Source: Acidobacteriota bacterium | GTDB lineage: Bacteria; Acidobacteriota; UBA6911; RPQK01; JAJDTT01 | DNA length: 35,921 bases | Assembly: GCA_022827025.1 (NCBI GenBank) | Contig: JAJDTT010000118.1 | Coordinates: 1 to 35,921, forward strand | Direction: 5' to 3' | Part shown: in pieces, positions 1 through 35,921 of the stretch | Position numbering within the stretch: the stretch's first letter is position 1 | Layout: every line of letters starts with the position of its first letter | Program-made: the position numbers and the translations under genes | The notes under the pieces: model-generated | What the model saw: the letters and a program-made list of their open reading frames with translations, nothing else | The model's database searches: none | Told to the model about the DNA's origin: nothing

Positions 1-26
1 CGGGTTCGATCGTCGGGAAGCGTGGT

Positions 27-83
27 GGGGGGACTCCGTCCCCCCCAGGTCCCCCGTGGGCGGCGGCAGGTTGCCGCCGCTCC
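27..83 (-). repeat. Double-hairpin intergenic repeat, copy A
   Basis: Two adjacent hairpins. The first pairs 27-34 (GGGGGGAC) with 38-45 (GTCCCCCC). The second pairs 60-68 (GCGGCGGCA) with 72-80 (TGCCGCCGC), followed by TCC. The same arrangement recurs at 570-627 in the same orientation on the other side of the small antitoxin gene. The second hairpin resembles the units in the 14725-15442 island, but with GCA/TGC where others have ACA/TGT. Whether it is a REP-like element, an mRNA 3' structure or both cannot be decided from one window. Confidence 0.7.
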
Positions 84-97
84 ACTATCGACCCTGC

Positions 98-133
98 CTC
101 TTCCGGAAGAGTGGGGGTAGGAAAACCCCCACT
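98..133 (-). terminator. Hairpin pair downstream of higA, possible terminator
   Basis: Positions 98-111 are a perfect 14-nt palindrome (CTCTTCCGGAAGAG). Positions 110-118 pair with 125-133 (AGTGGGGGT/ACCCCCACT, 6-nt loop). The two structures share two bases and so may be alternatives. They lie 24 bp beyond the higA stop codon and could end its transcript or stabilise its 3' end. No U-tract follows on the minus strand, so this is not a classic intrinsic terminator. Confidence 0.35.
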
Positions 134-156
134 CCAATCTCCCCGTGCCTGTTTTC

Positions 157-498
157 TCAGCCTCCCATCGGTCCGTGCCGAGGTTCTACGGGAGTTTGAA
201 CCGTGAAGCGCTCAACCTTGATCTCACTCTCTCGCCGTCGCGCCCGGGAGATATCGTAGCTGTTCTGCATCCGCATCAGCGTCTCCATGCGGACTCCGAA
301 AGCCTTCTCGATACGCAGAGCCATCTCTACGGACAACGTCGAACACTCGTTCAGAAGAGACGAGAGGGTGGGGCGGGTGACGCCCAACGCTCTAGCGGCC
401 ACCGTAATGGAAACCCCCAACGACTGTATGATTTCGGTCTTGACGAATCCCCCGGGATGAGGCGGATTTTTCAGTCTGTAGCCTTCCGTCGTCGCCAT
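157..498 (-). CDS. higA: HigA-family antitoxin (XRE-type helix-turn-helix), apparently without a toxin gene
   Basis: This 113-residue protein has the addiction-module HigA layout. An N-terminal NPPHPGGFVKTEI segment is typical of the family. A helix-turn-helix follows at about residues 29-52 (VAARALGVTRPTLSSLLN), then an SVEMALRIEKAFG helix. HigA proteins bind their own promoter and neutralise the mRNA-cleaving toxin HigB. The ATG at 498 is well supported by an AAGGAGG ribosome-binding site at 504-510, five bases upstream. higB normally lies just upstream of higA, but 499-588 here holds no toxin-like frame, only noncoding sequence and a repeat. It may therefore be an orphan antitoxin or a simple DNA-binding regulator. 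The family assignment is firm; any toxin-antitoxin role is inference. Confidence 0.85.
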   Translation of the reverse strand: MATTEGYRLKNPPHPGGFVKTEIIQSLGVSITVAARALGVTRPTLSSLLNECSTLSVEMALRIEKAFGVRMETLMRMQNSYDISRARRRESEIKVERFTVQTPVEPRHGPMGG

Positions 499-569
499 TG
501 TTGCCTCCTTCAGTGGTGATTTCCCGCTCTTCTTAATTGCTGTGCGAATCGGCGGCCATTAAGCGTATA

Positions 570-627
570 GGGGGGACTGCCGTCCCCCCTAACCCCCCCT
601 GCTCGGCGACAGGGATGTCGCCGCTCC
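570..627 (-). repeat. Double-hairpin intergenic repeat, copy B
   Basis: The first hairpin pairs 570-577 (GGGGGGAC) with 582-589 (GTCCCCCC). The second pairs 604-611 (CGGCGACA) with 616-623 (TGTCGCCG), followed by CTCC. It matches copy A at 27-83 in order, orientation and spacing. It overlaps the last codons and the stop of the aminotransferase gene. Read on the minus strand, the second hairpin (GGAGCGGCGACA...TGTCGCCG) closely matches the plus-strand unit at 15120-15143. Confidence 0.72.
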
Positions 628-1530
628 TTGGAGCGCTTGTGCGGCGATGTCCATGCCCACACGTCGGCTCCAGGCGTCGAGCAGTTGGCGATAGACGGGT
701 CCCGGTCGGCCCGCGCCCAGTCGATTACCGTTGTATCGCGTCACCGGAAGCATGCAGTAGGAGGTGCTGCAGAAGAACGCCTCTTCCGCGGTGGTGACAT
801 GGTAGGGTTGGATGTCCTCCTCCACGGCGGGAATCCCTGCCTCCGCGGCCAGTTCCAACACCGTGGCCCGGCTGACTCCCTCCAGGCAGTTGCGGGTGGT
901 GGGCGTCCTCAAGCGGCCGTCACGGTAGATGAAAAAGTTGGCCCCCTTGTTCTCCGTCACGTTGCCGTCGATGTCCAGGAGGAGCGAGAAACCCTCCGGG
1001 TCCACCTCCTTGACCTCGAACTCGGCCAGGGTGAAGAAGATCCGGTTCCGGTGCTTGAGCTTGGCGTCCAGCGACTGGGGCGGGATGTGGCGGATCGAGG
1101 GGGTCACGGCGTGGACCCCTTGCTGGTAGAGGTGGGCGTAGTCGGCGAATCCCAGGGGAAGGGTGGCGATGAGCAGGCCGGGTCTGTCGAACTCGAAACG
1201 TCCGATGGTGCTGCGCATCCGCCCGCCCGTGGCGGTCTGGGTGATCCAGACGTCACCGTCCGGGTCCAGGACGGGAAGATTCGCCTCCAACACCTCCAGT
1301 GCGATCTCTTCCATCCGCTCGGGAGTCATGCCGGGATTGATCCTGGCCACCGACATGGAGAGGTAGAACCTGCGGATGTGTTCCTTCAGCTTGAAGGGGC
1401 GGTACCCGAAGGTCCGCGCCGAGTCGGTGACGTTGTGACCGAAGGCGAGGCCGGAGTCGGTGTGATGGATCCGGACCTCCGAGTCCGGCACCAGCCGGCC
1501 GTTGAACCAGGTCAGCAGTTCCCTGTCCAT
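589..1530 (-). CDS. Class IV PLP-dependent aminotransferase (BCAT / D-amino-acid transaminase / aminodeoxychorismate lyase fold)
   Basis: This 313-residue fold-type IV enzyme has the family landmarks. The N-terminal FNGRLVPDSEVRIHHTDSG region is typical, and R53 lies in a HIRRF segment. The likely Schiff-base lysine is K159 in LKHRNRI, aligned with the LKHLNR context of PabC-type enzymes. TENKGANFFI at about 192-201 is the cofactor-contacting motif, and LEGVSRATVLELA follows. Substrate cannot be assigned: branched-chain transamination, D-amino-acid transamination and 4-amino-4-deoxychorismate lyase share this fold. The ATG at 1530 has GGGAGGAA about nine bases upstream. The gene begins 38 bp after the FG-GAP gene, so co-transcription is plausible. 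The last dozen or so residues (about QGAATSLSPSRGG) and the stop lie in the copy B repeat, suggesting the repeat replaced or extended the original C-terminus. Confidence 0.9.
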   Translation of the reverse strand: MDRELLTWFNGRLVPDSEVRIHHTDSGLAFGHNVTDSARTFGYRPFKLKEHIRRFYLSMSVARINPGMTPERMEEIALEVLEANLPVLDPDGDVWITQTATGGRMRSTIGRFEFDRPGLLIATLPLGFADYAHLYQQGVHAVTPSIRHIPPQSLDAKLKHRNRIFFTLAEFEVKEVDPEGFSLLLDIDGNVTENKGANFFIYRDGRLRTPTTRNCLEGVSRATVLELAAEAGIPAVEEDIQPYHVTTAEEAFFCSTSYCMLPVTRYNGNRLGAGRPGPVYRQLLDAWSRRVGMDIAAQALQGAATSLSPSRGG

Positions 1531-1568
1531 ATGGATGTTCCTCCCAAGGATTTTGCGGAGAAGACCGC

Positions 1569-4436
1569 CTATTCGGCCCGATAGCCTATCTCAACCTCCT
1601 CCAGGACCGGAGAGTTGACGCCGCCGGGCGAAACCAGCGTCGCCTTATATTGAATCCAACGGGTCTCGTCGCCGAGGCCTTCCAAACGGGAACCCGACCG
1701 GGTGTATCGGCTTCCCGGTCCATCAGGACCGGACCACTCGGTGGAATCCAAGCCCTCCAGCGTCTCCGAACCTCGAACCTGGAAATGAACCGAGGTCTCA
1801 AGCGGCGTCCTCGCTGTCCAGTTCAGGGTCTCGACAACGCCGTTCCCGGGTATTCGGAACGGCGACGAGACGTAATCGTAACGGGGAGACCGGTCATAGA
1901 CGTTTCCCACGTCGTGATGGATCGCCCAGTGCACGCCCCGGGTCGGAACCCCGATCCGCCTGTCAGCCGAGAATCCCGCCTCGGAGCCCCAATAGAGGAA
2001 GGAGTCGGTGCGATGGTTTCCGCCCTTGGTGTGGCAGACGAAGAAGATGTCCTCGTACCCGTCCCGGTTGTAGTCGGCCACCATGACGCCGGATGCGGAA
2101 TCGGTGGGCAAAAGGACCGGTTTCGGGTCGAGTCCCGATTTGGTGCCCCAGAAAACATACGACGGGTGGTGCCGGTTGACGCCGGCGTGGTAGCTGGAAA
2201 CCACCAGGTCCAAGTGCCCGTCCCGGTTCAGATCGGCGATGGACGCGTCCTCGCTCCCCACCGTGTCCAGGAGCAGCATGCGATTTTCCGAGAATCCCGC
2301 TTTCCCGCCCCAGTAGACGGCGGTGCCGGCGGCGAACGGGGCCGCTTGGGGCTCCGCGTCGATGGCGCGCTCGCCCTCATCGGTCCGGAGCTTCTCCAGG
2401 TCGTACAGATTGCAGATCACGATGTCCAGGAAGCCGTCGGCGTTGAGGTCCCCGATCTCGGCGCCGACGGCCATCTTTGAGGGAAGATACTGGACGTTCC
2501 CGTTGTCGAATCCTCCAGGTCCGTTCCAGAAGATGGCCACGCGGTCGCTGGTCCCGGTGAAGAGCAGGTCCAGGTAGCCGTTGCGGTCCAGGTCCGCCGC
2601 CTTGTGGAGCCGCACGTCGGGAAACTTGAGGATGAAGCGGTTGTCCATCCGGTAGCCTTCGGGACCGCCCCAGAAGAGGCTCATTTCGTCCCGGCCGTGG
2701 GTCCACTCGCTGAGACTCAGGTCCAGGTAGCCGTCCCGGTTGAAATCCGCCACCACCACGCTGAAGCCCCTCCGAGTGGGGAGATGAGTGGCGCCGGTCC
2801 GGGAGAGCCCTTCGGGCGTCCCCCACAAAATGTCGATCTGGCCCGCCAGCACCAGGTCGGTCCAGCCGTCCCGGTCCAAGTCGGCGATGTTGGCCGCGCT
2901 TTGGCCGGAGTAGGGCAAAGTCCAGCGGTCGTCGGGAGAGTAGTCCCCTTCGGGACGGCCCCAATAGACATAGGTATTGGGGGCATCGTTGGCCGCATAG
3001 CCGTCCTTGCTCTGGGCAAAGGCCAGATCGCCCCTGCCGTCGCCGTCCAGGTCGCCGCTTGCCACCGACAATGCGCCTCGAGTCGGCAGGTCTGCGCGGC
3101 GCGAGGAGTCAAACCCGCCGGGGCCGTTCCAGTAGACGGTGGACGAGACATCGTAGCTTTCGTCGTTTTTCTCGTTCGCGAACACCAGGTCGGGGTAGCC
3201 GTCTCCGTTCAGATCGGCGACGGCGCTGGCGCTGGCGGAGAGCGTCGGCAGGGCGGTCCTCAAATGGGTCCGGTACCCGCCGGCCGAGCCCCAGTAGATG
3301 AACGACGCAAGGCCTGCCTGGTTGGACAGGATAAGGTCGGGACGCCCGTCCTTGTCGAGATCGGCGGCATCGATCCCCCGGGCCCTCCAGCCGGGCAACT
3401 CGGTCCGCCGCGCGGCATCGAAACCCTCGGAAGCCCCCCAATAGACGTAACAGGGAATCGGCGTGACCGCGATCCCTCCGGCATTGGCGTCCACGCCGGG
3501 CGCCGTCTCGTTGGCCACCGCCAGGTCGGGCCAGCCGTCTCCGTTCAAGTCGGCGGCGATCACAGCCACGCTTCCCAACCCCTCCAGCCAAAGGGAGGCC
3601 TCCGCCGAGTAGCCGGATTCGGACCCCCAGTAGACCAGCACTCCACCCGGTTCGCCCTTGTAGTCCTGAACCGCAAAGACCAGATCGGGCGTTCGGTCGC
3701 GGTTCAGGTCCGCAATGGCCACGTCGCGGGCGAAGCGGGTGGGCAGTTGCGTGGTTCGGCGGGGAGAGTAGCCGTCCTCCGACCCCCAGTAAATGTCTGA
3801 AACGGGCCGCACCACGCTGAAGTCGTTCCCCTCCCGGGTGAACTGGTAGGAGAGGCCGTTGCTGGCGAAGACGACTTCCGGGAAACCATCTCCGTTCAAA
3901 TCTCCCGTGGCCACCGCCTGTGCCGAAACCGTCGGCAGATCGGTTCTCTGCTCGGCATCGAAGCCGGACTCGCTCCCCCAATAGACGGCCGACCGGTTCT
4001 CGGTGCGGGTGCCGTTGTAGCCCTTGGCCACCACCAGGTCCGGATGACCGTCCCGATTGAGGTCCGCAATGGCCACGTCCCGGCCTCCCTCTCCCGGGAG
4101 CGCGGTCCGACCGCCGGCGCCCAGATCGTCCCTTCCCCAGTAGATCCAGGCATCCATGTCGAAATTGTTGTCGTGGCTCCCCGGCAGGACCAGGTCGATG
4201 AGCCCGTCGTGGTTCAGGTCCAGCTCGTTGATGAGGCGGATGCTCCCATCCGCCCCGACGTAGGTGTTGGCCCCACCGTCGGCCAGGGTGCCGTCGGCAA
4301 AATCGGCGAAGCTGGACTCCCGCCAAGCCTCCGACTCTTCCTCCAGAGGAGCCTGGGGAGTTTCTGCCGGAGGGGCAAATGCCGCCATGAGTCCCACCAG
4401 AGCGATAACGACCACTCGCCGGTACGCTAACGTCAT
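1569..4436 (-). CDS. Secreted FG-GAP/VCBS-repeat protein with 14 calcium-loop repeats
   Basis: This 955-residue protein starts with a basic hydrophobic signal sequence (about 1-24) ending in a proline-rich segment, so it is probably exported. The body is a repeat of about 50-60 residues: YWGS.xGY..., RTxLPT, then a D-x-N-x-DG loop (ADLNRDGxxDLV). I count 14 such loops, including slightly degenerate ones such as DLNRDRTPDL and DLDRNG. These are Ca2+-binding FG-GAP/VCBS repeats, which fold as integrin-alpha-like beta-propeller blades. Fourteen loops would fit two seven-bladed propellers. A C-terminal segment of about 100 residues (from about SSPFRIPGNG) lacks the repeat and looks like a beta-sandwich. 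The ATG at 4436 overlaps the PHP gene stop (ATGA), with GGGGGAG just upstream. Partner or ligand is unknown. Confidence 0.88.
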   Translation of the reverse strand: MTLAYRRVVVIALVGLMAAFAPPAETPQAPLEEESEAWRESSFADFADGTLADGGANTYVGADGSIRLINELDLNHDGLIDLVLPGSHDNNFDMDAWIYWGRDDLGAGGRTALPGEGGRDVAIADLNRDGHPDLVVAKGYNGTRTENRSAVYWGSESGFDAEQRTDLPTVSAQAVATGDLNGDGFPEVVFASNGLSYQFTREGNDFSVVRPVSDIYWGSEDGYSPRRTTQLPTRFARDVAIADLNRDRTPDLVFAVQDYKGEPGGVLVYWGSESGYSAEASLWLEGLGSVAVIAADLNGDGWPDLAVANETAPGVDANAGGIAVTPIPCYVYWGASEGFDAARRTELPGWRARGIDAADLDKDGRPDLILSNQAGLASFIYWGSAGGYRTHLRTALPTLSASASAVADLNGDGYPDLVFANEKNDESYDVSSTVYWNGPGGFDSSRRADLPTRGALSVASGDLDGDGRGDLAFAQSKDGYAANDAPNTYVYWGRPEGDYSPDDRWTLPYSGQSAANIADLDRDGWTDLVLAGQIDILWGTPEGLSRTGATHLPTRRGFSVVVADFNRDGYLDLSLSEWTHGRDEMSLFWGGPEGYRMDNRFILKFPDVRLHKAADLDRNGYLDLLFTGTSDRVAIFWNGPGGFDNGNVQYLPSKMAVGAEIGDLNADGFLDIVICNLYDLEKLRTDEGERAIDAEPQAAPFAAGTAVYWGGKAGFSENRMLLLDTVGSEDASIADLNRDGHLDLVVSSYHAGVNRHHPSYVFWGTKSGLDPKPVLLPTDSASGVMVADYNRDGYEDIFFVCHTKGGNHRTDSFLYWGSEAGFSADRRIGVPTRGVHWAIHHDVGNVYDRSPRYDYVSSPFRIPGNGVVETLNWTARTPLETSVHFQVRGSETLEGLDSTEWSGPDGPGSRYTRSGSRLEGLGDETRWIQYKATLVSPGGVNSPVLEEVEIGYRAE

Positions 4437-5710
4437 GGAGTCTCCCCCGGAACCTGAAGGCTTCTCTCCACCAAGAGCGGCCGATCGGCGCCGGAAAGCA
4501 TATTGGTGACGGTGATGACGAGCCGGACGTCCGCCTCTCCCTCGTTCACCTTGATGGGTGCCACCGTCCGGCCCCGCTCTGCAATGCGAAACTCCCGGAG
4601 ACCCGCAGTCGTCGCCTCTCCCGCCCTGGAGATCGTCATGCGAAAGGGGAAGGAGGAAGAGTTGGCAATGGACAGCATATGGCGTTTCCGATTCTCTTGG
4701 ATGCTGGGAGTCAGACTGAAATGGAGCGAGCTATCGGCCAGGGCGCGGAGCCACTCTTCCCGGCCCCAGATCATCTCGCCGAAATAGGCCAGGGTGCGGC
4801 GGGCCTTGATCGCTTCACGGATCTCTTTCTCGCCGCGGCTCTCGGCCAGGACCAGGGTCATGTCCCGGCGCTCGCCCCGGCTCCGGTCCACCATCTGATC
4901 GATGGGCCAGTGAGCGTCCGACACGGCGATGACGGCCAGGTCGTGCTCGAGGCACCAGTCCATGACGTTGGCGAAGAAAGGTTCCCCCCGGTGGTATCCA
5001 ATCCCCTTCCCCCCTCTTCGGCCACCGTTTCTCAGCTCGATCCCGTCCAGCCACCCCCACTCCAGGAGCCGTGTCGCGTCCCGGACCCATCGGGGGCCGG
5101 GATGAGCCCAGATGATGACGGCTCCCTGGTCCCGGGCCGACCGGACCGCCGTGTCGAAGTCGCCGAAAAAGGGACTCTCGTCCTGAATGAAGGCGACGAC
5201 GTAATCCGAGTGTTCCTCCGTGGTATTTGGCCTGGAAAGGGTCGTCAACTCGGCTCCGCGAACCAGCATCAACCCCAGGGCCCGGGCCAGGGGAAGGGCT
5301 CGGCCGTACGCTCGTTCCCGGTCCTGGGGAAACGCCAGCTTCAGGTACTCAGGATGATCGGTGATGACCATCAGATCCAGGCCGTCGCCCCAGGCTTCCC
5401 AGACTCGAGATTCGGGCAGGACCTGGCCGTCGGAGTAGATGGTGTGGATGTGGAGATCCGCCTTGATGACCTGCAACCCCCGGACTTGGGGAAAGACGAT
5501 CTCCTGGCGGGAAAGACCCTTGTGCCCCGCCACGTAGGGCCAGCCGTATTTTTTGGCCAGCTTCTGGCCGGTCGTCCAGTTGGCCTGTTCGGTGCCCGAT
5601 CCCTCCTCAGCGGGAACGTACACGGCAACCAACAACTGGAGGAGGACCACCGCCACGGCTCTTGTACCTGCGAATTTGGCAATTGGATTCAAACTCCGTT
5701 TCCAAGGCAT
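4433..5710 (-). CDS. Exported PHP-domain metal-dependent phosphoesterase-like protein
   Basis: This 425-residue protein has an N-terminal hydrophobic stretch (about 14-32) consistent with a signal peptide or anchor. A PHP (polymerase and histidinol phosphatase) domain follows. Visible metal-ligand motifs are DLHIHTIYSDG (H87, H89, D94), ITDH (D118, H119), GAELTT (E154), AHPG (H203) and SDAH (D265, H267). PHP proteins bind two or three metals and usually hydrolyse phosphoesters; the substrate here is unknown. The C-terminal third (about 340-425) has no PHP motif and looks like a beta-sandwich. The stop overlaps the FG-GAP start by 4 bp, so the two secreted products are probably made together. 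The ATG at 5710 has no Shine-Dalgarno sequence; a predicted promoter would start transcription almost at this codon. Confidence 0.85.
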   Translation of the reverse strand: MPWKRSLNPIAKFAGTRAVAVVLLQLLVAVYVPAEEGSGTEQANWTTGQKLAKKYGWPYVAGHKGLSRQEIVFPQVRGLQVIKADLHIHTIYSDGQVLPESRVWEAWGDGLDLMVITDHPEYLKLAFPQDRERAYGRALPLARALGLMLVRGAELTTLSRPNTTEEHSDYVVAFIQDESPFFGDFDTAVRSARDQGAVIIWAHPGPRWVRDATRLLEWGWLDGIELRNGGRRGGKGIGYHRGEPFFANVMDWCLEHDLAVIAVSDAHWPIDQMVDRSRGERRDMTLVLAESRGEKEIREAIKARRTLAYFGEMIWGREEWLRALADSSLHFSLTPSIQENRKRHMLSIANSSSFPFRMTISRAGEATTAGLREFRIAERGRTVAPIKVNEGEADVRLVITVTNMLSGADRPLLVERSLQVPGETP

Positions 5711-5715
5711 GAGGT

Positions 5716-5727
5716 GATATAAATATC
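5716..5727 (+). promoter_or_regulatory. Near-symmetric -10 element, possible shared divergent promoter for the SDR gene
   Basis: GATATAAATATC is nearly palindromic, so it offers a -10 in both directions. On the plus strand TATAAA (5718-5723) would place transcription start around 5730, about five bases before the SDR ATG. No convincing plus-strand -35 was seen at the right distance. Symmetric -10 boxes that fire both ways are known in bacteria; use of this one in the plus direction is inference. Confidence 0.3.
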
Positions 5728-5745
5728 CGTCGCCATGAACGTCAA
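5717..5745 (-). promoter_or_regulatory. Predicted sigma70-type promoter for the PHP/FG-GAP genes, leaderless
   Basis: On the minus strand, TTGACG (5740-5745) and TTATAT (5717-5722) are separated by 17 bp. Transcription would begin near 5710, the first base of the PHP start codon, giving a leaderless mRNA. This agrees with the lack of a ribosome-binding site there. The -35 lies inside the first codons of the divergent SDR gene. The call is from sequence only. Confidence 0.5.
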
Positions 5746-6511
5746 GCGGCTATTGGATCTCAGCGGCAAGATATCGGTCGTCACCGGCGGCACCGGCTTC
5801 TACGGCAAGCCCATTTCGGAGGGACTGGCCGAGGCCGGAGCCCACGTCGTCATCGCGTCCAGGAACCGGCAGCGATGCCGGGACTGGGCTCTGGAGCTGG
5901 AAGGGAGAGGGCTCTCAGCCAGCGGTGACGGATTCGACCAGGGAGACGAGTCCTCCATCCTGGAGTTCTGCGAGCGAGTGTGGACGAAGTTCGGCGCCGT
6001 CGACGTGCTGGTCAACAACTCGGTGGCACGTCCCATGAGAGCGTACGCCGACCCGCTGGAAGCCTGGGAGCGATCCATGGCGGTCAACGCCACCGGTGTC
6101 TTCGCCATATCCCGGGCATTCGTGGACCGGATGATGGAACGGGGACAAGGAGCCGTCGTCAACATCGGCTCCATCCAGTCGGTCGTGGCCCCCGACTTCA
6201 CCAACTACGCGGGCACGGATATGACGACGCCTCCGGACTACCACTTCCACAAGCATGGGATGGTGGGCCTGACCAAGTACCTGGCCGCGTGGGCGGGACC
6301 CAGGGGAGTCCGGGTCAATGCCATCGCCCCGGGCGGGCTCGCGCTCGGAGGGGAGAAGGAACCCTTCCTGTCCCAGTACTGCAGCAACACCTTCCTGGGC
6401 CGCATGGCCCAATACGACGACATCAAGGGGTCGGTGGTCTTCCTGGCCTCGGAAGCCTCAGCCTACGTCACCGGGCACACCATCCTGCTGGACGGCGGCT
6501 ACTGCGCCTGA
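5735..6511 (+). CDS. SDR-family NAD(P)-dependent oxidoreductase
   Basis: This 258-residue protein has the size of a classical short-chain dehydrogenase/reductase. The nucleotide-binding TGGTGFYG motif is at residues 17-24. NNS is at 94-96 in place of the usual NNAG. NIGSIQS (143-149) supplies the catalytic serine. The Tyr-Lys pair is Y169-x-x-x-K173 in YHFHK. A PG motif (IAPGG) and a C-terminal GHTILLDGGY segment are typical of the family. Family members reduce or oxidise alcohol/ketone substrates; this substrate is unknown. A short TDMTTPPD stretch separates the serine and tyrosine motifs and may shape the active site. It diverges from the PHP gene with only 24 bp between start codons. The nearest purine-rich tract, GAGGTGA at 5711-5717, is too far from the ATG to be a good ribosome-binding site. 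Confidence 0.9.
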   Translation: MNVKRLLDLSGKISVVTGGTGFYGKPISEGLAEAGAHVVIASRNRQRCRDWALELEGRGLSASGDGFDQGDESSILEFCERVWTKFGAVDVLVNNSVARPMRAYADPLEAWERSMAVNATGVFAISRAFVDRMMERGQGAVVNIGSIQSVVAPDFTNYAGTDMTTPPDYHFHKHGMVGLTKYLAAWAGPRGVRVNAIAPGGLALGGEKEPFLSQYCSNTFLGRMAQYDDIKGSVVFLASEASAYVTGHTILLDGGYCA

Positions 6512-6538
6512 GCAGAGTCGCACAGACTCTTTCCACCA

Positions 6539-6577
6539 CAAAAAAAAAGCGCGCCCGCCGAAATGGCGGACGCGCTT
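6539..6577 (-). terminator. Intrinsic terminator of the TonB receptor gene
   Basis: Read on the minus strand, a GC-rich stem (6565-6576 with 6548-6559, one mismatch, 5-nt loop ATTTC) is followed by nine T residues (complement of 6540-6548). It lies 24 bp past the receptor stop codon. On the plus strand only a short TTT follows, so it is probably a weak terminator for the convergent SDR gene. Confidence 0.85.
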
Positions 6578-6600
6578 TCGAATCTAGCCTGGAACTCGAA

Positions 6601-9600
6601 CTAGTAGTAGATCTTCAGGCCGAACTGCAACTGCCTTGCGGTCAGCGCCGATCCGATGGAGCCGAAAGACCCATGGTTGAAGTTGAACGTGTTCCAGTTT
6701 GAGTTGAGGTTGGTGCGGTTCGTCAGGTTGAAGGCCTCGAACCGGAACTGGATCCGGGTCTCCTCACCCAAGTGGAAATCCCGCAATAGCGAGAAGTCCA
6801 CGTTGATGGTGCCTGGACCTTCGACGATGCCGCGGCCCGCGTTCCCATATCGGCCGGGAGGCGGCGCTGCGAACGCGTCGGTCCGGAACCACGACTCCGG
6901 TCGCCGGGAACCGGAATTGGGATCCCGGAGCAGGTCGGGCCGCTGGGAAGCATTGCTTCCCACATTGAGCAGGTCCGCTGTAGAAACCGTATACCAGTGC
7001 CCCTTCTGAAGAGTGGTGATGGCATAGACGCTCCAACCGCCGAAGATCTGGCTGAAGAAGCCGTCCGAGCCGTAGGCGCGGCCGGGTCCGAAGGGGATGT
7101 CCCAACCCTTCAACCAAGCCAGCCGCATCGGGATGTTGCCCTCGCCTCTGCCGCGGTTCTTGTAGGTGAAGCCGTCGGCCCAGAGGTTTCGGCTCACTTC
7201 GCGCGGGTCGCCCGTGACGCTGAGTCGTCCGCCGGTGGTGTCGATGCTCTTGCCCCAACTGAAGACCAGGAGCGAGGTCATACCATACTGGCCCGGCCTC
7301 TTCTCCCACTTGAAGTTGAAACCGTGGTAGGTCTGGTCTCCGTTGCCCAGGAGCATGTAATACCGGGTCATGTTGGGCCAGGGCCGCCGTTCCTGACGGG
7401 GACCTTCACCCGGACGCGCGTCGTTGAACCGGAAGACCTGCATCTCGTGCACCGAGCGGGAGCCCTCGTATCCGACCTCGAACATGTTGTTCTGACCGGT
7501 CCGGTGCTGGAGCGACAGGCCAAAGTTGGGCACGTACCACTGGGGCATGATGTCTTCGTACCCGCCACCAGTAGTTACGGCGCCGGCACCGACCAGAACC
7601 GACTCGTCGTAGGGGTTGGCGATGAAAAGATTCGGGGCCGCCGCCAGGGCCTCGAAATCCCTCTGGCCCGAGTTCGGACGGGGATTGCCCAGAGCGGATG
7701 CACCGTACATCATGCCGCCCGGCGGCTCGTTTCCGTAGATTCCTCCGCCGATACGCAGCACCGTCCTGTCCGTCAAACGGTAGGAGAGGCCGAGGCGCGG
7801 CTGAAACCCGTTCTTGGTCCAGGTGAAGATGTTCACCTGCGGCTCGAACCGCCCGGTCTCGGGAAACACGAGGGTCTGTTGGAGCAGAGGGGGTGAATAG
7901 CAGTCGGGAATCGGAGTCTCCGTCCGCAATGCACAGTCCGCCTTGAGGTTGGTGGAGAATCCCCGCTTGTCTTCCCAGCCCTGGCGCAGTTCGTAGCGAA
8001 GGCCAAGCTGGAGGGTCAGGTTGGGAGTCGCCTTCCAACTATCCTGCAAGTAGAAGTAGTGGCCAGGGAAGTTGTGGTTCAATCGCGCCTCGCTTCCCTC
8101 CCGGGAACTTGTCAAGTAACCCAGGTAGAAATTGGCCAAGGTGTTGTTGGCGTAACGGTTGGGACTGGTGAAGTGGAGTTCACTGCGCCGCTCCAGACCG
8201 AAGAATACATAGTGGTACCGGTAGTGGTAACCCGCCTTCAGGTAATGGTTGCCCTTGGTCCAACTGACGTTTTCCTTGAGTTCCCACTGTCCTTCCGGAA
8301 CGGGACCGCGGTTGGGGCGCGACCCGATGGTGGGGTAGCCGGTCACACTGACTCGAGGCGTCCCCCGGAGGTCCACACCCCGCTTGGGCCAGTCAGGGAA
8401 GTTCAACTGATTGGCCAGATCGGGGCCTCCAGGCGGGAAACCCGGATTGTAGGGGCGCCTGTAAAAATGGAGCCCCAGCTCGTTGACCACGGTGGGCCCG
8501 AAGTTCCGGGTATTGACGATGTTCTGGGCCCAGTTGTCCAAGCCGTTGATGACGGTGAAAGCGTCAACGATGTTGACGAAGGTGATGGGCCGCTGATTGA
8601 AGAGGAAGCGGCCGAACCAGCGGCTGTCGTCTCCCGTCTTGATGTCCATTCGGACGATGTACTCGTTCCGTTCCCCAGGAGCGGTGGAGGCGCTGGTGTA
8701 GTTGAATCCCCGGCTGATGTCCGTGTTGGGCAACGGCCAGAGGTCTCCCAGCAGCCTGGACTGGGGAGTGATCCGGTCGGTGGGGATGGTGTTGTTGGGA
8801 AAGGGCTCACCCGTCATGGGATCCATGATGGTGTCGGAGAAAACGCCGCTCCGCTGCGCCGCCGTGGGCATGATTCCCGTCAGCGAACGGAACTGGCGAA
8901 TCCGTTCCCCGCTGTAGGCGAAGAACCACCAGGACTGGTCGCGGCCGTCATAGAGGCCGGGAAACATGACCGGTCCGCCCGCCACGGCGCCGAACTGGTT
9001 CCGTTTGAACTCGTTCTTGCGGCCGGTGTCGAAGAAGTTCCGGGCATCCAGGTTGTCGTTGCGGTGGAACCAGAAGATGGTGCCGTGCAGCTCGTTGGTG
9101 CCGCTCTTGGTGACGGCGCTGAACTGGCCGCCCGGCTTGATGCCGTACTCGGCGCCATAGAGGCCGCTCTTGACTTCGAACTCCTGGATGGCGTCGGGGT
9201 TGGCGAAGAACTGGAGCGAGCCGTTGGTCTCGCTCATCTGCGAGCCGTCCAGCGTGGCGTTGTTGTCGGCCCGGCGCATGCCCCGGACGTTGAACGCGAC
9301 GCCGCTGGTGACGCCGCCCACGTTCCGCAGCGGCTGGACCCCGGGGGTCAGACCGCCCAACACCCCGAAGACGTCCCGCTGGTTCAGCGGGATGCTGATG
9401 ATCTTCTTGTTGTCGATCACCTGTCCGAACTCCGCCGTCTCCGTCTTCAGGATGGGCGCGGTGGAGGCGACCTCCACGACCTCGGCCACTTCGCCGACGC
9501 TCAACTCGATGTCGATGCGGTAGTGCTGCCCCACGTCCAACTTCAGACCGGAGCGAACCTCCGTCTTGAAGCCGGGCATGGTGACCCTCATCTCGTACAC

Positions 9601-9825
9601 ATCCGCCGGCAGCGCCGACATGGCGTACTGTCCGGTGTCGCTGGAGAGCGAGGAGTGAACCTGGTTGGTGGCGATCTGGGTCATGTACACCTCGGCGCCT
9701 GGAATCACGGCGCCCGTGCTGTCGGTGACGGTTCCCACCACGTTGGCCCGGTCTCCCTGTCCCAGGGCCAAGCCGAAGCTCAGTCCCACCAGAAGCAGTG
9801 CGAGACACAATCGTTTGCTGTCCAT
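6601..9825 (-). CDS. TonB-dependent receptor with N-terminal carboxypeptidase-regulatory-like domain (Oar-like)
   Basis: This 1074-residue outer-membrane protein has a signal peptide (about 1-23, ending ALGQ). A beta-sandwich regulatory-like domain follows at about 26-115 (VVGTVTDSTGAVIPGAEV...GQYAMSALPADVYEM). Then come a plug-like region (RDVFGVLGGLTPGV, FNVRGMRRADNNATLDG) and a long beta-barrel. The final strand ends QFGLKIYY with a terminal aromatic residue, as recognised by the BAM complex. Such receptors import large or complex substrates using TonB energy; the ligand is unknown. The family is greatly expanded in Acidobacteriota. The ATG at 9825 is preceded by AGGGGGT at 9830-9836. The gene stands alone with its own predicted promoter and a clear terminator. 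No SusD-like partner is present. Confidence 0.93.
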   Translation of the reverse strand: MDSKRLCLALLLVGLSFGLALGQGDRANVVGTVTDSTGAVIPGAEVYMTQIATNQVHSSLSSDTGQYAMSALPADVYEMRVTMPGFKTEVRSGLKLDVGQHYRIDIELSVGEVAEVVEVASTAPILKTETAEFGQVIDNKKIISIPLNQRDVFGVLGGLTPGVQPLRNVGGVTSGVAFNVRGMRRADNNATLDGSQMSETNGSLQFFANPDAIQEFEVKSGLYGAEYGIKPGGQFSAVTKSGTNELHGTIFWFHRNDNLDARNFFDTGRKNEFKRNQFGAVAGGPVMFPGLYDGRDQSWWFFAYSGERIRQFRSLTGIMPTAAQRSGVFSDTIMDPMTGEPFPNNTIPTDRITPQSRLLGDLWPLPNTDISRGFNYTSASTAPGERNEYIVRMDIKTGDDSRWFGRFLFNQRPITFVNIVDAFTVINGLDNWAQNIVNTRNFGPTVVNELGLHFYRRPYNPGFPPGGPDLANQLNFPDWPKRGVDLRGTPRVSVTGYPTIGSRPNRGPVPEGQWELKENVSWTKGNHYLKAGYHYRYHYVFFGLERRSELHFTSPNRYANNTLANFYLGYLTSSREGSEARLNHNFPGHYFYLQDSWKATPNLTLQLGLRYELRQGWEDKRGFSTNLKADCALRTETPIPDCYSPPLLQQTLVFPETGRFEPQVNIFTWTKNGFQPRLGLSYRLTDRTVLRIGGGIYGNEPPGGMMYGASALGNPRPNSGQRDFEALAAAPNLFIANPYDESVLVGAGAVTTGGGYEDIMPQWYVPNFGLSLQHRTGQNNMFEVGYEGSRSVHEMQVFRFNDARPGEGPRQERRPWPNMTRYYMLLGNGDQTYHGFNFKWEKRPGQYGMTSLLVFSWGKSIDTTGGRLSVTGDPREVSRNLWADGFTYKNRGRGEGNIPMRLAWLKGWDIPFGPGRAYGSDGFFSQIFGGWSVYAITTLQKGHWYTVSTADLLNVGSNASQRPDLLRDPNSGSRRPESWFRTDAFAAPPPGRYGNAGRGIVEGPGTINVDFSLLRDFHLGEETRIQFRFEAFNLTNRTNLNSNWNTFNFNHGSFGSIGSALTARQLQFGLKIYY

Positions 9826-9850
9826 TAAGACCCCCTACGTTTTTTTGTTG

Positions 9851-9887
9851 AGCCTGGGATACACATATCCTCACGAATAGCCTGGGA
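9851..9887. repeat. Paired AGCCTGGGA direct repeat in the TonB receptor leader
   Basis: AGCCTGGGA occurs at 9851-9859 and 9879-9887, a 28-bp period. The upper copy lies a few bases downstream of the predicted receptor transcription start (near 9891). A regulator operator is possible, but chance cannot be excluded for two nonamers. Confidence 0.35.
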
Positions 9888-9897
9888 GGCGTTCGAC

Positions 9898-9926
9898 ATT
9901 CTGACGATTTCCCAGCCCCCTGTCAA
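9898..9926 (-). promoter_or_regulatory. Predicted sigma70-type promoter of the TonB receptor gene
   Basis: On the minus strand a consensus TTGACA (complement of 9921-9926) and CAGAAT (complement of 9898-9903) are separated by 17 bp. Start would be near 9891, leaving a 5' leader of about 65 nt before the ATG at 9825. Confidence 0.5.
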
Positions 9927-10033
9927 CCTGGAATCGGTCTATTTTTGCGGTCCCGACGCATTTCCGAAAAATAAACTGCTCCACCCTGATGGGAAGAGTC
10001 ACTCCTCTCTTCATGCCCTCCTCACCTGCCGTA

Positions 10034-10062
10034 TTGATTTGCCGTCCGCAGGGGAATATATT
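10034..10062 (+). promoter_or_regulatory. Predicted sigma70-type promoter of the purF operon
   Basis: TTGATT (10034-10039) and TATATT (10057-10062) are separated by exactly 17 bp. Start would fall near 10069, about 45 nt before the ATG at 10114. This argues against in-frame TTG or GTG starts further upstream (10039, 10069). No purine-riboswitch-like fold was recognised in the leader. Confidence 0.5.
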
Positions 10063-10113
10063 TCCGCCGTGGAGTCCAGCCTCCGCTCGGACCCTTCCGA
10101 AACGCGACAGTCC

Positions 10114-11544
10114 ATGCACGAGGACAAGTTTCACGACGAGTGCGGCATCTTCGGCATCGCCGCTCACCCAGAGGCGGCCCGCCACGCCTATCTGGGACTC
10201 TACGCCCTCCAGCATCGAGGCCAGGAGTCGGCCGGGATCGTCTCGTCCGACGGGACATGGCTGCACCAGGAACGGGGAATGGGCTACGTCGCCGAGGTCT
10301 TCAACGACGAGAAGCTGGAACGGTTGCCCGGCCTGTCGGCCACGGCCCACGTCCGATACTCCACCATGGGCGAGAGCCTGCTGACCAACGCCCAACCCAT
10401 CGTCACCCAATCCTGGCGCGGACCCGTCGCCCTGGCCCACAACGGGAACATCGTCAACACCGGGTCGTTGAGACGGAGCCTGGAAGCGGAAGGGGCCATC
10501 TTCCAGTCCACCAGCGACACCGAAGTCATTCTCCATCTTCTGGCTCATTGTCCCCAGAAGGATCTGGATGACGCCCTGCTGGAGATTCTCCGGGTCATCC
10601 GGGGCGCCTACTCCATGGTGCTGCAGCGTCCGGATTGCATTTACGCCATCCGGGACCCCATGGGCGTGCGACCGCTCTGCCTGGGCCGGTTGGAGGAAGC
10701 CTACGTGGTCGCTTCCGAGACCTGCGCCTTCGACCTGATCGGGGCACGCTATCTGCGGGACGTGGAACCGGGCGAGATCCTGCGAATCCAGGACGGTTCG
10801 CTCCATTCCTTTCGGCAGCCCGACGCGCCGCGCCACGCCTTCTGCATCTTCGAGCAGGTCTATTTCAGCCGGCCGGACAGCCGCGTCTTCGGACAAAGTG
10901 TCCACGGAGCCCGCTACCGGATGGGCCGGCGGCTGGCCCGTGAAACCGCCGTCGACGCGGACGTGGTGGTCCCGGTTCCGGATTCGGGCGTCACGGCCGC
11001 CCTGGGCTACGCCAAGGAGTCGGGCATTCCCTTCCAGTTCGGTCTGATCCGCAACCACTACGTGGGAAGGACCTTCATCGAGCCCAAGCAATCGATCCGG
11101 CACTTCGGCGTCAAGGTCAAGCTGAACCCCATCCGGGAGCTGCTGGCCGGAAAGAGGGTCATCCTCTGCGACGACTCGGTGGTTCGAGGGACCACGAGCC
11201 GCAAGATCGTGGAGATGGTCCGCTCGGCGGGAGCCAGCGAGGTCCACTTCCGCGTCAGCTCTCCGCCAACCGTATCGCCCTGCTACTACGGCATCGACAC
11301 GCCGACCCACGCCGAGCTCATCGCCGCCAACAACACGGTCGGTGAAATCCAGAAGTACGTCGGGGCCGACAGCCTCGCCTACCTCTCCCTGGAGGGGATG
11401 AAGAACGCCGTGTCCGACCGCGGAAACTTCTGCGCGGCCTGTTTCGACGAGAAATACCCCATCCCGCCGACGCGAGATTCGGGCCAGAAACAGTTGTTCG
11501 AGCTGGCCGGAAGCGGAATGACCCGGAACTCTTCGGAGAAATGA
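10114..11544 (+). CDS. purF: Amidophosphoribosyltransferase (glutamine PRPP amidotransferase), Fe-S type
   Basis: PurF makes 5-phosphoribosylamine from PRPP and glutamine, the first committed step of purine synthesis. From the ATG at 10114 the 476-residue protein begins MHEDKFHDE-CGIFGI. That is a nine-residue propeptide before the catalytic N-terminal nucleophile cysteine, as in Bacillus-type enzymes. The Ntn glutaminase domain contains LQHRGQESAG. The phosphoribosyltransferase domain has the PRPP loop VILCDDSVVRGTTS. Four cysteines match the [4Fe-4S] ligands of the B. subtilis enzyme: in FCIFEQVYFSRPDS, SPCYYGID and the FCAAC pair. In that family the cluster is oxygen-labile and tied to enzyme turnover. 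The upstream TTG at 10039 is in frame but lies at the predicted -35, so it was rejected. The stop overlaps purM by 4 bp. Confidence 0.96.
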   Translation: MHEDKFHDECGIFGIAAHPEAARHAYLGLYALQHRGQESAGIVSSDGTWLHQERGMGYVAEVFNDEKLERLPGLSATAHVRYSTMGESLLTNAQPIVTQSWRGPVALAHNGNIVNTGSLRRSLEAEGAIFQSTSDTEVILHLLAHCPQKDLDDALLEILRVIRGAYSMVLQRPDCIYAIRDPMGVRPLCLGRLEEAYVVASETCAFDLIGARYLRDVEPGEILRIQDGSLHSFRQPDAPRHAFCIFEQVYFSRPDSRVFGQSVHGARYRMGRRLARETAVDADVVVPVPDSGVTAALGYAKESGIPFQFGLIRNHYVGRTFIEPKQSIRHFGVKVKLNPIRELLAGKRVILCDDSVVRGTTSRKIVEMVRSAGASEVHFRVSSPPTVSPCYYGIDTPTHAELIAANNTVGEIQKYVGADSLAYLSLEGMKNAVSDRGNFCAACFDEKYPIPPTRDSGQKQLFELAGSGMTRNSSEK

Positions 11545-12563
11545 GATATCGCGACGCCGGGGTGGACGTGGACGCCGCCAACCGAGCCTATGCCGGAATT
11601 CGGGGTCTGGTCCAATCCACTTTCGACTCCCGGGTGCTGACCGATTTCGGGACCTTCTCGGGGCTCTACCGGCCCGACTTCGGCCAAATGGAGCGGCCGA
11701 TTCTGGTCTCCAGCGCCGACGGAGTAGGCACCAAGCTCAAGATCGCCTTCCTGACCGGGGTCCACGACACGGTGGGGATCGACCTGGTGGCTCACTGCAC
11801 CAACGACATCCTGGTCCATGGGGCGCGGCCTCTTTTCTTTCTTGACTATATCGCCACCGGCAAGCTTGAACCGAACGTGGTCCGGGAGGTGGTGAGAGGG
11901 CTGGTCAAAGGGTGTAGGGAAGCCGGTTGCGTCCTGCTGGGCGGTGAGACCGCCGAGATGCCCGACTTCTACCAGGAGGGCGAATACGACCTGGCCGGGT
12001 TCATCGTGGGGATGTCGGACGAATCCAGGGTCCCCAACACGGCTCGCGTGCGCACCGGGGACCTGCTCGTGGGACTCCCCTCCTCCGGGATTCACACCAA
12101 CGGCTACTCCCTGGTCCGGAAACTCTTTTTCGAGCAGGAGCGGATGAGTGTCGACACCCACGTCGAAAGCCTGGGAAAGACCCTGGGGGAGGAGTTGCTG
12201 ATCCCCCACCGCAATTATCTCCCCTCTTTGCGCAATCTCGTGGGACAGGACGCGCTCCACGCCGTGGCGCACGTCACCGGCGGGGGCATCACGGACAACC
12301 TGGCCCGAGTGCTCCCTCCGGCCCTGGACGCTCGAGTCCGCCGGGGCAGTTGGGAGAATCTCCCCATCTTTCACCTCATTCAGGATCTGGGACAGGTGGA
12401 AGAGGCCGAGATGTACCGGACCTTCAACATGGGGCTGGGCATGATCCTGGTGGTGGACCGGGACGGGATGGGCACGGTCGCGAGGGAGCTGGAGCGGGCC
12501 GGGGAAAGCCACGTACTGGTGGGGGAAATCGGGAAGGGAGAGGGCAAGGTCCGATACGCATGA
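11541..12563 (+). CDS. purM: Phosphoribosylformylglycinamidine cyclo-ligase (AIR synthetase)
   Basis: PurM closes the imidazole ring of AIR from FGAM and ATP, the fifth step of IMP synthesis. The 340-residue protein begins at the expected place, YRDAGVDVDAANRA. It then shows SSADGVGTKLKIA, the acidic/His segment VAHCTNDILVHGARPLFFLDY, LLGGETAEMP, and the C-terminal VTGGGITDNLARVLP. These are ATP- and substrate-binding signatures of the PurM/AIR synthetase superfamily. The ATG at 11541 overlaps the purF stop (ATGA), and its own stop overlaps purN in the same way. Translational coupling of the three genes is therefore likely. Confidence 0.97.
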   Translation: MRYRDAGVDVDAANRAYAGIRGLVQSTFDSRVLTDFGTFSGLYRPDFGQMERPILVSSADGVGTKLKIAFLTGVHDTVGIDLVAHCTNDILVHGARPLFFLDYIATGKLEPNVVREVVRGLVKGCREAGCVLLGGETAEMPDFYQEGEYDLAGFIVGMSDESRVPNTARVRTGDLLVGLPSSGIHTNGYSLVRKLFFEQERMSVDTHVESLGKTLGEELLIPHRNYLPSLRNLVGQDALHAVAHVTGGGITDNLARVLPPALDARVRRGSWENLPIFHLIQDLGQVEEAEMYRTFNMGLGMILVVDRDGMGTVARELERAGESHVLVGEIGKGEGKVRYA

Positions 12564-13177
12564 AAAACGTCGGCATCCTCATCAGCGGCCGAGGCTCCAA
12601 TTTCCGGGCTCTGTCCGACGCCATTGAAGCGGGACGAATACCGGCCCGGATCTCCCTGGTCCTCTCCAACCGGGCGTCGGCCGCCGGTCTGGAACTGGCG
12701 AAAGAACGCAACTACGCCACCGCTTGCATCCCGTCCCAGGGCGTGGATCGAGACGCCTACAGCCGCCTCCTGGCCCGGGAGTTGCGATCGGCCCGGGTGG
12801 ACCTGGTCTGCCTGGCCGGATTCATGCGTATTCTGGGTCCTGAACTGGTGAAACAGTATCCGCTTCGGATTCTCAACATCCATCCTTCGCTCCTCCCGGC
12901 CTTCACGGGACTGCACGCTCAGCGCCAGGCCCTGGAGTGGGGGGCCAAGGTCACCGGCTGCACGGTCCACTTCGTGGACGAGAAGCTGGACCATGGCCCC
13001 ATCATCCTCCAGTACCCGGTTCCCGTCGAAGAAGGCGACACCGAGGAGAGCCTCTCCGCTCGAATTTTGGTGCACGAGCACCAGATCTATCCCGAGGCCC
13101 TGAAGCTGCTCTGCCAGGGCCGGGTCCGCGTCAAGGGTCGAAGCGTCCGGATCCTGCCCGGGGGTCCACAGATTTAG
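12560..13177 (+). CDS. purN: Phosphoribosylglycinamide formyltransferase (GART)
   Basis: PurN transfers the formyl group of 10-formyl-THF to GAR, the third step of IMP synthesis. The 205-residue protein begins MKNVGILISGRGSNFRAL, containing the phosphate-binding loop. It shows LAGFMRILGPELV, the catalytic NIHPSLLPAF segment (Asn and His), HFVDEKLDHGPII with the catalytic aspartate, and a C-terminal HEHQIYPEAL helix. The ATG at 12560 overlaps the purM stop by 4 bp. An in-frame extension reaches back to 12350, but it only reads the other strand frame of purM and was discarded. The formyl donor links this gene functionally to glyA at the other end of the window. Confidence 0.96.
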   Translation: MKNVGILISGRGSNFRALSDAIEAGRIPARISLVLSNRASAAGLELAKERNYATACIPSQGVDRDAYSRLLARELRSARVDLVCLAGFMRILGPELVKQYPLRILNIHPSLLPAFTGLHAQRQALEWGAKVTGCTVHFVDEKLDHGPIILQYPVPVEEGDTEESLSARILVHEHQIYPEALKLLCQGRVRVKGRSVRILPGGPQI

Positions 13178-13203
13178 AAAACTCACATCCGGAGAGAGCC
13201 GCC

Positions 13204-14289
13204 ATGAGACTCGATGAACTGGAAACCCCGGCAATGATCATCGACGTGGAGGTCATGGAGGACAATCTTCGGAGGATGGCGGCTTACGCCGAGCGTCACG
13301 ATCTGACTCTGCGGCCTCACATCAAGACGCACAAGATGCCTCGCCTGGCCCGGCGGCAGTTGGAGCTGGGAGCCCGCGGCATCACCGTCGCCAAGTTGGG
13401 CGAGGCCGAAGTCATGAGCGAGGCCGGCTTGGATGACCTGATGCTGGCCTATCCTCCCATCGGCGAGGCCAAGGCCCGGCGGCTGCGGGCGGTGCTGGAG
13501 CGGGCCCGGGTCTCGGTCAGCCTCGATTCGGAAGAGGCGGTCGCCACCACAGGCCGCGCCGCGGACGGCGCCCGGATCCCCGTGTTCGTGGAGGTCGACC
13601 TGGGGGCCCGCCGCTGCGGGGTGCCGCCCGGTCCGGATGCGGTCCGTCTCGCCCGTCTCATCGAAGCCACCCCAGGCCTCGACTTCGAAGGGCTCATGTT
13701 CTATCCGGGCCACGTCCACCCGGACTTCGACGGCAACAACAATACTCTCGAGAAGCTTGCCGGCGACCTGCAGCGGCTCTTGGAGCTCTTTGCGGCCGAG
13801 AAGTTTCCCGTCCCCCGGATCTCGGGCGGGAGCACTCCGTCCGCCCCTTACTGCCACCTGATCCGGGGCCTGGACGAGATGCGGCCGGGAACCTACATCT
13901 TCAACGACCGCAACACCTTGGAGTGGAAGACCTGCACCGAAGAGCAGTGCGCCGCCTCGTTGCTGGTTACCGTCATCAGCAACGCCGTTTCGGGGCGCGT
14001 CATCGTCGACGGCGGTTCCAAGACCTTCTCCAACGACCCGCTGGGACCGGGCACGCAGAAAGGACATGGACTGGTCCGGGGCTACCCGGAGATGATCCTT
14101 TTCTTCATGAATGAGGAACACGGATTCCTGGAGTTGCCGCCCGGCGTGCACCTGAAGGTGGGACAACGGCTCCGGATCATCCCCAACCACATCTGTGGCG
14201 CCGTCAATCTCCATGACGTGGTCTTTCCCTACCGGGGCCAGGAGGTCGTGGGGGAGTGGACGGTGGAGGCTCGAGGCCGGATCAGGTGA
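13204..14289 (+). CDS. D-threonine aldolase / D-serine dehydratase-like PLP enzyme (fold type III)
   Basis: This 361-residue protein opens with LDELETPAMIIDVEVMEDNL, the start of the alanine-racemase-like TIM barrel. The PLP lysine is in RPHIKTHK. Further family features are FVEVDLGARRCGV, the GGSTPSAPY phosphate loop and RPGTYIFND. A late PNHICGAVNLHD segment supplies the His/Cys metal site that distinguishes metal-activated D-threonine aldolases and eukaryotic-type D-serine dehydratases from racemases. Known members cleave D-threonine to glycine and acetaldehyde or dehydrate D-serine; which applies here is not visible. The ATG at 13204 follows GGAGAGA at 13191-13197 and starts 26 bp after purN. 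The stop overlaps the NUDIX start. Its position behind purN suggests shared transcription; a metabolic link through glycine is inference. Confidence 0.88.
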   Translation: MRLDELETPAMIIDVEVMEDNLRRMAAYAERHDLTLRPHIKTHKMPRLARRQLELGARGITVAKLGEAEVMSEAGLDDLMLAYPPIGEAKARRLRAVLERARVSVSLDSEEAVATTGRAADGARIPVFVEVDLGARRCGVPPGPDAVRLARLIEATPGLDFEGLMFYPGHVHPDFDGNNNTLEKLAGDLQRLLELFAAEKFPVPRISGGSTPSAPYCHLIRGLDEMRPGTYIFNDRNTLEWKTCTEEQCAASLLVTVISNAVSGRVIVDGGSKTFSNDPLGPGTQKGHGLVRGYPEMILFFMNEEHGFLELPPGVHLKVGQRLRIIPNHICGAVNLHDVVFPYRGQEVVGEWTVEARGRIR

Positions 14290-14708
14290 CCCGGCCGCCC
14301 CAAGCGGCGCCGGTCCCCCACGTGGAGGTGGCCGTCGCCATTCTCCTGTCGCAGGGCCGGGTCTGGATCCAACCGCGCCGGACCCGGGACAGTCTCATGG
14401 GCTGCTGGGAGTTTCCGGGCGGGAAGCTGAAGCCGGGGGAATCGGCTCGCGACGGACTGAGGCGGGAAGTCCGGGAGGAGTTGGGCCTGGACCTGTCCGA
14501 AAGCCCGGCTGAATCGTACGGGAGAGCCCGCCACAGTTACCCGGAGCATACGGTGGACATCCGGTTCTTCCTCTGCCGGCTGCCGTCGCCGCTGCCCCTG
14601 AGCCCGGGCCGTTGGGTCGAATTGTCCCGCCTCTCTACCTACCGGTTCCCCCCGGCCAATCGGTCTATAGTCCGGCGGCTCAAAGAAATGACCGGCAACG
14701 GCAACTGA
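14286..14708 (+). CDS. MutT-like NUDIX hydrolase
   Basis: This small protein (140 residues from the GTG at 14286) carries a complete NUDIX box. G-x5-E-x7-REVREELG lies in GGKLKPGESARDGL followed by RREVREELGL. It binds Mg2+ and hydrolyses a nucleoside-diphosphate-linked substrate. The preceding GCWEFPGG and the following W-VEL...STYRFPPANRSIV tail resemble MutT proteins that remove 8-oxo-dGTP, so nucleotide-pool cleaning is the best guess. The chosen GTG overlaps the upstream stop (GTGA), matching the 4-bp overlaps elsewhere in this operon. A GTG at 14256 is an in-frame alternative adding ten residues. It is the last gene before the repeat island and converges with ftsZ. Confidence 0.88.
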   Translation: MTRPPQAAPVPHVEVAVAILLSQGRVWIQPRRTRDSLMGCWEFPGGKLKPGESARDGLRREVREELGLDLSESPAESYGRARHSYPEHTVDIRFFLCRLPSPLPLSPGRWVELSRLSTYRFPPANRSIVRRLKEMTGNGN

Positions 14709-14724
14709 GCCGCGAGGGGTCGCA

Positions 14725-14866
14725 GGAGCGGCGTCTCTCAGGCGCCGAACAGCGGCGTGTTTCACGCACCGACTGGGACCGGCGTCCAAGCGGCGTCGTC
14801 CTCGACGCCGACTGGGACCGGCGTCCGGGGCGGCGTCGTCCTCGGCGCCGACTGGGACCGGCGTCC
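14725..14866 (+). repeat. Short tandem hairpin units, block 1
   Basis: Units lie at 14725-14748 (partial), 14749-14787, 14788-14826 and 14827-14866. Each has the form xxxGCGGCG, a variable hairpin, CGCCGACTGGGACCGGCGTCC. The hairpins include GCGTG-TTT-CACGC and GGCGTCG-TCCT-CGACGCC. CTGGGACCGGCGTCC is identical in the three full units. Confidence 0.85.
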
Positions 14867-15080
14867 TTTCGGGCGCCGTCTTACGACCTCGCAATCAAGA
14901 AAAACCGGGCGGCCGCACCGTCTCTCCCTCGCCTGTGTTCGTCCTCACCCCTCCCCCAGCGCGAAAACGAACGGAAGGACCGACCTCCCTCCGAAGAAAA
15001 GACCCAAGACGTCCAGCCGCCGAGCTTCGAGTGCTCTCAACGCTCGAAAGAGGGCGCCAAGGATGACGCCCCTCCAAACG

Positions 15081-15237
15081 AGCATCGACTTTCCACTCGC
15101 CGACCGGGAAGGGAGACTTGGAGCAGCGACATTCTTGTCGCCGACCGGGACGGGCGTCGGAGCGGCGTCTTCCAGGCGCCGACTGGAACCGGCGTCCGGA
15201 GCGGCGGCGTCCTCGGCGCCGACTGGGAGCGGCGTCC
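15081..15237 (+). repeat. Short tandem hairpin units, block 2
   Basis: A degenerate unit at about 15081-15119 is followed by units at 15120-15158, 15159-15197 and 15198-15237. The 15120 unit holds GCGACA-TTCT-TGTCGC (15126-15131 with 15136-15141), the same stem as the copy B repeat near higA. The block leads into the second body copy exactly as block 1 leads into the first. Confidence 0.83.
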
Positions 15238-15442
15238 TTCCGGGCGCCGTCTTACGACCTCGCATTCACGAAAAACCAGTCGGCCGCACCGTCTCTCCCC
15301 GCCTGTGTTCGTCCTCACCCCCCAGCACCAGAACGACCGAAAGAACCGGCCTCCCTTCGAAGAGAAGAACCAAGACGTCCAGCCGCCGAGCTTCGAGTGC
15401 ACTCAACGCTCGAAAGAGGGCGCCAAGGATGACGCCCCTCCA

Positions 15443-16600
15443 TCAGTGCCTTCGGCCCTGGCGCAAGATGGCCGGAACTTCCACGTCCCGGCTGAAGATC
15501 GGGAGCGGCGGAACGGCGATGGACTTGAGGTTGGGCCGGTCCGATGGGGAGGACTCTCCGCGGCTGTCACCGGCGGGCTTGGCGGCCTGGTCATTGCGGT
15601 TGCCGTTCGGGTCGGTGAACCCGGTGGCGATCACGGTGATCTTGATCCGGTCCCCCATGTTCTGGTCCAGCACCGACCCGAAGATGATGTTGGCGTTGGG
15701 ATCGGCCGCATTCTGTATCAAGCCGCTGGCTTCGTTGACCTCGTGAAGAGTGAGACTGTCGCCCGCCGTGATGTTGATGAGAACTCCCCGGGCACCCTGG
15801 ATGGTGGCGTCATCCAACAACGGACTGCTCACCGCGCTGGTGGCCGCCGTCAATGCCCGGCCTTCCCCTTCTCCCACGCCGGTCCCCATCAGAGCCAACC
15901 CCGTGGCGCCCATGATGGTCTTGATATCGGCGAAGTCCAGGTTGATGAAACCGGGCACGTTGATGAGGTCGGCGATTCCTTGAACCGCCTGGCAGAGGAT
16001 GTCGTCGGCATAGGCGAAGGCGTCGGCCAGCGGCGTGCCGGGAGACAAGGCATCCAGCAACTGCTCGTTGGGAACCGTGACCACCGTGTCCGCGCTCTCC
16101 TTCAACTCTTCCAGACCCCGTTGCGCCTGTAGCGTTCTCCGCCGGCCCTCGAAAACGAAGGGTGTCGTCACCACGGCGACGGCGAGAGCTCCCAATTGAC
16201 GAGCCAGGTCCGCAACCAGGGGAGCTCCGCCGGTTCCGGTTCCTCCGCCGAGCCCTGCGGTCACGAAGACCATGTCCGAGCCCTCCAGGTGATCCATGAT
16301 CTGCTCGGTATCCTCCAAGGCGGCCTGACGTCCGATCTCGGGATTCGAGCCGGCTCCAAGCCCCTTGGTGATCTTGCTGCCGAGCTGGATTTTGACCCCT
16401 GCTTTCGACTGCCTGAGCGCCTGAAGGTCCGTATTGGCGGCTATGAACTCGACGCCTTGGATCCCCATGCGAACCATGCGATTGACGGCGTTTCCGCCCC
16501 CGCCGCCGACACCGACGACCTTGATGCGGGCCTCACTCCCCAAGTCGTCTTCAAAGACCCATTTCATGCTGCCGCTATCTTCGAATTCCGGATGATCCAT
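15443..16600 (-). CDS. ftsZ: Cell division protein FtsZ
   Basis: FtsZ is the tubulin-like GTPase that forms the division ring. The 385-residue protein has [15 protein letters not shown] (T1), the tubulin signature [10 protein letters not shown] (T4), NEQLLDAL, and the T7 synergy loop [11 protein letters not shown] that activates GTP hydrolysis in the neighbouring subunit. After the core a short linker of about 45 residues leads to the conserved C-terminal peptide VPAILRQ, which in other bacteria binds FtsA. The ATG at 16600 is preceded by GGGAGGAAA. It is the last gene of the dcw cluster, 62 bp after ftsA. The stop codon abuts the 14725-15442 repeat island directly, so ftsZ mRNA would run into those hairpins unless terminated there. 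Confidence 0.98.
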
Positions 16601-16662
16601 GGGTTTCCTCCCAAGCGAATCTTCACATCAACGACCCTCAGCCTCGTGGCAACCTCCAACTG

Positions 16663-17898
16663 CTAAGTAATCTTGCGCAGAAACCAATTCATCAGGCCAC
16701 CCCGCCTGGATTTTGAGGCTTCCGGCAACATCGTCCCGGCGCCATTGCCCGACCCCACGCCGTGCATATCCAATGCGTATCTGATCAGGCCCAGAGCGGT
16801 CGCATGGGAAGGATCGAAGGCCAATTCCCGATCCGATTCCATGGGCATGGGATAGCCCACGCGAGCCGGCATCTGCAGGATCTCCTCGGCCTGTTCCGCC
16901 AGCCCGTCCAACAGCGCTCCCCCGCCGGTGAGCACCACACCGGTCAGCATTTCCTTGCGGTGGATCCTGTCCACCAGTGTCTGCACTTCCGACAGAATCT
17001 CCCGGCAGCGAGCCTGAATCACTTGGCACAGGTCCCGGTAGGGGAGAGTCCGGGCGCGGCCCGTGCCGATCTCACGGATCTCAAGCACTGCTTCCGAATC
17101 CACCCTCTCGGGAAAGACGGTTCCATGTTCCTTCTTGAGTCGCTCCGCCTCTTCCAGGCTCACCCTGAGCTCGATGGCGATGTCCTTGGTGATCAGGTCT
17201 CCTCCTATGGGCAGGACCGCCGATTCCCAGACGCTCCCCAGCCGGTAGAATGCGAAATCGGTCGTCCCCCCGCCGATATCCAGGAGGATGACGCCGAGTT
17301 CCTTTTCGTCTTCGGACAACACAGCCTCGGCGGATGCCAACTGTTGCATCACGACACCATTCACACCCACGCCGACCTTGTTGACGGCGTTGACGACATT
17401 TTGAAGCGCCGCACCAGCGTTGAGCACCAGGTGCAGATTGACGGACAGACGGCGACCGACCAGACCGAGCGGATCTTTCGTGTGCTCCTGGCCATCCACG
17501 GTAAAACCCTGGGTCAGCATGTGAATGATCTCGTAATGCCGGGGAAGTTGAATCGACTTGGCATCGGCGAGCGCTCGACTGATGTCCTCCTTGTCGATCT
17601 CGCCGGTCTTGCTCCTGATCTCGGCCTTTCCGGACCGGTTGAGGCCCTGCACATAGATCCCGCCCACGCTTACGTAAACCGAATCGACTCCGACGCGAGC
17701 GTCCCGTTCCGCCTGGTCGAGCGATCTCGTCACACTGTCGATGGTCTCCGTCAGATTGACGACGACGCCTTTCTTGAGTCCGGTCGACGGAGCGACGCCC
17801 ACCCCGGACACCCGGAAACCGTCTTCCTGGATTCGTGCGATGACGGAACAGATCTTGGTGGTTCCAACATCAACTCCGACCAGCGTTCGCTTCCTCAT
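16663..17898 (-). CDS. ftsA: Cell division protein FtsA
   Basis: FtsA is the actin-like ATPase that tethers FtsZ filaments to the membrane and recruits later divisome proteins. From the ATG at 17898 it is 411 residues. It begins MRKRTLVGVDVGTTKICSVI (phosphate 1), has the 1C/SHS2 subdomain, and shows phosphate 2 as ILLDIGGGTTDFA and the adenosine motif VVLTGGGALLDGL. It ends with a basic amphipathic helix, GGLMNWFLRKIT, the membrane-targeting sequence. A TTG at 17916 would add six residues but has no support. The gene is followed 62 bp later by ftsZ and preceded by ftsQ with a gap of about 50 bp. Confidence 0.97.
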   Translation of the reverse strand: MRKRTLVGVDVGTTKICSVIARIQEDGFRVSGVGVAPSTGLKKGVVVNLTETIDSVTRSLDQAERDARVGVDSVYVSVGGIYVQGLNRSGKAEIRSKTGEIDKEDISRALADAKSIQLPRHYEIIHMLTQGFTVDGQEHTKDPLGLVGRRLSVNLHLVLNAGAALQNVVNAVNKVGVGVNGVVMQQLASAEAVLSEDEKELGVILLDIGGGTTDFAFYRLGSVWESAVLPIGGDLITKDIAIELRVSLEEAERLKKEHGTVFPERVDSEAVLEIREIGTGRARTLPYRDLCQVIQARCREILSEVQTLVDRIHRKEMLTGVVLTGGGALLDGLAEQAEEILQMPARVGYPMPMESDRELAFDPSHATALGLIRYALDMHGVGSGNGAGTMLPEASKSRRGGLMNWFLRKIT

Positions 17899-17949
17899 CG
17901 ATCCGGTTCCATCCAAGCTACGATGGCAAATCTTCGGCCCGATCCGTCC

Positions 17950-18762
17950 CTAGGTGCTCCTTTCACGAGACTCGCCGGGAGTATGGAAAATGATCTTGTT
18001 CTCGTAGGAGACGTCGATATATTCGATGTGGCCGTACTCCTTCTTCAGTCGCTGGTAGATGTCCTTCTGGGCCAGAAAGTTCTCGTACCGCTCCCGGAAA
18101 CGGCCGTTTCCCAGGTAGATGGGGACCGGATCGTCCTCCCTGACAATGGCGATCCGGTCCGGGTCCGCCAGCAGGACCTCGGATATGGAGTGGGTATGGT
18201 CTCCTCCGGAAGAACTCAGATCGGACATCAATCTGGAATAGATTCCCATCTTCTCGAGATTCTCCCGGGTTGCGGACGGGTTCTCGCGAGCAATGTTTCC
18301 CAAGCCTTTCAGGATCGGGCCATCCAATTGCAGGTGGCTGGATCCGTACCGATCCAACACGACTCCTTCTTCGTCAACGATGTAGAGATCCTGGTCGATC
18401 GCGGCAACGGCCACCGGAACACGTTCCCGGACGCTGACGACGAGACGGCCAGGCAACTTTCGGCGCACTGTCGCGGTCCTCACCCAGGACTCGGATTCCA
18501 CCAGATCCTTGAGCTGTTCCAGATCGACCCGCAGGATGTTCCCCGAATAGGTCTCGAGCATGAACGATCTCAGTTTCTGCCAGGAGAGATGCCTGGTCCC
18601 CTCGAAGCGAATATCGCGAATACCGAAAAGCGTTTCTCCGTGGGAAGAGTGAGAGGCATGTCGAAGCGCCGCCAGCAGTCCCAATAGGATGAAACCCGTC
18701 CCCAGAAGACGTCCGGCGAAGATCAGCAGGTTACGCAGCTTGCGAGAGCGTTGGACTGGCAT
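17950..18762 (-). CDS. ftsQ: Cell division protein FtsQ/DivIB
   Basis: FtsQ is a bitopic divisome scaffold that with FtsL and FtsB controls septal peptidoglycan synthesis. The 270-residue protein has a basic N-terminus, one transmembrane segment (about 12-34) and a POTRA domain (about 45-115) with FGIRDIRFEGTRHLSWQKL and VRTATVRRKLPGRLVVSVRER. The periplasmic FtsQ beta domain follows, with LYIVDEEGVVLDRY and a C-terminal YIDVSYENKIIF. The ATG at 18762 follows the murC stop by 20 bp, with GGAAG as a modest ribosome-binding site. No murB or ddl lies between murC and ftsQ, unlike many dcw clusters. Confidence 0.93.
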   Translation of the reverse strand: MPVQRSRKLRNLLIFAGRLLGTGFILLGLLAALRHASHSSHGETLFGIRDIRFEGTRHLSWQKLRSFMLETYSGNILRVDLEQLKDLVESESWVRTATVRRKLPGRLVVSVRERVPVAVAAIDQDLYIVDEEGVVLDRYGSSHLQLDGPILKGLGNIARENPSATRENLEKMGIYSRLMSDLSSSGGDHTHSISEVLLADPDRIAIVREDDPVPIYLGNGRFRERYENFLAQKDIYQRLKKEYGHIEYIDVSYENKIIFHTPGESRERST

Positions 18763-18782
18763 TGATTACACTTCCGGCGCCT

Positions 18783-20189
18783 TCAAACGGCCCGGCCTCT
18801 CAGAAAATTCTCCCCGATCGTCCAGACGTTGCCCGCTCCCAGCGTCAGGAGCAGGTCTCCCGGCATCACGTCTTCCCGCAGGACCCGCAACATGGCGTCG
18901 GGCTGCGGCTGATAGCAGACCTGGCGGTGCCGGCCCACGGCCCGGTACAGATCCTCGCCGAGCCCACCGGCGACAGGCGCCTCCCCCGCCGGATAGACAT
19001 CCATCAGATAAAGGAGATCCGCGTCCTGGAAACACTCGGCCAACTCCGACCTCAAATGCAGGGTTCGCGTGTATCGATGCGGCTGAAACACCACCACCAC
19101 TCTCCGTCCCATCCGGCGGCACGCGTCCAACGTGGTTCGGATCTCAACCGGATGATGACCGTAATCGTCCATCACGCGGACCCCCTCGCGAATGCCCTTG
19201 AACTCCAGGCGCCGCTCCGCGCCGGAGAACGTTCCCAGAGCCCGCCGGATCACCTCAAAGGGCACCTCCAACTCGAGACCCACAGCAACGGCGGCCAGAG
19301 AATTCAACACGTTATGCCGTCCCGGCACGTTCAGCCGGAGCCTCCCCAGACGGTCGCCCCGGTGGACGCACCCGAAGGATGAACCTCCGGACGTCCATTC
19401 CACCGCCTCGGCCCATACGTCGGCGGCAGGCGCCGTGCCGTACGTTACCACGGGCCGGTGAACGTTTTTCAGGAGCCGCCTGAGGTTGGAATCATCGGTA
19501 CAGACGACCGCACGGCCAACCGCGGGGAGCAGGTTCATGAAGGCGACGAAGGCGTCGCCGATCTCCTCGAGTCCGCCGTAGAAGTCCAGGTGATCGCGGT
19601 CGACATTGGTGATCACTGCGTACCGGGGCCGGAGCTTCAGGAAGCTGCCGTCGCTCTCGTCCGCTTCCGCTACGACCCACGGCCCCTTTCCGAGACGCGC
19701 ATTGCCACCCAGGTCCACGGCCCGCGCTCCAACCAGGATCGTGGGGTCCAAGCCGGCTTCGACCAGGAGTACGCCGATCATGGAGGTGGTGGTCGTCTTT
19801 CCATGGGTTCCGGAGATGGCGATGCCCTCGCCGCCGGCCATGATCCGGGCCAGCAGGTCTGCCCGGTGCACCACCTTGATTCCCCGTCTCCGAGCCTCTT
19901 GGAGTTCGGGATTGTCACTGGCGACGGCGCTGGAAAAGGCCACCATCTGGGCATCTCCCAGATGGTCCGGGCTGTGTCCGATACTGACCCGGACCCCGAT
20001 CGAACGGAGACTGGAGACGGCGGCGCTGCAAACCAGGTCGGAACCTGAGACTTGCCAACCCCTCTGGGCCAGAACCTGGGCGATTCCGCTCATCCCCACC
20101 CCGCCAATGCCGACGAAATGGACTCTCCGGAACTGGTCGATGCCCTCCGTCCGGTTGGACCGGCGTCCCTTCACGATCGCCATGCGCAT
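18783..20189 (-). CDS. murC: UDP-N-acetylmuramate--L-alanine ligase
   Basis: MurC adds L-alanine to UDP-MurNAc, the first amino acid of the peptidoglycan stem. From the ATG at 20189 it is 468 residues. The N-terminal Rossmann domain has VHFVGIGGVGMSGIA. The central ATPase has the P-loop SGTHGKTTTTSM and NVDRDHLDFY. The C-terminal domain has MDDYGHHPVEI, the MurC-specific signature. ATGs at 20189 and 20183 are both plausible. The TTG at 20228 lies in a repeat and was rejected. A 126-bp gap containing that repeat separates it from murG, while most neighbouring dcw genes overlap. Confidence 0.97.
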   Translation of the reverse strand: MRMAIVKGRRSNRTEGIDQFRRVHFVGIGGVGMSGIAQVLAQRGWQVSGSDLVCSAAVSSLRSIGVRVSIGHSPDHLGDAQMVAFSSAVASDNPELQEARRRGIKVVHRADLLARIMAGGEGIAISGTHGKTTTTSMIGVLLVEAGLDPTILVGARAVDLGGNARLGKGPWVVAEADESDGSFLKLRPRYAVITNVDRDHLDFYGGLEEIGDAFVAFMNLLPAVGRAVVCTDDSNLRRLLKNVHRPVVTYGTAPAADVWAEAVEWTSGGSSFGCVHRGDRLGRLRLNVPGRHNVLNSLAAVAVGLELEVPFEVIRRALGTFSGAERRLEFKGIREGVRVMDDYGHHPVEIRTTLDACRRMGRRVVVVFQPHRYTRTLHLRSELAECFQDADLLYLMDVYPAGEAPVAGGLGEDLYRAVGRHRQVCYQPQPDAMLRVLREDVMPGDLLLTLGAGNVWTIGENFLRGRAV

Positions 20190-20216
20190 TTTCTCTGCCG
20201 TGGTTCGGAGCCAGGA

Positions 20217-20306
20217 GGGCACCCGCAAGGGGTACCCCTACGGTGGATTTCGGTCGTCGCCGGGCGCCCGCAAAGGATGCCCATCCGGTGTCCGATTCCG
20301 GTCCGT
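20217..20306. repeat. Tandem 45-bp hairpin repeat in the murG-murC gap
   Basis: Two degenerate copies start at 20217 and 20262: GGGCACCCGCAAGGGGTACC and GGGCGCCCGCAAAGGATGCC. They share a GGTG..CGATT/GGATTTCGGTC-like tail. The first folds as GGGCACCC-gcaag-GGGTACCC with one mismatch. The block occupies most of the widest gap in the dcw cluster, between the murG stop and the murC start, and has no coding signal. It could be an inserted intergenic element, an RNA-processing site or an attenuator. Confidence 0.65.
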
Positions 20307-20315
20307 TCCATTGCC

Positions 20316-21392
20316 CTACTCATGAATTATTTCCGTGAGCACCTGGACGATCCGGTCGCAACTTCGAGGATCGCCCAAGGACCCGCTGGCGTCTGCCAGT
20401 GCCCCAAGTTGAAGACGGTCCCGGTCCAGATCCCGGATCATCCGCGCCAGTGCGGGTCCCGCCTCCTCTCCCTCCTCCAGAATCAGAGCGGCGCCCCGGC
20501 GGACCAGGGCCTGGGCGTTGGTCCGCTGGTGGTCATCGGCGGCATAGGGATACGGAATCAGGATCGAGGCCTTTCCCGCCGCCGTGACTTCGGCCAGAGT
20601 CAACGCTCCGGCCCGGCAGATCACCAGATCGGCCCAGTGCAGCCGTTCCGGCATGTCGTGGATGTACTCCAGAACCGCGCCGAAAAAGCCCAACTTCCGG
20701 TAACGCTCTTCCACCCGGCTGCGGTCCCGGGATCCCGTCTGGTGAACCAGCCGGATGCGTTCCGGCGAGAGCTCGTCCAGGGCCTCGCAAACCAGGCGAT
20801 TGACAGCCGAGCTTCCCTGGCTCCCTCCGAAGATCAGCACCCGGAGAGGCCCTCCCGCGTTCGGATGCTTCCGGTCCCGGTGGAATTGGGGGCGAACCGG
20901 AATTCCGGTCAACCGGGCCTTCCGTCCGAAACGCCCGGCCGTTTCCTCGAAAGCCACCGCCACCCGGTCCACCCAGGGAGCCAGGAGCCGGTTGGCGAGT
21001 CCCGGATGGACGTTGGGTTCGATCACGAGACAAGGGATACGCATCCACGACGCCACCAGGACCACGGGCCCCGAGGAATAGCCCCCCAGTCCCACCACGG
21101 CTCCGGGCCGAAAGCGGCGGAGGATTCCCACGGACCGGAGCAGCGCCGCCGGAAGCTGGAGCAGGGTTTGGAACGCCTTCAGGAGGCCGGTTCGTTTGAG
21201 TCCCCCCAAGGTAATCCTCTCCACCGTCACCCCCAGATCGGGCAGAATTCGATTCTCGAGTCCCCGGCGGGTTCCCACAAAGAGAATCTCCGGACTCGAT
21301 CCCAACTCCTGCAGGCGTTGGATGACCGCCACGGCCATGTAGACATGCCCCCCGGTCCCTCCTCCGGCAAACAGCACTCCTCGTTCGATCAC
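20316..21392 (-). CDS. murG: UDP-N-acetylglucosamine--lipid I GlcNAc transferase
   Basis: MurG transfers GlcNAc onto lipid I at the inner face of the membrane to make lipid II. It is 358 residues from the GTG at 21392. The N-terminal GT-B domain has the G-loop FAGGGTGGHVYMAVAV and GLGGYSSGPVV. The C-terminal donor domain has LIFGGSQGSSAVNRLV, the acceptor CRAGALTLAEVTAAGK segment and IPYPYAADDHQRTNA. The start overlaps the ftsW stop (GTGA). A much longer in-frame opening to 22529 only runs across ftsW in another frame and is not real. The C-terminal end lies ten bases from a tandem repeat. Confidence 0.96.
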   Translation of the reverse strand: MIERGVLFAGGGTGGHVYMAVAVIQRLQELGSSPEILFVGTRRGLENRILPDLGVTVERITLGGLKRTGLLKAFQTLLQLPAALLRSVGILRRFRPGAVVGLGGYSSGPVVLVASWMRIPCLVIEPNVHPGLANRLLAPWVDRVAVAFEETAGRFGRKARLTGIPVRPQFHRDRKHPNAGGPLRVLIFGGSQGSSAVNRLVCEALDELSPERIRLVHQTGSRDRSRVEERYRKLGFFGAVLEYIHDMPERLHWADLVICRAGALTLAEVTAAGKASILIPYPYAADDHQRTNAQALVRRGAALILEEGEEAGPALARMIRDLDRDRLQLGALADASGSLGDPRSCDRIVQVLTEIIHE

Positions 21393-22525
21393 AGGAATTT
21401 CCGGCTCCCGGAAACGGCTTCCTCCCGGTCGGTTCGGCACCGGCGGGAGATGTTCAGAAGGATGCCGACGCCGGCCATCATGGCCAACATGGAGGATCCG
21501 CCGACCGAAACGAACGGCAGCGGGATTCCCTTGGTCGGCAGCAGGCTGACCACCACACACATGTTGATCATGCCTTGCAGAACCACCATGCACACGATCC
21601 CCATGGCCAGCAGGGAGCCGAATCCGGTGTCGGCGCGAAAGGCGATCCGAACCCCTCGCCAGAAGAGCAGCACGAAGAGCGCCACCATGACGAGCGAACC
21701 CAGCAATCCAAGCTCTTCTCCCAAGACGGCGAAGACGAAGTCGGTGTGGGCCTCGGGCAGGAAATGGAGCTTCTGCTTGCTCTGGGTCAGACCCAGTCCG
21801 GTCCATCCGCCGGAACCCACGGCGATCAGGCTCTGGCGAATCTGGTAGCCGATGCCGGAGGGATCCACTTCCGGATTCAGAAAAGCGAGGATCCGATCCT
21901 TGCGGTAGGAAGCGCTCAGAACCAGGAACAGGAACACGGGAACGCAGATGCCCGCGAGGCCGAGCAGATACGCCAGACGAACTCCGCCCAGGAAGAGAAG
22001 CGCGGCGACCGTCAGACCGATGACGAAGGCCGTTCCCAGATCCGGCTCCACCACGATCAGCGCCAGCACCACCCCTACAATCCCCAGCAGAGGCATCAAC
22101 AGGGCGAACGACTGGAGGCTCGAGCGGTATCTGGTGAGGTAGTAGGCCACAAAAACGACGACCCCGAGCTTCGCCAGTTCCGAGGGCTGGAACCGCGTGG
22201 GACCGACCTGAATCCAGCGCCGGACGTCCTGACCGGTGGGCAGCACCAAGGCAAGAACCAGCAGAATCAGGGTGACGGCGAGTGCCGGATAGATGAATGC
22301 GGGAGTCGCATAACGTCGATAGTCCCAATGTGCCGTGATCCAAAAGACCACCAGGCCGATGCCGACACTGATCAGTTGGCGTTGGAAGATGCGGGTGGAA
22401 ACTCCATACCGTTCCAGCGACACCATTCCGGAGGCGCTGAAGGCCATGACCAGGCCGAAGCCCACCAGAACCAGGAGGGCCAACAGGATCACATGGTCGT
22501 ACGCTGCTCGCCGGGCCACTGTCAC
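21389..22525 (-). CDS. ftsW: SEDS-family septal peptidoglycan polymerase FtsW
   Basis: FtsW is the membrane glycosyltransferase that polymerises lipid II at the septum together with FtsI. The 378-residue protein has about ten hydrophobic segments. SEDS signatures include GPTRFQPSELAKLG, VVEPDLGTAFVIGL, the extracellular loop LPEAHTDFVFAVLGEELGL, and the C-terminal TKGIPLPFVSVGGSSML. The GTG at 22525 overlaps the murD stop. A second GTG at 22519 sits eight bases after GGAGGT and may be the true start, two residues shorter. Position between murD and murG is standard for FtsW, not RodA. Confidence 0.96.
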   Translation of the reverse strand: MTVARRAAYDHVILLALLVLVGFGLVMAFSASGMVSLERYGVSTRIFQRQLISVGIGLVVFWITAHWDYRRYATPAFIYPALAVTLILLVLALVLPTGQDVRRWIQVGPTRFQPSELAKLGVVVFVAYYLTRYRSSLQSFALLMPLLGIVGVVLALIVVEPDLGTAFVIGLTVAALLFLGGVRLAYLLGLAGICVPVFLFLVLSASYRKDRILAFLNPEVDPSGIGYQIRQSLIAVGSGGWTGLGLTQSKQKLHFLPEAHTDFVFAVLGEELGLLGSLVMVALFVLLFWRGVRIAFRADTGFGSLLAMGIVCMVVLQGMINMCVVVSLLPTKGIPLPFVSVGGSSMLAMMAGVGILLNISRRCRTDREEAVSGSRKFL

Positions 22526-23874
22526 TCACCTCCCGTCAACTGTGAGACGAGATCTTTGAAAACTCTGCCCCGTTCCTCATAGTTCCGGAACATGTCGAAA
22601 CTGGCGCAGGCCGGAGCCAGCAACACCGCATCGCCGGGCAGGGCCTCGACGAACGCCTGGCGGACCGCTTCCTCAAATCCTCCGGCCTCGCTCACCGGGG
22701 CCGTTCCGCGCAGCCCCTCCAGGAGACTCTCCCTGGCCTCCCCCAAGAGGACCAGGTGCCGGACCTTCCTCTTGACCAGCGGCCTCAGCACCCGGAAGTC
22801 GGACCCTTTGTTGGTCCCCCCCATGATGGCGACCAGGGGCTGCTCCAGGGCTTCCATGGCCTTGGCTGCCGATTCCACGTTGGTGGCTTTGGAATCGTTG
22901 TAGAAGGAAACCCCTTCCAGGTCCCGGATCCATTCCAGGCGGTGCTCCACGCCGGCGAAGCGGCGGCAGGCCCGAGCGATCGCTTCGGGTTCGACGCCCA
23001 CCAGAAAGCCGGCCGCCGCGGCAGCCAGGGTGTTTTCCAGATTGTGTTCCCCTTTGAGCCGGACCTGGTTCCTCTCCATCACCTGGTGCGACTCGCCGTC
23101 CACCTGAATCCGGATCGTTCCGTCCCGGGAAAAAACGCCCGCACAGCGTTCCAGCCGGCTGAAGAAGAGGGGACGGGCCTCGGCGCCGTCGGCCATGCGC
23201 CTGGAATTGGGTTCGTCCCGGTTGAAGACGGCGAAATCCGACGCTTCCTGGTTGAGCAGAATGCGGCGCTTCGCCTGCCAGTAGTCTTCGAAGCTGGCGT
23301 GACGATCCAGGTGATCGGGCGTCACGTTGAGGACGATCGCCACCCGGCAGTGCAGCGTCCGGGTCGTCTCCAGTTGAAAGGATGAGAGCTCCACGACCCA
23401 GACCGTTTCCTCAGTGGCCTCCCCCAACTTCTCCAGCAGGGGAACTCCGATGTTTCCCGCCACGACATGCGGCCGCCGGCCCTCGGCCAGCATCTCGCCG
23501 ATCAGCGTGGTGGTGGTGGTCTTGCCGTTGGTTCCCGTGACCCCGATGAGGGTGCCCTTCAGGAAACGGCAAGCCAGCTCGATCTCGCTCCAGACCGGTA
23601 TTCCCCGCTCCCGGGCCTGCACCAGCGGAGGGATCCCGGACGGCACCCCGGGGCTCAATACGATCAAGTCGGCCCCGGTGAAATCCGCTTCCCGGTGGCG
23701 GCCCAGCAGCAGCCGAACCTTCCCCTGAAGCCTTGCGATCCGGTCATTCAGATCATCCTCCGTGCGGAGATCGGTGACGCTGACTCGGGCCCCCTTCCCC
23801 ACCAGGAAGTTGGCCGCCGCGAGACCGGTTCGGGCCAGTCCGACGACCAGGATGTTTCGACCGGACAACTTCAC
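22522..23874 (-). CDS. murD: UDP-N-acetylmuramoylalanine--D-glutamate ligase
   Basis: MurD adds D-glutamate to UDP-MurNAc-L-Ala. The 450-residue protein begins with an N-terminal Rossmann domain, NILVVGLARTGLAAANFL and SPGVPSGIPP. The ATPase domain has the P-loop GVTGTNGKTTTTTL, VVELSSFQLE and NVTPDHLDRH. The C-terminal domain has FYNDSKATNVES and LAPACASFDMFRNYEERG. These are the expected MurD motifs. The GTG at 23874 is supported by an upstream GAGGATT. It lies 20 bp after mraY and overlaps ftsW by 4 bp. Confidence 0.97.
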   Translation of the reverse strand: MKLSGRNILVVGLARTGLAAANFLVGKGARVSVTDLRTEDDLNDRIARLQGKVRLLLGRHREADFTGADLIVLSPGVPSGIPPLVQARERGIPVWSEIELACRFLKGTLIGVTGTNGKTTTTTLIGEMLAEGRRPHVVAGNIGVPLLEKLGEATEETVWVVELSSFQLETTRTLHCRVAIVLNVTPDHLDRHASFEDYWQAKRRILLNQEASDFAVFNRDEPNSRRMADGAEARPLFFSRLERCAGVFSRDGTIRIQVDGESHQVMERNQVRLKGEHNLENTLAAAAAGFLVGVEPEAIARACRRFAGVEHRLEWIRDLEGVSFYNDSKATNVESAAKAMEALEQPLVAIMGGTNKGSDFRVLRPLVKRKVRHLVLLGEARESLLEGLRGTAPVSEAGGFEEAVRQAFVEALPGDAVLLAPACASFDMFRNYEERGRVFKDLVSQLTGGE

Positions 23875-23894
23875 TGCCGAATCCTCGCCATCCC

Positions 23895-25007
23895 CTACCT
23901 CAGCTTCAGCGTGGTCAGACTGAAAAGCGCGAACAGCAGGCCAAGAACCCAGAAACGCACCACCACCTTGGGCTCGTCCCAGCCCAACAGCTCGAAGTGG
24001 TGATGCAAGGGGGCCATTCGCAGAATGCGTTTCCCGGTGGCCTTGAAGTACAAGACCTGGCAGATGACCGACAGGGCCTCCAGGACGAAGATGCCTCCGA
24101 TGGACAACAGCAGGAGTTCCTGCTTGATGAGCACCGCCACGGTGGCGATGGCGCCCCCCAGGGACATGGACCCCACGTCTCCCATGAAGATCTCAGCGGG
24201 GTGGGTGTTGTACCAGAGAAACCCCAGGCTGGCTCCCACCATGGCTCCGCAGAAAATGGAGAGCTCGCTGGCGTAGGTGTTCTTGATCAGTCCCAGATAG
24301 GTGGCGAAAGTGGCGTGGCTGGTCACGTACGCCAGAACCGTCAGGGCCGACGCCGCAATCACCATCAGGCCGCCGGCGAGCCCGTCCAGGCCATCCGTCA
24401 GGTTCACGGCGTTGCTGCTTCCCACGACGACCAGAGCCGTGAACACGATCAGCGGGATGAAGGTGGAAACACCCAGTACCACCAGATCCAGTTCCGGGGT
24501 GAAACGCTTGAAGAAAGGGACGCTCAACTGAATGCTGTAGAGGCCCTGATAGTGGAGCACGACCAGGGTCAGTCCGATGCCCAGGGCGATCAGCACCTGG
24601 AACAGGATCTTGCGCCGCGGCCGCAGTCCGGCGGAGTTCTTCCTGGTGACCTTGAGGTAGTCGTCGGCCAGGCCCACGCCACCGAACAGGATCAGGGAAG
24701 CGACCGCGATCCAGACGTAGAGGTTTCCCAGATCGGCCCACAAGAGGGTGGGCAGCACGATGCTGACGAGGATGAGCACTCCGCCCATGGTGGGGGTGCC
24801 GGCCTTCTGCAGGTGCCGTTCGGGACCGTCTTCCCGAATGAACTGGCCGATCTGGTAGTCCCTGAGCTTGGCGATCAGCCAGGGACCCAGAATCAGGCTC
24901 AGGGCCAGCGCCGTCAGGGTGGCGTAGGCGGTGCGGAACGTGATGTAACGGAGTACGTTCAGGACCGAGAACTGGTCGTGAAAGGCGTACAACAGGTGAT
25001 AGATCAA
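23895..25007 (-). CDS. mraY: Phospho-N-acetylmuramoyl-pentapeptide transferase (lipid I synthase)
   Basis: MraY links UDP-MurNAc-pentapeptide to undecaprenyl phosphate, forming lipid I. The 370-residue protein has about ten transmembrane segments. Family motifs are PTMGGVLI, GLADDYLKVTRKNSAGL with the Asp pair, NAVNLTDGLDGLAGG, FMGDVGSMSLGG and the histidine-rich MAPLHHHFELLGW. No ATG or GTG is suitably placed. The best start is a TTG at 25007 that overlaps the murF stop (TTGA), preceded by the purine run GGGGAAGGG, so initiation is probably by translational coupling. The in-frame extension to 25268 covers murF in another frame and was discarded. Confidence 0.96.
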   Translation of the reverse strand: MIYHLLYAFHDQFSVLNVLRYITFRTAYATLTALALSLILGPWLIAKLRDYQIGQFIREDGPERHLQKAGTPTMGGVLILVSIVLPTLLWADLGNLYVWIAVASLILFGGVGLADDYLKVTRKNSAGLRPRRKILFQVLIALGIGLTLVVLHYQGLYSIQLSVPFFKRFTPELDLVVLGVSTFIPLIVFTALVVVGSSNAVNLTDGLDGLAGGLMVIAASALTVLAYVTSHATFATYLGLIKNTYASELSIFCGAMVGASLGFLWYNTHPAEIFMGDVGSMSLGGAIATVAVLIKQELLLLSIGGIFVLEALSVICQVLYFKATGKRILRMAPLHHHFELLGWDEPKVVVRFWVLGLLFALFSLTTLKLR

Positions 25008-26428
25008 GAGCCCTTCCCCTTTTCCAGAAGTGCGGCGATGCGCTCCATTCCGACGCCGCGGGACCCCTTGATCAAGAGGAAGTCGCCGCTGCAAATGAAG
25101 CCGGACAAGTACTCCGCCGCCTCTTCCGACGTCCCGAAGTAGAGGGTCCTGCCGTCTGCCAGGCCCGCTTCGCGAGCTCCCTCCAGAACCGGCCGGGCTC
25201 CCGCACCCACTGCCGCCAGAAGTTGAGGCTCGATCCGGGCCGCCATCCTTCCGACCCGGCGATGCCACGCCGCGCTCTCGGGACCCAGCTCCAGCATCTC
25301 CCCCAGGGCGAGGATCCGGCGGCCGGCGGCGGCCGACTGTCCCACCGCCTCCAACACCATCCGCACGGCTTGCGGGTTCGAGTTGTAGGAGTCGTCCAGG
25401 ATTCTGATCCGCCGGGAACCGGACATCTCCAACCCCCGGATCTTTCCGCGCATGGGCAATGGGGACAGGCTGGGAATCGCCTCTTCGATCCGCTCACGGC
25501 TCAAACCGAGGGTCCGGGCGGCTGCCACGGCCGCCGCCAGGTTGTAGAGATGGTGGCGGCCGACGAAGGCCACCCGGCAGGAGGACTCTCCCCATCCGGT
25601 CCGGAGGATGAACCGGGTGTCGTTCGAGTCCACCACCCGGACATCCGTGACCTGAACGTCCGCTTCCCGCTCCAGGGAGAAAGAGACGGTGCGCCCGTGG
25701 AAGGTGGAAGCGAGTTCCGCCACCCGGTGATCGTCGGCGTTGTAGACGAAGACGCCCGCCGGCGGCAGGTCCTCCAGAATTTCTCCCTTGGCTCGCGCGA
25801 TCTCGTCGACACTGGAGAAGAACTCGAGATGCACCGGCGCCACGTTGGTGATGATGGCGAGATCGGGACGGCAGATCCGGGCCAGCCGCCGGATCTCGCC
25901 GGCATGGTTCATGCCCAGTTCCAGCACCGCCAGGTCATGCCGTTCCTCCAACAGGAGAAGGGAGAGCGGCACTCCGAAGGCGTTATTGAAGTTGGCGGGA
26001 GACTGCAGAACCTGGTATCCGGACTCGAGCAGCCGGGCGGTGAAGGTGCGGGTCGTCGTCTTCCCCATGCTGCCGGTCACGCCCACCAGGTTCCGGCCCC
26101 ACCGCCTGCGGAGTTCGGCAGACAATTCCTGAAGCGCCAGGGTGGTGTCGGCAACGCGGAGGAAGATCCGGTCTCCATAGGCGCCGGCGTCCAGGTTCGG
26201 TGTGCGGGAACAGACCGCCGCCGCCGCCCCGCGTTCCATCGCGGCCTTCACGAAGTCGTGCCCATCGAGGCGATCTCCCTCGATGGCAACGAAACAATCG
26301 CCCGGCTTCACCTGCCGGCTGTCGATGACGACCCGGGGCAGAAGCCGATTCGCTTGCCGGCCCAGGTCCCGGCCCCAACTCCGGGCGCCCATGACGTCGG
26401 CCGCTTGCCGGAAATCTAATCCAAACAC
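25004..26428 (-). CDS. murF: UDP-N-acetylmuramoyl-tripeptide--D-alanyl-D-alanine ligase
   Basis: MurF adds the D-Ala-D-Ala dipeptide, completing the UDP-MurNAc-pentapeptide. The 474-residue protein has the MurF N-terminal segment VVIDSRQVKPGDCFVAIEG, the P-loop GVTGSMGKTTTRTF, NFNNAFGVPLSLL, LELGMNHAGEI and NVAPVHLEFF. The C-terminal domain has ILDDSYNSNPQAVRMVL, ALGEMLELG and LLIKGSRGVGMERI. It starts with a GTG at 26428, 13 bp inside murE, and its stop overlaps the mraY start. The D-Ala-D-Ala ligase that makes its substrate (ddl) is not in this window. Confidence 0.97.
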   Translation of the reverse strand: MFGLDFRQAADVMGARSWGRDLGRQANRLLPRVVIDSRQVKPGDCFVAIEGDRLDGHDFVKAAMERGAAAAVCSRTPNLDAGAYGDRIFLRVADTTLALQELSAELRRRWGRNLVGVTGSMGKTTTRTFTARLLESGYQVLQSPANFNNAFGVPLSLLLLEERHDLAVLELGMNHAGEIRRLARICRPDLAIITNVAPVHLEFFSSVDEIARAKGEILEDLPPAGVFVYNADDHRVAELASTFHGRTVSFSLEREADVQVTDVRVVDSNDTRFILRTGWGESSCRVAFVGRHHLYNLAAAVAAARTLGLSRERIEEAIPSLSPLPMRGKIRGLEMSGSRRIRILDDSYNSNPQAVRMVLEAVGQSAAAGRRILALGEMLELGPESAAWHRRVGRMAARIEPQLLAAVGAGARPVLEGAREAGLADGRTLYFGTSEEAAEYLSGFICSGDFLLIKGSRGVGMERIAALLEKGKGS

Positions 26429-27879
26429 GCCGAATCCCTCACCACTTCCCGATCATCGAAGGGGATCCGAATCCCCTGGATTTCCTGATAGGTCTCCTGT
26501 CCCTTGCCCGCCACCAGGACCAGGTCTCCGGCCGCGGCCAGCTTCACGACGCGGCCGATCGCCTCCTTTCGATCGGCGACGGTCTCGAAGTTGTCCCGTT
26601 CTGGAGGGATCCCCGAACGTATCTGCCGGAGGATGGCCTCCGGATCCTCGCTGCGCGGATTGTCCGTGGTCAGAATGGTCCAGTCCGACTGGCGAGTGGC
26701 GATTTCGCCCATCCGCGGACGTTTGGACGCATCCCGGTCTCCACCGCAGCCGAAGACGCAAAGCACGCGGTTCGAAGTGAGGCCCCGGGCCAGGCGCAAC
26801 ACGTTCTCGAGTGCGTCCGGCGTATGGGCGTAGTCCACGACCACCGTGTAGTCCCCGTCCACCTCGACCTTCTCGAAACGGCCGGGGACGCGGTCGAGTC
26901 CGGAGATGCCGGCGCAGATCTGCCGGTCCGGGACCCCCAGCGCATGGCAGGCCGCCACCGCCGCCATGATGTTGTACAGGTTGTGGTCTCCGACCAGGGG
27001 ACTGCTCAAGGCAAGGCGGCGGTCCCGGCACTTGAGTTCCAGCCGGGTCCCGTCCACCGTGGTCTTCCGCGTGAGGGGACGAACCTGCGCTTCCCGCGTC
27101 ATTCCGAAGGTCACGGCCTCGCCTTCCGGATCGAGCCGGCGGCTCGCCGGGTCGTCGTGATTGATCACCGACCAGGCCAGACCGGGGTTGTAATCGGACC
27201 GGAACAGGAGGCGCTTGCTCCGGAGGTAGTTCTCGCGAGTGTGATGGAAGTCCAGGTGATCCCGGGTCAGATTGGTGAAGACGGCCACCGGAAAGCGGCA
27301 GCCGTAGACCCGGTTCAGGGCGAGAGAATGGGAGGAGACCTCCATCACGCCCCGGCCGCAGCCGGCTTCGACCGCCTGGCTCAGAATCGCCTGGATGTCG
27401 ACGGATTCCGGCGTGGTCCGCTCGGAGGCCCAATTCCTGCCGTCGAGACGCGCTCCCAGGGTCCCCATCACCAGGGACGGTTCCCCTTGGCTCAGGATGG
27501 AGTGCACCAGGAATGCGGTCGTGGTCTTCCCGTTGGTCCCGGTAATGCCCACCAGCCTCAGCCTGGCCGAAGGGTGTCCGAAGAAATGATCGGCGACGCT
27601 GGCCATGAAACGCCGGATACGGGACACCTGGATCCAGGCGGAGGCGCAATCGTCCGGAGCCGGCCGTTCGGAGGCCACGGCAACCGCGCCCCGTTCCAGC
27701 GCCTGATCCAGGTAGAGATGTCCGTCGCTCCGGAACCCTTGGATGGCGAAAAAAAGGCTTCCGGTTCCCGCTTGCCGGGAGTCGTAGGCCAGGGACTCGA
27801 TCTCCGGGTCGCCCGCCTCAGCGACGGCTCTCACGAACCCTCGGACTCCTTCGGCCGAGAGCAAGCTGCTGAGTCTCAT
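26416..27879 (-). CDS. murE: UDP-N-acetylmuramoyl-dipeptide--2,6-diaminopimelate ligase
   Basis: MurE adds the third stem residue. The 487-residue protein has the N-terminal SLAYDSRQAGTGSLFFAI, the P-loop GITGTNGKTTTAFL, MEVSSHSLALNRV and NLTRDHLDFHHT. The C-terminal domain has VVDYAHTPDALENVL and CGGDRDASKRPRMG. The selectivity motif is DNPRSEDP; its DNPR form marks meso-diaminopimelate-adding enzymes, so this organism should have meso-DAP peptidoglycan. The ATG at 27879 matches the family start, although no clear ribosome-binding site precedes it. It begins inside ftsI, a 62-bp overlap. A TTG at 27966 would extend it further and was rejected. Confidence 0.96.
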   Translation of the reverse strand: MRLSSLLSAEGVRGFVRAVAEAGDPEIESLAYDSRQAGTGSLFFAIQGFRSDGHLYLDQALERGAVAVASERPAPDDCASAWIQVSRIRRFMASVADHFFGHPSARLRLVGITGTNGKTTTAFLVHSILSQGEPSLVMGTLGARLDGRNWASERTTPESVDIQAILSQAVEAGCGRGVMEVSSHSLALNRVYGCRFPVAVFTNLTRDHLDFHHTRENYLRSKRLLFRSDYNPGLAWSVINHDDPASRRLDPEGEAVTFGMTREAQVRPLTRKTTVDGTRLELKCRDRRLALSSPLVGDHNLYNIMAAVAACHALGVPDRQICAGISGLDRVPGRFEKVEVDGDYTVVVDYAHTPDALENVLRLARGLTSNRVLCVFGCGGDRDASKRPRMGEIATRQSDWTILTTDNPRSEDPEAILRQIRSGIPPERDNFETVADRKEAIGRVVKLAAAGDLVLVAGKGQETYQEIQGIRIPFDDREVVRDSACLD

Positions 27880-29944
27880 AGGTGGAGCTTTCCGTACCGC
27901 CCAAATGGATCTGACACATGGATTCGGGAAAAACCGGAGTCCCGGGTTTGGGATGCTGCGCCACAACCACGCCGCTGCCGGTTACTCTCAACCTCAGGGA
28001 GAGACTGCCGGCCTTGCGGAGTGCTTCCCGGAGGCTGAGGCCGCTCAGGTCCGGGAGCGGAAAGGTCCCGGTTGCCACCGTTAGCGATCTCCCTCCATCC
28101 GGTTTCGGATCCCCGTCTCCCCTCAGGCTCGACAATTCCGAGGGCACTCCATCCCGCGGCCACGGTTCCCCGGCCGACGACGCGACATCCACCCGCCGGT
28201 TCGGCCGCTTCTTCTTTTGGCGAGCCAGCCGCTTGTTCGACTGCGGCAGCCGTCGATCCTGAGGGACCTGGAGACTGACCAGAGCCCGTTCCATGATGCG
28301 GCGGAAGGCGGGAGCGGCCACGATTCCACCGTAGTGATGGACTCGAGGCTCGTCGATGACGACCAGAGCGGCCAGCACGGGATTGGAGAGGGGGGCGATT
28401 CCTCCAAACGAGGCCACGAAACGGGTGCGCGAATAGCTGCCGTCCACAAACTTCTGAGCGGTGCCGGTCTTTCCGCCGGCCGAGTATCCGGTTGGCTGGG
28501 CCCTGCGTCCCGTCCCCCGTTCCACGACCATGCGCATGGCGTTCCTGATGGTCCGAACGGTCTCCTCGGACAGCACCCTCTCGCGTTCCACGCTGGTTTC
28601 TTCCAATACCCTCCCATCCTCGGAGAGAACCTGCCGGACCAGGCGAGGCTTCACCAGATAGCCTCCGTTGCCGAAAACCGCCAGCGCCCGAACCATCTGG
28701 ATCGGGGTGACTCCAAGCTCCTGGCCGATGGAGAGAGCCCCGATCGAGATGCGAGACCAGCGCTCCGGCGGGACCAGCAGTCCGACCTGCTCGCCCGGCA
28801 ATTCGATTCCCGTCTTGCCCCCGAACCCGAAGCGCCGGATGTAGGAATAGAATCGTTCCTCACCCAGTCGAAGTCCCATCTTGATGGTGCCGACATTGCT
28901 CGACTTGGCCAGGATCTCCTCGAAGCTGAGGGTGCCGTAACTCCTCTTGGCTTCCCGGTAGACCTTGCGGCCCAACCGCACCGTTCCGACTCGGCAGTCC
29001 ACCAGTTCTCCCGATTGGACGACCCCCTCCTCCAAGGCGGCCGAAAGCGTCACCAGCTTGAAGGTCGAACCCGGCTCATAGATGTCGAGGATGGCGCGGT
29101 TTCGTTTTTCTTCGGGGCCGTAGTTGGTGTAGTCGTTGGGGTTGTAGGTTGGATGGGAGGCCAGGGCCAGGATTTCTCCAGTGTGGACGTCCATCACGAT
29201 GGCCGATCCCGACGACGCTTTCCATTCGCGTATCGTATCCCCCAGGATCTCTTCCACCGAGTACTGGATGGACTCGTCGAGATTGAGGACCAGGATGTTT
29301 CCTCCGGAGCCGGCGTCCGAGGATTCACGGTTGTAGACATGCCGCCGGCCGTCCACCTTCAGATTGACGCGAGCCTTCTCGCCCCGCATCACTCCGTCAT
29401 AAAGGTATTCGACCCCGCCCAGCCCTTCGTTTTCCACCCCCACGAATCCCAGGACATGAGCCGCCAGTTCCCATTGGGGATAGGTTCGCTTCATGTCCCA
29501 GTCCACCTGGATGCCCTTGAGCTTCAGCGCATTGATGGTCGTGACCTGGTGCGGAGGGATCTTTCTGGCCAGATAGGTGAAGCCGGTGTTGGAAACCAGC
29601 GTCTCCTGGATCTTCTCCTGGCTCAAAGGCAGGAATGGAGCCAGGGCCTCGGCGGCCTTTACGGGCTCAGGGACCTGCCCGGCGTGACTTCCGACCGAGC
29701 CGCTCTCGACGCTCACGGCCAGCTCCCGAAGATTCCGGTCCAGGATCTCGCCCCGTTTGAACCTGACGTAAACGTGACCCTCGCTCTGGGCTTCCGCCAG
29801 TTGGCGGTAGTAGTCCCGCTTCAGGACCTGCAGGTCCACCAGGCGAATGACCAGGCCCGCGAGCGAGGCCAGGACGACCATGTAGAACAGGATCACGCGT
29901 CCTGGGACGAGGGCCTGGTTCCGGTCTTGGGAATCGGCATTCAT
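27818..29944 (-). CDS. ftsI: Septal transpeptidase FtsI (PBP3) with C-terminal PASTA domain
   Basis: FtsI crosslinks septal peptidoglycan made by FtsW. The 708-residue protein has one N-terminal transmembrane helix (about 17-37) and a pedestal/dimerisation domain with FKRGEILDRN. The transpeptidase domain carries the three active-site motifs: S293-T-F-K296, S348-S-N350 and K492-T-G. A basic, low-complexity linker (about 565-600, with RQKKKRPNRR) leads to a PASTA domain at about 627-682 (PLPDLSGLSLREAL...). PASTA domains are frequent in Gram-positive PBPs and absent from the E. coli protein, so the length is above the proteobacterial norm. The start overlaps ftsL (ATGA). The C-terminal tail shares 62 bp with murE. 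Confidence 0.95.
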   Translation of the reverse strand: MNADSQDRNQALVPGRVILFYMVVLASLAGLVIRLVDLQVLKRDYYRQLAEAQSEGHVYVRFKRGEILDRNLRELAVSVESGSVGSHAGQVPEPVKAAEALAPFLPLSQEKIQETLVSNTGFTYLARKIPPHQVTTINALKLKGIQVDWDMKRTYPQWELAAHVLGFVGVENEGLGGVEYLYDGVMRGEKARVNLKVDGRRHVYNRESSDAGSGGNILVLNLDESIQYSVEEILGDTIREWKASSGSAIVMDVHTGEILALASHPTYNPNDYTNYGPEEKRNRAILDIYEPGSTFKLVTLSAALEEGVVQSGELVDCRVGTVRLGRKVYREAKRSYGTLSFEEILAKSSNVGTIKMGLRLGEERFYSYIRRFGFGGKTGIELPGEQVGLLVPPERWSRISIGALSIGQELGVTPIQMVRALAVFGNGGYLVKPRLVRQVLSEDGRVLEETSVERERVLSEETVRTIRNAMRMVVERGTGRRAQPTGYSAGGKTGTAQKFVDGSYSRTRFVASFGGIAPLSNPVLAALVVIDEPRVHHYGGIVAAPAFRRIMERALVSLQVPQDRRLPQSNKRLARQKKKRPNRRVDVASSAGEPWPRDGVPSELSSLRGDGDPKPDGGRSLTVATGTFPLPDLSGLSLREALRKAGSLSLRLRVTGSGVVVAQHPKPGTPVFPESMCQIHLGGTESSTYETQQLALGRRSPRVRESRR

Positions 29945-30363
29945 TCGGACGAAGCCTCAAAACGGCCGCGGGCCGCGGCTATCAGCTCGCTTCCCGGCAC
30001 GGACACCCGCTCGCTTCCCGGCACGGAGAGGCGAGATCTACCTTCGATGATTCTGACCGACCCGTTACTGGAGTCGATGAGCCCCAGACTCGAGGCCCGC
30101 CGGTCGATGGTCTCGGGATTGATGAGCGTGGCATGCTCGACACGGAGCGCGTCGTTGAATTCGCGAAGCTCCGTGTTCTCCTTCCGCAGCCGTGCCGCTT
30201 CGTACTGGGATTCCAGGATCCCCATCCGCATCCCCGCGTAGCCGAGCACCAGCCCCGCGACAATGCCGACCGCCAACAACCAGCGCAGCATCTCCCAACC
30301 CGTCGTCCCGGAACCTTCCTGAACCGGACGGTTACGAAAGCTCTGAAAACAACAATCCACCAT
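29941..30363 (-). CDS. ftsL: Cell division protein FtsL
   Basis: This 140-residue bitopic protein lies exactly where FtsL sits, between rsmH and ftsI. It has a cytoplasmic head of about 25 residues, a transmembrane helix (about 27-45) and a coiled-coil segment (about 52-85, rich in Leu/Glu/Arg: ESQYEAARLRKENTELREF). FtsL, with FtsB and FtsQ, activates FtsWI. Sequence conservation in FtsL is low, so the call rests on position, topology and coiled coil. The tail contains an eight-residue duplication (SVPGSERV/SVPGSELI). The ATG at 30363 follows GGGTAGGGAAG and lies five bases past the rsmH stop. A shorter start at Met25 is possible. Confidence 0.85.
   Translation of the reverse strand: MVDCCFQSFRNRPVQEGSGTTGWEMLRWLLAVGIVAGLVLGYAGMRMGILESQYEAARLRKENTELREFNDALRVEHATLINPETIDRRASSLGLIDSSNGSVRIIEGRSRLSVPGSERVSVPGSELIAAARGRFEASSE
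29985..30027. repeat. 24-bp in-frame tandem duplication within ftsL
   Basis: GCTCGCTTCCCGGCACGGA occurs at 29985-30003 and 30009-30027, period 24 bp. It encodes SVPGSERV and SVPGSELI near the FtsL C-terminus. The frame is preserved. Near-identity suggests a recent duplication. Confidence 0.8.
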
Positions 30364-30368
30364 CTTCC

Positions 30369-31403
30369 CTACCCTCTATTCTCTCCTCTGACCCTGTCAC
30401 CCAACCGGGATCCGGCCGCTCTTCGGCCGCGGTCCGCGCAGGAACCGGCGCCGCCGCCCGAGGCGTTCAACCGTTCCACGGCTCGGAGCCTGGCGCTTCT
30501 CGCGCGCGGGTTGGTTCGAATCTCCTGTCCCGATGGCCGGACCGGTCTCCGCGTCAGGACCCGCACCCGGCGGCGGCGGGGGCATCCGCACAGGTCCCGG
30601 GGGAAAAAACAGGTGCATTTCCCTGATTCCCGGGCAAAGGCCCGCTTCACCAATCGATCCTCGAGACTGTGAAAGGCCAACACCACGAGCCGGCCTCCCG
30701 GCCGCAGAAAATCCACGACCCCGGAGAGGAACGCTTCCAGGTTCTCCAATTCCTGATTGACCTCGATTCGAAGAGCCTGAAAGACCTGGGTTGCGGGGTG
30801 GAGACGAGTCCCCCGGGGCCAACCTTTGACTCGCTCCACCACCGCCGCCAACTCCGTCGTCGTCTCGAAACGCTTCCGGTGGCGCTCCTCGACCAGCGCC
30901 GCCACCACTCTTGCCGCCCCGGTGACTTCGCCGTAGGTCCGCAGAATCTCCACCAGACGCTCGGGAGGCGAGGTATTGACCAGGCTCGCCGCCGTAACGG
31001 TTTGGGCGCGGTCCATCCGCATGTCCAGAGGACCCTCCTTCAGGAAGCTGAATCCCCTCTCGGCCACGTCCAACTGGAGCGAGGAAACCCCCACGTCGGC
31101 CAGACAGCCGTCGATCCGGCGGATCCGGAGCCTCCGGAGCAGCCGGGGGAGATTCCTGAAGTTCTCCCGGTGCAGGCTCAACCTGGCCTTCGATCCCGCA
31201 AGGCGCCGGGCGGCCTGCCGGAGTGCGTCCTCGTCCAGGTCCAGAACCACCAGGCGTCCCTCTCCCAACCGCTTCAGGATCTCCCGGGAATGGCCGCCGG
31301 GACCGACCGTGCAATCGACGTAGACCCCTTGCGGCCGAACCTGGAGATGGTCCAGAACCGATTTGCACAACACCGGAATGTGGGCCGCTTCCGTTCCCGT
31401 CAT
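30369..31403 (-). CDS. rsmH: 16S rRNA (cytosine1402-N4)-methyltransferase RsmH/MraW
   Basis: RsmH methylates N4 of C1402 in the ribosomal P site using S-adenosylmethionine. The 344-residue protein has HIPVLCKSVLDHL, the SAM-binding VDCTVGPGGHSREIL, LADVGVSSLQLD, GPLDMRMDR, HPATQVFQALRIEVN, AFHSLEDRLVK and the conserved Cys cluster KCTCFFPRDLCGC. About 40 extra basic residues follow the usual C-terminus (from about NASGGGAG). The ATG at 31403 begins two bases after the mraZ stop. The TTG at 31409 reported by the open frame is unnecessary. Confidence 0.96.
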   Translation of the reverse strand: MTGTEAAHIPVLCKSVLDHLQVRPQGVYVDCTVGPGGHSREILKRLGEGRLVVLDLDEDALRQAARRLAGSKARLSLHRENFRNLPRLLRRLRIRRIDGCLADVGVSSLQLDVAERGFSFLKEGPLDMRMDRAQTVTAASLVNTSPPERLVEILRTYGEVTGAARVVAALVEERHRKRFETTTELAAVVERVKGWPRGTRLHPATQVFQALRIEVNQELENLEAFLSGVVDFLRPGGRLVVLAFHSLEDRLVKRAFARESGKCTCFFPRDLCGCPRRRRVRVLTRRPVRPSGQEIRTNPRARSARLRAVERLNASGGGAGSCADRGRRAAGSRLGDRVRGENRG

Positions 31404-31405
31404 GG

Positions 31406-31846
31406 TCAAAGCCCCAACTCCGCCAGCGCGATCTCGTCCTCTTTCGTATAGGGATCGGCTTCGAGAAGACTCTCGAAGCGCTTCCGATTCCAGAGCTGCA
31501 GATAGGTCAGCGATCCCATGACCGCCACGCCGTTGGTGATTTCGGCACGTTCCCGGAGGCGGGGAGGAATCAGGACTCTCCCCTGTTTGTCCATGGAGAC
31601 CATCTGGCCGTAGTAGCTCGTGTTACGCTGAAACTTGATCTTCTCGGGCAGCATCTTGGGAGGTTCCAGCAACTTGCTCTCGATCTGCTCCCATTCGCTG
31701 AGGGGATAGATGAGGGCGAATTCGCCGGTGGTGCTGGTGACGTAGAGTTCCGTGTCGTACTTCTCCTCGAAGATCCTTCGATACGCCGCAGGGATCTTGA
31801 TGCGCCCCTGAGCGTCGATCTTGGTGGGGAAGTTTCCTCTGAACAC
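31406..31846 (-). CDS. mraZ: Transcriptional regulator MraZ
   Basis: MraZ is a double-AbrB-fold DNA-binding protein that in E. coli represses the dcw promoter. From the GTG at 31846 the 146-residue protein begins FRGNFPTKIDAQGRIKIP, the canonical MraZ start. A second, matching half has MVSMDKQGRVLIPPRLRE. Both halves keep the D-x-x-GR-hydrophobic-x-IP motif. It is the first dcw gene, with a consensus-like promoter 57-86 bp upstream. A TTG at 31906 would add 20 residues but coincides with the predicted -10 box. Autoregulation is expected from the family. I did not find the TGGG-type direct repeats that E. coli MraZ binds. Confidence 0.95.
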   Translation of the reverse strand: MFRGNFPTKIDAQGRIKIPAAYRRIFEEKYDTELYVTSTTGEFALIYPLSEWEQIESKLLEPPKMLPEKIKFQRNTSYYGQMVSMDKQGRVLIPPRLRERAEITNGVAVMGSLTYLQLWNRKRFESLLEADPYTKEDEIALAELGL

Positions 31847-31902
31847 AGCGACAATCCGGCGTTTTCTAGACCTATTTATCCCTTTTTGATCTGATTTTGA
31901 CC

Positions 31903-31932
31903 ACAATAGTCCTATCGCAGGCCGAGTGTCAA
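31903..31932 (-). promoter_or_regulatory. Predicted main promoter of the dcw cluster
   Basis: On the minus strand a consensus TTGACA (complement of 31927-31932) and TATTGT (complement of 31903-31908) are separated by 18 bp. Start would be near 31896, about 50 nt before the mraZ GTG. The region downstream of the -10 is AT-rich compared with the rest of the window. Confidence 0.6.
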
Positions 31933-32038
31933 GAAATTTCCGAGAAAATCGAAGGCGATTGACGGTGGACTCGGGACTTGCGTGGAGACTTGGTTACGAG
32001 GCGGGCAGACGGCGGGACCGGGCCGGGAATGCCGGGAA

Positions 32039-33742
32039 TCAGACCGGGTATTCCTGGAGCATCTCCAGCACGGTTTTCACGGCATCGCCCAGCGGGACTT
32101 CCCGCTTGCTGTGGTCCTGGCGGGAAAAGATCTCGACCCGTCCCTGCCGGAGAGCCCGGCCGACGGTGATTCGGATCGGAACCCCGATGAGTTCAGCATC
32201 CTTGAACTTGAAACCGGGCCGCACGTCCCGATCATCCAGAAGGCAGTCGATGCCCCGGTCCCAGAGGGTCCGGTAGATCTCGCGGGCGGCCGCGAACTGC
32301 TTCCGGTCGTCCACCCGCACGACCGTGATCACGGCCTGGAACGGCGCCAACGCCCGGGGCCAGACGATGCCGTATTTATCGTGGTAGAGCTCCACCGCGG
32401 CAGCCATGATCCGCTCCAGGCCGATTCCGTAGCTGCCCATGATCCAGGGACGCTCCTTCCCTTGCCGGTCCAGAACGCGGGCTCCCATGGACTCGCTGTA
32501 CTTGTATCCCAGCTTGAAAATATGTCCGATTTCCAGCGTCTTCTCGACCTGCACGGGCTGACCGCAATCCGAACAGGGATCTCCCTGTTCGACCAGCCGC
32601 AGGTCCTGGTAGCTCGCCTGGAAATCTCGTCCCGGAGTGACATGAAGCAGGTGGTAGTCGTCCTGATTGGCGCCACAGACCAGATTCGTACGGCCCTCCA
32701 GGCCCCGGTCGGCCACCACCTTGACGAAGTCGGCCCCCACCGGTCCCAGGCTGCCCGCGCCGGCTCCGAACAGCTCCCTGATCTCCTCGGACCGGGCCAT
32801 TCGGAGATCGCCGGTGCCGGCCGCCCGGCTCAGCTTGAGATCGTTGAGCTGGTGGTCGCCCCGCAGCAACAACAGCCAAGGGGTATCCTCCACCATGTAG
32901 ACCAGAGATTTGATCTGCCGGGACCGGGGGACGCCCAGAAAGTCGCTCACTTCCTGAATCGTCTTGCGGCCCGGCGTATGCACCCTCCGGGGCGGAAGGT
33001 CCACCGCCTCGTCTTCCTGCGCCTCCAATGCCGAGACGGCCCGGTCCAGGTTGGAGGCATACCCGCAGGCACAGGTCACGACATGATCCTCACCGGCATC
33101 GGTCCGGACCATGAACTCGTGAGAAACGCTCCCCCCCATGGCTCCCGAGTCCGCCTCGACCACCAGGTACCGGAGGCCGCAGCGATCGAAGATCCTGCGG
33201 TAGGCCTGCTCATGAAGCCGGTAGCTGCGGTCCAATCCCTCGGCGTCGAGGTCGAAGCTGTAGGAATCCTTCATGTGAAAGTGGCGCACCCGCAGCAGGC
33301 CGGACTTGGGGCGCGGTTCATCCCGGAACTTGAGTTGAATCTGATACCAGATCTGGGGCAGTTGGCGGTAGGACCTGATCTCGTCGCGGGCGTTGGTGGT
33401 GAAGATCTCCTCATGGGTCATCCCGAGGCACATGTCCCGGCCGGTGCGGTCCTGGAGCCGGAACATCTCGTCACCCATGGCATCCCAACGGCCCGATTCC
33501 CTCCACGGCTCGGCCGGATGCAGGGCCGGCAAGACGAATTCCTGAGCGCCGATGGCGTCCATCTCACAGCGGATGATGGTCTCGATCTTCCGCAAGGTTC
33601 GTCTCGCCAGGGGAAGAAAGGAATAGATCCCCGAACCCAACTGACGGATGAACGCGGCACGCAGCAGGAGCCGGTGGGAAGGGACCTCCGCCTCCGAAGG
33701 AGTCTCCTTCAGAGTGGGGGCGAAGAAGCGGGACCAGCGCAT
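32039..33742 (-). CDS. proS: Prolyl-tRNA synthetase, bacterial type with editing domain
   Basis: ProS charges tRNA-Pro. The 567-residue length and order match the long bacterial form. The class II catalytic core has motif 2 as FRDEPRPKSGLLRVRHFHMK and motif 3 as GSYGIGLERI. An inserted INS editing domain (about 225-405), which clears Ala-tRNA-Pro, lies between motifs 2 and 3. The C-terminal anticodon-binding domain contains LLDDRDVRPGFKFKDAELIG. A CACGYASNLDRA segment and the later CSDCGQP are as in E. coli-type enzymes. The ATG at 33742 has no Shine-Dalgarno sequence. A predicted promoter would start the mRNA about five bases upstream. It ends 192 bp before the mraZ start; no clear terminator was seen. 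Confidence 0.97.
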   Translation of the reverse strand: MRWSRFFAPTLKETPSEAEVPSHRLLLRAAFIRQLGSGIYSFLPLARRTLRKIETIIRCEMDAIGAQEFVLPALHPAEPWRESGRWDAMGDEMFRLQDRTGRDMCLGMTHEEIFTTNARDEIRSYRQLPQIWYQIQLKFRDEPRPKSGLLRVRHFHMKDSYSFDLDAEGLDRSYRLHEQAYRRIFDRCGLRYLVVEADSGAMGGSVSHEFMVRTDAGEDHVVTCACGYASNLDRAVSALEAQEDEAVDLPPRRVHTPGRKTIQEVSDFLGVPRSRQIKSLVYMVEDTPWLLLLRGDHQLNDLKLSRAAGTGDLRMARSEEIRELFGAGAGSLGPVGADFVKVVADRGLEGRTNLVCGANQDDYHLLHVTPGRDFQASYQDLRLVEQGDPCSDCGQPVQVEKTLEIGHIFKLGYKYSESMGARVLDRQGKERPWIMGSYGIGLERIMAAAVELYHDKYGIVWPRALAPFQAVITVVRVDDRKQFAAAREIYRTLWDRGIDCLLDDRDVRPGFKFKDAELIGVPIRITVGRALRQGRVEIFSRQDHSKREVPLGDAVKTVLEMLQEYPV

Positions 33743-33753
33743 GGGAAGCGCCG

Positions 33754-33782
33754 TTTTTATCGGTTTGACCGGATCAAGTCAA
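33754..33782 (-). promoter_or_regulatory. Predicted proS promoter, near-leaderless
   Basis: On the minus strand TTGACT (complement of 33777-33782) and TAAAAA (complement of 33754-33759) are 17 bp apart. Start would be near 33747, leaving only about five bases before the proS ATG. It interleaves with the divergent rpiB promoter. Confidence 0.5.
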
Positions 33783-33794
33783 GTGAGCTACGAT
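33765..33794 (+). promoter_or_regulatory. Predicted rpiB promoter, overlapping the proS promoter
   Basis: TTGACC (33765-33770) and TACGAT (33789-33794) are 18 bp apart. Start would be near 33801, just upstream of the GGAGG at 33805-33809. The two divergent promoters share 33765-33782, so RNA polymerase probably cannot occupy both at once. Confidence 0.5.
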
Positions 33795-33816
33795 CCCATT
33801 CGCCGGAGGCTTGCGC

Positions 33817-34254
33817 ATGCAGATTTGGATTGGCGCCGATCACGCTGGAGTGGCCCTCAAAGACCGGATCCGGGACATGCTGGAAGCCGATCATCACCAG
33901 GTCACGGACCAGGGGGCCCACACCGGCGAGAGCGTGGACTACCCCGATTTCGCGGCGTCCGTGGCCCAGGGGGTCTCGTCCGGCAGCGCCGAGCGCGGCA
34001 TCCTCGTCTGCGGCACCGGGATCGGCATGTCCATCGCCGCCAACAAGGTCTCCGGCGTGCGGGCGGCCGTCTGCCACGACCTGGAAACGGTTCGTCTCAG
34101 CCGCCGGCACAATCAGGCCAACGTACTGGCCTTGGGCGCTCGCACTCTCGAGCCGAAGCTGGCTCTCTCCATGGTGCGGGAATGGCTCCGGGTCGGTTTT
34201 GAAGGCGGCCGCCATGACCGCCGAGTCCGCAAGATCTCCTCGCTGGAGCGCTGA
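33817..34254 (+). CDS. rpiB: Ribose-5-phosphate isomerase B
   Basis: RpiB interconverts ribose-5-phosphate and ribulose-5-phosphate in the pentose phosphate pathway. The 145-residue protein has the RpiB/LacAB layout: IGADHAGVALKD, VDYPDFA, the catalytic-cysteine loop LVCGTGIGMSIAANK, GVRAAVCHD and SRRHNQANVLALGAR. The ATG at 33817 sits seven bases after GGAGG (33805-33809); the TTG at 33811 is less likely. It precedes glyA by 136 bp on the same strand. The ribose-5-phosphate it makes feeds PRPP, the substrate of PurF. Confidence 0.95.
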   Translation: MQIWIGADHAGVALKDRIRDMLEADHHQVTDQGAHTGESVDYPDFAASVAQGVSSGSAERGILVCGTGIGMSIAANKVSGVRAAVCHDLETVRLSRRHNQANVLALGARTLEPKLALSMVREWLRVGFEGGRHDRRVRKISSLER

Positions 34255-34390
34255 CGGCGACGGCGCGCGACAGTCCCTGCAATTCCCCATTCGGTGAAGA
34301 ACCCGCCGGTCAACGCACGACAGGGGCGCATTGCGGCAGAATAGGATCAGAAGAGACCGTCGCCGGGCCGCATTTGGAGAAACATCAGAC

Positions 34391-35650
34391 ATGCATCCAT
34401 CCTTGTACGAGACAGACCCGGAGGTGGCCGAGGCCATCTCCCGAGAGACCCGCAGGCAGAGCGAGACCCTGGAACTCATCGCCTCCGAGAACTACGTCAG
34501 CGAGGCCGTCCTGGAGGCGATGGGATCGGTCTTCACCAACAAGTACGCGGAGGGCTACCCGGGCCGCCGGTACTATGGGGGCTGCGAGCACGTGGACGTG
34601 GTGGAGTCGCTGGCCATCGAGAGAGCCAGGCAGCTCTTCGGCGCCGACCATGCCAACGTCCAACCTCACTCGGGCACCCAGGCCAACATCGCCGTCTACC
34701 TGGCCGCGCTCGAGCCGGGCGACAAGATTCTGGGCATGAACCTGTCCCACGGGGGCCACCTGTCCCACGGGCACCCCCTCAACTTTTCCGGCAAGTATTT
34801 CCGCGTGGCCGCCTACGGCGTCCGCCGGGACACGGAAGAGATCGACTACGACGAGTTGGAGGACCTGGCCAAACGGGAGAAACCCCGAATGATCGTCGCC
34901 GGGGCCAGCGCCTACAGCCGCACCATCCACTTCGACCGCCTGTCCCGGATCGCTCGAGGCGTCGGAGCTTATCTGCTGGCCGACATTGCCCACATCGCGG
35001 GTCCGGTGGCCGCCGGCCTGCATCCCAGCCCCGTTCCCTACGCCGATTTCGTCACCACGACGACCCACAAGACCCTCCGCGGCCCCCGGGGCGGCATCGT
35101 CCTCTGCCGCGAAGAGCACAAGAAGCGACTCAACCGGCTGGTCTTTCCCGGCACCCAGGGCGGGCCTCTGGTTCACATCATCGCGGCCAAAGCGGTCTGC
35201 CTCAAGGAAGCCCTCGGCCCCGGCTTCAAGAGCTACCAGGGGCAGGTCCTGGCCAACGCCAAGGCCTTGGCCCGGAGTGTCGCCCAACAGGGGTTCCGGA
35301 TCGTTTCGGGAGGCACCGACAACCACCTTTTCCTGGTGGACGTCCTGTCTCGAGGCCTGACGGGCAAGCAGGCGGAAGCGACGCTGGAGCGGGCCCGCAT
35401 CACGGTCAACAAGAACACGATCCCCTTCGACGCCCACCCCCCTCTGGTCACCAGCGGGATCCGCGTCGGGACCCCGACGGTGACCACCTGCGGCATGAAA
35501 GAGGCAGAGATGGAACGCATCGGCCGTTGGATCGGCGAGGCTCTTGCAAATGGCGGCGACGAGGATGTCCTGGAAGGAATCGGCCGCGATGTCGTGTCGC
35601 TGACCCGGCGTCACGCTTTCTATGCCGGCCGTCTCCGGCAACCCGCGTGA
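34391..35650 (+). CDS. glyA: Serine hydroxymethyltransferase
   Basis: GlyA converts serine and THF to glycine and 5,10-methylene-THF, the main one-carbon source. From the ATG at 34391 it is 419 residues. It has [36 protein letters not shown], the SGTQAN loop, [13 protein letters not shown] and the PLP lysine in [30 protein letters not shown] and the C-terminal [15 protein letters not shown] also match. GGAGAAA (34375-34381) lies about nine bases before the ATG. An in-frame upstream start at 34331 would add 20 basic residues without homology and was rejected. It follows rpiB and could share its transcript. Confidence 0.97.
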
Positions 35651-35725
35651 GCTAAATCTCCACCAGGGTCCGGCGGGCGCATCCCCGGTTTCGGTGCCCC
35701 GTGGTACTGTCACCCCGGATTGATC

Positions 35726-35921
35726 ATGGCGTCGGAATTCACTCTTCAGGAGGTCTTCTCCCCGGGAGGGATGCTGGCCGGAGAGCTCCCGGGTTACGAG
35801 TACCGGCCTTCCCAACTGGAACTGTCCCTCTCGGTTCTGGAGGCGATCCGGCAAGGCCACCACCTCTGTGCCGAAGCCGGCACCGGAACCGGCAAGACCC
35901 TGGCCTACCTGGTTCCGGCCA
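35726..35921 (+). CDS. DinG/Rad3-family ATP-dependent helicase, N-terminal fragment cut by the window edge
   Basis: An open frame from the ATG at 35726 runs off the window end after 65 codons. It reads YEYRPSQLELSLSVLEAIRQ, the Q-motif-like entry region, and then AEAGTGTGKTLAYLVP, a Walker A motif of superfamily 2 iron-sulphur (DinG/XPD-like) helicases. Such proteins unwind DNA or remove R-loops during repair. The Fe-S cysteines and later motifs lie outside the window, so DinG versus another Rad3-like helicase cannot be settled. An internal ATG at Met16 preceded by GGGAGG is an alternative start. It begins 75 bp after glyA. Confidence 0.82.
   Translation, partial: MASEFTLQEVFSPGGMLAGELPGYEYRPSQLELSLSVLEAIRQGHHLCAEAGTGTGKTLAYLVPA

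Follow-up and report, generated by a model that had tools for sequence, protein, structure and literature searches.

Results

A divergent gene pair and its start codons

The window (the whole 35,921-nt stretch of DNA analysed here) is contig C282 of a 5.33 Mb assembly in 318 contigs, and contains a PHP-domain gene and an SDR-family gene that point away from each other across a very short spacer (Table 1). The gap of 24 bases between the two divergent ATGs that the earlier note had described was borne out. By its sequence the SDR product is a short-chain dehydrogenase. The PHP product appears to be a secreted PHP metallohydrolase of the CehA/McbA-like type: it matched the NCBIfam CehA_McbA domain at E 3.4e-13 and Pfam PHP at E 0.001, both under the models' curated cut-offs, and PDB 3e38 was its top sequence match among solved structures (E 3.5e-52).

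Table 1 Features of the divergent locus, in window coordinates.
Feature	Position	Strand	Details
PHP-domain (CehA/McbA-like) metallohydrolase gene	4433..5710	−	425 aa; ATG 5710-5708
Divergent spacer, 24 bp	5711..5734		GAGGTGATATAAATATCCGTCGCC on plus; between the PHP and SDR ATGs
GAGGTGATATAA	5711..5722	+	identical in 4/4 genomes; includes GAGGTGAT (SD-like) and the greater part of the extended −10 TGaTATAA(A/G)
−10-like TTATATC for PHP	5722-5716	−	TTATAT at N17 (5722-5717) or TATATC at N18; identical in 4/4 genomes
Quasi-palindrome GATATAAATATC	5716..5727		5-bp arms GATAT/ATATC, AA centre
−10-like TATAAA for SDR (TATAAG in G002, G003)	5718..5723	+	preceded by TGa (extended −10)
−35-like TTGACG for PHP	5745-5740	−	inside SDR codons 2-4 (AAC GTC AAG, N-V-K); identical in 4/4 genomes
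SDR-family oxidoreductase gene	5735..6511	+	258 aa; ATG at 5735; Pfam adh_short_C2 E 7.7e-40

Directly downstream of the PHP gene, with a 4-base overlap of the reading frames, is a 955-aa FG-GAP repeat ORF (1569-4436), after which comes a class IV aminotransferase ORF (589-1530). On the other side, a terminator-like hairpin at 6545-6579 (15 pairs, 10 of them G-C, a loop of 5, then a T run on the minus strand; shuffles gave 0.9 such sites) sits between the convergent SDR and TonB-receptor-like (6601-9825) genes and may serve both.

The SDR ATG1 and an in-frame TAA 15 nt before it, which belongs to TATAA, were both found in all four genomes of the genus compared here, and within 60 codons the sole other start-like codons were TTGs that are not common to all genomes. 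The PHP protein aligned gap-free in the four genus members (congeners 81–83% identical to the window copy), and its candidate starts ATG1, TTG7, GTG21, TTG27 and GTG60 occurred in each of them. The PHP frame met a stop 42 nt upstream in three genomes, while in G003 it was open for 246 nt with a GTG at −135. The earlier note's reading depended on there being no start further inside this frame; such candidates exist, and the gene caller picked codon 21 (5650), yet ATG1 is still favoured over codon 21, because the start must lie upstream of codon 21 for the hydrophobic stretch to have a Lys/Arg-bearing n-region before it. Both segments were judged by eye, and a start at TTG7 would fit equally. 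Cleavage of the signal peptide probably takes the PHP N-terminus with it. Codons 2–20 (5651-5707) had 6, 11 and 13 variable sites at first, second and third codon positions over 19 codons in the four genomes, with no indels, and their second positions were unusually free for coding sequence. The PHP start is less certain than the SDR start because second (11/19) and third (13/19) positions of these codons vary nearly equally.

Conservation of the spacer across the genus

We searched 60 genomes, the window's own included, for PHP relatives, and 24 had a match at E ≤ 0.001. Besides the own genome, matches from or near the N-terminus came only from the congeners G001, G002 and G003, at 82–83%; relatives outside the genus (31–35% identity in the nine better ones) matched only from about residue 57 and were uninformative on the start. 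SDR was divergent at exactly 24 bp, with both ATGs kept, in all three congeners. Other SDR sequences found at E ≤ 1e-40, namely relatives outside the genus (G022, G035 and G047; 39–53% identity) and second copies in G000, G002 and G003 (42–44%), were left unused for the spacer, and a search of the genome contigs gave no additional genome for comparison.

The spacer was GAGGTGATATAAATATGCGTTGCC in G001 and GAGGTGATATAAGTATGCGCTGTC in both G002 and G003, such that the comparison covers four genomes, two of them with identical spacers. Of its 24 columns 19 were invariant, compared to 147 of 286 four-fold sites (PHP 97/180; SDR 50/106, with 648 bases used), a difference with P ~0.005, or 0.01 using the higher PHP rate, in a binomial calculation that ignores shared ancestry. 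A 16-base invariant run that includes the PHP ATG was unexceptional, with 11 longer runs in coding parts. Within SDR, 19/30 four-fold sites were conserved in the first 60 codons vs. 31/76 in the rest (P = 0.051).

Within the spacer it is the half next to PHP, GAGGTGATATAA, that is conserved, and the SDR-proximal arm of the quasi-palindrome is altered in every congener, so that full symmetry characterises the own genome more than the locus. The sequence GATATAAATATC is not a perfect palindrome, because of its AA centre, and differs from its reverse complement at 2 of 12 positions. The proposal that a symmetric −10 can be read both ways stands as far as the presence of this 12-mer goes, but not for functional symmetry or for a conserved symmetric device; in its full extent the symmetry is probably incidental. 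The variable right-arm bases in 3/3 congeners do not indicate selection for the wider symmetry, and the portions of PMC12825309 and PMC10268837 consulted state no such requirement for bidirectional promoters. AT-rich (at least 10 A/T) 5-2-5 palindromes were rare, with 11 among 1,787,293 sampled 12-mers, and GATATAAATATC was the sole one in 140 sampled divergent gaps <400 bp. This rarity would suit an operator for a dimeric regulator, a reading that we nevertheless regard as very improbable, given that each of the three congeners has an altered right arm beside a constant left one and that exact copies among 89 loci were confined to the two containing the present site. The palindrome was also rejected as an RNA hairpin, as none of three folds outdid shuffled sequences (z = −0.30, +0.52 and −1.13), and the palindrome and conserved block as a repeat: TTATATCACCTCATG occurred (≤2 mismatches) at 2 places in the own genome, the present site and one other, and its reversed control at 1.

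Promoter signals in the PHP direction

Sites were ranked by a sigma70-type promoter score, for which 839,900 positions of one G001 contig served as calibration; its −10 frequencies are those given in PMC3160421, and the −35 frequencies, spacing penalties and extended −10 bonus were set by hand. On the minus strand, TTGACG-N18-TATATC scored 7.8, reached by 0.00021 of positions, with a predicted start at 5709, and TTGACG-N17-TTATAT scored 6.2, reached by 0.00068, with a predicted start at 5710. The N18 arrangement topped all minus sites within ~200 bp on each side in all four genomes, the next-best scores being 3.7 in the own genome, 6.0 in G003 and 5.7 in both G002 and G001; a start at 5709 would remove the A of the PHP ATG unless shifted by one base. 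The N17 arrangement is the minus promoter that had been proposed earlier, and its sequence was confirmed, with the predicted start on the first base of the PHP ATG and identical phasing in 4/4 genomes. No phasing unites −35, −11A and −7T, TTATAT being without −11A and TATATC without −7T. A consensus sigma70 scan of 5200-6600 (16–18 nt spacing, at least 9/12 matches, −10 with A as second and T as sixth base) found 0 sites.

That the neighbourhood's best minus site is the spacer site in 4/4 genomes, and that conservation of the spacer exceeds that of four-fold sites, argues against both mRNAs beginning within the opposite gene and overlapping antisense, with leadered translation that does without a Shine-Dalgarno (SD) sequence. 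We consider this alternative quite unlikely, even though both starts lack a normally spaced SD and tight divergent pairs were found elsewhere: candidate starts lay ≤24 bp apart in 12 of 194 sampled divergent pairs, a count made with permissive start choice (ATG or GTG) and including the present pair and its G001 orthologue. Tight divergent spacing was accordingly rejected as exceptional. A further tight divergent pair, in which TATGAT precedes an ATG by 13 nt, occurs in the own genome and G001 (L046 ~1531-1573 and G001:C23 ~96901-96943).

Promoter signals in the SDR direction

On the plus strand, the site TGaTATAAA/G had no −35 and a predicted start at 5730, which would leave SDR a 5-nt leader. 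Its score of 4.0–4.4 is weak, being reached by ~0.003 of positions (0.0033 at score 4.0), and it was the best plus site of the scanned stretch in two of the four genomes and outscored in the other two. SDR did not resemble a TA-led leaderless gene, with ATATCC as the hexamer at −12 in the window and TATAAA at −17.

A second, reciprocal phasing could be read from the sequence in all four genomes, with minus hexamers GATATT, CATATT or CATACT (start 5715) and plus hexamers AAATAT or AAGTAT (start 5733) placing the starts 18 bp apart. The reciprocal −11A/−7T of bidirectional promoters is present at this spacing, and A5722 and T5726 are invariant in 4/4. Scores of the reciprocal hexamers were 1.8–1.9 on minus (1.9 for GATATT without a −35) and, on plus, 3.7 in the own genome and 1.9 in G002 and G003, with the site outside the five best in G001. 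Across phasings the predicted leader is 0–5 nt for PHP and 2–5 nt for SDR. The claim of leaderless starts for both genes is not supported on the SDR side, where the best plus site predicts a 5-nt leader and the reciprocal phasing one of 2 nt. The companion claim, that ordinary leaders have no space, held, provided that the promoters lie in the spacer.

The spacer also contains GAGGTGAT (5711-5718), which we take to resemble the SD consensus. SD-like 5-mers in the genus peak ~9–17 nt before starts, and its GAGGT, which begins 24 nt before the SDR ATG, is therefore out of range, such that GAGGTGAT was rejected as an ordinary SD for SDR. An SD at normal spacing is absent for both genes; the assertion that neither has a usable SD thus applies to PHP as it stands, and to SDR with the qualification that an SD-like sequence is there, yet outside the local range.

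The weak plus site leaves some room for an alternative in which the spacer serves PHP alone and the promoter of SDR is located within the PHP gene, so that the SDR mRNA would have a normal leader, and in which GAGGTGAT and the AT-rich stretch aid ribosome binding. Similar or better plus sites do lie upstream, within the PHP gene, in the own genome (3.9), G003 (4.2) and G001 (5.1), and GAGGTGAT is conserved in 4/4 genomes. We hold this alternative to be unlikely: of the other plus sites, taking the top three listed for each genome, none before the SDR start recurs in position (one with start 5749 recurs in 4/4 genomes, but inside the SDR gene), and the distance of GAGGT from the ATG, beyond the local SD range, does not favour a ribosome aid. 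Folding did not help either, as the fold of 5711-5745 was unremarkable (z = −1.13; 31/200 shuffles did as well) and was predicted to pair GGUGAU itself, leaving the distance to the ATG unshortened.

A leaderless-type signal in the genus

We surveyed the positions before candidate starts from our own gene caller, drawn from G001 (1.39 Mb) and the own genome (0.40 Mb). TAnnnT occurred at −12 of leading genes at 22 per 1000 of 1301 candidates in G001, where flanking positions had ~7, and at 16 per 1000 of 308 candidates (5 matches) in the own genome. The G001 peak amounted to 28–29 observed vs. ~9–10 expected (P = 7.6e-7 from 29 vs. 10). It was absent among the operon-internal candidates of G001, of which 543 gave 9 at −11 to −14 vs. 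9.3 expected; 87 such candidates of the own genome gave 2 at −14 vs. 0.8 expected. The 33 TAnnnT matches from both genomes showed a weak −35 preference, with the best match at N17–N18 (mean 1.79 of 6) vs. means of 0.85–1.42 at the remaining nine spacings between N12 and N22. C stood immediately before the start in 20 of the 33, as in CACCTC-ATG, with C-rich bases there, and two TAnnnT pairs recurred between the own genome and G001 before near-identical start regions. In a smaller first sample from G001 the signal was less clear, at 1.36% vs. 0.53% in out-of-frame control ATGs, with a higher value of the control's own, 1.87%, at −10.

Promoter scores of at least 6 were found at −12 of 14 of 937 ATG candidates vs. 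a mean of 4.5 per position, which implies that roughly two thirds of these −12 sites would be real, and smaller rises occurred at −15 and −17 (11 each). Sites at −11, the position of TATATC, were not enriched (score at least 7: 2 vs. 2.9). The −12 peak in leading genes makes a minority class of leaderless or near-leaderless genes likely, and the genus probably has one. PHP matches the class by position and total score, not by TANNNT: its TTATAT lies at −12 in 4/4 genomes, the position of the genus signal, and the −11A of the TA-led type (TANNNT ~12 bp before the start) is missing. Elsewhere in the window, the plus gene called at 10114 is a leaderless candidate: an in-frame GTG stands 15 codons before the start that the caller chose, and TATATT precedes this GTG by exactly 12 nt.

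Discussion

The concept of bidirectional promoters is said to originate with a 2021 paper. We observed the sequence with its conservation and phasing, together with a signal of leaderless type among genes of the genus. We class the spacer as a candidate bidirectional promoter, a known kind. In the sections consulted of the work by Warman, Grainger and colleagues (PMC12825309, PMC10268837), 18 bp is the commonest start spacing of such promoters, with reciprocal −11A/−7T; the present locus, likened to them through its predicted starts, shares the overlapping −10-like elements on both strands and the 18-bp reciprocal phasing, but differs in that its best predicted starts are 20–21 bp apart, its predicted minus promoter has a −35 and its outer arms are unconserved.

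Leaderless genes have a precedent in the phylum, as Zheng et al. 2011 (PMC3160421, in the part consulted) list Acidobacteria among the groups that have them. PHP resembles the TA-led genes of that study in its −10-like hexamer at −12, the absence of an SD and a genus with the same −12 signal, whereas its TTATAT misfits TANNNT and the SDR TATAAA is at −17. The crtR gene of Corynebacterium glutamicum is reported as leaderless and divergent to its neighbour operon, but ~200 bp separate the genes and the portion of PMC5401885 consulted mentions no shared −10. We found no description of two leaderless genes sharing one −10 among the titles and abstract openings that our keyword searches of an open-access library returned. 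Bidirectional promoters and leaderless genes are each already known, and their tight combination is mildly interesting.

Our best reading, to which we give about even credence, is that the spacer is a compact sigma70-like overlapping promoter from which PHP would be transcribed leaderless or nearly so and SDR with a leader of 2–6 nt. The core would carry overlapping −10 elements usable on both strands by a housekeeping-type (sigma70-like) polymerase. On minus, TTGACG, located in the N-V-K codons of SDR, and TTATATC would start the PHP mRNA on its ATG or within ~5 nt, and on plus the extended −10 TGaTATAAA would start the SDR mRNA ~2–6 nt before its ATG. The core should fit one RNA polymerase at a time, and PHP and SDR should therefore compete. 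From these signals we infer the 5′ ends, the sigma factor, the competition and the leaderless translation. Set against this reading, the earlier note was mostly right in its observation, which was confirmed in part, and half right in its interpretation, which is partly supported.

A stronger form of the reading, which is tentative and rather doubtful, would make the locus a minimal divergent unit with start codons fused to the promoter and kept through the genus, in which the PHP ATG would be the transcription start, SDR codons 2–4 the PHP −35, and both messages would begin 0–6 nt from their ATGs. The core of such a unit would admit one polymerase, so that translation initiation and promoter competition would be set by the same ~36 bases.

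If true, these readings would mean that messages with no leader, or almost none, are in use in an uncultured lineage of Acidobacteriota type, and that a divergent promoter can be packed into 24 bp with a −35 within the neighbour's coding sequence. The locus would then be a small system in which to test how polymerases compete at bidirectional promoters, with both genes lacking a leader.

Follow-up and report, generated by a model that had tools for sequence, protein, structure and literature searches.

The non-coding island between the convergent NUDIX and ftsZ genes of the window (the whole stretch of 35,921 nt analysed here) is very probably a REP-like cluster, made up of tandem GGAG-tagged hairpins and two REPIN-like doublets of 215–221 nt that are RAYT-associated and non-autonomous. 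The doublet, referred to below as the body, was seen in one species only. It is classed as a variant because its tag reads GGAG instead of GT[AG]G and because its spacer is long; by analogy with described REP systems, we infer that a RAYT transposase moves it. The original prediction had left the choice between a non-autonomous mobile element, which is the part that stands, and a structured RNA, which is the part given up below.

The island is bordered by the NUDIX gene (14256–14708, plus strand; PF14815 NUDIX_4, E 2.7e-21) and by ftsZ (15443–16600, minus strand; PF00091 and PF12327; stop codon at 15443–15445). It begins with a tandem array of REP-like hairpins (14725–14854, plus strand; period ~40 nt), of which the first unit is GGAGCGGCGTCTCTCAGGCGCCG at 14725–14747 and in which the tags of several later units have decayed. 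Body copy 1 (14855–15075, plus strand) consists of a left hairpin (14855–14878, tag decayed to GGAC), a spacer, and an inverted right terminal GGAG hairpin (15052–15075, minus strand; GGAGGGGCGTCATCCTTGGCGCCC). A second hairpin array (15076–15225, plus strand), with GGAG units at 15120–15143, 15159–15181, and 15198–15221, separates it from body copy 2 (15226–15441, plus strand), which runs from a left hairpin at 15226–15249 (GGAGCGGCGTCCTTCCGGGCGCCG) to a right terminal GGAG hairpin at 15418–15441 (minus strand). Both bodies were delimited against the other copies; at either end of each, ~24 nt form a hairpin of the array type. Further GGAG hairpins occur in the window (61–83, 112–135, and 604–627), the last of them inside an ORF called at 589–1530.

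Two diverged copies of a unit of ~370 bp had been predicted for this gap, with indels of 1 and ~4 nt and with the second copy adjoining the ftsZ stop. These features are real: the copies are offset by 366–371 nt, identity is 93% between 14806–14928 and 15177–15299 and 91% between 14953–15076 and 15319–15442 (90% for the whole body), and the indels measure 1 and 4 nt. The terminal CTCC of copy 2 ends at base 15441, so that a single A precedes the ftsZ stop. Gene order makes it plausible that dcw transcription continues into the element, and a role of the element at the ftsZ 3' end is possible.

The body lies at ~40 loci of the window's own genome, a fragmented Acidobacteriota MAG, in both orientations and next to many unrelated genes, a dispersal that far exceeds chance. 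Full-length copies number 24 and are 83–99% identical to their nearest relative copy; the remainder contain nested inserts or run off the end of a contig. With so many copies elsewhere, the body is not unique to this locus. A local tandem duplication and nothing more would account for the left end CCTTYCGGGCGCCG, common to both window copies and unseen in the other aligned copies, and for the grouping of these two copies (support 0.845); as a complete explanation it is ruled out by the ~40 copies elsewhere and has next to no probability; moreover, copy 1 shares 95% identity with a copy on contig C84, more than the 90% it shares with copy 2. Duplication may account for the presence of a pair here, but not for the nature of the unit. 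The species restriction was seen in several searches: the body was not found in three genomes of the same genus (one of them with 30-bp end matches only), in 56 further relatives, or in the rest of the 38 genomes of the class, and exact-pattern scans of genome and viral contigs and distant BLAST of plasmids gave no match.

Several body copies are interrupted at one identical point, with the same junctions, by a nested block carrying GGAGGGGGGAC hairpins, as if a single nesting event had afterwards been copied along with the body; the block is common to L024, L026–L030, and contig C22 (12113–12519). A different, probably MITE-like element is present as an insert of 155–175 nt in the body copies of L081 (2200–2640, contig C126) and L082 (3600–4010, contig C21), at the same point in both and in opposite orientation; its ends resemble AGCCCGTGG...CCACGGGCT and adjoin TTACC/GTTACC, a possible 5-bp target duplication. 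Many copies have a further module, GGAGTATCCATGTTGCAAGTGAA, ahead of the body (left flanks of L002, L009, L011, L020, L022, L024, and L026–L030).

Full copies of 215–221 nt consist of a GGAG-tagged hairpin, a spacer of ~170 nt, and a second hairpin of that kind in inverted orientation (GGAG...CTCC). All well-aligned copies thus hold two REPs in inverted arrangement, as REPINs do, with a left stem CGGCG...CGCCG and a right inverted stem GGGCG...CGCCC followed by CTCC; the ~40 copies suggest that the doublet replicates as one unit. Conservation peaks at the ends and is lowest in the middle. The two ends also pair with each other, imperfectly, and a representative copy folds as single-stranded DNA into one long hairpin (z -3.3 and -4.4 for the two strands). 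It is the local stems that are strictly kept: the left closes with C:G and the right with G:C in 21 of 21 copies, and because each hairpin keeps its own closing pair, mutual end pairing is mismatched there in all 21. Covariation over the long fold of the whole element is close to nil and is therefore not used as evidence.

These features bear on two other readings of the body. A classical MITE, that is, a terminal-inverted-repeat element moved by a DDE transposase, would fit the long imperfect terminal inverted repeats and the MITE-sized non-coding body; it is nevertheless improbable, since the ends conserve each local hairpin and not their pairing with each other, since isolated matches to the element ends in genome G000 all lie at body copies, and since none of the junctions inspected showed a recognisable target-site duplication, relatives being too divergent around them for a clean comparison. 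A structured RNA or cis-acting element at the 3' end of the ftsZ transcript (terminator or stabiliser) is suggested by the position directly after ftsZ, by the minus-strand RNA of copy 1, which folds somewhat better than its shuffles (z -2.9), and by four terminator-like sites where 1.2 were expected, a difference that is not compelling. We consider it very improbable: the same body stands beside many unrelated genes of a single species and is absent after ftsZ in genus-mates, its middle is the least conserved part, its ends keep local hairpins, the long fold shows almost no covariation, and the Rfam search of the body gave no match above threshold (best whalefall-1, 17.9 bits where 37 are needed, E 0.16). 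A secondary effect of the element on the ftsZ mRNA may still exist. The reading as a REP-like mobile element draws instead on the dispersed copies in both orientations, the inverted terminal hairpins, the nested insertions, the body-free sites of sister species, and the occurrence of these repeats on both sides of a RAYT gene.

The units of the array and the ends of the body belong to one type of hairpin, and this GGAG family is abundant. Counted by pattern over the whole genome, GGAG hairpins number 683, where a reversed-pattern control gives 11, and the three genus-mates have 304–326; in 34 other genomes of the class there were at most 26, near the control. In 491 kb, hairpins with stems of at least 8 numbered 174 against 57 in a Markov control, and their commonest 5' tags were GGAG and GTAG; a separate GTAGGGG hairpin family is also present in this genome. 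In a search that demanded the inner arm and left the closing pair free, the closing pair in non-coding DNA was C:G in 42 hairpins, G:C in 25, and mismatched in two; by these counts and by the varied inner stems, the stem is kept by compensatory change, as expected of REPs. High copy number and a mostly extragenic position, likewise expected of REPs, were also found: in 527 kb of contigs annotated with a simple gene caller, a sample backed by the whole-genome count, 64 of 72 GGAG hairpins lay in non-coding DNA. Those no more than 30 nt from a called gene end were all at the stop codon (15 of 15, clustered hairpins not being independent), and inverted neighbouring hairpins were arranged tag-out in 13 cases and tag-in in three. 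The tag itself departs from the canonical GTAG/GTGG, the hairpins of body and array carrying GGAG; the family is therefore not filed under canonical GT[AG]G REPs and is named a GGAG-tagged variant.

Two Y1_Tnp matches were found in the genome (RAYT-A and RAYT-B, 67% identical to each other). Both exceed the cut-off of PF01797 and possess the HUH and tyrosine motifs; against NCBIfam NF047646 (REP-associated tyrosine transposase) they gave E 2.6e-20 and 3.7e-18, with 72.8 and 65.8 bits, below the cut-off of 80. RAYT-A aligns with TnpArep (PDB 4er8) over HUH (HVH) and the YI..NP tyrosine motif, a weak match (E 3.9e-5). RAYT-A is enclosed by two body copies and by GGAG hairpins, and RAYT-B is flanked by GGAGGGGGGAC hairpins, a second GGAG type that also flanks a RAYT of G002 and one of a Verrucomicrobia MAG. 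The association of RAYTs with GGAG hairpins thus recurs in relatives: the syntenic RAYT-A orthologue of G001 (80%) lacks the body and is bracketed by GGAGCGGCG GGAG hairpins in inverted orientation, and the orthologue of G003 has related, degenerate hairpins. Flanking by inverted REPs accordingly holds for RAYT-A, for its G001 orthologue, and for others. Beside more distant RAYTs, from Acidobacteriota, Planctomycetes, and Verrucomicrobia, flanking hairpins with a GTAG or GTGG tag are frequent. The word clade is used for these RAYTs as a working term, because the tree was a quick one and its support values are not shown.

Corresponding sites were compared with those of relatives. The ftsZ/NUDIX gap is short in G001 (two loci) and G002, with different and shorter REP hairpins inside and the body absent, and in G001 these hairpins directly touch the ftsZ stop; the G003 contig ends nearby. 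Relatives likewise carry other REPs in the same interval at L012, L025, and L004, and carry neither REP nor body at L009 and L019. The body therefore arrived in this lineage, sometimes at existing REP sites and sometimes not. With ~32 GGAG clusters among 215 intergenic regions, the four of six compared sites that already held REPs would look like an excess over chance, in a small sample of sites that were not randomly chosen.

Such sites would also be expected if the body had spread mainly by recombination or gene conversion between existing REP sites, replacing shorter doublets, and not by RAYT transposition into new sites. The REP hairpins already present in genus-mates at the ftsZ gap, L004, L012, and L025 speak for this, and replacement and re-insertion at a hotspot look alike in these comparisons. 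We hold recombination as the main route to be rather unlikely: the relatives at L009 and L019 have neither REP nor body, and some copies therefore came with new REP sequence.

The element resembles REPINs (Bertels and Rainey 2011, PMC3116915) in its two inverted REP hairpins, its conserved ends and less conserved middle, its foldability as one hairpin, its high copy number, its extragenic position, and the RAYT of the same genome that is flanked by the repeats; it differs from them in the GGAG tag and in the spacer of ~170 nt. Inter-REP spacings in SBW25 are 71 and 110 nt (PMC3116915), and dimer spacers of GT[AG]G REPs are mostly 20–100 bp (PMC3733652), so that the spacer here exceeds that in described REP doublets. 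With GT[AG]G REPs, as described by Di Nocera (2013, PMC3733652) and Nunvar (2010, PMC2817692), the family shares a short hairpin with a 4-nt 5' tag and a mostly intergenic position near ORF 3' ends, touching stop codons, in clusters and in doublets; the tag GT[AG]G defines the REPs studied, whereas the tag here is GGAG. TIRtrons/TIRYTs, which include acidobacterial members, are RAYT-like genes with long inverted repeats on their flanks, some forming repeat families (PMC3733652). The RAYT genes between inverted repeats found here recall them, although, according to their description, TIRtron/TIRYT repeats mostly have no relation to REPs, whereas those here are tagged hairpins.

In comparison with E. 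coli TnpAREP (PDB 4er8), RAYT-A keeps W, Q, and R residues of the GTAG-recognition region and differs in its longer N-terminal part (227 aa in all) and its GGAG-tagged hairpins. The GTAG tag of TnpAREP takes part in recognition and in cut-site choice in vitro, to a degree that varies between systems (PMC8266576). The string GGAG is absent from the texts of PMC3733652, PMC6006769, and PMC8266576; the survey covered freely accessible literature, and priority is not claimed. In passages of PMC2817692, GGAG lies within repeats like GTAGGAGC, preceded by a GTAG tag.

By analogy with TnpAREP, the RAYT (HUH/Tyr, IS200-like) would recognise tag and hairpin on single-stranded DNA, cut at the two tag-out ends, and spread the doublet, itself able to form a single long hairpin. 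Most of the surviving copies would be those directly behind stop codons, where they may do little harm, the gap between the convergent NUDIX and ftsZ genes being one such place; their accumulation there could reflect target choice or tolerance. The pair in the window may stem from a second insertion or from local duplication of array and body, recombination between REP sites may contribute to spread, and any effect on the 3' end of the ftsZ mRNA would be a by-product.

More tentatively, and with somewhat less than even confidence, we suggest that in a RAYT clade and its REP population the guide tag changed jointly from GT[AG]G to GGAG, and that REP sites stay in place across species as new content (stem type, spacer) repeatedly replaces the old; the 220-nt doublet would be the latest such replacement, in one species. 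RAYTs with GGAG repeats (Acidobacteriota and one Verrucomicrobia MAG) have relatives with GTAG/GTGG repeats, so that specificities could be compared directly; the family is thus a natural system in which to test how a RAYT transposase recognises the tag at the base of its REP hairpins. REP sites after an essential division gene, moreover, change content between closely related species.

Further observations were made on RAYT loci and on other repeats. In the Verrucomicrobia MAG (L137, JAPLUI010000242.1), the RAYT is 61% identical to RAYT-A and has GGAGGGGGGACATTCC hairpins on both sides, through either inter-phylum transfer or a misbinned contig. At L142 (G001, contig CATOST010000015.1), GGAG hairpins are repeated in tandem over a long stretch downstream of a second RAYT copy that seems to be frameshifted. 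Hairpins of the GTAGGGGCGCCCCTTGTGGGCGCCC type, found in the window at 20217–20241, in the flank of L019, and in genus-mates, form a second REP-like family, and their context of ~68 nt is conserved across the genus.
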